Source: Candidatus Latescibacterota bacterium (GTDB lineage Bacteria; Latescibacterota; UBA2968; UBA8231). From it: 47,535 nt of DNA. The stretch covers positions 1 to 47,535 of the forward strand of contig JADZBP010000032.1 of the NCBI GenBank assembly GCA_020852055.1. The letters are read 5' to 3'. Within the stretch, counting starts at the first letter, position 1. Each line of letters starts with the position of its first letter. Of this stretch, positions 1 through 47,535 are shown piece after piece. Under the pieces are notes generated by a model that made no database searches, was not told the origin of the DNA, and saw only the letters and a program-made list of their open reading frames with translations. A program made the translations under genes and the position numbers.

Positions 1-141
1 CGCAAGCGCATGGTGCTGTGGGGCGGGGTGCGCCAGGATAATCCGCGCGCGGTGCATTTCTACCGCAAGTTCGGGTTCGTGGAGAAGGGGGAGTTCCCGG
101 CGGGTGGGGTCGACAACTACGATATGATCGCGCCGCTCTAG
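1..141 (+). CDS. GNAT-family N-acetyltransferase, C-terminal fragment
   Basis: The reading frame is open from the first base and ends with TAG at 139-141, giving the last 46 residues of a protein that starts outside the window. The fragment contains N-P-R-A-V-H-F-Y-R-K-F-G-F and ends in Y-D-M-I. This is the usual end of a GNAT fold: the Asn/Tyr acetyl-CoA helix, a 'FYxKxGF' strand and a final beta strand. Such enzymes move an acetyl group from acetyl-CoA to an amine, and the substrate cannot be told from this part. The stop overlaps the end of the convergent radical SAM gene by four bases. Confidence 0.75.
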   Translation, partial: RKRMVLWGGVRQDNPRAVHFYRKFGFVEKGEFPAGGVDNYDMIAPL

Positions 142-1538
142 CGCGGCACCTGCAGCAACTCCCCCACCTTCTTCTGCAACTCCTTCTCGACGGCCTGGTT
201 GATGTACAGGGTGGCCAGGGCGCAGCCGTAGCAGTGTTCCTGGGTGGGCAGCGCATCGAGAGAGGGGATGCCGGCGCGGCTATGGGTGTGCAGGCCGGCG
301 TCGGCGATATTGCCCAAAGGTTGCAGGCGGCGGATGGCGTGGGAGCCGCAGCGGAATTGCAGCCCGTCGGGGGAGAAGGAGGCCTGGGTGGGGGCCACGT
401 AGCAGTGGCGGGAGAGAGCCAGCTCGCCGTAGCGGCCGGTTGCGGCCGACTCGATGTACGCGTCTATCCCGCCCTGGTGCTCCACCCGCAGGAAGGGGTT
501 GGAGAAGTAACCGAAGAGCACCCGCCGCTGATCCTTGGGCACCCCGAGTCTTTCCTGGTACTCGTCCCACAGTTGGCCGGCCCGGGGCCAGATCTCCGCG
601 AAGAAGCGCCGGAACGCTTCGGCGTCCGGGCGCAGACCCGTATTGCTGGCGCCGCCCACCGGGATCACGTGGGGCAAAAGGTCGTCGGCCAGGGGCTGGC
701 CGCGCCCGGTCACCTGCCCGCGCTTTTCCAGCAACAGCGCCATCAGTTCGGGAAAAGCGTCGAGGTTCTGATTGGTCAGCACGCAGTTGGTGTGGATCTC
801 CGGGTACGCGACCCCCACCAGTTCGCGGGCCAGTTGGACATTATAGATCCCCTCCAGCACCCGCCCCATGCGTTCCCCGCCGAAAAGGTGATTCTGCGCC
901 GCCTCGTCGGCGGTGTCCAGCGAGATGTGCAACCTGGCCAGCCCGGCTTTGATCAAGGCCAGGGCCACGGTCGGGGTCATCTCCAGCGCGTTGGTGTTGA
1001 TGTTGACGGCGGCGCCGCGCTGGCTGGCGAAAGACACCAACCCCTCATCCCCCCACAGCATCTCCCCCAGCACCAGGGGCTCGCCGCCAGTCATATAGAT
1101 ATAGGGGCCCGCGCCTTGGTTGGCGGTGGTGGCGGAGGCGATGATCTGTTTCCATCCCTCCAGGTCCACGCCGGGTTCGATCCAGGGTTGGTTGCAGTAG
1201 ATGCAGCGGGGGTCGAAGTTGCAGCGGGCCGTCAGGTTGAGGCCCAGGAAGGAGAGGATCGGCGGTTCCAGATCAGCGGGCCAGCGGGCCAGTTCGTCGA
1301 GCAGGCGCTCGGCGTCGGTCAATCCCCCGGCGACCAGCTCCTCGACCCGCTGCTGGTTGAGGGCGAGCAACTGCTCGACGACGGTGCCGATGAAGTTGCG
1401 GGTCTGCCCGGGCGGTATCTTCTGGGCGCGGACCTGATCCACCAGGCCGGAGCGCAGGGCCTCCTGCCAGGCAGGGGTCTCCAGCAGGCGCTCGAGTTCG
1501 GCCCGGTGTTCGGGGGTGTAGCGGCTCAGGTCGGACAT
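138..1538 (-). CDS. Radical SAM protein with CX5CX2C cluster motif
   Basis: This 466-residue protein has an N-terminal helical region of about 90 residues followed by a radical SAM TIM barrel. The cluster cysteines are C106, C112 and C115. The spacing is C-x5-C-x2-C instead of the usual C-x3-C-x2-C. The SAM-binding GGEP motif follows at 151-154. A second Cys-rich region near the C-terminus (RHC, FRCGSH, EHCYGCA) looks like a SPASM-type auxiliary cluster site. The family makes a 5'-deoxyadenosyl radical and often modifies peptides or assembles cofactors, but I cannot name a substrate. The start has AGAGG five bases upstream. It lies 63 bases after the sugar isomerase gene and is probably the last gene of that operon. 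Confidence 0.82.
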   Translation of the reverse strand: MSDLSRYTPEHRAELERLLETPAWQEALRSGLVDQVRAQKIPPGQTRNFIGTVVEQLLALNQQRVEELVAGGLTDAERLLDELARWPADLEPPILSFLGLNLTARCNFDPRCIYCNQPWIEPGVDLEGWKQIIASATTANQGAGPYIYMTGGEPLVLGEMLWGDEGLVSFASQRGAAVNINTNALEMTPTVALALIKAGLARLHISLDTADEAAQNHLFGGERMGRVLEGIYNVQLARELVGVAYPEIHTNCVLTNQNLDAFPELMALLLEKRGQVTGRGQPLADDLLPHVIPVGGASNTGLRPDAEAFRRFFAEIWPRAGQLWDEYQERLGVPKDQRRVLFGYFSNPFLRVEHQGGIDAYIESAATGRYGELALSRHCYVAPTQASFSPDGLQFRCGSHAIRRLQPLGNIADAGLHTHSRAGIPSLDALPTQEHCYGCALATLYINQAVEKELQKKVGELLQVPR

Positions 1539-1601
1539 GGCGACCTCTCTTGGCAGGAGGGTACTCCCTGCTAGGAGATATACGCTATTTGCCCGGCCCT
1601 C

Positions 1602-2441
1602 TCAACCTGCCAGTTTGCGGAAGAAGTCGCGGAAGAGAATGGTTTCGGCGACGTTGTCGCACTCGTTGCAGTGCTCCCAGTCCTGCCATACGTACTCGAT
1701 GCCGATCCAGCCCTTATAGTTGGCCTGCTGCAGGGCTTTGAACACCCGGGCGTAGTTGATGGTGTTGAGGGCGAAGCGCTCCTGCAGCCGGCCCCGGCGC
1801 GCCCCGCGCACATGGAAGTGGCTGGCGTGTTTGACCAGGGGCTCCACCAGGGAGTCGGGCAGGCCGATGCGGGTGAAGTGGGTGTAGTCGAGGGTGAGGG
1901 TGAGGCCGGGCACCCGTTTGATGAGGGCGGCCGCCGGGCTGGGTCGGGGCACGATGGAGCCGACGTGGGCCTCCACCGACACGGTCAGGCGGTGTTTTTT
2001 GGCCTGCGCCACCCGCCAACTCAATTCATCGACGCAGCGGGACAGGGAGTCGGCCTGGGACTCCTCTTCGAAGTGGACCCCCGGCAGGATGGTGATATGT
2101 TTGCCGCCGCAGCCGGCGGTGTAATCGAGGGTGCGCTGGAACCAGTCGCGGGCCTTCTTGCGCCGTGGGCCCTCGGGATGGTTGATGGCAAAGGCCTTGA
2201 AGTCCGGGGCCATCTGCAGAAAGATATCGGCCGGCTTCAGGCCGAGGCCGTCTAGTTTCTTGCGCAGGGCACGGGCCGAACGGGCGACGTTCTTGAACTC
2301 GCGCGAAGGCCACAGGTGCGAGCGTTCCTCGAAGAGACCGATATCCACGCCCTTGAATTCCATCAGGGAGACCAGTTGCAGGGACTGGTCGTGGGTCAGG
2401 AGCGGAAAGGTGAAATCGGCGCAGGCGAATTTGGCTTTCAT
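1602..2441 (-). CDS. Sugar phosphate isomerase/epimerase (xylose isomerase-like TIM barrel)
   Basis: The 279-residue protein is a single AP-endonuclease-2/xylose-isomerase-like TIM barrel. Likely metal ligands are the Glu of SVEAHVG, the Asp and His of LDYTHF, the His of HFHVRG and the Glu of GIEYV. Members isomerise or epimerise sugars, keto-sugars or inositol derivatives, and the substrate here is unknown. The ATG at 2441 is chosen because it overlaps the stop of the upstream dehydrogenase as ATGA and has AAGGA six bases before it. A longer frame reading into the dehydrogenase is an artefact. Translational coupling to an SDR suggests both act on one sugar or polyol. Confidence 0.85.
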   Translation of the reverse strand: MKAKFACADFTFPLLTHDQSLQLVSLMEFKGVDIGLFEERSHLWPSREFKNVARSARALRKKLDGLGLKPADIFLQMAPDFKAFAINHPEGPRRKKARDWFQRTLDYTAGCGGKHITILPGVHFEEESQADSLSRCVDELSWRVAQAKKHRLTVSVEAHVGSIVPRPSPAAALIKRVPGLTLTLDYTHFTRIGLPDSLVEPLVKHASHFHVRGARRGRLQERFALNTINYARVFKALQQANYKGWIGIEYVWQDWEHCNECDNVAETILFRDFFRKLAG

Positions 2442-3256
2442 CGCGGGTCCTTCATGAATTGGGTCGGGGTGGCGGTTTCCCACTCGGCGGCGGCGAGGTA
2501 CCCGCCGTCCACCACCAGCGAGGTGCCGGTGACCCCCGAGGAGTCCTCGCAGGAGAAGTAGAGGGCGGCGCGGGCGATGTCGGGCGGGTACATGGCCACG
2601 CCCATGGGCACCCGGCGCAGGCGCGCGGCCAGGGTGGCGTCCGGGTCGGGGGTGGTGCTCAGGTGATACCGCAGCATCGGGGTGTCGGTGATGCCCGGGC
2701 AGATGCAGTTGCAGCGCAGCCCGTCGGCGGCATAGTCGAGGGCGATGGAGCGGCTCAGGCCCAGCACCGCGTGTTTGGAGGCGATGTACGCGGGGGTGAG
2801 GGCCTGGCTGATGAGGCTGCCCACCGAGCCGATATTGACCACATAGCTGCGCCGACTGCGGCGCAGATGGGGCAGGGCGTGTTTGAGGGAAAAATAGATG
2901 GACTTGAGGTTGACGCCCATCAGCAGATCCCAATCTGCCTCAGGGTATTCGTGCAGCGGGCCCACATGCACCACCCCGGCGCAGTTGACCAGGATCTGCA
3001 GGCCGCCGAAGCGGGCCGCGGCCTGATCTATCGAGGCCTGCACCTGCGCCTCCCGGGTCACGTCGCAGGTGGAGAACCAGGCCTCGCCCCCGGCTTTGGT
3101 GATGCGCTCGGCCAGTTGCCGGCCCCGCTCTTCCTGCACGTCGGCCACCGCCACCTGGGCCCCTTCCCGGGCGAAGAGTTCGGCCACCGCCTCGCCCATG
3201 CCCGAGGCCCCGCCGCTGATCCAGGCCGTCTGGCCTGCGAGACGCGTCCCGCTCAT
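2438..3256 (-). CDS. SDR-family oxidoreductase
   Basis: This 272-residue protein has every mark of a classical short-chain dehydrogenase: the dinucleotide loop SGGASGMG at 14-21, NCAG at 91-94, and the catalytic set N116, S144, Y157 and K161 (Y-x3-K). D39 after the second strand favours NAD(H) over NADP(H). Such enzymes oxidise an alcohol to a ketone or the reverse. Its start directly follows the stop of the upstream cytochrome gene, and its stop overlaps the start of the sugar isomerase, so the three are surely co-transcribed. A sugar or polyol substrate is inferred from these neighbours. Confidence 0.9.
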   Translation of the reverse strand: MSGTRLAGQTAWISGGASGMGEAVAELFAREGAQVAVADVQEERGRQLAERITKAGGEAWFSTCDVTREAQVQASIDQAAARFGGLQILVNCAGVVHVGPLHEYPEADWDLLMGVNLKSIYFSLKHALPHLRRSRRSYVVNIGSVGSLISQALTPAYIASKHAVLGLSRSIALDYAADGLRCNCICPGITDTPMLRYHLSTTPDPDATLAARLRRVPMGVAMYPPDIARAALYFSCEDSSGVTGTSLVVDGGYLAAAEWETATPTQFMKDPR

Positions 3257-4021
3257 CTAGTGCCCTCCTTCGTTGCCCTTGAGAATTTCCTGGATCTGGC
3301 GCTGGAGCCAGCGGTTGTCCGGCTGCAGCCTCTTGGCCTCCTCAAAGTGTGCGGTAGCGCCGGCCTGGTCCCCCTGCTCCAGCAGCACTCGGCCCAGCTG
3401 TACATGGGTGCCGGCGGACTGGGGGAAGAGTTCGAGGTTGAGCCGCAGCAGCGGCAGGACGACCGCCGGTTCGAGCTGGCGGCGCTCCATTTCCCGGGCT
3501 GTTTCGAGGAGGGCGTTTTCGCCGAAGTCGTAGCCGCCACGGCCATAGTACTGGTCGCGCAGTTCCCGGTATTGCTTCACCGCGGCTTCGGCCCCCTCCT
3601 TGGTGGCGGTGGCGGTCAGCACCCCGCGCAGGGTGCGCGGCTCGTCCTGACCGCGGTGGCAGGTGACACACTCGACCTTCATCACCTCCTCGCGCCCGAT
3701 CAGGGTCCCGAGCGAGTCGTTGATGCTCTTGGTGAGCCGCATCATGCCGCGCGCCGCCCGCTTGTGCTCCTTTTCGTCAGAGGCAAAGTCCCGCTTGCCG
3801 GGCGCCAGGACATGGCAGTGGTCGCAGCGCACCCCCAGAGCGGCGTTGAACTCCTCCATGACCCCGTGCAGGTCCTCGTGGCTGATGTCGGCGGGTAGGA
3901 TTTTGAGATTGGTCGGTTTCTCGTCCTCGTGGCGCTGCGCCCGGGAGGGCGCCGGCAACAGGGCAAGGACCAGCGCCAGGGCAGCGTCGGGGGCGAAAAA
4001 CAGCGGGCGGCGGTTCTGCAT
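3257..4021 (-). CDS. Dihaem c-type cytochrome of reaction-centre cytochrome family, with TPR tail
   Basis: The 254-residue protein has a hydrophobic export signal (about residues 12-28, ending PAPSRAQ) and two CxxCH haem sites, C66-C69-H70 and C118-C121-H122. The stretch from NLKILP to the second haem resembles the CytoC_RC family (photosynthetic reaction-centre cytochrome subunit), which is also common in non-phototrophs. The rest (about 140-250) is TPR-like helix pairs. It should be a periplasmic electron carrier or haem sensor. The gene abuts the SDR start with no gap. Periplasmic electron transfer next to dehydrogenases suggests it may accept electrons from sugar oxidation, though the SDR itself looks cytoplasmic. 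There is no other sign of photosynthesis here. Confidence 0.82.
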   Translation of the reverse strand: MQNRRPLFFAPDAALALVLALLPAPSRAQRHEDEKPTNLKILPADISHEDLHGVMEEFNAALGVRCDHCHVLAPGKRDFASDEKEHKRAARGMMRLTKSINDSLGTLIGREEVMKVECVTCHRGQDEPRTLRGVLTATATKEGAEAAVKQYRELRDQYYGRGGYDFGENALLETAREMERRQLEPAVVLPLLRLNLELFPQSAGTHVQLGRVLLEQGDQAGATAHFEEAKRLQPDNRWLQRQIQEILKGNEGGH

Positions 4022-4082
4022 CGGGGGGGAGACTCCCTGGTTTAGGTGGCGTGGGCGGATGCGGTGAGGAGGACGGGCCGGT

Positions 4083-5129
4083 TCAGGGGTCTACCCGCAA
4101 CCGGGCCCACTTCTCCTTGAAGCCGGGCCGGTCGAAGACCTCGGGGTTGATCGCGCCCCGGGGCTGGCGGCCCTGGGACAGGTCCACCATACCCTGGCAG
4201 ACGGCCCGGCCGATGTCGCGGAAGAGTTCGTCGGTCCAGGCGATGGAATGGGGTGCCAGCAGCACGTTGTCCAGTTCGGCGAAGGGATGGGGGGTCAGCA
4301 CGGGTTCGGTGTCGAAACAGTCGATGGCCGCCCCGGCGATACGCCGGTTTTTCAGCGCCTCGTACAGGGCCGCCTCGTTGACGATGCCACCGCGGGCGGT
4401 GTTGATCAGGAAGGCCTCGGGTTTCATCAGCGCCAGTTCCCTGGCCCCGATCAGATTGCGGGTCTCGGGACTGAGCGGACAGTGGATGGAGACGAAATCG
4501 GCCCGCCGCATCAATTCGGGCAGACTCACCATCTCGACGCCCAGTTCCCTGGCGGCGGCAGGGGTGACGAAGGGGTCGAAGGCGATGGGCGGGTTCATGC
4601 CAAAGGGGGCCAGCAGGCGGAGGGTCTCGCGGGCGATGCCGCCCAGGCCCACGGCGCCAAAGGTGTGTTCGCGCAGGTCGCGGCCCATGAATTTAGCTCG
4701 CTCGTTCCACTGGAGCTGGCGCACCAGCCGATCCTTGGTCATGGTGTGGTGGCACAGGGCGATCATCCAGCCGATGGTGGCCTCGGCCACCGAGCGGTTG
4801 ACCGCCCCGGCGGTGATGTAGATCAGCACGTCGGCTTGGGTGCAGGCCGCCACGTCCACCGAGTCGTACCCCACCCCGAAGCGGCCGATGGCCAGCAGGT
4901 CCGGGTTGCCCTCGAAGGTGCGGGCGGTGACCTGGGGGGTGAGCACCACCACCCCGTTGGCCTGGCGGATCTGCTCGGCGTCGAGATGGGGGCGGTGTTC
5001 GGCCAGCAGCGAGGTCTGGATGTGGGGCTGGGCGGCCAGCACCTCGGTGCCGATATCCTTGAACTTGAGTTTGCCGGCGGCGTCGTAGAAGTCGGCGGTG
5101 TGGGCGACGTGGAAGGTGGCGGCGGGCAT
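4083..5129 (-). CDS. D-isomer-specific 2-hydroxyacid dehydrogenase
   Basis: This 348-residue protein matches the NAD-dependent D-2-hydroxyacid dehydrogenase family. The Rossmann loop is GLGGIA at 161-166, and the catalytic triad is R246 (in NTARGG), E275 (FDTEP) and H294 (APHSIAW). Such enzymes interconvert D-2-hydroxy acids and 2-keto acids, for example glycerate/hydroxypyruvate or phosphoglycerate. The length and the missing ACT domain argue against a standard long SerA. It lies 61 bases upstream of the cytochrome gene on the same strand and is probably the first gene of that operon. Sugar-acid breakdown is the likely role; the exact substrate is not readable. Confidence 0.87.
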   Translation of the reverse strand: MPAATFHVAHTADFYDAAGKLKFKDIGTEVLAAQPHIQTSLLAEHRPHLDAEQIRQANGVVVLTPQVTARTFEGNPDLLAIGRFGVGYDSVDVAACTQADVLIYITAGAVNRSVAEATIGWMIALCHHTMTKDRLVRQLQWNERAKFMGRDLREHTFGAVGLGGIARETLRLLAPFGMNPPIAFDPFVTPAAARELGVEMVSLPELMRRADFVSIHCPLSPETRNLIGARELALMKPEAFLINTARGGIVNEAALYEALKNRRIAGAAIDCFDTEPVLTPHPFAELDNVLLAPHSIAWTDELFRDIGRAVCQGMVDLSQGRQPRGAINPEVFDRPGFKEKWARLRVDP

Positions 5130-5243
5130 GGGGGGACTCCTGGTGAGGGCGATGGGCGGAACGCCCCCAATTTAGCGCAGGAGCGGAAGAGGAGCAATGT
5201 CCGGGGGGGTATTCTCCCCGCCGCCTGGGTTCCGTTATCCAAC

Positions 5244-5276
5244 AAAAAACCCCCTCGCCGCGGACGGGAGGGGGTT
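5244..5276 (-). terminator. Rho-independent terminator of tRNA-Ala
   Basis: On the minus strand a perfect 9-bp stem (AACCCCCTC with GAGGGGGTT) encloses a 10-11-base loop and runs directly into a tract of six T. It begins about 38 bases past the 3' end of the tRNA-Ala gene and so closes that transcription unit, separating it from the dehydrogenase operon. Confidence 0.85.
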
Positions 5277-5314
5277 GGGTGGAACCAGGTCTTTCGGTGT
5301 TACTGAGTTTTAAG

Positions 5315-5390
5315 TGGTGGAGCTGAGCGGGATCGAACCGCTGACCTCCTGAATGCCATTCAGGCGCTCTCCCAACTGAGCTACAGCCCC
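5315..5390 (-). tRNA. tRNA-Ala (anticodon GGC)
   Basis: The reverse complement folds into a full 76-base cloverleaf. The acceptor arm is GGGGCTG with CAGCTCC (one G-T pair), the D arm GCTC/GAGC, and the anticodon arm CCTGA/TCAGG around the loop ATGGCAT with anticodon GGC. The T arm is AGCGG/CCGCT around TTCGATC. The 3' CCA is encoded. The gene reads GCC and GCU alanine codons, and GCC is the dominant alanine codon in the neighbouring genes. Confidence 0.97.
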
Positions 5391-5428
5391 ACAAGGGACT
5401 AAAAAATTAATCCATGGCGCCGGCCTCG

Positions 5429-5980
5429 TCAAGGGCCGAGGTTGAGGCTCAGATTGAGCTGCTGTTCGGTATAGGTGTCGCGCTCCTTGGAGGAGGGCCC
5501 GGCGGAGAAGCGCATGATGCGGGCCCGCGGGGTGGTGGCGGGGGTGGCGCTGGCCTTCACCGTCAGGGTGCCCAGCACCCCGTCGCCGGCAAACCCGGCG
5601 GCGTCGAGATAGATGCCGATGGCGCGCAGGTTCTTCTCCGGGGTGATCTCCACCCCCGAACCCACGGTGATGAAGGGGCTGGCCGTCGAGAAGGAAGCGG
5701 AATTCAGGTCGAAAGCCCCGGCCGGCTCCAGGGCCACGGTGAACTCGAACTGGCGCACCCCGGACATGCCCCCAGCCTGTACCTGGAGGGACAGGCCCTC
5801 CTCCCCTCTGGACAACTGGAGGGTTTTGACGTGGGGGCCGTTCAGCTGGACTTCGGTTCCCGATCCGCCGGGCAGGGGCTGCGGGGAGCTGGCGGCCTTG
5901 GTGCCCTCGCCGACGGTGGAGTTACAACCCAGGACCGCGGCGGTCAGGATCAGGGCGCCGAGCAGGGATCTGCTGTGCAT
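5429..5980 (-). CDS. Putative lipoprotein with cohesin-like beta domain
   Basis: The 183-residue protein starts with a lipoprotein signal: a short positive end, a hydrophobic core and a V-L-G-C lipobox with C19 as the lipidated cysteine. Next is a Ser/Pro/Gly-rich linker to about residue 45. The rest looks like an all-beta cohesin-type domain, with alternating hydrophobic residues, a 'GVRQFEFTVAL' strand and a 'DGVLGTLTVKA' closing strand. In related proteins this fold carries protein-protein or carbohydrate contacts on the cell surface. The ATG is supported by GGAGA seven bases upstream. The family assignment is by pattern only. The gene lies alone between tRNA-Ala and a sugar isomerase gene. 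Confidence 0.65.
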   Translation of the reverse strand: MHSRSLLGALILTAAVLGCNSTVGEGTKAASSPQPLPGGSGTEVQLNGPHVKTLQLSRGEEGLSLQVQAGGMSGVRQFEFTVALEPAGAFDLNSASFSTASPFITVGSGVEITPEKNLRAIGIYLDAAGFAGDGVLGTLTVKASATPATTPRARIMRFSAGPSSKERDTYTEQQLNLSLNLGP

Positions 5981-6039
5981 GCGTTTTCTCCGGTAAGGCG
6001 GCCGCCCAGGGGCAGCAACGGCCGCGCGCGATGGGGCGG

Positions 6040-6879
6040 TCAGGACTTCAGCCCGGTGGCGCGGAAGGCCCGGTCCAGGGTCTGGTAGGTGAGGGTGGCG
6101 GCAGCCAGAGGGTCGTAGTCGGGCCGTTTCTGCACCATGATGCTCACCTCGGCGGTGATGTGGCCGGTGTACCCGGCCTTCTTCATCTCGTTGAGGTAGG
6201 CGACAAAGTCGAAGGGCCCCTCCCCCGGGATGAGGAACTCGAAGTCGGGCACCACCCCGCGCTGGTCCTTGACGTGGGTGTGGGTCGCGTGCGGCGCCAG
6301 GGCCGCCACCACCTGGGCTGTGGGCAGGCCCATCACCTCGAAATGGCTGATATCGAAGTTGAGTTTGAAGTACGGGGAATTGATCTGCTTCAGCAGCCAC
6401 AGCGTTTTCTCGGGCAGGTCGAGGGAGGAGTGCACATGGGGCTCAATGGCCACCACCACCCCGCGGCCGGCGGCGTACTCGACTAACTGGCCCAGTCGCT
6501 CCAGAATCAGCTCCCGCTTGGGGTCCCAGGCATCCGGCCCGCCGCCCAGGGTGGTGTCCAGGCCCGGCACCCCTTCGGGGCCGGCCCATTCGGCGCACAG
6601 GTCGATGGCCCCGGTCAGGCGCCGCCAGTTCTCGGCGTGAGCCTGCGGGTCTTCCTCGATGAGGGAGCGGTGGCCGGCCACCGCCGGCATCTCCAGCCCG
6701 TATTCGTCGAAGAGCCGGCGGATGCGTTTGCGCTCGGCCGCGTCGAGGGTGTCCAGTTCGGTGGACCAGCCGGGGATGACCGTGGGTTCCACCCCGTCGA
6801 AGCCCAGTTTCGCCAGGTGCGCCAGGGCGGTGTCGATGGGCACGGTGGGCATGCCCCAGGTCGAATAGCCGATTTTCAT
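6040..6879 (-). CDS. Sugar phosphate isomerase/epimerase (TIM barrel)
   Basis: A second xylose-isomerase-like TIM barrel of 279 residues, not closely similar to the one at 1602. Metal ligands can be read from AIEPHVH (Glu), NFDISHF (Asp and His), HTHVKD (His) and TAEVSI (Glu). It should be a divalent-metal isomerase or epimerase of a sugar or inositol compound. The ATG at 6879 has a strong GAGGAGG six bases upstream. It follows guaB by 11 bases and may share its transcript, although no metabolic link is evident. The frame continues upstream through guaB only as a shadow. Confidence 0.85.
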   Translation of the reverse strand: MKIGYSTWGMPTVPIDTALAHLAKLGFDGVEPTVIPGWSTELDTLDAAERKRIRRLFDEYGLEMPAVAGHRSLIEEDPQAHAENWRRLTGAIDLCAEWAGPEGVPGLDTTLGGGPDAWDPKRELILERLGQLVEYAAGRGVVVAIEPHVHSSLDLPEKTLWLLKQINSPYFKLNFDISHFEVMGLPTAQVVAALAPHATHTHVKDQRGVVPDFEFLIPGEGPFDFVAYLNEMKKAGYTGHITAEVSIMVQKRPDYDPLAAATLTYQTLDRAFRATGLKS

Positions 6880-6890
6880 GAGGTTCCTCC

Positions 6891-8372
6891 TCAGAGGATT
6901 TGCTGGTCGATGTTCATGGGCACCATGTCGTGGACCTTGCTGTCGAGCATGGCCGAGGGGGAGAGCATTTCGAGGACCGCCTTCTGGTGCAGCTCCTCGA
7001 TGGTGCGGCAGCCGGCTGTGGCCAGGGTGGAGCTGAGGATCTGCAGCACCACCGGGAATTTGTCGTAGATGGAGCCCAGGTGCGGCACGTACCCGGTGAT
7101 GCCTTCCTCGAAGAGCAGGTCCTTGACGTGGGCATAGCGCCGGAAGTTGCGGGCGCGCATGCTGCCCTCCATCCAGTATTCCTTGACCACCTCGCCGGCG
7201 GCATTGCGGACCAGATTGCCGGCGCTTTCGGTGTAGCGGGCGAAGAAGTTGCCCATCATGATGGCGTCGGCGCCCAGGGCCAGGGCCACTGCCATCTCGG
7301 CCGGGCCGCTGATGCCGCCGTCGGCGATCATCGGGATGTAGATGCCCTTTTTGCCGGCCAGCTCGTCGCGGGCCTGGGCGATATCCATCAGCGCCGTGCC
7401 CTGGCCGCGGCCGGTGGCCTTGATCTCGGAGGTGGTGCAGCCCGAACCGATGCCCATGCCGATCTTGACCGCATCGGCGCCGGCCTCCACCAGGAAGCGG
7501 AAACCCTCGGCGGTGACCACGTTGCCGCCCACCACCGGGACCTGGAAGTTGGCCTTGATCCATTTGATCATCTGTTGCTGGAACTGGGTGTGGCCGTCGG
7601 AGGCGTCGACGACCAGCACATCCACCTCGTGTTCGACCAGGGCGCGGACCCGCTGCTGGTCTTCGGGATGGGTGGAGACGGCGGCGCCCACCAGCAGGCG
7701 CTTCTGTTGATCTATAGACTCGTTGGGGTGGAGCAGGTGTTTGTCGAGGTCTTTCTTGAACACCACCGCCTGCAACACCCCTTCCTTGGAGAGGATGGGC
7801 AGGAAACCGCGGCCGTACTGGATCATCAGCTCGTTGGCTTCCTTGAGGTCCTTGAGTTCGACCCCGGCCTGCACGTCGGTCTTCATGCGCTCGGCCACGG
7901 TGCACTCGTGGTCCCGGCGGGAGTCGAAGTCCTTGTCGGTGAGGATGCCGATCAGCTGGTCGTGGAAGTTGCCGCTCTGGGTGACCGGGAAGGTGGAGTA
8001 GCCGGTGCTGGCCATGATCTCCATGACCTCGCCGATGCGCTGCTGCGGAGAGAGGGTGAGGATATTGGTCTGGAAGCCGGCTTTGAAACGCTTGACCCGG
8101 TCGATCTTGGCGCACTGCTCCTCGACGGTCTGGCTGACCGGCAGGATGCCGATGCCGCCCAACTGGGCCAGGCCGATGGCCATCTCGGTGCCGGTCACCG
8201 CCTGCATGGCGGCGCTCAGGAAGGGGGTGTAGAGCTGCAGGAAGCCGTCTCCCTGGCGGCAGAAGCGGGTGCACAGCGAGACCTTGGGGGCCGTGCTGTC
8301 GGCCGGGGTGTACCCGGGCAGGAGGCGGAATTCCTTGAGGCTGTGGGAAAGGGCGGTGAGAACCTTGGCCAT
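6891..8372 (-). CDS. guaB: Inosine-5'-monophosphate dehydrogenase
   Basis: The 493-residue enzyme oxidises IMP to XMP with NAD+, the first committed step to GMP. The order is a catalytic barrel start (TPFLSAAM at 49-56), two CBS motifs (about 100-215), then the rest of the barrel with DASDGH (256-261) and the catalytic loop GSGCTTSE, whose nucleophile is C312. A DGGI phosphate loop and an [12 protein letters not shown] flap follow. The catalytic loop differs from the common GSICTTR form: Gly stands before the Cys and Ser replaces Arg. This puts the protein in a divergent IMPDH subfamily. CBS domains usually give allosteric control by nucleotides. The gene faces an AT-rich promoter region at 8440-8490. 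Confidence 0.92.
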
Positions 8373-8464
8373 GGCGCTTCTGACCTCGCCGGAAGGAGGG
8401 TCTGGGAGAGGGGATCAATAAAAATAGCGCATGGGGGTGTATGGTTCAAATCTAGAATGATATT

Positions 8465-8470
8465 ATTATA
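8465..8470 (-). promoter_or_regulatory. Candidate -10 box (TATAAT) for guaB
   Basis: The minus strand reads an exact TATAAT in the only strongly AT-rich stretch of the gap between guaB and the divergent YtxH gene. It is about 93 bases before the guaB ATG. No good TTGACA-like -35 box is visible at the right distance, so this is a weak prediction. Confidence 0.3.
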
Positions 8471-8518
8471 TAGGACCCCTCGAATCGACGAGCGGGATCT
8501 ATGCTGGAGGCGTGCACG

Positions 8519-8770
8519 ATGGGTTATCAGCTGAGGAACAGCGCAGATTCGGACACCGAGCAGGTACTCAGTTTTCTGGCCGGGTGTCTGGCCGGCCTGG
8601 CCATCGGTGGGGCCCTGGGGCTGCTGCTGGCTCCCCACCGGGGCGATATCACCCGGCGCAAACTCACCCGGCGGGCCGGCGAAACCAAGGACCAGCTGGT
8701 GCAGGCGGTGGAAGAACTGCTGGAAAAGCGGAAAGGGACACGTGATGGCGACGAAGCGACAAATAGCTGA
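8519..8770 (+). CDS. YtxH-domain small membrane protein
   Basis: An 83-residue protein with one transmembrane helix (about residues 17-39, a Gly/Ala/Leu-rich run ending LLLAPHRG), followed by a basic, then helical tail. The pattern 'AGxxxGxxxGLLLAPxxG' with a charged tail is that of YtxH proteins, which are tied to stress responses in several bacteria. An ATG at 8501 is also in frame, but GGAGG at 8506-8510 sits eight bases before the ATG at 8519, which fixes the start. The gene overlaps the next one by 26 bases and heads a compact three-gene operon. Confidence 0.75.
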   Translation: MGYQLRNSADSDTEQVLSFLAGCLAGLAIGGALGLLLAPHRGDITRRKLTRRAGETKDQLVQAVEELLEKRKGTRDGDEATNS

Positions 8771-9116
8771 TATGCTCAAGGGCCGTCTGGCCGATGTGGC
8801 CGAGCGGGGTCGGGTGCTGGGCCAGGCCCTGGGGGTGCGCGCCGACATGGCCGCCACCCGCCGCCGGCTGCGGGCCGCCCTGGCCGACCTGGGCGAAGAG
8901 GTGCACACCCGCCTGCGGGCCGGACAGGAGCAGGGGCTGGCCGCCGAAGCCAAGGTGCGGGACCTGCAGGACCAGGTCGACGGGCTCAAGGCCGAGTTGC
9001 GCCTCCAGGAGACGGAGCTGCGCCGGATCATGCAGGAAGGCATCAAGCGCGGTGAGCGCCCCGAGGAGGGCAGCCCGCTCAGACCGGATGTCGAAGAAGA
9101 AGGCGGCGCCTTATGA
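8745..9116 (+). CDS. Coiled-coil protein of unknown function
   Basis: A 123-residue, strongly charged protein without a signal peptide. Residues about 25-100 form long amphipathic helices with heptad-like Leu/Ala/Val spacing, and the tail is acidic and disordered-looking. I do not recognise a named family. The ATG at 8745 is chosen because the frame before it is a shadow of the YtxH gene and AAAGGGA precedes it. The gene overlaps the YtxH gene by 26 bases and the next small gene by four (ATGA). It may pair with the YtxH protein at the membrane, much as YtxH proteins often occur with coiled-coil partners; this is inference. Confidence 0.65.
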   Translation: MATKRQIADMLKGRLADVAERGRVLGQALGVRADMAATRRRLRAALADLGEEVHTRLRAGQEQGLAAEAKVRDLQDQVDGLKAELRLQETELRRIMQEGIKRGERPEEGSPLRPDVEEEGGAL

Positions 9117-9205
9117 CGCGCTTCCTGCTGGGCGTGGTGGTGGGGCTGGTGGCCGGGCTTCTGATCTTCAGTACCCTGATGGACTGCTGGGAGGAGCAGG
9201 CCTGA
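9113..9205 (+). CDS. 30-residue single-pass membrane peptide
   Basis: A very short frame starts with an ATG that overlaps the stop of the coiled-coil gene as ATGA. It encodes 30 residues: a basic start (MTR), a hydrophobic Gly/Val/Leu stretch at 4-22 and an acidic end (DCWEEQA). The overlap, the clean membrane-helix composition and the following 76-base gap support a real, translationally coupled gene. The function is unknown. It resembles nothing I can name, but its GxxxG-like pattern (GVVVGLVAG) would suit helix packing against the YtxH helix. Confidence 0.5.
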   Translation: MTRFLLGVVVGLVAGLLIFSTLMDCWEEQA

Positions 9206-9281
9206 GACGCCCCCTGGTTGGCGCGAGGGCAGCATCCTCCCGAAGGGGCACCCGTCCCGACAACCGGCGAGGCCTACCGCG

Positions 9282-10385
9282 ATGACCTTTGCCTGCACCC
9301 GCTACGCGCAGGGCATTGCGCCCGAGGGGGAGGTCATACCCGAGCGTTATGTCTGCTATCGGGCCGCCCACGCGCCGGCCATCGACGGCCGGCTGGACGA
9401 GCTGTCGTGGGAAAAGGCTCCCTGGACGACCTACTTCGCGGACATCGAAGGGGACCTCAAACCCCGGCCCCGCTTCAAGACCCGCGCGAAGATGCTCTGG
9501 GACGACGAGTACTTCTATGTCGCAGCGGAGATGGAAGAGCCGCACCTGTGGGCGACGGTGACCCAACGGGACGTGCCGGTCCTGGCCAACCACGACTTCG
9601 AGGTGTTCATCGATCCCGACGGGGATGGTCACGAATACTACGAGATGGAGATGAACGCCTGCAACACGGTGTGGGACCTGTTGCTGGTCAAGCCCTACCG
9701 GGATCTGGGGCCGGTCGCCCCCCTCAGCGGCGACGGCTCGCTCTCGCCGGCGGTGACGGCTTGGGATATCGCTGGCCTGAAGACCGCCGTCCACCTGCGC
9801 GGTACCCTCAACCAGAACGACGATGTGGACGAGGGCTGGTCGGTGGAGATCGCCTTCCCCTGGCGCATCCTGCGGGAATGCGCCCACCGCCCCGCCCCGC
9901 CAAGCGCCGGTGATCAGTGGCGGGTGAATTTCTCCCGGGTGGAACACCACCTCGAAAAGGTCGGCGCGTCCTACCAGAGCGCGGCGGGGAAGCCGGTGGA
10001 CAACTGGGTCTGGTCGCCCCACCGGATCCTCAACATGCACTATCCCGAGCTGTGGGGATATGTGCAGTTCTCGGCGAAGGTGGCGGGGGAGGGGAAGGAC
10101 GAGTTTGTCGTCCTCCCTGAGGAGGAAGCGCAGCGGGCGCTGTACAAGATTTACTACAGCGAGAAGGGCTACTACCGGGAGCACGGCCGATTCACTGACC
10201 GGCTGGAGGAGTTGGTGGTCGGGCAGCCCGCGCTGAGCCATTACCGCTGGCCCCCGAGGATCCAGGTGACCGACAGCCTGTTCGAGGCTTCCATAGAGGA
10301 GCGGGAGGACTTCGACCGCGACGGCAGGCAGGCGCGCTGGCACATCCGGCAGGACGCGAAGGTCTGGAAAACCGAACACCCCTGA
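9282..10385 (+). CDS. Carbohydrate-binding family 9-like protein
   Basis: This 367-residue protein follows the CBM9-like pattern throughout: AIDGRLDELSWEKA near residue 35, FEVFIDPDGDGHEYYE near 107-122, N-A-x-N-T-x-W-D, GWSVEIAFPW near 186, and a late PELWGYVQF. The fold is a beta sandwich that binds sugars or calcium-dependent glycan ends. There is no obvious signal peptide in the chosen frame, so its location is unclear; many relatives are periplasmic. The last 90 residues are mixed-charge and may be a separate helical part. The gene follows the YtxH operon by 76 bases. Polysaccharide recognition is the family role, but no catalytic domain is present. Confidence 0.8.
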   Translation: MTFACTRYAQGIAPEGEVIPERYVCYRAAHAPAIDGRLDELSWEKAPWTTYFADIEGDLKPRPRFKTRAKMLWDDEYFYVAAEMEEPHLWATVTQRDVPVLANHDFEVFIDPDGDGHEYYEMEMNACNTVWDLLLVKPYRDLGPVAPLSGDGSLSPAVTAWDIAGLKTAVHLRGTLNQNDDVDEGWSVEIAFPWRILRECAHRPAPPSAGDQWRVNFSRVEHHLEKVGASYQSAAGKPVDNWVWSPHRILNMHYPELWGYVQFSAKVAGEGKDEFVVLPEEEAQRALYKIYYSEKGYYREHGRFTDRLEELVVGQPALSHYRWPPRIQVTDSLFEASIEEREDFDRDGRQARWHIRQDAKVWKTEHP

Positions 10386-10435
10386 AGCCGCTGCGGCACC
10401 TGCCCCGCGCCACCCTCCTGCATTCCCCCTCCCCT

Positions 10436-10472
10436 TCCTCCCCCATCCTGTAGTTGAACGGGTAGAGTCCGC
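10436..10472 (+). repeat. Direct repeat copy 1: relic of an ABC exporter gene end
   Basis: These 37 bases match 12297-12333 in 32 positions, in the same orientation. At the second site they encode the end of the ABC exporter gene on the minus strand (L-Y-Q-L-N-Y-G-M-G-E-D). Here the minus strand still reads L-Y-P-F-N-Y-R-M-G-E-E, but no ABC domain lies upstream. The rest of 10386-10645 has no gene that I can support. Confidence 0.55.
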
Positions 10473-10645
10473 ATTTATCCGTCGCCGAGAGGTAGGGCCG
10501 CAAGGGAGTCGGGTACGACATCGGTCCCTATGAATCCGGCGCGGGTGCCGGCAAGGCGCTGCCCTCCCGCCGCTCGCCCTGAGCGGCCCCAGCTTATGTT
10601 CGTCCCACGGACCGCTGTTCACCGGAAAAGATTGCGTTGGTCGTG

Positions 10646-12043
10646 ATGCATGAGCGCGAGTCGGTGTTAGGACTGTTGCGTCAGTACGGTTGGAATGCCA
10701 CTTCCTTCCAGGTGCTGGAACAGGGATTCCAATACTGGTTCTGCGGTGAGGACGCCTGCATCGCGTACGTGGATACGGGCCGTGCCTGGGTAGCGGCCGG
10801 GGCGCCGATCACCCGCGCCGAACGCCTGGGGGAGGTGGCGCTGGCCTTTGTGGCCGCTGCTACCCGGGCTGGCCGGCGGGCCTCGTTCTTTGCCGTGGAA
10901 CGCCGCTTCGTTGCCCTGCCACCCCTGCGGCCCACCCTCATCGGCGAGCAGCCGGTATGGAACCCTGCCGGCTGGGCCGCCCTGGTGGAAGGGCACCGCA
11001 GTCTGCGCGAACAGCTTCGCCGGGCGCGGGCCAAAGGCGTGGTCGTGCGGACGGTGCCAGGGGCAGCACTCCTGGGGCCGGAGGCGCCTTTGCGCCGGGA
11101 CATCGAGGCCCTGATCCTGCACTGGCTCGCCGGTCGCCCTATGGCCCCCATGGGTTTTCTGGTGGATGTGCAACCCTTTTCCCACGCCGAGGAGCGCCGC
11201 TATTTCGTCGCCGAGTGCGCCGGCAACCTCGTCGGTTTCCTCGCCGCAGTGCCGATCTACACCCGGAAGGGGTGGCTCTTCGAGGATCTGTTGCGCCACC
11301 AGCGCGCGCCCAACGGGACCGCCGAAATGTTGATCGACTTCGCCATGCGCCAGATCGCCCGCGAGGGCAGCGAGTACGCCACCCTCGGCCTGGCACCCCT
11401 GGCCGGGTCCGTTGCCCCCTGGCTGGGGCTGGTGCGGAGCGCCTCCGCTGCGCTCTACGACTTCCGCGGGGTGCAGTCCTTTCGCGCCAGGTTGCGCCCG
11501 GACCGCTGGGACCCCATCTACCTGATCTACCCCAGCGCCGGCCACCCGGCGGTACTCGAAAACAGCGTGGCGTTGTGGGACGCCCTGACCGCATTTGCCC
11601 GGGGCCGGCTGGCCTCCTTCGGGCTCGAAACCCTGCTCCGGGGGCCGGCTTTGGTCATCCGCCTGCTGGCGGTGTTGCTGGTGCCTTGGACCATCCTGCT
11701 GGCTGTGGTGGCGGTGCAGCTCTTTCCCTCGCCGGTTGTCCGCACCGCCTGGGTAACCTTCGACACCGCGCTGATCCTGGTGCTCTTCGCCCTGGCAGCC
11801 CGCTGGCGGCGCTGGCTGGGCATCGCGGTGGCCACGGCCGTGTCGCTGGACGCCATCCTGACCACCCTCCAGGTGATGTTTTTCAATCTGAAGCGCCTCT
11901 CCGGTCCGTACGAGGCCATGAGCATGGCCCTCGCCATCGCCGCCCCGACCGCTGCAGCGATCGTGTTATGGCGGGCCGTCGGCCATCGCCATGCGACCGG
12001 GCAAACCACCCCGCCGGCTGAAGCCGCCGGGCAGTTGCTCTAG
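10646..12043 (+). CDS. DUF2156/LPG-synthase-like protein with C-terminal membrane domain
   Basis: The 465-residue protein begins with a DUF2156-type region (about 1-300) of two GNAT-like halves. Marks are the early 'GxNATSFQVLEQGFQYWF' strand, 'RRARAKGVVVRTV', and the second half with 'GFLVDVQPFS', 'LVGFLAAVPIYTRKGWLFEDLLR' and 'LGLAPL'. This is the synthase part of phosphatidylglycerol lysyltransferase (MprF) proteins, which move an amino acid from tRNA to a lipid. Four hydrophobic helices follow (about 335-450). Classical MprF has its membrane part first, so the order is reversed here. An in-frame TTG at 10637 with GGAAAAG before it is an alternative start. The gene is bracketed by the 10436/12297 repeats. 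Confidence 0.72.
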   Translation: MHERESVLGLLRQYGWNATSFQVLEQGFQYWFCGEDACIAYVDTGRAWVAAGAPITRAERLGEVALAFVAAATRAGRRASFFAVERRFVALPPLRPTLIGEQPVWNPAGWAALVEGHRSLREQLRRARAKGVVVRTVPGAALLGPEAPLRRDIEALILHWLAGRPMAPMGFLVDVQPFSHAEERRYFVAECAGNLVGFLAAVPIYTRKGWLFEDLLRHQRAPNGTAEMLIDFAMRQIAREGSEYATLGLAPLAGSVAPWLGLVRSASAALYDFRGVQSFRARLRPDRWDPIYLIYPSAGHPAVLENSVALWDALTAFARGRLASFGLETLLRGPALVIRLLAVLLVPWTILLAVVAVQLFPSPVVRTAWVTFDTALILVLFALAARWRRWLGIAVATAVSLDAILTTLQVMFFNLKRLSGPYEAMSMALAIAAPTAAAIVLWRAVGHRHATGQTTPPAEAAGQLL

Positions 12044-12167
12044 GTCAGTTTACCTGCGCGACGATATTTATGAACTACGGGTGCGTTTCCGGCACCTCAA
12101 CTACCGGATGCTCTAATTCTGAATTGCCCCGGATTTTCCGGAGACTCGGCTAGTCGGGTACCCGCTC

Positions 12168-12204
12168 GAAGGCCAAGGTCTTGAAGGCCAAGGTCTTGAA
12201 GGCC
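12168..12204 (+). repeat. 15-bp tandem repeat, about 2.5 copies
   Basis: The unit GAAGGCCAAGGTCTT occurs twice without change and a third time for seven bases. It lies in the 231-base gap between the DUF2156 gene and the ABC exporter. The gap is less GC-rich than its neighbours and holds no gene I can support. Confidence 0.8.
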
Positions 12205-12274
12205 GCAACGGTTGTGGTCTTCGATAGGTATCCGTCGATAGAGTCACTACTATCCGTTTTTGTTCCGGAAACGC

Positions 12275-14083
12275 TTATTTCTGAACAGGGTCACCGTCCT
12301 CCCCCATCCCGTAGTTGAGCTGGTAGAGCCGGCTGTAGATGCCGCCCAGCTTGACCAGCTCTTCGTGGTTGCCCCGCTCGCGCACCTGGCCGTGGTGCAG
12401 CACCAGGATCTGGTCGACGTGGCGGATGGTGGAGAGCCGGTGGGCGATGACCACCGAGGTGCGGCCCTGCATCAGTTTGCCGATGGCGTCCTGGATGAGC
12501 TGCTCGGTCTCGGTGTCGATGTTGGAGGTGGCCTCGTCGAGGACCAGGATCTGCGGGTCGAAGGCCAGGGCCCGGGCAAAGGAGAGCAGCTGGCGCTCGC
12601 CCGAGGAGAGGGTGGACCCGCCCTCGGCCACGGCCTGGCCGAAGCCCTGGGGCAGGCGGCGGATGAAACGCTCGGCGTTGACGTGGCGGGCCGCCTGCTC
12701 CACCTGCTGGTCCGAAATATTCCGGTTGCCCAGCCGGATATTGCCCTTGATATCCCCCGAAAACAGGAACACGTCCTGCTGCACGATGCCGATGCGCCGG
12801 CGCAGGTCCTCCACGTGCCAGTCGCGCACGTCGCGGCCATCGACCCGGATGGTCCCCTCCTGGATATCGTAAAAGCGGCACAAGAGGTTGACGATGGTGG
12901 TCTTGCCCGAGCCGGTGGCCCCTACCAGGGCCAGGCTGTGCCCGGCCTCGACGCGGAAGGAGACGTCCTTCAGCACATAGTCGGCGGCCTCGGGGTTGTA
13001 CTTGAAACTCACCCCCTCGAACTCGATACCCCCGCCGCTCTTCTTGATCTCCCCCGCCTCCGGCGCCCCGCCCTGTGACTCGGTGGGGGTGTCGAGCAGG
13101 GTGAAGATGCGCTCCGAGGAGGCCATGGCCCCCAGCAGCAGGGTGTAGCGGTCGTTGATATCCATGATGGGCCGGAAGAAGCGGCGTACGTACTGGAGAA
13201 AAGCCACCAGCACCCCCAGTTCGAGGCGATGGTTGAAGACCGCCTCGGCCCCGTACCAGATCACCACCCCCACGCCCAGGGTGCCGATCAGCTCGCTGAA
13301 GGGAAAGAAGATGGCGTAGTAGTGGATCTCGCGCTCCTCGGCCCGGCGGTAGGGCAGATGTTCGCGGTCGAAGTCCTGCTGGTTGCGCTCCTGGCGGTTG
13401 AAGAGCTGCACCACCTCCATGCCGGCGATGTTTTCCTGCAGATACGCGTTGAGCCGGGCCAGGCGGAAGCGCAGCTCGCGGTAGGCGCGCATGGCCCGGT
13501 CCTGGGTGTAGAAGGTGAGCACACAGAGGGCGGGGATCACCGCGCAGGAGATCAGAGTGAGCTGCCAGTCCATGTCGGCCATGAAGAAGAGGATGGCCAT
13601 CAGGGTGAAGAGGTCGAGGAAGACCGAGACCACCCCGTCGGTGAAGAACTCGTTGAGGGCCTCCACATCGTTGGTGGTGCGGGTCATGATCCGGCCCACG
13701 GGCGTGCGGTCGAAGTAGCGCATGGGCAGATGCTGCAGATGCACGAAGAGTTGCCGGCGCAGGTCGCGCATGGCGTACTGGCCGGTCAGTTCGGTGACCA
13801 TGGTCTGCCCGTACTGGGCCAGGTACTGGAGGGCGACGCTGCCGAAGAAGAGCAGGATGATCCAGTTGAGGCCCGCCAGGTCGCCCTTGAGCAGGTGTTC
13901 GTCCACGGCGATCTGGGTGAGGCGCGGGCCCAACTGCCCGGAGATGGCCGAGACCAGGATCAGCAGCAGGGCGGCGGCCACCCGCGCCTTGTACGGGCGC
14001 AGGTACACCAGCAGGCGCAAGAGCAGCCGGCGGTCGAAGGGGCGCTCCTGGGCTTCCTCTTCCTGTTGCAGGGTTTCGCTCAC
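12275..14083 (-). CDS. ABC exporter subunit, permease plus ATPase (canonical Walker B)
   Basis: The 602-residue half-transporter has six membrane helices (about 30-330) and an ATPase domain: Walker A GATGSGKTT near 388, signature LSSGERQ near 490, Walker B ILVLDEATSN near 513 and the H-loop IAHRLST. The catalytic Glu after Walker B is present, but the signature departs from LSGGQ. The start is GTG at 14083, overlapping the stop of the partner gene as GTGA. With the partner this makes a heterodimeric exporter like BmrCD or TM287/288. The substrate is likely a lipid or drug-like compound and cannot be read. The frame upstream of the GTG is a shadow. Confidence 0.92.
   Translation of the reverse strand: MSETLQQEEEAQERPFDRRLLLRLLVYLRPYKARVAAALLLILVSAISGQLGPRLTQIAVDEHLLKGDLAGLNWIILLFFGSVALQYLAQYGQTMVTELTGQYAMRDLRRQLFVHLQHLPMRYFDRTPVGRIMTRTTNDVEALNEFFTDGVVSVFLDLFTLMAILFFMADMDWQLTLISCAVIPALCVLTFYTQDRAMRAYRELRFRLARLNAYLQENIAGMEVVQLFNRQERNQQDFDREHLPYRRAEEREIHYYAIFFPFSELIGTLGVGVVIWYGAEAVFNHRLELGVLVAFLQYVRRFFRPIMDINDRYTLLLGAMASSERIFTLLDTPTESQGGAPEAGEIKKSGGGIEFEGVSFKYNPEAADYVLKDVSFRVEAGHSLALVGATGSGKTTIVNLLCRFYDIQEGTIRVDGRDVRDWHVEDLRRRIGIVQQDVFLFSGDIKGNIRLGNRNISDQQVEQAARHVNAERFIRRLPQGFGQAVAEGGSTLSSGERQLLSFARALAFDPQILVLDEATSNIDTETEQLIQDAIGKLMQGRTSVVIAHRLSTIRHVDQILVLHHGQVRERGNHEELVKLGGIYSRLYQLNYGMGEDGDPVQK
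12297..12333 (+). repeat. Direct repeat copy 2: inside the ABC exporter gene end
   Basis: This is the functional copy of the 37-base repeat; it lies in the last codons of the ABC exporter gene at 12275-14083 (minus). Five of 37 positions differ from the copy at 10436-10472. Confidence 0.6.
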
Positions 14084-15831
14084 AGGGTCTCCAACTCGGC
14101 AGCCAATTGCTGGCGGCGGAAGAGGTCGGCGTAGAGCCCGCCTTTGGCCACCAACTCCTCGTGGCCGCCCTGCTCGCTGATGCGGCCCTCGTCGAGGACC
14201 ACAATGTGGTCGGCATCGCGCAGGGTGGAGATGCGGTGGGCGATGAGCAGGGTGGTGCGGCCCTTCATCACTTGGCGCAGGTGGCCCAGAATGGCTTCCT
14301 CGGTGTGGGTGTCCACCGCCGAGAGGGCGTCGTCGAGGATGAGGATCTTCGGTTGCAGGATCAGGGCGCGGGCCAGGGTGGACCGCTGCTTCTGCCCGCC
14401 CGAGAGGGTGACGCCACGCTCGCCGATCAGGGTGCCAAAACCCTCGGGGAAGGCTTCCACGTCGCGGCGCAGCTGGGCCTGCTCGGCGGCCAGCAGGATC
14501 TGCTCCTCGCCGGCGCTGGGCGCCCCGTAGGCCACGTTGGCGCGGATGGAGTCGGAGAAGAGGAAGGGGCTCTGCGATACGTAGCCGATGGAGCGGCGTA
14601 ACTCTTCGAGGGGCCACTCCTCCACCGGGGTGCCGTCGATGAGCAACTGGCCGGGGCCGGCCTCGATCAGGTGCGGGATGAGCCGGGCCAGGGTGGTCTT
14701 GCCCGCCCCCACCCGTCCCACCACGCCGAGGGTGGAGCCGGCGGGAATATCGAGATCGATACCGTGCAGCACCTGGCTGCCGCCGTAGGAGAAGTTGAGG
14801 TTGCGGAAGCTGACCCGGCCCTCCACCTCCTTGCCCTTGAGCAGCAGGGCCGGGGCCTGGTCGCGGATCTCGGGTTGCACCTCCATGACCTCGTTGATGC
14901 GGCGCATGGCCACCAGCGAGCGCTGGAAGCGGTCGATGACCCAGCCGATGAAGGAGAGCGGCCGGATCAGCATGGTCAGGTAGCCGTTGAAGGCGACGAA
15001 ATCGCCGATGGACAGGGTGCCGGCGATGACTTGTTTGCCGCCGTACCAGAGAATAAGCCCCAGCCCCACCGAGGAGATCACCGCCGACATGGGATGGTAC
15101 ACGGCGTGGGTGCGGGTCAGGTGGTAGTTCTTCTGGAGGTACTCCTGGTTGAGTTCGTCGAAGGCGGCCAGTTGCGCCGGGCTCTGGGCGTAGGCCTTGA
15201 CGATGCGGATACCGGCGACGTTCTCCTGGATGAAGGTGCTGATCTCGCCGAAGAAGTCCTGGATGACCCGGAAGCGGTTGTGCACCAGGGTGGCCATACG
15301 GATCAGCAGCAGGCTGAAGATGGGCATGGGCACCAGCACCACCAGGGCCAGCCGCCAGTCGATGACCACCATCATGGCCACACTGAAAAAGAAGATGGCC
15401 AGGGCCTCGGCCAGGGAGCGCAGCCCGTAGGTGAAGAAGATGCGCACCGCGTTGAGGTCGTTGGTGGCCCGCGACATCAGATCCCCCGTGCTCTGCTGCT
15501 GGTAGAAGGACAGCGGCATCTTGAGCAGGTGGGCGAAGTACTGTTTGCGGATGTCGTACTCGAGGCCGGCCGAAGCCCCGCCCACCAGCCGGCGCATGAA
15601 GTGGTTGCAGACCGCCACCCCCAGGGCGAGGGCGGCGATCTGCAGCACGTAGCCGTGAATCAGGCCCAGGCGATCCAGCGCCTGGGGGACCAGCGGGTCG
15701 ATGGCCGTGACCGCTTCACCGGTGAGCAGGGGGATACCGGCAGCCGCGGCCTGGCCCAGCACGATCATCAGCAGGCCGGCCAGCAGCTGCCGGTAATAGG
15801 GGCGGATGTAAACGGTGAAGGGTCCGAACAT
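14080..15831 (-). CDS. ABC exporter subunit, permease plus ATPase (degenerate Walker B)
   Basis: The 583-residue partner half-transporter has six membrane helices and an ATPase domain: Walker A GRVGAGKTT near 371, canonical signature LSGGQKQR near 472 and Walker B ILILDDALS near 497. Asp replaces the catalytic Glu. Combined with the other subunit, this gives one full ATP site (partner Walker motifs plus this signature) and one degenerate site, the known design of heterodimeric exporters. Translation is coupled to the next gene through GTGA. Upstream, only six bases separate it from the creatininase-family gene, so all three are probably one transcript. Confidence 0.92.
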   Translation of the reverse strand: MFGPFTVYIRPYYRQLLAGLLMIVLGQAAAAGIPLLTGEAVTAIDPLVPQALDRLGLIHGYVLQIAALALGVAVCNHFMRRLVGGASAGLEYDIRKQYFAHLLKMPLSFYQQQSTGDLMSRATNDLNAVRIFFTYGLRSLAEALAIFFFSVAMMVVIDWRLALVVLVPMPIFSLLLIRMATLVHNRFRVIQDFFGEISTFIQENVAGIRIVKAYAQSPAQLAAFDELNQEYLQKNYHLTRTHAVYHPMSAVISSVGLGLILWYGGKQVIAGTLSIGDFVAFNGYLTMLIRPLSFIGWVIDRFQRSLVAMRRINEVMEVQPEIRDQAPALLLKGKEVEGRVSFRNLNFSYGGSQVLHGIDLDIPAGSTLGVVGRVGAGKTTLARLIPHLIEAGPGQLLIDGTPVEEWPLEELRRSIGYVSQSPFLFSDSIRANVAYGAPSAGEEQILLAAEQAQLRRDVEAFPEGFGTLIGERGVTLSGGQKQRSTLARALILQPKILILDDALSAVDTHTEEAILGHLRQVMKGRTTLLIAHRISTLRDADHIVVLDEGRISEQGGHEELVAKGGLYADLFRRQQLAAELETL

Positions 15832-15837
15832 AGGCGT

Positions 15838-16656
15838 CTAGAAAATCCCCATGTCCTGATTGGAGGGGTGTTCTTTCCAGGTCTTGTAGGTGGAGAAGAA
15901 GTCCAGCAGGTCGCCCAGGATGCCCTTATACAATGCCTTCCCCTTTTCGGGGCTGGCCAGCTGGGGGCGGTTGGCCGCGCCGGTGGCGAGGAAGGCGGTG
16001 AAGGGGGTGGACAGGCTGATGGTCTGGATGGACATGTCCACGTCGTAATAGGCGGTCTTGAAGGGGGTGGGCACGGCCTTGACCCGGTCGGGATGGCACA
16101 GTTCGGGGAAGACGTGCAGGCCCAGCGAGTATTCCCATTCGTCGGCGTGGGTCAGCATCGGGCTCTCGAACTTGATGCCGTCGATGCCGGTGGTGCCGGC
16201 CTTCTTGATGGTGGGCTGGCCCAGGCTCCAGTAGCTGGCGAAACCCACCCACAGGTCGCGGCGCTCGTACCCGCGGCTGTACAGCTCGACCAGGGCCTGG
16301 TTGGCCGGCACCTGGTTGCCGCCGTGCCCGTTGAGCAGGAAGATCTTGCGGAAACCGTGTTTGATCAGGGTTTCGAGGGCGCGGATGAGGATGCGGGTAT
16401 AGAGTTCGGGATTGAAGGTGACGGTGCCGGCGAAATTCAGATGGTGGTCCGACATGCCCGCCCACAGGGTGGGCAGCAGCAGTACCTGGTCGCCCATCTG
16501 CCGCTCGACCTCTTCGGCAAAGGAGGTGACGATCAGCGAGTCGGTGAGGATGGGCATATGCGGGCCGTGCTGCTCGCAGGAGCCCAGGGGCAGGATGACG
16601 ATCTTGTCCTTGTCGATGTTCTTGATATCGGGCCAGGCCAGATGTCCGTAGCGCAT
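15838..16656 (-). CDS. Creatininase-family amidohydrolase
   Basis: The 272-residue protein shows the creatininase fold motifs: LPLGSCEQHGPHMPILTD at 23-40 (Glu, His and Asp metal ligands), a middle DHHLNFAGT, NGHGGN near 110 and HADEWEYS near 170 (usually HAGExETS). Family members are Zn/Mn amidohydrolases acting on creatinine, formamido-pyrimidines (ArfB) or mycofactocin-type peptides. No mycofactocin or riboflavin gene is nearby. The gene lies six bases before the ABC exporter pair. Peptide or amide processing before export is possible, but unproven. Confidence 0.87.
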   Translation of the reverse strand: MRYGHLAWPDIKNIDKDKIVILPLGSCEQHGPHMPILTDSLIVTSFAEEVERQMGDQVLLLPTLWAGMSDHHLNFAGTVTFNPELYTRILIRALETLIKHGFRKIFLLNGHGGNQVPANQALVELYSRGYERRDLWVGFASYWSLGQPTIKKAGTTGIDGIKFESPMLTHADEWEYSLGLHVFPELCHPDRVKAVPTPFKTAYYDVDMSIQTISLSTPFTAFLATGAANRPQLASPEKGKALYKGILGDLLDFFSTYKTWKEHPSNQDMGIF

Positions 16657-16766
16657 GGCAGTACAACTCCGGAAGGGTGGGAGAAAAACGAGGTGAAGAG
16701 GGTGTCAGAAGAGAATAGGGGCGGAGGTGAACATGGTCAAGGAAGAGGGCTCACCCCTCGCCGCCG

Positions 16767-17366
16767 CTAGCGCAACTCGGGAAAGGTCTGGAGCAGGAGG
16801 GGGTGCAGGGCGCGCAGGGCGCGGCCGCGGTGGCTGAGCTGGTTCTTCAGCGAGGGCGGCAGCTGGGCCATGGTCTGCCGGTGTTCGGGCACGAAGAAGA
16901 GCGGGTCGGAGCCAAAGCCGTCCTCCCCTGCCGGGGCCGGGGCGATCAGGCCCTCGCAGACCCCGTCGGCCTGGCAGTGGCGGCCGTCGGGGGCCCAGGC
17001 CACCAGGCAGCAGTGGAAACGCGCTGTGCGCCGGGCCGGCTCGGGGAAGGGTTGCAGATTGTGCAGCAGCAGCCGACAGCGGCCCTCGTCGTCCAGGTCG
17101 GGGCCGCCGTACCGGGCTGAGAGCACCCCCGGCGCCCCACCGAGGGCATCGACCTCCAGCCCCGAGTCGTCGGCCAGGGCGATCAGACCGGAGGCCTCGG
17201 CAAAAGCCCTGGCCTTGAGCAGGGCATTTTCGGCAAAGGTCTGCCCGCTCTCCTCCACCTTGAGATCAGGGACCCGTTCTAAGGCCGAAATCAGTTCGAG
17301 GGGGGCCAGCAGCTGGCGGAATTCGCGCAGTTTTCCGGCGTTGTGAGTGGCGACCAGCAGCGGCAC
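16767..17366 (-). CDS. rdgB: Non-canonical purine NTP pyrophosphatase (RdgB/HAM1)
   Basis: The 199-residue enzyme hydrolyses ITP, dITP and XTP to monophosphates and keeps these bases out of DNA and RNA. The substrate loop THNAGK is at 7-12, the Mg2+ and catalytic residues are in ADDSGLEVDALGG (D66-D67), and SARY, DGFGSDPLF and SHRGRAL complete the family signature. DGFGSDPLF has Ser where Tyr is common. The length is typical. It starts six bases after the stop of the TPR gene on the same strand, so the two are likely co-transcribed. Confidence 0.93.
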   Translation of the reverse strand: MPLLVATHNAGKLREFRQLLAPLELISALERVPDLKVEESGQTFAENALLKARAFAEASGLIALADDSGLEVDALGGAPGVLSARYGGPDLDDEGRCRLLLHNLQPFPEPARRTARFHCCLVAWAPDGRHCQADGVCEGLIAPAPAGEDGFGSDPLFFVPEHRQTMAQLPPSLKNQLSHRGRALRALHPLLLQTFPELR

Positions 17367-17372
17367 GGGGGT

Positions 17373-18446
17373 TCAGGGCTTCTGGGGTTTGGTCAGTTCT
17401 TCCAACTGGTGGGTGCAGTATTCTTTGAAGCGGCTGTCGGCCAGGGCCTTCTGGTACCAGATGCGGGCCTGGTCCTTCTGGCCCATCTTGAGGTAGGTGT
17501 CGGCCAGCACCACCTCGGCGGGATGGTAACCCTGCTGGTGCTGCAGGGCGCCCTGCGCCGCGTTGAGGGCGTTGGGGTAGTCGCCCAGCGCATAATAGGC
17601 CTCGGCCAGGCGGAAGTGGGCCTCGGGGTCCTTGCCTTCCAGATCGACGGCCTGGCGCAGCGGGGCGATGGCATCCTGCTGCCGGCCCAACTGGTTGAGG
17701 GCGGCCCCCATGAGCAGGTAACCCTCCTCGTACTTCGGGTCTTTGGCGATGGCTTGTTCGAGGGTCTTGAGGGCTCCCTCCAGATCCTCGCTGTCGATCT
17801 GGGAGCGGGCCAGGCCACCCCAAGCTTCCATCAGGGTCGCCTCGATGGCGATGGCTTTCTGGTACGCCTCGATGGCCGGGCCGTAACTGCGGCTCTGGCG
17901 GTGGAGATCCCCCAGCGCCTTGTAGGCCCTGGCGTAGGCGGGGTCGATGGCGATGGCCTTGGTGTAGGCCTGGCGGGCGGCTTCGGTGTTGCGCATCCGG
18001 TTGTAGCACACCCCCAGGGCGTAGTAGGCTTTGGCATTCTGGGGGTTGATGGTCAGGGATTTCTCGAAGCCGGCGATGGCTTCCTGGTATTTGCGCTGTT
18101 CGAAGAGTTTGGTGGCGGCTTTCTGGTAGACTTCGGACAGTTCGGCGGGCAGGCGCTCCTTGGCGCTGGGCTGCGAGAGGGTCTGCCGGCCGGCCGCCTC
18201 GAGGGCTTTGGCGGCTTTATCGAAGTCTCCCAGGGCTTTGTAGGCCTTGCCCAGGGCATAAAAGGCGTCGCCGTAGGTGGAGTCGGCGGTGACGGCGCGT
18301 TCGAATTCAAGGGTGGCGTTGCGGAAGTTCTGGGCTTGGAGCAACTGGTAGCCGGCCCGGTAGTGTTCGGCGGCTTCCGGCGTCTGGGCCTGGGCCCAGG
18401 CAGCCGGCCAGAGCAGCAACGAGCAGAACCAAAAGAGTCGGATCAA
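17373..18446 (-). CDS. Exported TPR-repeat protein
   Basis: The 357-residue protein has a signal peptide (hydrophobic 3-17, cleavage after AQA near 21) and then about eight tetratricopeptide repeats to the end, for example 'YALGKAYKALGDFDKAAKALE' type pairs at a 34-residue pitch. TPR arrays hold protein complexes together. The periplasm is the likely place. The ATG is fixed by a perfect AGGAGG nine bases upstream. It is divergent from the propeller/transglutaminase gene, which also ends in TPR units, so the two may act in the same envelope process (inference). Confidence 0.85.
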   Translation of the reverse strand: MIRLFWFCSLLLWPAAWAQAQTPEAAEHYRAGYQLLQAQNFRNATLEFERAVTADSTYGDAFYALGKAYKALGDFDKAAKALEAAGRQTLSQPSAKERLPAELSEVYQKAATKLFEQRKYQEAIAGFEKSLTINPQNAKAYYALGVCYNRMRNTEAARQAYTKAIAIDPAYARAYKALGDLHRQSRSYGPAIEAYQKAIAIEATLMEAWGGLARSQIDSEDLEGALKTLEQAIAKDPKYEEGYLLMGAALNQLGRQQDAIAPLRQAVDLEGKDPEAHFRLAEAYYALGDYPNALNAAQGALQHQQGYHPAEVVLADTYLKMGQKDQARIWYQKALADSRFKEYCTHQLEELTKPQKP

Positions 18447-18634
18447 GACAGGCCTCCTCAGGTCGGGTGAATTTGGTATAAATATATATTGAAGTAGCTG
18501 ATTATCAATGTGGATATATTGTCACAACCAGGCGTTGCCCATACACTTTGGCCACGTTCGAGCCCCTCGGCATCCCCCCCTGCAACAACAGGGAGCGCTG
18601 TTCGGCCGGACATCCCACACGAGGAGATGAGCGA
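18447..18634. promoter_or_regulatory. AT-rich divergent promoter region
   Basis: The 188 bases between the two divergent TPR-containing genes include a marked AT-rich block at about 18472-18530. On the minus strand, TTGATA lies about 18 bases before TATTTA. Several other -10-like hexamers (TATATA, ATATAT) occur on both strands. Exact start sites cannot be chosen by eye. The plus-strand gene has GAGGAG at 18621-18626. Confidence 0.4.
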
Positions 18635-21559
18635 ATGATCGGGGGTTTTTGCGGGGCCCTGTTGCTGCTGCTGAGCGGTATTGCCGCTGCCCAGGAATCC
18701 TTTCCCTACACCCTGCAGTGGAAACACTTCACCCGCACCCCGGCCACCGCCCTGACCTGGCGGGACTCGCTGGTCTATGTGGGGGACGGCGAGGGCCGGG
18801 TGAGCGCTCTGCGCCAGGAGGACGGGGGGCAGGTGTGGCAGCGGCGCGGGTACGGCCCTTTGCGCCGACCCCTGGCCCTGGCCGGCGGCCAGGTGCTGGT
18901 GGCCGATGCCTGGGGCCGGGTGGAGGTCCTGGAGGCCAGCGCCGGGGCGCCGATCTGGAGTGCCCAGCGCCAGGGCTGGGGCGAGGCCGGGGTGGTGGTC
19001 GAGGGCGGCCGGGTCTATCTGGGCAGCGCTGACGGCTGGCTCTATGCCCTGTCCGGAACGGACGGGAGTGAGGTCTGGCGGTTGCGCACCGGCGATACCC
19101 GGTCTTCCAGACCCTGGGTCGATCAGGATCAGCTCTGCACGGCGGCCCGTCCGGGGCAGTTGTTGCAGCTCGACCGGGCCACCGGTGTGCGGCTGGGCCA
19201 GGCCGATACCGAGTCGCCGGTGGTGGCCGGGCCGGTGGGTGCTGGCGATCGGCTGGTGGTGGGTGGTGAGGACGGGTATGTGCGCGCCTATCGCCGCCAG
19301 AACCTGGCTCCGCTGTGGCAGCAGCGCCTGGGCGCCCCGCTGCAGGCCGAGCCGCTCTGGGCGCAGGACCGGCTGGTCTGCCTGGCCGGCAACGGCTGGG
19401 TCTACGGCCTCGACGCAGGCAAGGGGGAGGTGAAGTGGCGGCTGGACCTGGAGGGCAAGGGCTCTGGCCCGCTGGTCCTGGGGCCGGCCGGCGAGGTGCT
19501 GGTGGCCACCGATCAGGGACAGATCCTGGCCCTCGACGCCCGCAGCGGGCGGCTGCGGTGGCGGCAGCAGGTGCTGGCCAGGGGCGGGTTGTACCTCCAG
19601 ACCGAGGGCCCCTGGCTCTATGTCGGGGCGGCCGACGGGTCTCTCTATGCCTTCTGCATCCGGCCGCTGCCCGCCCTCCGCGAAGCCGTGTGGGAGGACT
19701 GGCAGGAGATGCGGCAGGGGGGGGGCAAGACCGGGTACAAACACCAGGTACTGCAGCGCGACCAGTTCCAGCAGACGGAGGGCTGGCACCTGCGAGAGGA
19801 AGAGGTATCGTGGAGCGGCGGGTTCGTGCGCCGGCAGTTCGAATTGTGGACCGACCTGGCATATAGGCCGCTGGCCTTTGTCGAGCAGCGCCGCGAAGCG
19901 AGTCAGTTTGTCGAGGTGGTGGGAGCCTGGGACGGGGATCAGGTGCGCTTGGAGCAGCATCTGGATGGCAAAACGGTAGCGCGCCAGGTGAGCACCGAAG
20001 CCGGGGCGGTGCTGGCCGAGGTCGCCCTGCTCAAGCTGGCTGCCGAAGGCCGGGCCCAGGTGGGCCGGCAGGATTCCCTGCGCCTCTTCAACCCCAACTC
20101 CGAAACCACCGGCACCCTCTATGTAGACTTTGAGGCCGGCGAAGGGGAGGCGGCGTTTTTGGCGCGGCTGGGTTCGGAACCCGGGGCAGCCGACGTGTTG
20201 TGCTGGCTCGACGCCCAGGGTCGGCAGGTAAACCGCCAGGTGCCCATCGTCGGTTCCGAGGAGGTGCGGGTGAGTGCGGCCCGCGCCCTGTCCTGGGGTA
20301 TACCCGGGCCGGACAAACTGGTCTGGATGGACTATGCGGTGCCGGCTCCGGCCAAGCTCGAGCGCCTGGTGCTGGAATTGCCCTCCCACCTGATGGGTTC
20401 GCTGGTGCTCCAGGACGAGCGGCAGCAGGTGGTGGAGGGGCTGGACGGCCAATTGCGCCTGGCCATCCAGCGGCCCGAGGACCGCCGCCGCGACGCGGCC
20501 CGGCTGCCCATGCTGATCCCCCCCAGCCTGGAGCCCTTCCTCCAGCCCTCCCTCTACGTGCAGTCCGACGAGGCGCGCATCCAGGAGCTGGCCGCACAGT
20601 TGCGGGGCAGCGAGTCGAGTGCCTGGCAGGTGGTGCTGCGGCTGCAGCGCTGGGTCCACGACCGCATGCGCCCGGCCGAGACCGCGGTGCGCTTCAAATC
20701 CACCGGCGAGATCCTCGCCGAGATGGAGGGCACCTGCAGCGAGTACACCGTGCTCTTCCTCTCGCTATGCCGGGCCGCCGGCATCCCGGCCCGCGCTGTG
20801 GCTGGCCTGGTGGCCTCGCCCTCGGGCGCCCTCATCCCCCATCTGTGGGCCGAGGTGTACGTGGGCTACTGGATGAGTGTGGACCCGGCCTGGGACGAGG
20901 TCGAGGTGGATGCGGCACATATCCAGCTCTCGGCCGGTGACCTGGCCCCCCAGACCCTGGGCCGGCTCAACGGCCCGGTGGGGCTCTTCATGGCTTTTGG
21001 CGACACGATGCGGGTGGGGGAATACTTCGACAGCGAAGCGCGTTTCCTGGGTGAGGCCGAAGGGCTCTTCGCCCAGGCGGTCCAGGCCGAGCGCACCTTT
21101 GCCGACACCCTGGCCCAGGAGTGCTACCGTCAGATCACCGCGCTGCCCTGGAACCACCGCACCGCCGAGGCCTACCTGCGCCAGGGCCGGCACCAGTTGC
21201 AGCAGGGGCAATTGGCAGCGGCGGCGCAATCCTTCACCCAGCTCTTGAGCCAGGGAGAGGGTCCCGAGGCCCAGGGGCTCTTCCAGTTGGCGCGGGTGGC
21301 CGAACAACAGGGCGATATCAAGGGCGCCACCGAGCGCTACAAACAAATGGTGGCCAAACACCCCGACCACGAACTGGTCGATGAAGCCCTGGCCCGGCTG
21401 GCCGAACTGGCCGAGAAAGCCGGTGGCTGTGCCCAGGCCCGGCCCTACTACCAGCGCCTGAGTGAGGAGTACAGCCAGTCGGGCTGGGCGCTGGTGGCCC
21501 GTTCGGCCCTCGAACGCTGCAACCAGCAGGAAGCGGCCAAAATGGACGGGAAGCAATGA
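18635..21559 (+). CDS. Exported beta-propeller / transglutaminase-like / TPR fusion protein
   Basis: A 974-residue protein with a signal peptide (about 1-19, ending AAA-Q). Residues about 25-340 are PQQ-type propeller blades, with repeated '[15 protein letters not shown]' and '[15 protein letters not shown]' units. A linker region with beta character follows. A transglutaminase-like core has C701 (GTCSEYT), H736 (HLWAEV) and D750 (SVDPAWDE) in the right order for a Cys-His-Asp triad. TPR units fill about 830-960. The fold cross-links or cleaves amide bonds in other proteins. The start ATG has GAGGAG eight bases before it; an ATG at 18626 is out of frame. Acting in the envelope on a peptide substrate is inferred. 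Confidence 0.85.
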
Positions 21560-21626
21560 GGTTCTTTATCTTAATAGACTCACTTTATATAGATGTAAGC
21601 CCACGCCTTTTCGCCGGCCTGATGAG

Positions 21627-22505
21627 ATGAACGTCCTCAAGATCGCTTTTCCCTCTGGCAGCCTGCAGGAGTCCACCTTCAAACTCTTCGCCCGCGCCGG
21701 GTACAACGTGCGCCTGCCCTCCCGGTCCTATGTGCCCGACATCGACGACCCCGAGCTGAAAGGCATGATGTTCCGCGCCCAGGAGATCGCCAAGTACGTG
21801 GAGCGCGGAGTGGCTGAGGTGGGGCTGACCGGCAAGGACTGGATCATCGAGAACAACGCCCAGGTGGTGGAGATCGGCGAGCTGGTCTACAGCAAGGCCA
21901 GCTCGCGGCCGGTGCGCTGGGTCATCGCCGTGCCCGAGGAGTCGCCGGTGCAGAAGGTCGAGGACCTGCAGGGCAAACGCATCGCCACCGAACTGGTCGA
22001 AGGCACCAAGCGTTTCCTGGCCGGGCGCGGGGTGCAGGCCGAGGTCGAGTTCTCCTGGGGCACCACCGAGGTGAAGGCGCGTATCCCCGGCCTGGTCGAT
22101 GCCATCGTCGATGTCACCGAAACCGGGTCCTCGCTGCAGGCCAACCGCCTGCGCATCGTCGACACCATCTGCGAATCCACCACCCGCTTCATCGCCAACA
22201 AGGCCGCCTGGGAAGATCCCTGGAAACGCGAGAAGGCCGAGAATTTGTTGCTCCTGCTCAAGGGCGCCCTGGAGGCCGAGGCCAAGGTGGGGCTCAAGAT
22301 GAATGTGCCGCGCAGCAAACTCGACGCGGTCATGGCCCAGTTGCCGGCCCTGCACACCCCCACGGTCTCGGGCCAGTCCGATCCCGACTGGGTGGCGCTG
22401 GAGATCATCACCGACGAGAAGGTGGTGCGCGACCTGATCCCCCAGCTCAAACGCAGCGGCGCCGAGGGCATCATCGAGTACCCGCTCAACAAGGTGGTGT
22501 ACTGA
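21627..22505 (+). CDS. hisG: ATP phosphoribosyltransferase, long form
   Basis: The enzyme joins ATP and PRPP, the first step of histidine synthesis. The 292-residue length and the C-terminal ACT-like part (about 215-290, ending [13 protein letters not shown]) make it the long, HisZ-independent form that histidine inhibits. Family marks include [11 protein letters not shown] at the start, [10 protein letters not shown] near 64 and the PRPP loop [13 protein letters not shown] near 163-175. The ATG at 21627 is chosen because it opens on the conserved first strand; the Shine-Dalgarno sequence is weak. AT-rich sequence at 21560-21600 is the likely promoter. The gene is two bases from hisD. Confidence 0.93.
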
Positions 22506-22507
22506 CC

Positions 22508-23821
22508 TTGATCGAGATCCTCTCCTATCCGGCCACCCCGCTGCCGGCCAAGTTGCAGGCCATCCTCGGCCGGCAGCAGCGCATCCCCGCACCGGTGGAA
22601 CAGACCGTGCGCCAGGTGCTGGAGGCGGTGCGCACCCGCGGCGACGAGGCCCTGGCCGAGTTCACCGCGCAGTTCGACCGGGTGAAGCTGCGGCCCGAGC
22701 AGTTCCGCGTGCCGGCCCCGGTGCTGGCCCAGGCCCTGGCGCAACTCGACCCGGCGCTGCGGCAGGCCATCGAGGCGGCCGCTGCCAATATCCGCGCCTT
22801 CCACGAGCGGCAGAAGGTCAACTCGTGGTTCATGGAGGACGGCGACGGGGTGATCCTGGGCAAGAAGGTGCTGCCCATCGGGCGGGTGGGCATTTGTGTG
22901 CCCGGTGGCCAGGCCCCGCTCTTCTCCAGCCTGCTGATGGCCGCCATCCCGGCCCAGGTGGCCGGGGTGAAGGAACTGTGTGTGGTCTCGCCGCCCCAGG
23001 CCGACGGCTGGCCCCATGCCACCATCCTGGCCACGGCCCAGTTGCTCGGCCTCACCGAGGTCTACGCCCTGGGCGGGGCGCAGGCGGTGGGCGCGATGGC
23101 CTTTGGCACCGCCACCGTCAAAGGCGTGGACAAGATCGTCGGACCCGGCAGCCTGTACACGGTGGCAGCCAAGCAACAGGTGTACGGGGTGGTGGGCATC
23201 GAGATGATCCCCGGTCCCTCGGAACTGGTGGTGCTGGCCGACGAACAGGCGGACCCGCGCTACGTGGCCGCCGACCTGCTCTCCCAGGCCGAACACGGCA
23301 GTGGCTACGAGGCGGTGGTCTGTATCACCCCCTCGGCGGCGCTGGCGGCCCGGGTGCAGCAGGCAGTCGAGGCGCAGTTGGCCCGCCTGCCCCGCGCTGC
23401 AGAAGCCAGGCTGGCCCTGGAGAATTTCGGCGCGCTGGTGGTTGTCCCCGATCTCAGTGTCGGTGTGGAGCTGCTCAACCGCCTGGCCCCCGAACACGCC
23501 GAGTTGCTGGTGCAGGACCCCTGGAGCTGGGTGGAGCAGATCAAAAATGCCGGCGCGCTCTTCCTGGGGGCGGCTGCCACCGAGCCGGTGGGCGACTATT
23601 TTGCCGGCACCAACCACGTGTTGCCCACCAACGGGGCGGCGCGTTTCTCCTCGTCGCTGGGAGTGGCGGATTTCCTCAAGACCACCAGCATCATCGCCTA
23701 CACCGCCGGCCGGTTGAACAAGGTGGGCGACCAGATCATCCGCCTGGCCGAGGCCGAGGGGTTCGCCGCCCACGCTGAGGCGGTGCGCCTCCGCCTGGAG
23801 GACTACAGGAGTAAGTCATGA
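22508..23821 (+). CDS. hisD: Histidinol dehydrogenase
   Basis: The 437-residue Zn-enzyme carries out the last two oxidations from histidinol to histidine with NAD+. Zinc ligands are Q260, H263 (SQAEHGSGYE), D363 and H370 (GDYFAGTNHVLPT). The catalytic pair is E329-H330 (LAPEH). The PGGQAPLFSS loop at 132-141 is also present. The start is TTG at 22508, two bases after hisG; no in-frame ATG exists near the expected N-terminus. Its stop overlaps the hisB start as ATGA, so translation is coupled. Confidence 0.95.
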   Translation: MIEILSYPATPLPAKLQAILGRQQRIPAPVEQTVRQVLEAVRTRGDEALAEFTAQFDRVKLRPEQFRVPAPVLAQALAQLDPALRQAIEAAAANIRAFHERQKVNSWFMEDGDGVILGKKVLPIGRVGICVPGGQAPLFSSLLMAAIPAQVAGVKELCVVSPPQADGWPHATILATAQLLGLTEVYALGGAQAVGAMAFGTATVKGVDKIVGPGSLYTVAAKQQVYGVVGIEMIPGPSELVVLADEQADPRYVAADLLSQAEHGSGYEAVVCITPSAALAARVQQAVEAQLARLPRAAEARLALENFGALVVVPDLSVGVELLNRLAPEHAELLVQDPWSWVEQIKNAGALFLGAAATEPVGDYFAGTNHVLPTNGAARFSSSLGVADFLKTTSIIAYTAGRLNKVGDQIIRLAEAEGFAAHAEAVRLRLEDYRSKS

Positions 23822-24408
23822 GTCAGCGCATCGGGCGCGTGCAGCGCCGCACCAGCGAGACCGACATCGAAGTGGAGCTGTGCCTGGACGGGGGCGGCAG
23901 GATCGAGGTCGACACCGGCATCGGCTTCTTCGATCACATGCTCACCGCTTTTGCCCGCCACGGGCTCTTCGACCTCAAACTCAAATGCCGGGGCGACCTG
24001 CACGTGGACGCCCACCACAGCGTGGAGGATACCGGGATCTGCCTGGGCCAGGCCCTGAGCCAGGCCCTGGGCGACAAGGCCGGCATCCAGCGCTTCGGCC
24101 ACAGCTATGTGCCCATGGACGAGGCCCTGGCCCGGGCGGTGATCGACCTGTCGGGCCGGCCCTATCTGGTGCTGCAGGCCGCCTTCAGCGGTTTGCAGGT
24201 GGGCGGTCTGCCGGTGGGCCTGGTGCGCGAGTTCATGCGCGCCTTTGCCGACCAGGCCCGCATGAATTTGCACCTGGGTCTCTTGCGCAGCAGCGACGAT
24301 CACCACGCCATCGAGGCCCTCTTCAAGGCCTGCGGTCGGGCCCTCTCCCAGGCCGTGGCGCTGCGGCCCGGCGAACAGGGCGTGCCCTCGACCAAGGGTG
24401 TGCTCTAA
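23818..24408 (+). CDS. hisB: Imidazoleglycerol-phosphate dehydratase
   Basis: The 196-residue Mn-enzyme dehydrates imidazole glycerol phosphate in histidine synthesis. The two metal-site repeats are plain: FFDHML (H40) with DAHHSVED (H66, H67, E70), and SSDDHHAIEALFK (H162, H163, E166), followed by STKG at the end. It is the single-domain form without histidinol phosphatase. The ATG overlaps the hisD stop and has AGGAG seven bases upstream. No hisH, hisA, hisF, hisC or hisI follows, so the rest of the pathway must lie elsewhere. Confidence 0.96.
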   Translation: MSQRIGRVQRRTSETDIEVELCLDGGGRIEVDTGIGFFDHMLTAFARHGLFDLKLKCRGDLHVDAHHSVEDTGICLGQALSQALGDKAGIQRFGHSYVPMDEALARAVIDLSGRPYLVLQAAFSGLQVGGLPVGLVREFMRAFADQARMNLHLGLLRSSDDHHAIEALFKACGRALSQAVALRPGEQGVPSTKGVL

Positions 24409-24425
24409 GGCAGGGAAGGGTTCCG

Positions 24426-24695
24426 GTGCCTATTCTGTCGATGTTTTATGGTATCGTGATTCGCATGTACTTCTTTGACGACAAGCAACATCACATGCCC
24501 CACCTGCACGCTGATTACGCTGGAAATCGAGCCGTATTCAGCATTGAAGACGGGGAGGTGTTAGCTGGCGTACTGCCGTCTGCAAAGACCAGACTGGTGC
24601 AAGCATGGATCGAGATCCACCGAGACGAGCTACTGGCTGACTGGCAGTTGGCCGTGATGGGCAAGGAAGTGTTCAAGATCGAGCCCTTGAGATAG
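24426..24695 (+). CDS. DUF4160 protein
   Basis: An 89-residue protein matching DUF4160: 'PILSMFYGIVIRMYFFDD' at the start, 'MPHLHADY' (usually PPHFHAEY), a middle 'GVLPSAKTRLVQAWIEIHRDELLADWQLA' and a final KIEPL. The start is the GTG at 24426, which restores the conserved MPxISxFYG beginning and has GAAGGG five bases upstream. The function is unproven. DUF4160 genes usually sit beside DUF2442 genes, as here, and are often suspected toxin-antitoxin partners. The gene is clearly less GC-rich than hisB before it, a sign of recent arrival. Confidence 0.85.
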   Translation: MPILSMFYGIVIRMYFFDDKQHHMPHLHADYAGNRAVFSIEDGEVLAGVLPSAKTRLVQAWIEIHRDELLADWQLAVMGKEVFKIEPLR

Positions 24696-24704
24696 GAGAC
24701 GGCC

Positions 24705-24989
24705 ATGAATCCCTACGTCAAATACGTCCGTCCACTAGAGGATTATCAGTTAGAAGTATTGTTTGAGAACGGCGAACTCCGGGTATTCGATCTAAAGCCT
24801 TATTTACACCTCGGAGTTTTTGTCCGCCTGGAAAACCGCGCGATGTTTCAAGCGGCACGAGTGGTTGCTGGATCGGTGGAATGGCCCGGTGAGGTGGATT
24901 TGAGCTATGATACACTCTACCTGGAGAGCCAGCCCATTGCCAGGGAAGCAGAGGCGGGTGTAGGAACGGCATCCACATCGGCAGGATAG
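24705..24989 (+). CDS. DUF2442 protein
   Basis: A 94-residue protein with the DUF2442 pattern: 'YQLEVLFENGELRVFDLKPYL', 'GVFVRLENRAMFQAARV', then 'VEWPGEVDLSYDTLYLES'. It starts nine bases after the DUF4160 gene with AGGAG six bases before the ATG. The last 13 residues are low in complexity and may be read-through of the original end. The role is unknown; as partner of DUF4160 it may be the antitoxin-like or regulatory half of a pair. It is AT-richer than the surrounding genes. Confidence 0.85.
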   Translation: MNPYVKYVRPLEDYQLEVLFENGELRVFDLKPYLHLGVFVRLENRAMFQAARVVAGSVEWPGEVDLSYDTLYLESQPIAREAEAGVGTASTSAG

Positions 24990-25053
24990 GGTATTCCAGC
25001 GACCCGAAGTAAGCCACCTACCACCTGAGCGAGTATCTGGGCATATTACCCGC

Positions 25054-26190
25054 GTGAAGATCTGCCACCTGATCTACGACGACGTCAAGAACCCCTGGCT
25101 GGGGGGCGGGGGCGCGCTGCGGGCCCGCGAGATCTACCGCCGGCTGGCCGGCCGCCACCAGATCACCGTGGTCACCGGTAACTTTCCGGGTGCGGTGCGC
25201 GAAACGGTGGATGAAGGGGTGCGCTTCCTGCGGGTGGGCAGCGACGCCAGTTATATGCGCAGCCGCCTCAGCTACTGCCGCCAGGCGCTGGCCTGCCTGC
25301 GGCGGCAGGAATGGGATGTGTGGGTGCACGAGTTCTCGGCCTTTGCCCCGCTGTGGCCCGCGGCGCGTTTGCGGCGTCGGGGCCTGCTTTTTTTCTACCA
25401 CTTTGTCGGGGCCCACGCCCTGGTCAAACACCCCCTGGTGGGCGGGGTGGCCTGGGCGGCGGAAGCCCTCACCCTGCGGGGCTACCGGCATCTGGTGACC
25501 ATCTCCCCCAGTGTGCAGGAAGAGGTGCAGCGCCGCCTGGCCGGCCGGCAGGTGCAGGTGGATTGTGTGTACACCGGCGTCGATGCCCGGTACTTCGACC
25601 TCGAACCCGAGGAACCGCCGCTACCCTACCTGCTCTACTTTGGCCGCATGGATGTGCACACCAAGGGCATGGATACCCTGATCGCCGCTTTTGTCCAGGT
25701 GGCGGCGCAGTATCCCCAGCTCCAGCTCAAGGTGGCTGGGCGCGGCGCCCCTCAGGCCGTGGAGCAGGTGCGGCAGTTGGTGCGTCAGGCCAACCTCACC
25801 GATCGGGTGGAGTTGCTGGGCGCGGTGGACGAAAGCCGGAAGGGCGAACTGCTGCGCCAGGCCCTCTTCCTGTGTATGCCCTCGCGCTACGAGGGCTGGG
25901 GTATCGCGGCGGTGGAGGCCCAGGCCGCCGGCAAGGCGGTGCTGGGCACCCGGATCAGCGGCCTGCGCGACGCGGTGCGCGAAGGCGAAACCGGATTGCT
26001 GGTGGAGGCCGGCCAGCCCGAGGCCTTGGCCCAAGGGATGCGGCAATTGCTCGACCAGCCCGAGTTGCGCCAGCGCCTGGGCCGGCAGGGGCGGGAATGG
26101 GCGCGGCGCTTCGACTGGGACCAGATCGCCCGCGACCAAGAAGAGGTGTACCTGAACCAAGCGGCAGCGAACCGCAACGAGGACAACTGA
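25054..26190 (+). CDS. Glycosyltransferase family 4
   Basis: The 378-residue GT-B enzyme moves a sugar from a nucleotide donor with retention of configuration. The N-terminal domain has a Gly-rich acceptor loop (WLGGGGALRARE). The C-terminal domain has YFGRMDVHTKGMDTL near 195 and the donor-binding E-x7-E pair E280/E288 in SRYEGWGIAAVEAQ. The start is GTG at 25054, directly before the conserved first strand KICHLIYDD. It opens a five-gene surface-glycan cluster and is one base from the next gene. The sugar and acceptor are not readable. Confidence 0.9.
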   Translation: MKICHLIYDDVKNPWLGGGGALRAREIYRRLAGRHQITVVTGNFPGAVRETVDEGVRFLRVGSDASYMRSRLSYCRQALACLRRQEWDVWVHEFSAFAPLWPAARLRRRGLLFFYHFVGAHALVKHPLVGGVAWAAEALTLRGYRHLVTISPSVQEEVQRRLAGRQVQVDCVYTGVDARYFDLEPEEPPLPYLLYFGRMDVHTKGMDTLIAAFVQVAAQYPQLQLKVAGRGAPQAVEQVRQLVRQANLTDRVELLGAVDESRKGELLRQALFLCMPSRYEGWGIAAVEAQAAGKAVLGTRISGLRDAVREGETGLLVEAGQPEALAQGMRQLLDQPELRQRLGRQGREWARRFDWDQIARDQEEVYLNQAAANRNEDN

Positions 26191-26191
26191 G

Positions 26192-28669
26192 ATGGCGAAA
26201 AAAGTCCCGGGGCCGGCGGCCCCTCCCAGTGCAGCGGCAATGGATACGGGCCCTTCCCTGTGGCACCGCCCCTGGTTCCCCGCCGCCCTCTTTCTGCTCT
26301 TGAGCCTGGTCTACTTCTCCGAGTTCCTGGTCTCGGGCAAGATCGTCTTTGGCAGCGATATCGGCACGGATTTCCACCGGGGCGAAACCTCGCTGAGCGC
26401 CAAGCTGGGGGAACTGGCCCAGCCCATGTGGAGCGAACGCATGGGCGGCTTTCCCGAAGGCGAGGGCCTGCGCTGGCAGTACTTCCCCACCTTCCCCATC
26501 TATCTGTTCACCACCTTCCAGCGGCACATCGGCTTTCGCTATATCCTGACCGTGTTCCTCGCCGGCCTGGCGATGTACCTGTACCTGCGCCAACTGGGCA
26601 TCGGCCGCACGGCGGCGATCTGGGCCGGGGTGGCGTATATGTCGGCGCCCACCTTCCTGGCCTTTCCGTACGCCGGGCACTACGCCAAGATGGCGGTGAT
26701 CGCCCTCTTCCCGCTGATGGGCTTGATGATCGAGCGGGGCATGGATGAGGGGCGGCCGCTCTACTTTGCCGGCCTGGCCCTGCTGGTGGCCGCCGGCATC
26801 TACTCGCCGCACCTGCAGATGCTCTACTACGCCCTGTGGGGGGTGGGGTTCTATCTGCTCTTCAAGCTCTACCAACTCTACAAGGCCGGCACTCCCAGAC
26901 CCATCCTGGCCCAGCGCACCGGCCTCTTTGCCCTGGCGGTGGTCCTGGGATTGGGCGTGGGCGCCGAAGGGCTCTTTCCCTCCTTCTTCTACACCCGCAG
27001 CGAGTCCAAACGCGCCGCCGGCGAGCAGGGCCGCAGCCCCGAGGAGCAGCTCGAATTCGCCCGCAGCTGGGCCTTACACCCGGAGGAGGTGGGCTCGCTG
27101 GTGGTGCCCGAGTTCGGCGGTTTCGCCGACCCCAAGGGCAACGAGAACTACTACTGGGGCCGCAACGCCCTCAAACTCAACTCCGAGTACTTCGGCATCC
27201 TGGTGCTGCTGCTGGCGCTCCTGGCCCTGCCCCGGCTCAAGGAGCAGTCGCGCCTGGTCTTCATGGGCCTGCTCTTTCTGTTTGCGTTGGGGTACGCGCT
27301 GGGGCCGCATACCCCGGTGCACTGGCTCTTCTACCAGCTGGCCCCCGGCGCCAGGGTGCTGCGCACCCCGGGCATGATCGCCTTTCTCTTTGCCTTTCCC
27401 GCCTGTGTGCTGGCCGCCCATAGCCTGCACCGCCTGCTCGAAGGAGAAGCGGGAGTGGACCGGCGCCTGCTCCTCTGCGGCGGGGCCCTGACGGGACTGG
27501 CCCTGCTGCTGGCCCTGGCCCCCGGCGCGCTGACGGGCATGTGGATCTCGCTCTTCTACGGCGACATCGCTCCGGGCAAGCGCCAGGTCCTCGAAGCCGG
27601 CCTGGGCTGGCTCTCCAAGGGCAGTCTGATCGTGGCGGTGGTGGCCGGGGCGGGCACGGCCCTGCTCTATCTGCGAGCCCAGCAACGGCTGGCCACGGGC
27701 TGGCTGCTGGCCGGGCTCATCGCCCTGACCCTGGTGGACACCTGGCGCATCGACCACGTCTTCCTCAAATACGAGGACCCCTCGCGTGCCACCGACATCC
27801 GCCAGGAGAACCCGCGCACGGTGGAGTTCATCAAGCGGGACAACCAGCTTTGGCGGGTTTTCCCGCTGCCCGACTACGATATCGTCAATCAGGCGGGGTA
27901 CCATCTCTACGGTGTTCCCGGGGTGAGCGGCTTCCACGATTTTACCCTGCAGCGCTACGACCGGCTCTTGCAGGAAATCGCCCCGGTCAGTTCCTATCTG
28001 GGCGCCAAGTACTATCGCGGACAGCAGGTGCCCTACAGCGACGAGCAGTTGCTGGAGGCCATCCATCCGCTGCTGAATCTCTTGAGCGCCCGGTACATCG
28101 CCGCCCCCGGCGGCATCCAGCTGAACTCCCCCGCCTTCCCCCTGGCCTTCAAGGGCGAACAGTACCTGCTCTACGACAACCCCACCGCCCTGCCCTGGCA
28201 CAGCCTGGTGCCCACCGCGCAGGTGGTGTCCAGCCAGGACGAGGCCCTCGAGCTGCTCAAGGCGGGTAAGGTGGAGTTGCGGCGCACGGTGCTGCTGGAG
28301 CAGGAACCACCGGGGGGCTTGAGTGGTGAGGGCGATCCGGCCCGCGACGAGGTGGAGCGTCAGGTCTACGATCTGGCCGGCGGACGGGTAGCGCTCAAGA
28401 CCCGTTCCGAGGGCCCGCGCCTGCTGCTGATCGCCGAGAACTACTTCCCCAACTGGCAGGCCACCGTCGACGGCCAGCCGGCCCAGCTGTTGCGCGCCGA
28501 CTTCGTGTGGCAGGCGGTGTACGTGCCGGCCGGCGAACACCAGGTGGAGCTGCAATACCATTCTCGGGCGGTTTCCCTCTCGCGCTGGGCCGCCCTGTTG
28601 AGCCTGCTGCTGGTGGTCGGGGTGGGGGTCTGGGACTGGCGGCGGGGGCGCAGCGCCTCTCCCGCATGA
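26192..28669 (+). CDS. YfhO-family multi-pass membrane protein
   Basis: An 825-residue protein with about 11-13 membrane helices up to residue 530, then a large outside domain (about 545-800) and a last helix near 800-818. The early loop with GSDIGTDFH after the first helix, and the late 'ENYFPNWQATVDGQPAQLLRADFVWQAVYVPAGEHQVELQY' type region, are those of YfhO/GT-C-like proteins. In Gram-positive bacteria YfhO adds sugars to lipoteichoic acid. Here, within a glycan cluster, transfer of a lipid-linked sugar outside the membrane is likely. Its stop overlaps the flippase start as ATGA. Confidence 0.85.
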   Translation: MAKKVPGPAAPPSAAAMDTGPSLWHRPWFPAALFLLLSLVYFSEFLVSGKIVFGSDIGTDFHRGETSLSAKLGELAQPMWSERMGGFPEGEGLRWQYFPTFPIYLFTTFQRHIGFRYILTVFLAGLAMYLYLRQLGIGRTAAIWAGVAYMSAPTFLAFPYAGHYAKMAVIALFPLMGLMIERGMDEGRPLYFAGLALLVAAGIYSPHLQMLYYALWGVGFYLLFKLYQLYKAGTPRPILAQRTGLFALAVVLGLGVGAEGLFPSFFYTRSESKRAAGEQGRSPEEQLEFARSWALHPEEVGSLVVPEFGGFADPKGNENYYWGRNALKLNSEYFGILVLLLALLALPRLKEQSRLVFMGLLFLFALGYALGPHTPVHWLFYQLAPGARVLRTPGMIAFLFAFPACVLAAHSLHRLLEGEAGVDRRLLLCGGALTGLALLLALAPGALTGMWISLFYGDIAPGKRQVLEAGLGWLSKGSLIVAVVAGAGTALLYLRAQQRLATGWLLAGLIALTLVDTWRIDHVFLKYEDPSRATDIRQENPRTVEFIKRDNQLWRVFPLPDYDIVNQAGYHLYGVPGVSGFHDFTLQRYDRLLQEIAPVSSYLGAKYYRGQQVPYSDEQLLEAIHPLLNLLSARYIAAPGGIQLNSPAFPLAFKGEQYLLYDNPTALPWHSLVPTAQVVSSQDEALELLKAGKVELRRTVLLEQEPPGGLSGEGDPARDEVERQVYDLAGGRVALKTRSEGPRLLLIAENYFPNWQATVDGQPAQLLRADFVWQAVYVPAGEHQVELQYHSRAVSLSRWAALLSLLLVVGVGVWDWRRGRSASPA

Positions 28670-30141
28670 GCACCCCGCAGAAACTCCTCAAGGGGTTTCT
28701 CTACACCCTGGGCAGCGGGTACATGGCCCGGCTGGCCAGCGTGGTGCTCACCATCCTGATCCGCCGGCAACTGCCGCCGGCCGTTTTCACCGACGCGGTT
28801 TTTGCGGTGACCCTCTTCACCCTGCTGGCCAGCCCGCGCGAGTTCGGGCTGATGTACGCCCTGCTGCACTTTCAGGAAAAAACCCGCGCCTTCGTCCAGA
28901 CCCACTTCACGCTGAATCTGATCATCTGCGGTCTGACCCTGCTTTTTGCCCTGGGGGTGATGGCCGTGCTGCATTGGGGCTGGCCCCAGACCTTCGCCCG
29001 CACGCCGGTACTGCTGGCCGGCATCCTGTCCATCCTCTTCTTTCTGCGCAACCTCACCCTCACCGCCGAGGGGCTGCTGCGCATGGACTTCGAGTTCGGC
29101 CGGCTCTCCCTCTTCCACGGGCTGGGCACGGTGCTGGCGCTGCTGGCCGCCCTGGCGGCGGCCTGGGCCGGCTGGGGGGTGTGGAGTCTGATCCTGGGTG
29201 GCTGGACTACCTACTCGGTGTTCAGCCTGGTCTATACCTGTTTCTTCGCCGGGGCCGTGGGCCTGAGCCGGCCCCGGGGTTTCAACCGCCTGCATCTGGA
29301 CCGGGCCTGGACGCGGCGTCTGCTGGACTACGGGGTGTGGATCTGGGCGGGTTGGATGCTGCAGACCTTCATCCTGTGGTACGACAAACTGGTGGTGCGC
29401 CTGATGGTGGGCCGCACCGAGATGGCCCTGTACGAAAACGCCTGGTCCTGGGTGCAGTTGCCCACCGCCATCCTCACCCACATCATCTTCAACTACACCA
29501 ACACCCTTTATTCTCGCTACCAGCACGACCGCCCGCGCCTGAGCGAGGTCTTCTCGCGCATGATCAGCCTGGAGGTGTGGATCGCCTGGCCCCTGGCGCT
29601 GGTGCTGGTGCTCAACGCCCGCGAGGTGATGGCCCTGATGCCCGAGTGGGGGGTTTCGGCGGGCATGATCACCTGGCTGGCGGGGTACGCCTTTCTGCGT
29701 CCGCTGATGGACGACTGTTTCGGCCTCTTGTGGGCGGTGGGTGGCACCCGGCTGAGCGCCCGGCTCATGGGGTTGCAGGCGTTGGTGGCCGCGCTGCTGG
29801 TGCCGGCCATGGCCTCGGTATGGGGGGTGCAGGGGGTGGCCGGCAGCATGGGGTTGGTGGCGGCTGTCGGCTTGCTCAGTCTGTTCTGGGGGGTGCGGCA
29901 CTACGTGAGTGTGTCGTGGCCGAGGATCTTCGGTGCCCCGCTGCTGGGCCTGGGCCTGGCCGCCGGCGCCGGGGTGGGCTACACCGCCATCGCCCAGGGC
30001 CATGCGCTGGTGGACTTTGTGCTGCGCAGCGCCCTGATGGTGGGTATCTACGCCGGGGTGGTGGGCCTGCTGGAGCGGCGGCAGATCGCCGAGAGTGTGG
30101 CGCAGGTGCGCCGGCTGCTGGCGGAGCGGAGGGCCGAATGA
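28666..30141 (+). CDS. Oligosaccharide flippase (Wzx-like)
   Basis: A 491-residue protein with about 12-14 membrane helices and almost no soluble domain. It has the polysaccharide-flippase pattern: an N-terminal 'YTLGSGYMARLASVVLTILIRRQLPP', an early 'FGLMYAL' loop and paired helices with few charges. Such proteins turn lipid-linked oligosaccharide from the inner to the outer side of the cytoplasmic membrane. The ATG overlaps the YfhO-like gene, so the acts of flipping and outside sugar transfer are coupled in expression. A 181-base gap with a structured repeat follows. Confidence 0.85.
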   Translation: MSTPQKLLKGFLYTLGSGYMARLASVVLTILIRRQLPPAVFTDAVFAVTLFTLLASPREFGLMYALLHFQEKTRAFVQTHFTLNLIICGLTLLFALGVMAVLHWGWPQTFARTPVLLAGILSILFFLRNLTLTAEGLLRMDFEFGRLSLFHGLGTVLALLAALAAAWAGWGVWSLILGGWTTYSVFSLVYTCFFAGAVGLSRPRGFNRLHLDRAWTRRLLDYGVWIWAGWMLQTFILWYDKLVVRLMVGRTEMALYENAWSWVQLPTAILTHIIFNYTNTLYSRYQHDRPRLSEVFSRMISLEVWIAWPLALVLVLNAREVMALMPEWGVSAGMITWLAGYAFLRPLMDDCFGLLWAVGGTRLSARLMGLQALVAALLVPAMASVWGVQGVAGSMGLVAAVGLLSLFWGVRHYVSVSWPRIFGAPLLGLGLAAGAGVGYTAIAQGHALVDFVLRSALMVGIYAGVVGLLERRQIAESVAQVRRLLAERRAE

Positions 30142-30179
30142 AAGCTCGCGTGATCAAACGGCGGGGAGATGACCCCGGA

Positions 30180-30283
30180 GATCTTTCCCTGGGGAGTGGT
30201 TGGGTTGGGAAGGACGCGGGTGGAGGGGAAGGGAGAGCGGAGCGAAGCGAGCAGAGCGGCAAGTCCGCGCCTTGGGAAAGATC
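30180..30283 (+). repeat. Structured intergenic repeat, family 2, short copy
   Basis: The 104-base element starts GATCTTTCCCTGGGG and ends CCTTGGGAAAGATC; the outer ten bases pair perfectly. Inside are a GA-rich strand and the block GCAGAGCGGCAAGTCCGCG. A second copy lies at 45900-46067 on the other strand, with the outer pair changed to GATGTTTCCC/GGGAAACATC. It lies 40 bases before the GT2 gene, in the sense direction. It has no gene. Confidence 0.8.
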
Positions 30284-30322
30284 GAAGTGGGTCGCTCCCC
30301 GACGCGTTAACCAAGACTATCG

Positions 30323-31144
30323 ATGATACCCGAACTCTCCATCATCATCGTCAGCCACAATGCCCGGCAATGGCTGGGGCAGTGCCTGGGCTCGCTGCGC
30401 GCCCACGCGGAGGTGGCGGCGGAGATCATCGTGGTCGAGAACTGCTCGGACGACGGCAGCGCCGAACTGGTGCGGGAGCAATTCCCCGAGGTGAAGCTGC
30501 TGTGCAACACGCAGCGCCAGGGTTTTGCCGCCAACAACCAGACCGGCGCCCTGGCCAGCAGCGCCCCCCTGCTGCTCTTCCTCAACCCCGACACCGAGGT
30601 GCCGCCCGGCAAGCTGCAGGCCATGATGGCGGTGGCGGCCCGCCATCCCGAGTGCGGGGTCTTTGGCAGCCGGTTGCTCGACGGCGAGGGCGGGGTGGAG
30701 CGTTCGGCGGGCCGCTTCCCCACCCTGATCAGCATCGCCCTGGACCGCCTGCTCCAATCCCTGCCCCTGCTCCAGCCTCTGCTCGAGCGCTTCGCCCAGC
30801 GGCACTTCGGCCGGTACGAGCGGGAGCGCTATGTGGACTGGGTGACCGGCGCGGCCCTGTGGATACGCCGCCAGACCCTGGACCAGGCCGGCGGCTGGGA
30901 CGGCGAGCACTTCTTTATGTATTACGAGGATGTGGACCTGTGTTATCGGGCGCGGCGCACCGGCTGCCGGGTGCTCTTCGCCCCGCAGTCGGAGCTGTAC
31001 CACTACCGCAACAAGGCGCCCGTGGACCCGGGCCGCCGCAAAACCCTGATGCGCCGCGGCCTGCACGCCTTTGCCCGCCAGCACTACGGCCCGGCCCGGC
31101 GCTGGTTGTACCAGCACCTGCTCCGTCTGCCCGACCTGGATTGA
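30323..31144 (+). CDS. Glycosyltransferase family 2
   Basis: The 273-residue GT-A enzyme has SIIIVSHN at the start, VVENCSDDGS near 38-46, the metal-binding FLNPDTEV (N88-E92), the acceptor region WVTGAALWIRR near 173 and YYEDVDLCYRA at 200-210. This is the rhamnosyl/mycofactocin-like branch of GT2. It adds a sugar in the cytoplasm to a growing glycan. It follows the flippase, separated by the family 2 repeat, and leads into the nucleotidyltransferase gene four bases later. Confidence 0.9.
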   Translation: MIPELSIIIVSHNARQWLGQCLGSLRAHAEVAAEIIVVENCSDDGSAELVREQFPEVKLLCNTQRQGFAANNQTGALASSAPLLLFLNPDTEVPPGKLQAMMAVAARHPECGVFGSRLLDGEGGVERSAGRFPTLISIALDRLLQSLPLLQPLLERFAQRHFGRYERERYVDWVTGAALWIRRQTLDQAGGWDGEHFFMYYEDVDLCYRARRTGCRVLFAPQSELYHYRNKAPVDPGRRKTLMRRGLHAFARQHYGPARRWLYQHLLRLPDLD

Positions 31145-31148
31145 CTTG

Positions 31149-31643
31149 ATGGACTGCTTTGAATGGACGCCCTCGGGGCCCCGGCCCCTCGACGACCTGC
31201 TGGTTGCCCGCCGGGCCTGGCGGGCTGAGGGCCGGGTGGTGGTCACCACCAATGGCTGCTTCGACCTCCTGCACCCGGGCCATGTGCGTTTCCTGCAACA
31301 GGCCCGGGCCCGGGGTGAGTTGTTGATCGTGGGGCTCAACAGCGATGCCTCGGTGCGCCAGCTCAAGGGGCCGGGCCGGCCCCTGCTGGGCCAGGACGAC
31401 CGGGCCGCGATGCTGGCGGCGCTGCGCTGCGTGGACCACGTGGTGATCTTTGCCCAGCCCCTGGCCAACGAGCTGCTGGCCAGGCTGCAACCCGATATCC
31501 ACTGCAAGGGGGGCGATTACACCGCCGAGGCCCTGCCCGAGGCCGAGATCATCCGCCAGGGCGGCGGCCAGGTGTGTATCCTGCCTTTTGCCGCCGGGTA
31601 TTCGACCACCGGGTTGCTCCAGGCGATTCGGACAGGGGCCTGA
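31149..31643 (+). CDS. rfaE2: Heptose-1-phosphate adenylyltransferase-like protein (RfaE2)
   Basis: A 164-residue nucleotidyltransferase with TTNGCFDLLHPGHVRFL (NGCFD 35-39, HPGH 42-45), GLNSDASVRQLKGPGRP near 62-78 and YSTTGLL near the end. This matches the RfaE domain II proteins that make ADP-D-glycero-beta-D-manno-heptose, an LPS precursor. In many bacteria it is fused to a kinase as HldE; here it is separate. The ATG at 31149 is chosen since it begins just before the family's first helix. Being the last gene of the glycan cluster, it suggests heptose in the surface polysaccharide of a Gram-negative cell. Confidence 0.85.
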   Translation: MDCFEWTPSGPRPLDDLLVARRAWRAEGRVVVTTNGCFDLLHPGHVRFLQQARARGELLIVGLNSDASVRQLKGPGRPLLGQDDRAAMLAALRCVDHVVIFAQPLANELLARLQPDIHCKGGDYTAEALPEAEIIRQGGGQVCILPFAAGYSTTGLLQAIRTGA

Positions 31644-31738
31644 ACGGGGGGCCGGGAACCCCGAGGTTAGCATCTAAGGCGGACCGGCAGTATTATTATT
31701 GGCCGGGGTTGATCCCATCATAGAAACGGAGAAGGGCG

Positions 31739-33070
31739 ATGGAGGCAGCGAAGGGGCAGCGGCTGGTGTTGGGCATGAACGGGTATCAGTGGCTGGTGTT
31801 GTTTGCCGCCTGGCTGGGTTGGGGTTTCGATATCTTCGACGGGCTGCTCTTCAACTATGTGGCGCCCAATTGTGTGCCGACGCTGCTGCACCTGGAGATC
31901 GGCACGCCGCAGGCCCAGGCGGCGACCCTCTACTGGACGGGTCTGCTGACCTCCATCCTCCTGATCGGCTGGGCCCTGGGCGGCATTCTCTTCGGCAAGG
32001 TGGCCGACCGCATCGGGCGGACCAAGACCATGCTGCTGACCATGGCGATCTACTCCCTGGGCACCTGCGCCTGCGCCTTTGCCTGGGATATGTGGAGCCT
32101 GGTGCTCTTCCGGTTGCTGGTGAGCCTGGGCATCGGCGGGGACTGGGCAGCGGGGGCTTCGCTGGTGGCCGAGGTGGCGCCGGAGAACCGGCGGGTCGAG
32201 GCCGGGGCCCTGCTCTACACCTCGGCGCCCATGGGGCTCTTCCTGGCCACCTTCCTCAACTTCCAGATTGCGGGCAACTACTTCAAGGATATCCCCGAGA
32301 CCTCCTGGCGTTATGTCTTCCTCTGCGGCCTGATCCCCGCGGCCCTGGCCTTCTCGATCCGCTACTTCGTGAAGGAGCCCGAGCGCTGGGAACATCGCGA
32401 AAAGAAGGAGGCCAGACTCAGGGATCTGTTCGATCACGAGCATTTCCGCATGACGCTGAGCGGGGTCCTCGCCGCCATCGTCGCCCTGATCAGCTGGTGG
32501 AGCTGCAACGCCTTCCTCTCGGTGGTGGTCTCGGGGCTGGCCCGGGTGCAGGCGGCCACCGACGGCCTGGACAAAAGCGCCACCCTGGCCCTGGTGGAGG
32601 ATTGGAAACACCTGGCGACCAATGTCTTCAATCTGGGCGGGCTCATCGGCACCCTGCTGACCGTGCCCATCGCCAAACGCTTTGGCCGCAAACCCATGCT
32701 GGCCACCTACTTCCTGCTGTCCAGCCTCTCCATCTTCATCACCTTTGGGGTGGATCTGCCCGCCCACATCAGGCTGTACATGTACTTCCCCATCGGGCTG
32801 ACGGTGTTCGGTGTTTTTGGCTGCTTCACCTATTACCTGCCCGAACTCTTCCCCACCCACCTGCGCGCCACCGGCTCGGGGTTCTGCTACAACATCGGCC
32901 GCGTCTTTGCCTCGGCGGGTCCCTTCCTCGTCGGCAGCATCGCCTCGCAGGGGCAGAATACCCTGACCGCGGCCCTGACGGCGCTGTCCTGGATCGCCCT
33001 GGTGCCGCTGATCGGGGTGCTGGGTATGCCCTGGATCGTCGAGACCAAGGACCGCAAGCTGGTGGACTGA
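31739..33070 (+). CDS. MFS transporter, sugar or organic-acid type
   Basis: The 443-residue protein has 12 membrane helices. The MFS loop between helices 2 and 3 reads GKVADRIGRTKTM, and its second-half match is AKRFGRKPML. 'WGFDIFDGLLFNYV' in helix 1 (the Asp pair) and 'GIGGDWAAGASLVAEVAP' in helix 4 are those of the carboxylate/sugar porter groups. It likely moves a small organic acid or sugar with protons. No metabolic gene is joined to it: the 95 bases before it separate it from the glycan cluster and it ends facing a LuxR-type gene. Confidence 0.88.
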   Translation: MEAAKGQRLVLGMNGYQWLVLFAAWLGWGFDIFDGLLFNYVAPNCVPTLLHLEIGTPQAQAATLYWTGLLTSILLIGWALGGILFGKVADRIGRTKTMLLTMAIYSLGTCACAFAWDMWSLVLFRLLVSLGIGGDWAAGASLVAEVAPENRRVEAGALLYTSAPMGLFLATFLNFQIAGNYFKDIPETSWRYVFLCGLIPAALAFSIRYFVKEPERWEHREKKEARLRDLFDHEHFRMTLSGVLAAIVALISWWSCNAFLSVVVSGLARVQAATDGLDKSATLALVEDWKHLATNVFNLGGLIGTLLTVPIAKRFGRKPMLATYFLLSSLSIFITFGVDLPAHIRLYMYFPIGLTVFGVFGCFTYYLPELFPTHLRATGSGFCYNIGRVFASAGPFLVGSIASQGQNTLTAALTALSWIALVPLIGVLGMPWIVETKDRKLVD

Positions 33071-33090
33071 GCCGCGCTCCGGGGGCGGCG

Positions 33091-33666
33091 TTATTGCCCG
33101 GCTGCTGCCGGGTCTTCCGGCGCCGGGGTAGCGGTCGCCTTGTTTTCCAGGGGCAGCAGCAGATCCTCCAGAAAAAAGGCCGAGAGTTCAGCCCGCCCGC
33201 CGAGCCCGGACTTGCGGTACACCGCTACCGCCTGCTGGCGCACGGTGCGCTCGCTTTTGCCGCACAGTTCGGCGATTTCCCGGTGGCTATATCCTTTGAG
33301 CAGGAAGAGGGCGGTCTCCTTCTCCATCGGGGTCAGTTGCCAGGCATCCAGCTGCACGTCGATGGCCCGGCCCAGCCCGGCTAGCAGGTCCCTGGCCCGC
33401 TGGCTCCAGGCGTCCCGCTCGGCCTGCCGCAGACGGAGGCTCTCCTGCACCCGCGACAGGGAGCGCTGGGCGGCAAACCAGCCCCAGGCCAGATAGACCG
33501 CCCCGCCCAGTCCCAGCAGGATAAAGCTGATCTCGAAGAAGAGGTGGAAGCTGAGTCCCGGCTCCGGCTCCGGGGCGTCCAGTTTCAGGTCCATCAGGCC
33601 GGCTAGGGTGAGGGCCAGGAGCAGCCCGGCCACGATCAGGCGCAGCCGCGATCTTTCGTCCGACAC
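33091..33666 (-). CDS. Membrane-anchored LuxR-type (GerE) transcriptional regulator
   Basis: A 191-residue protein with two membrane helices (about 10-27 and 43-63), a coiled-coil linker (65-105) and a C-terminal LuxR-type helix-turn-helix (111-170; LTPMEKETALFLLKGYS then SERTVRQQAVAVYRK). The few residues between the two helices would face the periplasm. A DNA-binding domain held at the membrane without a receiver domain suggests direct sensing of an envelope or membrane signal. It is divergent from the DUF2231 membrane protein gene, a natural target (inference). Confidence 0.85.
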   Translation of the reverse strand: MSDERSRLRLIVAGLLLALTLAGLMDLKLDAPEPEPGLSFHLFFEISFILLGLGGAVYLAWGWFAAQRSLSRVQESLRLRQAERDAWSQRARDLLAGLGRAIDVQLDAWQLTPMEKETALFLLKGYSHREIAELCGKSERTVRQQAVAVYRKSGLGGRAELSAFFLEDLLLPLENKATATPAPEDPAAAGQ

Positions 33667-33810
33667 CGGTATCCGACCTCCGCCGTATAGCGTTATATCC
33701 CCTTAAAAAGACCGCTCTTAGAACATTTGCCGGATGGTTTTTCCCCCACCGGGGACCGATCTTGTCTCCAGGGCACCCAGCCCTCAACCTCCAACATAGG
33801 GAGAAAAGCC

Positions 33811-34323
33811 ATGTTGCCAAGTCCGTTGCATCCCGCCCTCGTGCATTTCCCCATCGCCCTGATGGTGCTGCTCCCGCTGGTGGCCCTGGTCGGGCTGATG
33901 GCCATCCAGCGCGGGTACCCGGCCCGCCGGAGCTGGATGGTGGTGGTCGCCTTCCAGGGGCTGCTGGTGCTCAGCGCCGTGGTGGCGCTCAAGACCGGCG
34001 AAAAAGAGGAGGACCGCGTCGAAAAGGTGGTGGCCGAGTCGCTCATCGGCGAACACGAGGAAGCGGCGGAGGCCTTTTTATGGGCTGCGGCGCTGGTGCT
34101 GGTGGTGGCGCTGGCCGGGTTGCTGGAGGGACGCGCCGGCAGTCTGGGGCGGATCATCGCTGGGGCGGGCACCCTGGTGGTGCTGGCGCTGGGGGTGCAG
34201 TTGGGCAGCACCGGCGGCGAGCTGGTTTACAAACACGGAGCCGCCCAGGCGTACAGCTCGCCGGCGGCGGCCCAGGCCGCTGGACCGGGCGAAGCCGGGG
34301 AAAAGGAGGATGACGACGATTGA
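33811..34323 (+). CDS. DUF2231-family membrane protein
   Basis: A 170-residue protein with four membrane helices (about 10-30, 42-60, 88-105, 112-130). It opens with HPALVHFPIALMVL, the hallmark of DUF2231 proteins (HPxxVHFPIAL), whose two His may bind haem or metal. The tail is Ala/Pro/Gly-rich and ends in an acidic Glu/Asp run. The function is unproven; relatives occur beside cytochrome and Rieske proteins. The ATG at 33811 is preceded by AGGGAG. It is divergent from the membrane-tethered regulator. Confidence 0.8.
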   Translation: MLPSPLHPALVHFPIALMVLLPLVALVGLMAIQRGYPARRSWMVVVAFQGLLVLSAVVALKTGEKEEDRVEKVVAESLIGEHEEAAEAFLWAAALVLVVALAGLLEGRAGSLGRIIAGAGTLVVLALGVQLGSTGGELVYKHGAAQAYSSPAAAQAAGPGEAGEKEDDDD

Positions 34324-34444
34324 GGCCGGTTGGTGCCGGGAAAATAGTTTTTTGGGCGCGGCAACGGAAAATCCGGAGGTTTCCTTCGATAATACCCCGT
34401 AGTGCTGCTGCCGTCAGGGCAGAGGGCAACGCGAACCGCGGCGG

Positions 34445-34486
34445 GCCAGGCAAGCGGGGCCGCACATCTGCCCCGGCTTGCCTGGC
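34445..34486 (+). other. Long perfect hairpin upstream of the hybrid kinase
   Basis: GCCAGGCAAGC pairs perfectly with GCTTGCCTGGC (11 bp) and is extended by GGGG/CCCC with one bulged G around an 11-base loop. No T-run follows, so it is not a simple terminator. It is the main feature of the 271-base gap 34324-34594, which otherwise shows only AT-rich, promoter-like sequence at about 34490-34520. Confidence 0.7.
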
Positions 34487-34594
34487 GGTCGTTAAGTTGT
34501 AATATTCGACATATTAGTAGCTTCAGACCGCATCGCTCCAGCCCTTCCGCTTTGCCACAAGATCTCCAGACCTATTGCCACGCAAGAGGTGCTG

Positions 34595-37500
34595 ATGGGC
34601 ACGGGAAAGAAGGCCGCCACGGACCGCTCGGCCCTCAGTACCGTGCGCCGCCAGCAGGTGTTGCACCAGGTGCGCCAGGCGGTGTGGCAGATGCGCAGCT
34701 CCGCAGACCTGCGCCAGGTGCTGGCGGCGGTGCGCGCCGGCCTGGAGGAGCTGCAGGTCCCCTTCGAGGTTTGTGAACTGAATTGCCTCGATGTGCGCTA
34801 TACCCCCCCGCGTCTGCGTTCCCACACCCTTGAGGCCACCCACGACTGGGAGTACGTCGATCAGGATGCCGGGGTGTGCATCCTGCTGCGTATCTGGGAG
34901 AGCGGTAAGTCTGCCTACCGGCCCGATCTGGCCGCCGAAGACCTCAACCATGAACGCGAGTTAATCGCGGCGTTCTGGAACAGCCAGGTGCGGGCGGTGC
35001 TGGATGTGCCCTTCTCCCACGGCACCCTGGCCCTCAACAGCAGCCAGCCCCACGCCTTTTCCGCCGACCATATCGCGCTGGTCGAGGAGATGGCCCAGAT
35101 CCTCAGCGAAGGCTGGAGCCGGTTCGAAGACCTCGAAGCCCTGGAGCACCGGGTCCAGCAGGCCGAGGCCCTGGCGGCCTCCATCGCCGCAGTGGCCAGT
35201 TCCCGCAGCCTCGACGAGATGCTGCAGGTGATCGCCGATGAAGCCTCCCGGGTGATGCACTGCCCCCGCGCCCGGGTGATGCTGCACGACCCTCAGAGCG
35301 GGATGCTGGTGGTGTGGGCTGCCGTGGGTTTCGACCGCGACAAGGTGCGTCAGGTGCAAATTCCCCTCGGAGCCGGTCTGGCAGGGCACGTTTTTGCCAC
35401 CGGCCAGCCCTACCTGCTCAACCGCCTGAATCACGACGCCTTGCCCTCCCTGCCCCCACTGGTCGCGGCGGCGCTGGAAGCTGCCAGCCTCGATCCGGTC
35501 CTGGATAATCACTGTCGCGGTGCGGGCGTGCCCCTGCGGGCCGATGGCCAAGTTATCGGGGTGATCGTGGTCGGTGGCCACGGCGAACCCTTGCTGAAGA
35601 GCGACGTGGAATTGCTCCGGCGTCTGGGGGATCAGGCCTCGCTGGCCGTCGAGCGGGCCCGGCACCTGGACGCTTTGAATCGGGAGGTGGCCGAACGCCA
35701 GCAGGCCGAAGCCGATCTGCGCACCAGCGAGCAACGCCTGCACCAGGCCCAGGACATTGCCCACCTGGGTATCTGGGACTGGGATATCGCCACGGACCAG
35801 ACCGTGTGGTGGGGGGAGATGTTCAACCTCTACGGTATCCGGCCCGAGGAGTTCACCGGCAGGGGGCAGGACTATATCTCCTTCACCCACCCCGACGACC
35901 GGCCGACCCAGGTGCGCAATATCGAGCAGGCCCTTGAAGAGGCCGCCCGGTCTGCGGGTCCCACCAGCTGCAAATCGGGGCCGAATCAGTTTCGCCTCGT
36001 CCGCCCCGACGGCAGCCTGTGCTGGGTGGAGGGCTCCGCCGTGGTTGAGGTTGGCCCCGAGGGCCAGCCGCTGCGCATGCTCGGGGTACTGGTGGATATC
36101 ACTGATCGCAAGCAGAAGGAGGAGGAAGCGCGCATCGATCTGGCCCTGGAGCAGGTGCGCAATGCGGTGCTGCAGATGAAGGAGGCGCAGGACTGGATCA
36201 AGGTCGTCAACGTCTTGTCCCGCGAGCTGGCCGGGCTGGTCGAGCTCTATCTGCCCAGCGTCCAGATCGTCGATTTAGCTGCAGAGACATTTACAGTATA
36301 CAATGCGCTTCAGGAGGAGGGTAAGGGTTTTCTGCTCACCGACAGCCTGCGCCAGGTGATGCAGGAGGGCCGGCCCCTGTACCGGCGCAACCGGTGCGAG
36401 ATCACGCAGCGCGGGGACCGGCTCCCCGAATCGATCAATTCTGTGCTGGACGTGCCTTTTACCGGCGGCACCATCGCCATCAACAGCACCCGGGAAAACG
36501 CCTTCGGCAACCGCGAGATCCGGATTCTGGAGCGTTTCGCCCAGGCGATGGGCGAGGGATACCAGCGGCAGGAAGACCTCAAGCGCCTGTCCCGCACCGA
36601 GGAGCGCCTGCGCCAGGCACAGAAGCTCGAGGCCGTGGGCCAGCTCACCGCCGGGGTCGCCCACAACTTCAACAACCTGTTGCAGGCGGTGGTGGCCAAT
36701 CTCACCATGGCGATGATGAAGGGGCCCGAGGTGGTGCAGCCCTGGCTGCAGGAGGCCGAAAAGGCCGCCATGCGCGGGGCCGACCTGGTCCGCCAGTTGA
36801 TGCTCTACACCCGGGAAAAGACGGGGGTCTTCACCTTCCAGCCCGTCGCCATGAGCCGGGTCGTGGAGGACGCCCTGTCGCTGTGCCGCAAGACCTTTGA
36901 CCGGCGGTTGGAGCTACAGGCGGAACTGGACGCTGAATTGCCCCTGGTTTCGGGGGACGCCAGCCAGTTGCAGCAGGTATTGCTCAATCTGTACATGAAT
37001 GCGCGCGACGCCCTGGCCGAGGTGGAGGGCCGGCAGCCGGTGATCCGCACCACGGCGCGGCGGGTGGAGCAGGTGGCGCCAGGCAAGCAGGAGAAACAGG
37101 CGTACGTGCAGGTGCAGGTGTGCGACAACGGGACCGGTATGGACCCGCAGACCCGCGAACACATCTTCGAGCCCTTCTTCACCACCAAGGAAGTGGGCAA
37201 AGGCACGGGCCTGGGGCTGGCCACGGTCTACGGCATCCTCGAGCGGCACCAGGGGTGGATCGAGTGTGAAAGCGAAGTAGGGGTGGGCACTACCCTGTCC
37301 GTTTATCTGCCGCTGGCGTCCGCCGCCGCAACCGAGACAAAAACCGAGGCGCCCGGCCAGGTGCGGGGCGGGGTGGAGACCCTGCTGCTCATCGACGACG
37401 AGGTGCCGGTGCGCCAGAGTGTGGCCCGCCTCTTCACCGACCTGGGGTACCGGGTGCTGGAGGCCGAGGATGGCCAGCGCGGCCTGGAACTGGCCGGTCT

Positions 37501-37732
37501 GCACCGGGCCGACCTGGTGTTGCTGGACTGGTCCATGCCGGGCCTGTCGGGCCGCGAGGTCCTGCGGCGCCTGCAGACCCTCGATCCGCAGCTCAAGGTG
37601 ATGATCTTCTCCGGCTACGCGCCGGACCACCGCGAATGCGAAGGGGTGGTGGCGGTGGTGGAGAAGCCCTTCTCCATCCGCCATCTGGCCAGCACCGTGC
37701 GCTGGGTGCTGGACCACCCCGGCAGCCACTAA
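34595..37732 (+). CDS. Hybrid sensor histidine kinase with duplicated sensor domain
   Basis: A 1045-residue cytoplasmic kinase. Order: sensor domain a (about 10-195), GAF (200-355), PAS plus PAC (375-510), sensor domain b (510-665), HisKA with H690 in [10 protein letters not shown], HATPase (790-905; [25 protein letters not shown]) and a C-terminal receiver with D978 in LLDWSMPG. Domains a and b are copies of each other: both carry VLDVPF-x2-GT-(L/I)-A-(L/I)-NS, followed by a matching helix. No membrane helix is visible. The ATG at 34595 is chosen over GTG 34589 because AAGAGG lies five bases upstream. The target is unknown; no response-regulator gene is adjacent. Confidence 0.92.
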
Positions 37733-37869
37733 GTCTCCCTGCAGTACTCATCGACCAACAGAGATGAAGATATGCCCGCCGGCCTTGACCTGGGGCCGGG
37801 GTGTGCCTAAGCTGAGGCCGTCGTCCAGCGAGTGTTTCGCCCTTTCACCTCAAAGAGAGGTCCGTTCCG

Positions 37870-39060
37870 ATGAAGATCACCGACCTGAAGTGCGCCATCT
37901 TCGGCCAGAATCCCGTGGTGCGTATCGTCACCGACAAAGGCATCAGTGGCTACGGCGAGGTGGAGGCCAGCAAGCCCTACCTCAAACCCCATGTGCTCTA
38001 TTACCGGCAGTACCTGCTCGGCGAGGACCCCACCGACGTGGAGCGGGTGATGCTCAAGATCCGCAAGCTGGGCAGTTTCAAGCCCTGGGGCAGCGCGGTG
38101 AGCGCCATCGAGATGGCCCTGTGGGACCTGGCCGGCAAGGCCGCGGGCCTGCCGGTGCACAAGCTGCTGGGCGGCAAGATCCGCGACCAGGTGCGGGTCT
38201 ACAACGGGGCGGTGCGTTTCCCCATGGAGGGGTACTCGCCCGAGGCCTACGCCGAGAACACCGCCAAGATGAAGGAGAGCCCCGAGGGCTTCAGCATCAT
38301 CAAACAGGCCATCGCCTTCCACGGCCAGATGCACAGCGAGATTCCCAATTACCTGTACGGAGAGGTGCGCGGCGGCAGCCCGTACCACAGCCGCAGTCTG
38401 CTGACTGAAAAGGGGCTCAAACACACCCTCGCCTGTGTCGAGGCGATGAAGAAGGTGCTGGGGGACGAGGTGGGGTTGGCTCTCGACTGCGGTCCGGGCT
38501 GGATGGTGCCCGATGCCATCCGCCTGGCCCGGGCGGTAGAGCCCTACAACGTGATGTGGCTGGAGGATATGCTCACCGGCGACTACACGCCCTACGTGCA
38601 GGCCGACCTGTACCGCGAGGTCACCCAGAGCACCACCACCCCCATCCACACCGGCGAGCAGATCTATCTGCGGCAGAACTTCCAGGAGTTGATCGAGAAG
38701 CGGGCGGTGAGCATCGTCGGCCCCGACCCCTGCGACGTGGGCGGCATCGCCGAGTTGAAGTGGATCGCCGAGTACGCCGACCTGCACGGTGTCCTGATGG
38801 CGCCGCACGGCACGGGCAACGGTCTGCTGGGCCTGGCGGCCCTGGTGCAGGTGGCGGCGGTCATGCCGCAGAACTACATCGCCTTCGAGTATCCGACGGG
38901 CCGGCCCGAGTGGTGGTACGACATCGTCGAGGGGGTGCCCGATCCCATCGTCAAGAATAGCTTCATCGAGGTCTGGGACCGGCCGGGCATGGGCATCGAC
39001 CTCAACGAGAAGGCGGCGCGCAAGTACCTGCGGGAGGAGGACGGGGATTTCTTCGATTGA
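37870..39060 (+). CDS. Mandelate racemase/muconate lactonizing enzyme family protein
   Basis: A 396-residue enolase-superfamily enzyme. Mg2+ ligands are D206 (LDCGPGW), E232 (WLED) and E263 (HTGEQ). The His-Asp general base is H313 (APHGTGN) with D286 (PDPCDVGG). The capping domain has GSAVSAIEMALWDLAGK at 74-90. This is the arrangement of acid-sugar dehydratases such as galactonate or gluconate dehydratase, so dehydration of a sugar acid to a 2-keto-3-deoxy acid is likely. The ATG has AGAGAGG about nine bases upstream. It is transcribed alone, after the kinase gene. Confidence 0.9.
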   Translation: MKITDLKCAIFGQNPVVRIVTDKGISGYGEVEASKPYLKPHVLYYRQYLLGEDPTDVERVMLKIRKLGSFKPWGSAVSAIEMALWDLAGKAAGLPVHKLLGGKIRDQVRVYNGAVRFPMEGYSPEAYAENTAKMKESPEGFSIIKQAIAFHGQMHSEIPNYLYGEVRGGSPYHSRSLLTEKGLKHTLACVEAMKKVLGDEVGLALDCGPGWMVPDAIRLARAVEPYNVMWLEDMLTGDYTPYVQADLYREVTQSTTTPIHTGEQIYLRQNFQELIEKRAVSIVGPDPCDVGGIAELKWIAEYADLHGVLMAPHGTGNGLLGLAALVQVAAVMPQNYIAFEYPTGRPEWWYDIVEGVPDPIVKNSFIEVWDRPGMGIDLNEKAARKYLREEDGDFFD

Positions 39061-39064
39061 GGGC

Positions 39065-39400
39065 TCAGCCCTCGTCGCGCAGGGATTCGAAGGTGTAGAT
39101 GCCGTGGTCGTGGCCGTCGGCCCAGGTGATGCGCAGGCCGTAGCGGCCCACCAGCTCCCAGCCGCTGGCCCGGGCCGTGGCGCTGGCGGCGGTGTCGTTG
39201 AGCATGGGCAATTCGAGGGGGCCGGGGGCGGGCGGGGCCTGCACCCCGGGCTCCTCGCGCAGGGCGCGGCACAGGGCGCAGGGGCAGTTGCGGCGCAACT
39301 CTTCCAGGGAGTACCGGCTTTCGCTGCCGTCCTGCCAGCGGATGGCCAGCTCGGTGTCGCTCAGACCGATCTCGGCGGGTTTCTTCTTCGGGGTATTCAT
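39065..39400 (-). CDS. DUF971 domain protein
   Basis: A 111-residue protein with 'LAIRWQDGSESRYSLEELRRNCPCALCRA' at 18-46 and 'GRYGLRITWADGHDHGIYTFESLR' near the end. This is the DUF971 (gamma-butyrobetaine hydroxylase N-terminal-like) pattern, including the CPCAxC metal-binding site. Such domains are found fused to or beside the Fe-S carrier ApbC/Mrp. Following rimO, a radical SAM enzyme with two clusters, by eight bases, a link to Fe-S delivery is plausible but not shown. Confidence 0.88.
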   Translation of the reverse strand: MNTPKKKPAEIGLSDTELAIRWQDGSESRYSLEELRRNCPCALCRALREEPGVQAPPAPGPLELPMLNDTAASATARASGWELVGRYGLRITWADGHDHGIYTFESLRDEG

Positions 39401-39408
39401 CTGTCTGC

Positions 39409-40725
39409 TCAGTGGCTTGGGCCCAGGGTGCGGGCGCTCAGTTCAAAGGGGGCGGCGCCGGTGATCTCCACCTCGGCGAAGCGCCCCACCTCGGCCGGGC
39501 CCGCGATGGACACCTGGCCGTCGATCTCGGGGGCATCCCGCTGCATGCGGCCCAGGTGCAAGCCCTCGGGGGTGCGTTCGTCCACCAGTGCTAGCTGGCG
39601 GCTGCCCACCAGCTGGTGGTTCAGGTCGCCGGAGATGCGCTCCTGCAGCTCGGTGAGGCGGCGGTAGCGCTCGGCCTTGATCTGCTCGTCCACCTCGCCG
39701 TCCAGCCCGTGGGCCGAGGTGCCCTCCTCGGGCGAGTAGATGAAGGCGGTGGCGTAGTCGAAGCGGGTCGCTTCGACGAATTCGAGCAACTCCTCGAACT
39801 CCGCCTCGCTCTCCCCCGGAAAACCGACGATGAAGGAGGAGCGCAGCCCCACGCCGGGGATGCGCCCGCGCAGTTCGGCCAGGAGGTCGAGGGTCTTCTG
39901 GCGGGTGGTGGCCCGCTTCATGCGCTTCAGCACCGGGTCGGCGATATGCTGCAGGGGCATGTCGATGTACTTGCAGACCTTGGGGTGATCGGCGAAGAGG
40001 GCGATCATCGCCTCGGTCCAGAAGGCCGGATAGGTGTACATCAGCCGCAGCCATTCGATGCCCTCGATGGCGCCCAGTTGTTCCATCAGCGGCACCAGCC
40101 GGGCCTGCCCGTAGAGGTCGGCCCCGTAGCGCACCGAGTCCTGGGAGATCAGCACCAGTTCGCGTACCCCGCCTCCGGCCAGGCGCCGGGCTTCCTCCAC
40201 CAGTTTCTCCACGGGCTCGCTGTGGTGTTTGCCGCGGATGCCGGGGATGGCGCAGAAGGCGCACTGGTGGTCGCAGCCATCGGAGATGCGCAGGTAGGCC
40301 CAGTGGCGCGGGGTCAACTGCAGGCGGGGGCCGCTGGTGATATAGGCGGCGCGGGTCTTGCCCAGGGCGCGGTCCACGTGGGCGGCGATATTGACTTCCT
40401 CGGCCAAAGGCAGGATCTGATCGGCCTCGGGCAGCTCGATCTGCAGCTCCTCCTGGTAGCGCTGGGCCAGGCAGCCGGTGGCGATCACCGCCTGGACGCG
40501 GCCCTCCGCCTTGAGGCGGTTGGCTTCGAGGATGGCCTGGATGGACTCTTCCTTGGCCGGGCCGATGAAGCCGCAGGTGTTGACCACCACCACGTCGGCC
40601 TGATGCGGATCGTCGGTCAGTTCGTAGCCGTTGCCCTGGAGCAGGCCGCTCATCTGCTCCGAATCCACCAGGTTCTTGGGGCAACCCAGATTGACCAGGT
40701 GGACCTTGTGGCGTTTAACGTCCAT
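39409..40725 (-). CDS. rimO: Ribosomal protein S12 methylthiotransferase
   Basis: The 438-residue enzyme adds a methylthio group to an Asp of ribosomal protein S12. The N-terminal UPF0004 domain binds one cluster through C15 (LGCPKN), C51 (NTCGF) and C85 (TGCLAQRY). The radical SAM cluster is C151-x3-C155-x2-C158 (CDHQCAFC). A TRAM domain ends the protein. These motifs, especially LGCPKNLVDSE, mark RimO and not MiaB. The start codon at 40723-40725 lies inside the outer arm of a structured repeat (40721-40733), and no clear Shine-Dalgarno sequence is seen. Confidence 0.95.
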   Translation of the reverse strand: MDVKRHKVHLVNLGCPKNLVDSEQMSGLLQGNGYELTDDPHQADVVVVNTCGFIGPAKEESIQAILEANRLKAEGRVQAVIATGCLAQRYQEELQIELPEADQILPLAEEVNIAAHVDRALGKTRAAYITSGPRLQLTPRHWAYLRISDGCDHQCAFCAIPGIRGKHHSEPVEKLVEEARRLAGGGVRELVLISQDSVRYGADLYGQARLVPLMEQLGAIEGIEWLRLMYTYPAFWTEAMIALFADHPKVCKYIDMPLQHIADPVLKRMKRATTRQKTLDLLAELRGRIPGVGLRSSFIVGFPGESEAEFEELLEFVEATRFDYATAFIYSPEEGTSAHGLDGEVDEQIKAERYRRLTELQERISGDLNHQLVGSRQLALVDERTPEGLHLGRMQRDAPEIDGQVSIAGPAEVGRFAEVEITGAAPFELSARTLGPSH

Positions 40726-40880
40726 ACGGAAATCCCAATTTGGGCTGCGCCCGGCTGCAAGCGGCGCGGTCGGCGTTGTCCTCAGTCGGCAGATCGTCCT
40801 TTGTCAGATATGCCTCCTTCGGACGCCTGGCCCACGCCGCTTTCGCTCGGGCTCGCCGACAAAGCGCATTTCCGTATGGA
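40721..40880. repeat. Structured intergenic repeat, family 1, copy A
   Basis: The 160-base element has perfect 13-bp inverted ends (TCCATACGGAAAT at 40721-40733 and its complement at 40868-40880). Inner pairs are GCCCG/CGGGC and AGCGGCG/CGCCGCT, and then an inner hairpin GGCAGAT/ATATGCC with one mismatch. The core (CGCCCGGCTGCAAGC near the left, CGCCGCTTTCGCTCGGGC near the right) is shared with copy B. It fills the gap between the 140-residue orphan gene and rimO. Confidence 0.85.
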
Positions 40881-40901
40881 CTCTTGGTTGGGGAACCGGG
40901 C

Positions 40902-41324
40902 TCAGGCATCACCGGCCCTGGCTCTCAGTGCGGCGCCCAATTCCACCAGGTACTCCTTCCACGCTTCGTACCCTTCCTCCCCTTCGGCCTCCATGGCCAG
41001 GTCCAGCTCCGAGCCTTCCTGGCCCAGCTTGACCACGGCCTTGGCCGCCGCCCGGTAGTCCTCGGGGGCGTAGCTGAACTTCCATTTGCTCCAGGCCGCC
41101 TCCGCCTCGTCGGGGATCTCGCCGATGCCCTGGCCGCCGGCGCGCAACATCAACTCGGAGGCGACCAGCGCCATCTCGCACACGTCGGCATCGACGAAGA
41201 CGCCGGGGGTCAGGTCGATATTGAGGTACTTGAGCACCCCCTCCTTGGCGCGCAGGGTATCCAATTCCTCGACGAAACACTCGTACGCACTCTTGAAGAA
41301 ATCTTCCTCGTCCATTTCTGCCAT
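40902..41324 (-). CDS. Hypothetical protein (140 residues) between two family 1 repeats
   Basis: An acidic, helix-rich, 140-residue soluble protein without signal or membrane helices. Seen features are an N-terminal MAEMDEEDFF, a middle 'GVFVDADVCEMALVASELMLRAGG' and a closing 'YEAWKEYLVELGAAL'. The arrangement of a late-start catalytic-looking region is absent and I recognise no family; it has a loose likeness to small DUF4259-type immunity-like proteins, but this is weak. It lies between aroB and rimO, on their strand, with a structured repeat on each side in the same orientation. Confidence 0.7.
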   Translation of the reverse strand: MAEMDEEDFFKSAYECFVEELDTLRAKEGVLKYLNIDLTPGVFVDADVCEMALVASELMLRAGGQGIGEIPDEAEAAWSKWKFSYAPEDYRAAAKAVVKLGQEGSELDLAMEAEGEEGYEAWKEYLVELGAALRARAGDA

Positions 41325-41343
41325 GGCCTGTTCCTCGCGGATT

Positions 41344-41509
41344 AGGGTCTGTCTGAAAACTCCATTCTGGCGTCGCCCGGCTGCAAGCGACGCGGATCTA
41401 CGTTGCCCTCATTCGGCGTATTTCTGGGTCAATACGCCTACTTCGGGCGCCTTGCCCGCGCCGCTTTCGCTCGGGCTTGGGCCTATAAGCGACTTCTCAG
41501 ACAGACCCT
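41344..41509. repeat. Structured intergenic repeat, family 1, copy B
   Basis: The 166-base element has 15-bp inverted ends with one mismatch (AGGGTCTGTCTGAAA at 41344-41358; complement at 41495-41509). Inside pair GCCCG/CGGGC, AAGCGACGCGG/CCGCGCCGCTT (10 of 11) and a perfect inner hairpin GGCGTATT/AATACGCC. Its right end touches the aroB stop at 41510. The outer arms share no sequence with those of copy A. Confidence 0.85.
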
Positions 41510-42607
41510 TTAGGGGTGCCGGCGCTGGATGTACTCGACGGCGGCGCGCACCTCGGTATCGCTGATGCCATCGACGATCTCCACCTGGCCGAGGCGCCGG
41601 GCCAGCACAAAGCGGTGCCTGCCCTCCAGGCGTTTCTTGTCGGCGCGGGTGCGCTCGACGATGAGGTCGGCGCCCAGGCGGCTCAGGCCCGGGGGCATGC
41701 CCAGCCGCACCAACAACTGGTCCTGGCGGGTGCGCTCGGCCTCGGGCCACATGCCGCGCTGCACGGCCAGTTCGCCGGCCCCGACCATGCCCAGGATCAC
41801 CGCCTCGCCGTGCAGGTACCCGTACTGGCTGGCCGACTCGATGGCGTGGCCGATGGTGTGGCCGTAGTTGAGGATGGCCCGCAGCTCGCTCTCCTTCTCG
41901 TCGGCGGCCACCACCTCGGCCTTGATGCGGGCGTTGGCGGCGATCAGTCCGTCGAGCTGGTCGGGGTCCAGTTCCATGCCGGCGATCTGTTCGATATGGT
42001 GTTCGAGAAACTCGAAGAGGGCCGGGTCGCGGATGACGGCGTGTTTGACCACCTCGGCCATGCCCGCCACCAGCTCGCGGCGGGGCAGGGTGCGCAGCAG
42101 CGCCGTGTCGATACAGACCAGGCGGGGCTGGTGGAAGGCGCCGATCATGTTCTTGCCCAGGGCGTGGTTGACCCCGGTCTTGCCGCCGATGCTGGCGTCC
42201 ACCTGCGAGACGATGGTGGTGGGCACCTGCACAAAAGGGATGCCGCGCAGGAAGGTGGCGGCGACAAAGCCGGCCAGGTCCCCCACCACCCCGCCGCCCA
42301 GGGCCAGGACCCAGGCCCTGCGGTCGAGGCCGGCCTGGATCAGTTGCCCAAAGATCTGCTCGGCGGTGCGCAGGTTCTTGGCGCTGTCGGTGCCGGCGAA
42401 GCGCACCTCGGTGACCTCGAAGCCGGCCTCGCGCAGGCCGGCTGCCGCCGGCTCCAGGTGCAGCCCGGCCACGGTGTGATCGGTGATCAGCGCCACCTGC
42501 CGGCCCAGGCCGGCGGCCCGGCACAACCCTCCCAGGCGCGCCAGCACCCCGTGCCCTACATGGATGGTGTAGGGATGGGGCTCAAGGGTCACGTCGATGG
42601 TCTGCAT
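41510..42607 (-). CDS. aroB: 3-dehydroquinate synthase
   Basis: The 365-residue enzyme turns DAHP into 3-dehydroquinate, step two of the shikimate pathway. NAD binding is marked by LALGGGVVGDLAGFVAATFLRG near 95-116. The active-site and Zn ligands are in SQVDASIGGKTGVNH near 133-147, GMAEVVKHAVI near 182, NYGHTIGHAIE near 247 and LHGEAV near 264. Its start lies inside the end of aroK (26-base overlap), so the two are coupled. The stop is directly followed by repeat copy B. Confidence 0.96.
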   Translation of the reverse strand: MQTIDVTLEPHPYTIHVGHGVLARLGGLCRAAGLGRQVALITDHTVAGLHLEPAAAGLREAGFEVTEVRFAGTDSAKNLRTAEQIFGQLIQAGLDRRAWVLALGGGVVGDLAGFVAATFLRGIPFVQVPTTIVSQVDASIGGKTGVNHALGKNMIGAFHQPRLVCIDTALLRTLPRRELVAGMAEVVKHAVIRDPALFEFLEHHIEQIAGMELDPDQLDGLIAANARIKAEVVAADEKESELRAILNYGHTIGHAIESASQYGYLHGEAVILGMVGAGELAVQRGMWPEAERTRQDQLLVRLGMPPGLSRLGADLIVERTRADKKRLEGRHRFVLARRLGQVEIVDGISDTEVRAAVEYIQRRHP

Positions 42608-43169
42608 GCCATTGCTCCAGGGTTTGGGCCAGGCGGGTGGCGGTGGCTTCGGGGTCCACCTCGTCGCTGGTGAAGAACTGGATGTCGGCCCGGTTGTAGA
42701 AAGGAGCGCGCTCGGCCAGCAACCGCTCGATTTTGGCGCGTTTTTCCGGGAGACTCAGGCCCGCCAGCAGCGGCCGGTCTTCCTTGCGGCTGACCCGTTC
42801 GAGGATGGTGTCCACCGAGGCCTGCAGGCAGACCACCACCCCTTCGGCCCGGCCCAGCAATTCCCAGTTGCGCTCCTGGGCGAGGGCGCCCCCGCCCAGG
42901 GCGATCACCGCGTCGGTGCGGGTGGCCGCCTCGGCCAGGCACTGGTGTTCGAGCTGGCGAAAGGCGGCCTCCCCCTGGGTGGCGAAGATCTGGGGGATGC
43001 TCTGGCCGGCCCGCTCCTCGATCAGGTGGTCGGTATCGAGGAAGACCCGGCTCAGGCGCTGGGCCAGGAGCCGGCCGATCTTGGTCTTGCCGGTGCCCAT
43101 GAAACCGGTGAGGAAAACGGGGCCGGTCACCGGGGGGGGATCTCCGCGTCGCACCTTTTGCAGTTCCAC
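42582..43169 (-). CDS. aroK: Shikimate kinase
   Basis: The 195-residue P-loop kinase phosphorylates shikimate. Walker A is GFMGTGKT at 22-29. Shikimate binding is through D47 in FLDTDHLIEE, GEAAFRQLE and LGGGAL. The lid carries RPLL, and the adenine-binding region has ERAPFYNRAD. The length is normal apart from an N-terminal extension of about 12 residues. It overlaps aroB by 26 bases and starts 12 bases after argS, giving the order argS-aroK-aroB. Confidence 0.94.
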   Translation of the reverse strand: MELQKVRRGDPPPVTGPVFLTGFMGTGKTKIGRLLAQRLSRVFLDTDHLIEERAGQSIPQIFATQGEAAFRQLEHQCLAEAATRTDAVIALGGGALAQERNWELLGRAEGVVVCLQASVDTILERVSRKEDRPLLAGLSLPEKRAKIERLLAERAPFYNRADIQFFTSDEVDPEATATRLAQTLEQWHADHRRDP

Positions 43170-43181
43170 ATCGCCCTGTTC

Positions 43182-44915
43182 CTACATCCGCTCCATGGTC
43201 TCGATGCCCAGCAGACCCAGGCCGGTGCGGATGGTGCGGGCCGTGCCCTGGCAGAGCAGGAGCCGGCTGTTGCGGACCGCTTCCTCGGCCTTGAGCACCG
43301 GGCAGGATTCGTAGAAGCGCATGAAGATCTCGGCCAGGGTGTAGAGATAGGCGCAGAGGGTATTGGGATAACACTCGCGGGCCACGCTCTCCACGGTCTC
43401 GGCGAACTGGGCCAGCTTGAGGGCCAGGTTGCGCTCGGCCGCCTCGCTCAGGTGCAGGGCCGGCTGGGTGCCCAGGCCTTCGAGGCCGCCCTTGCGAAAG
43501 ATGCTCTGCACCCGCGCGTACGAGTACTGCAGATAGGGCGCGGTGTTGCCGTCGAGGGCCAGCATCTTGTCCCAGTCGAAGAGATAGTCGGTGGTGCGGT
43601 TGAGCGAGAGATCGGCGTACTTGACCGCGCCGATGCCCGCCACCCGGGCGATGTTGCGGCGCTCCGCCTCGGGTAATTCGGGGTTCTTCTCGGTGACCAG
43701 GGCCAGGGCCCGCACCTCGGCCTCGTCCAGCAGTTCGAGCAGTTTGACCGTGCCGCCGGCCCGGGTGCGGAAGGGTTTGCCGTCCTTGCCCATCATGGTG
43801 CCAAAGGCGTGGTGCTCGAGGGAGCAACTGGCCGGGGCGAAACCAGCGGCGCGGGCCACGGCAAAGACCTGGCGCAGGTGCAGGTCCTGGCGGGCGTCGA
43901 CGACGTAGAGGACGCGGTCGGCCTGCAGTTCCCCGGCGCGGTAGCGCACGGCGGCCAGGTCGGTGGTGGCGTAGAGGTAACCGCCGTCGGACTTTTGGAT
44001 GATGACGGGCGTGATCTCCCCTTCGTGGTCCTTGAACTCCTCCAAGAACACACACTGCGCCCCCTGCGACTGGCGCAGCAGGCCGGCCTTGGCCAGGTCC
44101 TCGACCACCCGGGGCAGGTCGTCGTTGTACGCGCTTTCGGGGCGCACGTCCTCGCGTTTCAAGGTGACGCCCAGGCGCGCGTACACCTGCTCGCAGTGGT
44201 GCAGCGACTCGTCGATGAAGCGCTGCCACACCTGCCGGCAGTGGGCGTCGCCCCCCTGCAGCTTCACCACGTACTCGCGGGCGGTGCGGGCAAAATCCTC
44301 GTCCTCGTCGAAGCGCTGCTTGGCCGCCCGGTAGAAGGCCTCGAGGTCGGCCAACTCCCCCGACAGATCCTGACCCTGCCGCTCCAGGTGATCGAGGTGG
44401 GCGATGAGCATGCCGAACTGGGTGCCCCAGTCACCCACGTGGTTGTGGCGCACCACCCGGTGTCCCAGAAACTCGAGGATACGCACCAGCGCGTCGCCGA
44501 TGATGGTGCTGCGCAGGTGGCCGACGTGCATCTCCTTGGCCAGATTGGGATGCGAGTAGTCCACCACCACGGTCTGCGGTGCGGCGGCCGGGGCCACCCC
44601 GAGGCGCTCATCGGCCAGCAACTGGCCCAGATGTGCGGCCAGCCATTCGTTTTTGAGGGTGATGTTGATGAAACCCGGCCCGGCGATCTCCACCTTTCCG
44701 GCGATGCCCTCCAGGTCCAGGGCGGCCACCACCTTTTCGGCCAGCTCCCGCGGCTTGAGGCCCATCCTCTTGGCGGCGCCCATCACCCCGTTGCCCTGGT
44801 AGTCGCCAAACTCTGGCCGGGTGGCCAGGCCCAGCATGGGCGGGGTGTCAGCGGGGGCGCCGGCGGCCTGCAGGGCCAGGGCCAGCCGGGTTTCAAGCAG
44901 ATTGCGCAAGGTCAT
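43182..44915 (-). CDS. argS: Arginyl-tRNA synthetase
   Basis: The 577-residue class I synthetase charges tRNA-Arg. Order: N-terminal tRNA-binding domain (1-110), HIGH-type motif HVGH at 130-133 in [16 protein letters not shown], then [12 protein letters not shown], a [10 protein letters not shown] segment in the place of KMSKS (which many ArgRS lack) and a DALR anticodon-binding domain, from about 455 to the end. The normal length is 550-590. It is the first gene of the argS-aroK-aroB group; a TTGCGC-17-TATTAT promoter lies about 50 bases upstream. Confidence 0.96.
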
Positions 44916-44963
44916 GAATAGGGGTGTCCTTGTCAGTTAAATCGATAGCAGTAAGACAGATAG

Positions 44964-44992
44964 ATAATAGTCTGGCAGGTAGGTATGCGCAA
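44964..44992 (-). promoter_or_regulatory. Candidate sigma70-type promoter of argS
   Basis: The minus strand has TTGCGC (44992-44987), 17 bases, then TATTAT (44969-44964). Spacing is ideal, and the site lies in the only AT-rich stretch of the 86-base gap before argS, about 49 bases from its ATG. Confidence 0.45.
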
Positions 44993-45001
44993 TCAGAGCG
45001 C

Positions 45002-45814
45002 TCAGAAGTCGTAATCGATGGACCAGGCATAGTCCTGGCTGCCCAGCAGGGTGCGCTCGAGGTAGGGCTCCCACGAGAAGGTGCGGGGGTTGCCCCAGAT
45101 CAGGAAGAAGTCGGGGGCAAAGCTGCAGGTGGCGCTGACCATGCCCAGCTTGGGATGGCGCTGCTGGATCACCAACTTGGTGTCGCCGGCGTGGTCGAGT
45201 TTGGTCTGGCCGCCCTTCCAGGGCGAGGTCTTGCGGCGGATGTACCCGTTGGCCCCCAGCACGAAACCAGGGTCTTCGGCGAAGGAGACCGGAAAGTTGA
45301 CCCGGAAGAGTTCGTCGGTGACCGGGTGGGGATAGAAGGGATGGGGGAACCAGCGCAGGTTGAGGAAACCCTGGCCCAGGTTCTCCACCCGGATCTCGGA
45401 GCGCACGGTGCGTTCGATCAGGGTTACCACGCGCTCCAGGCGCAGGGCGTAGCTCTGGAAGTGATGCTCGGTGGCCATGCGCACCCGGTCGGCCTGGTGG
45501 GTCACCTCCCAGTTGCAGAACTCCAGCACCTTGTTGGCCTTCATGTCGCAGAGGCCGATGCCGATGATCAGGCTGGTGGGATCGGCCGAGTAGTTGTCGC
45601 GCACTGGGCTGAGGTTGAAGGAGTCGGGAATGCCCTGGCCGTCGAAGACGTTGAAGCTGTCCGGATAGGTGGGGCCGCTGAGCAGATCGCCCAGCTTGTG
45701 GTCGGCCACCTGAAAGATGTACCCGCCGGTGCAGTAGCGGGAGCCCATACGCTCCTGGTCGGCGAGCGGATCGAGCACGGAGACGGTGAGTTGGTCATTG
45801 GCGAGGGTATACAT
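45002..45814 (-). CDS. Galactose mutarotase-like fold protein
   Basis: A 270-residue soluble protein with an all-beta look. The segment 'HHFQSYALRLERVVTLIERTVRSEIRVENLG' followed by 'RWFPHPFYPHP' matches the sugar-binding core of aldose-1-epimerase-like proteins (galactose mutarotase superfamily), with the HPF motif as the catalytic His. The usual second catalytic Glu near the end may be in FSWEPYLER. The substrate is unknown. The ATG at 45814 is the first sensible start; frames further upstream run into a repeat. The Shine-Dalgarno sequence is weak. It lies between argS and aroE, but 310 bases from aroE. Confidence 0.65.
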   Translation of the reverse strand: MYTLANDQLTVSVLDPLADQERMGSRYCTGGYIFQVADHKLGDLLSGPTYPDSFNVFDGQGIPDSFNLSPVRDNYSADPTSLIIGIGLCDMKANKVLEFCNWEVTHQADRVRMATEHHFQSYALRLERVVTLIERTVRSEIRVENLGQGFLNLRWFPHPFYPHPVTDELFRVNFPVSFAEDPGFVLGANGYIRRKTSPWKGGQTKLDHAGDTKLVIQQRHPKLGMVSATCSFAPDFFLIWGNPRTFSWEPYLERTLLGSQDYAWSIDYDF

Positions 45815-45899
45815 GGGGAGTGATCTCCAAGAAAGGGTGATGTTAAAGGCTGATGGGGTACTGGCGTGTAGGAGGTGGTCGGATCGGAAACGCCCTTCC

Positions 45900-46067
45900 G
45901 ATGTTTCCCAAGGCGCGGACTTGCCGCTCTGCTCGCTCCGCTCGACTGCCCACCACCACACCCCTGCAACACCATCTCTATGGTGTTGCCCCCGCTCGCT
46001 CCGACTCCGCTCTCCCCTCATCCCGACCCGCGTCCTTCCCTTCCCTACCGCTCCCCAGGGAAACATC
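45900..46067 (-). repeat. Structured intergenic repeat, family 2, long copy
   Basis: Read on the minus strand, the 168-base element starts GATGTTTCCCTGGGG and ends CCTTGGGAAACATC. It shares the GA-rich strand and the GCAGAGCGGCAAGTCCGCG block with the copy at 30180-30283, but has about 64 extra bases in the middle. It lies in the 310-base gap 45815-46124, in the sense direction of both flanking genes. A 7-bp hairpin (ATCGGAA/TTCCGAT) sits just beside it at about 45882-45902. The gap has no gene. Confidence 0.8.
45966..45989. other. Perfect 10-bp hairpin inside the long family 2 repeat
   Basis: GCAACACCAT and ATGGTGTTGC pair perfectly around a four-base loop. The hairpin belongs to the part of the element that the short copy lacks, so it was either inserted here or lost there. 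Confidence 0.85.
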
Positions 46068-46124
46068 TCCAGGGCATTCCCGACCCTCCGGGGGGCTCAG
46101 CGCCATTCAGTGGGCGGCCAATGC

Positions 46125-46991
46125 TCAGGGGGAGGATTTGCCCAAACGCTCCAGGGCGGCAGCGCGCATGACCTCGACGGGTGGCTCGACGCCGGTCCAG
46201 AGGGCGAAGGCCCGCGCGCCTTGACGGGCCAGCATGCCCAGGCCGTCCACCGGGCGGGCGCCGGCCTGCCGGGCCTGGCGCAGCAGCAGGGTTTCGAGCG
46301 GGTTGTAGACGATGTCGAGCACCACCATGCCCGCGTGTAAGCAGGAGGGGTCCGGCAGGGGTGAGGCGTCGGGGTGGGGCGACATGCCGATGGCGGTGGC
46401 GTTGATCAGCAGGCCGGCCTGGTGCAGCAGTTCGCCGGCCTTTTCGTCGAGGGCGCCGGGGAACACCCGCCGGCCGTCCGGGTCCAGGTCGGCGGCCAGG
46501 GCCGCGGCTTTTTCCGGGGTGCGGTTGAGCAGGGCGAGGTGTTCCACCTCGGGGCGCTGCAAAAGGCCGTAGAGGATGGCCCGCGCCGCGCCGCCGGCGC
46601 CCAGGAGCGCCACGCGGGCCGGCAGGGTTTCCAGGCCCCCGTCCAGGCGCAGGCTCTGCATCACCCCGAAGGCGTCGGTATTGTGCCCGATCAGGCGGCC
46701 CTCGCGATGGTCGATGGTGTTCACCGCGCCGATGGCCCGCGCTTCGGGCGAGATCTCGTCGAGCAGGGGCATCACCCCCACCTTGTGCGGCACGGTGACA
46801 TTGAGGCCGCGAAAATTCAGGGCGCGTATGCCGGCGATGGCCTGGCTCAGGTCCTCGGGACGCACCGGGAAGGCGGCGTACACGTAGTCCAGCCCCAGGG
46901 CGGCGATGGCGGCGTTCTGCATGGCCGGCGAGGAGGTGTGCCCCACCGGGTGGCCGATCACGCCCAGGACCTGGGTCTTGCCGCCGATCAC
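46125..46991 (-). CDS. aroE: Shikimate dehydrogenase
   Basis: The 288-residue enzyme reduces 3-dehydroshikimate with NADPH. The substrate site is GHPVGHTSSPAMQNAA at 13-28 (commonly HSxSPxMHN), NVTVPHK with catalytic K70 and NTDAFG with D106. The nucleotide loop GAGGAARA is near 123, followed by LLNRTPEKA, whose Arg favours NADPH. The start is GTG at 46991, which overlaps the stop of a 46-residue gene as GTGA and has GAGGA about nine bases upstream. The frame further upstream is a shadow. Confidence 0.94.
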   Translation of the reverse strand: MIGGKTQVLGVIGHPVGHTSSPAMQNAAIAALGLDYVYAAFPVRPEDLSQAIAGIRALNFRGLNVTVPHKVGVMPLLDEISPEARAIGAVNTIDHREGRLIGHNTDAFGVMQSLRLDGGLETLPARVALLGAGGAARAILYGLLQRPEVEHLALLNRTPEKAAALAADLDPDGRRVFPGALDEKAGELLHQAGLLINATAIGMSPHPDASPLPDPSCLHAGMVVLDIVYNPLETLLLRQARQAGARPVDGLGMLARQGARAFALWTGVEPPVEVMRAAALERLGKSSP

Positions 46992-47128
46992 GGCAGGAGA
47001 TCCTCGACGAACTGCTCGGCGATGCCCAGGCTCTCGCGCCAGGAGGACCCGTAGCGCATGCGAATCAACAGCAGCCCGCCCAGGGCCAGCACGGCAGCCA
47101 GCGCGCACACTCTGATCAATCCCCTCAT
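46988..47128 (-). CDS. 46-residue single-pass membrane peptide
   Basis: A short gene whose ATG overlaps the stop of the AroA-like gene (ATGA) and whose stop overlaps the aroE start (GTGA). The peptide has one membrane helix (about 5-22), two Arg just after it and an amphipathic tail (SLGIAEQFVEDLLP). Two overlaps in a row strongly suggest that it is translated as part of the aro operon. The function is unknown. A longer frame upstream would run into the AroA-like gene and is not favoured. Confidence 0.6.
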   Translation of the reverse strand: MRGLIRVCALAAVLALGGLLLIRMRYGSSWRESLGIAEQFVEDLLP

Positions 47129-47535
47129 CTCTTTCGCTCCTGGAGTTTTTCCAGGGTCGCGAAGAAGGCCGGGAAGGCTTCCTCGAGGCCCCGGGTGTCC
47201 GACAGGGTCATTTCGGCCTCGGCCCACAGCCCGGCCACCGCAAAGGCAAAGGCCAGGCCGGCGTCGCCGCGGGTGTCGATGGCCGCCCCCTTGAGCGGGT
47301 AGCCGCCCTCGACGACCAGGCCCTCGGGGAATTCGCCCACCTTGGCCTCGATAAGGCGCAACTGCTGGACTAGATGGGCCAGGTAGTCGTACTCGCCCTG
47401 GCGCAGGCTCTGCACGTCGCGGAGGACGAACTCCCCTTCGGTCTGGGTGGCCAGCACCGCCAGCAGCGGCACCTGATCGCGCAATTTCTCGGCGCGTTTC
47501 TCGGCGATGCGGGTGGGCTTGAGTTTGCCCGAGCG
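47125..47535 (-). CDS. AroA-like protein (EPSP synthase family), C-terminal part
   Basis: The last 136 residues of a protein that begins outside the window. 'KPTRIAEKRAEKLRDQVPLLAVLATQTEG' is like the start of the last EPSP synthase repeat, and 'SLRQGEYDYLAHLVQQLRLI', 'EGLVVEGGYPLKGAAIDTRGDAGLAFAFAVAGLWAE' and 'FPAFFATLEKL' follow in the family order. The residues that hold PEP in known enzymes appear changed: RxKExDR reads RQGEYDY, and DHRxAM reads DAGLAF. The position before aroE fits AroA, but a paralogue with another activity is possible. Confidence 0.65.
   Translation of the reverse strand, partial: RSGKLKPTRIAEKRAEKLRDQVPLLAVLATQTEGEFVLRDVQSLRQGEYDYLAHLVQQLRLIEAKVGEFPEGLVVEGGYPLKGAAIDTRGDAGLAFAFAVAGLWAEAEMTLSDTRGLEEAFPAFFATLEKLQERKR

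Follow-up and report, generated by a model that had tools for sequence, protein, structure and literature searches.

A MITE with IS5-type ends around a conserved, strand-specific folded core in Latescibacterota

What keeps the two arms of a repeat paired when the arms of its sister copy have a different sequence? The question is raised by a 47,535-nucleotide stretch of a Candidatus Latescibacterota genome (the window), where two repeats, A and B, lie in the same orientation approximately 625 bp apart beside a rimO-like gene and aroB (Table 1). They share direct-repeat blocks of 46 nt at 89% identity and 41 nt at 80%, and each contains inverted arms (A 40720-40769/40832-40881; B 41344-41362/41491-41509) of which the outermost 13-14 bp are perfectly complementary inside each copy (GTCCATACGGAAAT in A, AGGGTCTGTCTGA in B) and apparently unrelated in sequence between the two. 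The original prediction had described two copies with common core blocks in one orientation, self-complementary outer arms that differ between them, and a compensatory change in the inner hairpin. All of this is seen in the sequence: both copies match a covariance model, and the hairpin reads GGCAGAT/ATATGCC in A and GGCGTATT/AATACGCC in B. The span proposed for the feature, 40721-41509, does hold the two copies but also encloses an unrelated 140-aa reading frame. This frame has no Pfam match; the genomes G001 and G004 have orthologous DNA (79-80% identity) between their aroB and rimO genes, without the elements.

Table 1. Features of the locus, in positions of the window. Copies A and B are both in the training set of the covariance model, and their scores are therefore not independent.
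Feature	Position	Strand	Remarks
Copy A	40717..40884	minus (structured strand)	Covariance model 150 bits, E 7e-35; member of the blast family
Copy B	41344..41509	minus (structured strand)	Covariance model 175 bits, E 6e-41
Terminal inverted repeat of A, left, GTCCATACGGAAAT	40720..40733		Contains the rimO start codon (CAT 40723-40725)
Terminal inverted repeat of A, right, ATTTCCGTATGGAC	40868..40881		Inverted-repeat arms
Terminal inverted repeat of B, left, AGGGTCTGTCTGAAAACTC	41344..41362		14/18 to the IS5_3 terminal repeat AGAAGCTGTCTGAAAACC
Terminal inverted repeat of B, right	41491..41509		Inverted-repeat arms
TTA, left target-site copy of B	41342..41344		Empty site of G001 and G004 as reference
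TTA, right target-site copy of B	41510..41512		Complement of the aroB stop codon TAA; extra T at 41509 adjoins
aroB, 3-dehydroquinate synthase	41510..42607	minus	Pfam PF01761, PF24621; stop codon is the target of B
140-aa reading frame between A and B	40902..41324	minus	Unrelated to the repeats
rimO-like gene	39409..40725	minus	UPF0004, radical SAM, and TRAM domains; ATG inside the terminal repeat of A

The element is a MITE, recognized by terminal inverted repeats, target duplications of the form TNA, and empty sites. Across 111 copies it measures 155-204 bp, no transposase gene or conserved reading frame was noticed, and the terminal inverted repeats are 18-19 bp long and nearly perfect in most. 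The duplication was tested on the 69 copies with TNA on both sides, leaving out contig-end flanks of genome G044: 59 of them share the same TNA, where 22.7 would be expected from base frequencies, and the duplicated words are TAA (26), TTA (22), TCA (6), and TGA (5). Many contigs of G044 (C12, C94, C203, C163, and others) carry the same 75 bp beyond the element at their ends, which is probably an assembly artefact at the repeat. At the locus itself, the sites of A and B are both empty in the close relatives G001 and G004, with gene order unchanged. The aroB stop region of these relatives reads ggcTTAggggtgcc, and B sits in this stop codon, flanked by TTA on each side with one extra T. Copy A, at the start of rimO, has no recognizable TNA duplication, and the rimO ATG in use lies within its terminal repeat; the rimO N-terminus differs in G001 and G004 (MTQTK.., read from the DNA).

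These features bear out the proposal of a non-autonomous, MITE-like hairpin element and contradict its alternative, a REP-like one, as the inverted repeats are long and of DDE type and the target is duplicated. REPINs are mobile hairpins with compensatory stem changes (PMC3116915), and as extragenic hairpins in many copies they do resemble the element. They are, however, moved by RAYT transposases of IS200/IS605 descent, insert without duplicating their target, and end in short REP sequences of a different type, much smaller in their conserved part, whereas here TNA duplications accompany ends of the IS5 type. That the element is a repeat of the REP/REPIN type, mobilized by a RAYT transposase, is hardly credible.

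The family extends well beyond this locus. With copy A as query, blastn returns 16 full-length copies in its own genome (5.63 Mb in 333 contigs, 92% complete, 7% contamination), and a covariance model built from 38 copies finds 27 matches there and 26 in G003, far more than chance would give. Scanned over 64 genomes of the phylum, several of them fragmented MAGs, the model detects the family in 19, and three genomes of family f4 have at least 45 copies each. Copies also occur in all four other genomes of the genus and in G025, from another family, and end counts alone (97 forward, 103 reverse) give approximately 100 copies in G041. A scan of bacterial species genomes with the core led to the records JACPJE (Candidatus Latescibacterota), VGJS (Candidatus Handelsmanbacteria), and CAMAVQ, which coincide with G003, G002, and G004, respectively. 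CAMAVQ is titled Gemmatimonas phototrophica and falls in the genus of the window genome, so the public name of this MAG is probably wrong. Rfam returned only noise at gathering and permissive thresholds, with neither copy matched; distant blastn against plasmids and phages and a motif pattern run on viral contigs gave no match, and the 11 viral hits of a looser pattern, having neither similar folding nor a model match, were discarded as chance. Our literature search found no description of the family in Latescibacterota.

Several variants were seen. Half-sites with a single end turned out to be decayed copies. Derivatives of 47-82 bp keep both ends and have lost the core (G000 C129:43670-43751, G003 C135:3452-3533, and G003 C69:14793-14839), as would be expected from deletion in a palindrome. 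Some copies (L008 1193-1396, L070 1319-1518, L205, L206, and L214) have an extra internal hairpin near the tip of the rod, containing ..CCCAACTCCAAGAGTTGGGC.. in most; their ends differ, and the hairpin may be a module passed among subtypes. L070 1319-1686 consists of two copies back to back with different end types, one of which seems to have found its TTA target in the end of its neighbor. In family f4, distant relatives (L197 1889-2050, L119 222-376, and L192 604-765, the last apparently nested in another such element) have ends like CAGTCCGTTGARAAAG and the motif GGCAAGGCGC..GA / GCAACGC, and the family may be part of a wider superfamily.

The source of the differing arms is found in insertion sequences. 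Genome G003 has an IS5-family element (266 aa; NCBIfam NF033580, Pfam DUF4096 and DDE_Tnp_1) with ends AGAGTCCCTAACAAAATGAG and TTA on both sides, and the closed genome G018 has IS5_3 elements with two types of end, AGAGCCTATACGAAAATT and AGAAGC[TC]GTCTGAAAAC, and identical TNA flanks. MITE copies can be assigned to each type: L002 agrees at 16 of 18 positions with the first G018 type, L159 and copy B agree with the second at 17 and 14 of 18, and L204 agrees at 16 of 18 with the G003 type. The ends of copy A are intermediate, at 14 of 18 to two types, AGAGCCTATACGAAAATT being one. A judgement that the G003 candidate had unlike ends was overturned when the MITE subtype with the same ends appeared. 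In total, 97 of the 111 copies match one of the three IS5_3 end types at 14 or more of 18 positions, against 2 of 20,000 shuffled ends.

Judged by this similarity, the outer arms are terminal repeats that belong to different insertion sequences of the IS5 type. They do differ between A and B, as had been claimed, but they are not the unrelated, random sequence that they appeared to be. One transposase must match both ends of an element, so pairing of the arms within a copy is expected without any folding, and the argument that differing but pairing arms reveal selection for a fold fails on this point. The window's own genome yielded a truncated IS5_3 gene and no intact IS5_3 element, and no IS5_3 transposase scored above the cut-off in family f4 or G025, despite their numerous copies, in a search where such repeats are often lost in assembly gaps. 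Autonomous IS5_3 elements with matching ends and the same target duplication are present in G018 and G003, and we infer from them that the element is mobilized in trans by IS5_3 transposases. Its terminal-repeat types and 3-bp TNA duplications are those of IS5_3 insertion sequences (NF033580; DUF4096 and DDE_Tnp_1), from which it differs in lacking a transposase gene and in having a structured core not seen in them.

Core and ends have diverged to different degrees. Within the genus, mean identity is 79% in the core and 60% in the ends, and the ends lie at least 15 points below the core in 507 of 780 copy pairs, with the reverse in 2. An extreme pair, L015 and L031, is 94% identical in the core and 33% in the ends. 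Such divergence looks like replacement of both ends rather than slow drift, for which arm-to-arm copying within the palindrome would be a plausible route.

Evidence for a fold comes from the core. RNAalifold, run on the window minus strand with 38 copies, gives 50 pairs, of which 33 have double changes that keep the pair; a second alignment, covering four families, has them in 34 of 47 pairs. In the further copies 97.3% of alignment cells are paired, compared with 34-44% when partners are slid by 1-3 columns. Pairing is thus retained beyond A and B and covariation is plain in both alignments, as selection for a fold had led one to expect. On one strand the core forms a rod with asymmetric internal loops (GCGA/GCAGCC and CAAGGC/CAACGC), and these four motifs, unpaired or flanking loops, are nearly invariant across the four families.

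Could an ordinary IS5-derived MITE give the same picture, with transposase-matched ends, stems corrected from arm to arm, and a fold without function? Such an element fully accounts for the pairing of the ends and for the lack of any orientation preference among copies. Many double changes are of the transversion type (28 of 69 in the genus, 34 of 94 overall), the outcome expected of templated correction, and some of the compensation could have arisen without selection, by copying of one arm onto the other. The loops, however, are asymmetric between the arms, so that they would not have survived mere copying between arms, and they are the best conserved positions across four families. Arm-to-arm copying is also strand-neutral and predicts equal numbers of G.U and A.C pairs; in simulation, neutral palindromes yield 1:1 whether or not arms are copied. 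With pairs chosen by a strand-symmetric score, which treats G.U and A.C alike to avoid favoring G.U, changes from Watson-Crick to G.U versus A.C on the structured strand number 44:6 in f4, 38:18 in the genus, and 10:6 in G025, where the bias taken alone is not significant. The pooled count of 92:30 has p ~2e-8 if events are independent, a value to be read as approximate, the events being counted by parsimony on trees of 165-nt sequences in which sister copies are not independent. Single-site spectra lend no support to strand-biased mutation as the origin of this excess of wobbles: C to U does not consistently exceed G to A, nor does A to G exceed U to C. We consider an ordinary MITE with a functionless fold unlikely.

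Folding energy was dropped as proof of the strand. Of 111 copies, 110 have the lower energy on the structured strand, but a G-rich repeat family unrelated to the element is one-sided too (30 of 30 copies sampled), and the measure is therefore confounded by base composition. This second palindromic family, which contains ..GATCTTTCCC...GGGAAAGATC.. and a G-rich strand, occurs in the window at 30170-30290 (+) and 45899-46074 (-) and reaches about 40 copies or more per genome in G000, G002, and G003; its one-strand folding may be due to base composition. For the element, stem covariation, conserved loops, and strand specificity, the marks of a structured RNA, are all found in the core, which is more than a passive palindrome and, as had been proposed on other grounds, is probably selected for its fold.

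Whether the fold serves a neighboring gene can be asked of the insertion sites. Were it a regulatory RNA or a terminator that the host had domesticated in 3' untranslated regions, it would be selected through its neighbors, and the locus offers some encouragement: the folded strand is the sense strand of both aroB and rimO, from whose transcripts, in the original prediction, a structured RNA might be expressed, and a terminal repeat supplies the rimO start codon. Among the 111 copies, moreover, 45 gene ends lie exactly at the junction with a stop codon. These junctions are explained by the TNA target, since each of the four duplicated words is a stop codon on one of the two strands. With surrounding genes predicted by a simple codon score, the structured strand is sense in 28 co-directional gene pairs and antisense in 27, and stop-codon junctions divide 25 versus 20 by orientation; the insertions are also patchy, with sites empty in sister species. 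Because there is no orientation bias, a role of the element in host mRNA is unlikely, and a domesticated host RNA is very improbable.

The folded strand may be RNA or DNA. A single-stranded DNA hairpin formed in replication or excision, as with REPINs or integron attC sites, would tolerate G.T wobbles too, and compensatory changes occur in REPIN hairpins (PMC3116915). A strand-specific fold without gene orientation bias, moreover, is as compatible with replication as with transcription. Duplications of 3 bp together with long inverted repeats, in contrast, suggest double-strand DDE transposition, and the unpaired columns hold 860 A and 272 U. Conserved A-rich unpaired bases are more typical of structured RNA, and a DNA hairpin seems to us improbable.

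Taken as a whole, the observations are best explained by a MITE with IS5 ends around a core that acts as a folded single strand for its own spread or survival, an explanation in which we have considerable confidence. IS5_3 transposases would act in trans on the ends. Around one core, the end pairs of different IS5 elements have been exchanged, and across four families the stems of this core vary by compensated changes while its loops hold. The folded strand would more likely be RNA, made by read-through, than DNA, and it would serve the element rather than a neighboring host gene. Comparison of the sequences suggests a functional structured RNA that is conserved across a class of uncultured Latescibacterota and is carried by a parasite-like element. 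That this class-wide mobile RNA is a selfish cassette, its fold needed for propagation and its IS5 ends repeatedly swapped so as to use several transposase lineages in turn, is a more tentative step, to which we give somewhat less than an even chance.

The intergenic palindromic repeats ERIC, Correia/NEMIS, and RUP, which are 100-150 bp long and lie in transcribed regions, differ from the element, by description, in ends and hosts. Chunjie of Geobacter uraniireducens (Chen et al. 2008, via PMC10969869) is a MITE of 178-235 bp that inserts in an operon without ending it. It is likewise small and non-coding, with terminal repeats, direct repeats, and a stable fold, and in a comparison by description differs in that PMC10969869 gives no strand-specific covariation or end exchange. 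In Coxiella burnetii, transcripts of the MITEs QMITE1 and QMITE2 form strong folds and yield small RNAs (PMC5896051). Both MITEs resemble the element in this folding and in inserting near stop codons; they are confined to one species, QMITE2 has direct repeats of 7-9 bp (PMC10969869), and PMC5896051 contains no covariation analysis. What is new here is that an old core, conserved in its loops and strand-specific in its fold, is combined with IS5 ends that can be exchanged, and this throughout a class.

Bacterial MITEs are usually regarded as inert remnants that deletion has left of insertion sequences. In this MITE the interior predates the ends and is the better conserved part; it folds on one strand, and its transposase partners have changed. 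If this is true, a small element that cannot move by itself can nevertheless carry an RNA or DNA structure under selection, with the ends of insertion sequences as exchangeable vehicles for it. Some caution follows for the reading of other repeats, as pairing outer arms may mean transposase ends rather than RNA folding, and a wobble count against a strand-symmetric set of pairs provides a simple means to discriminate between the two. For Latescibacterota, the genomes would gain an annotated repeat family, present in dozens of copies and providing start and stop codons for neighboring genes.
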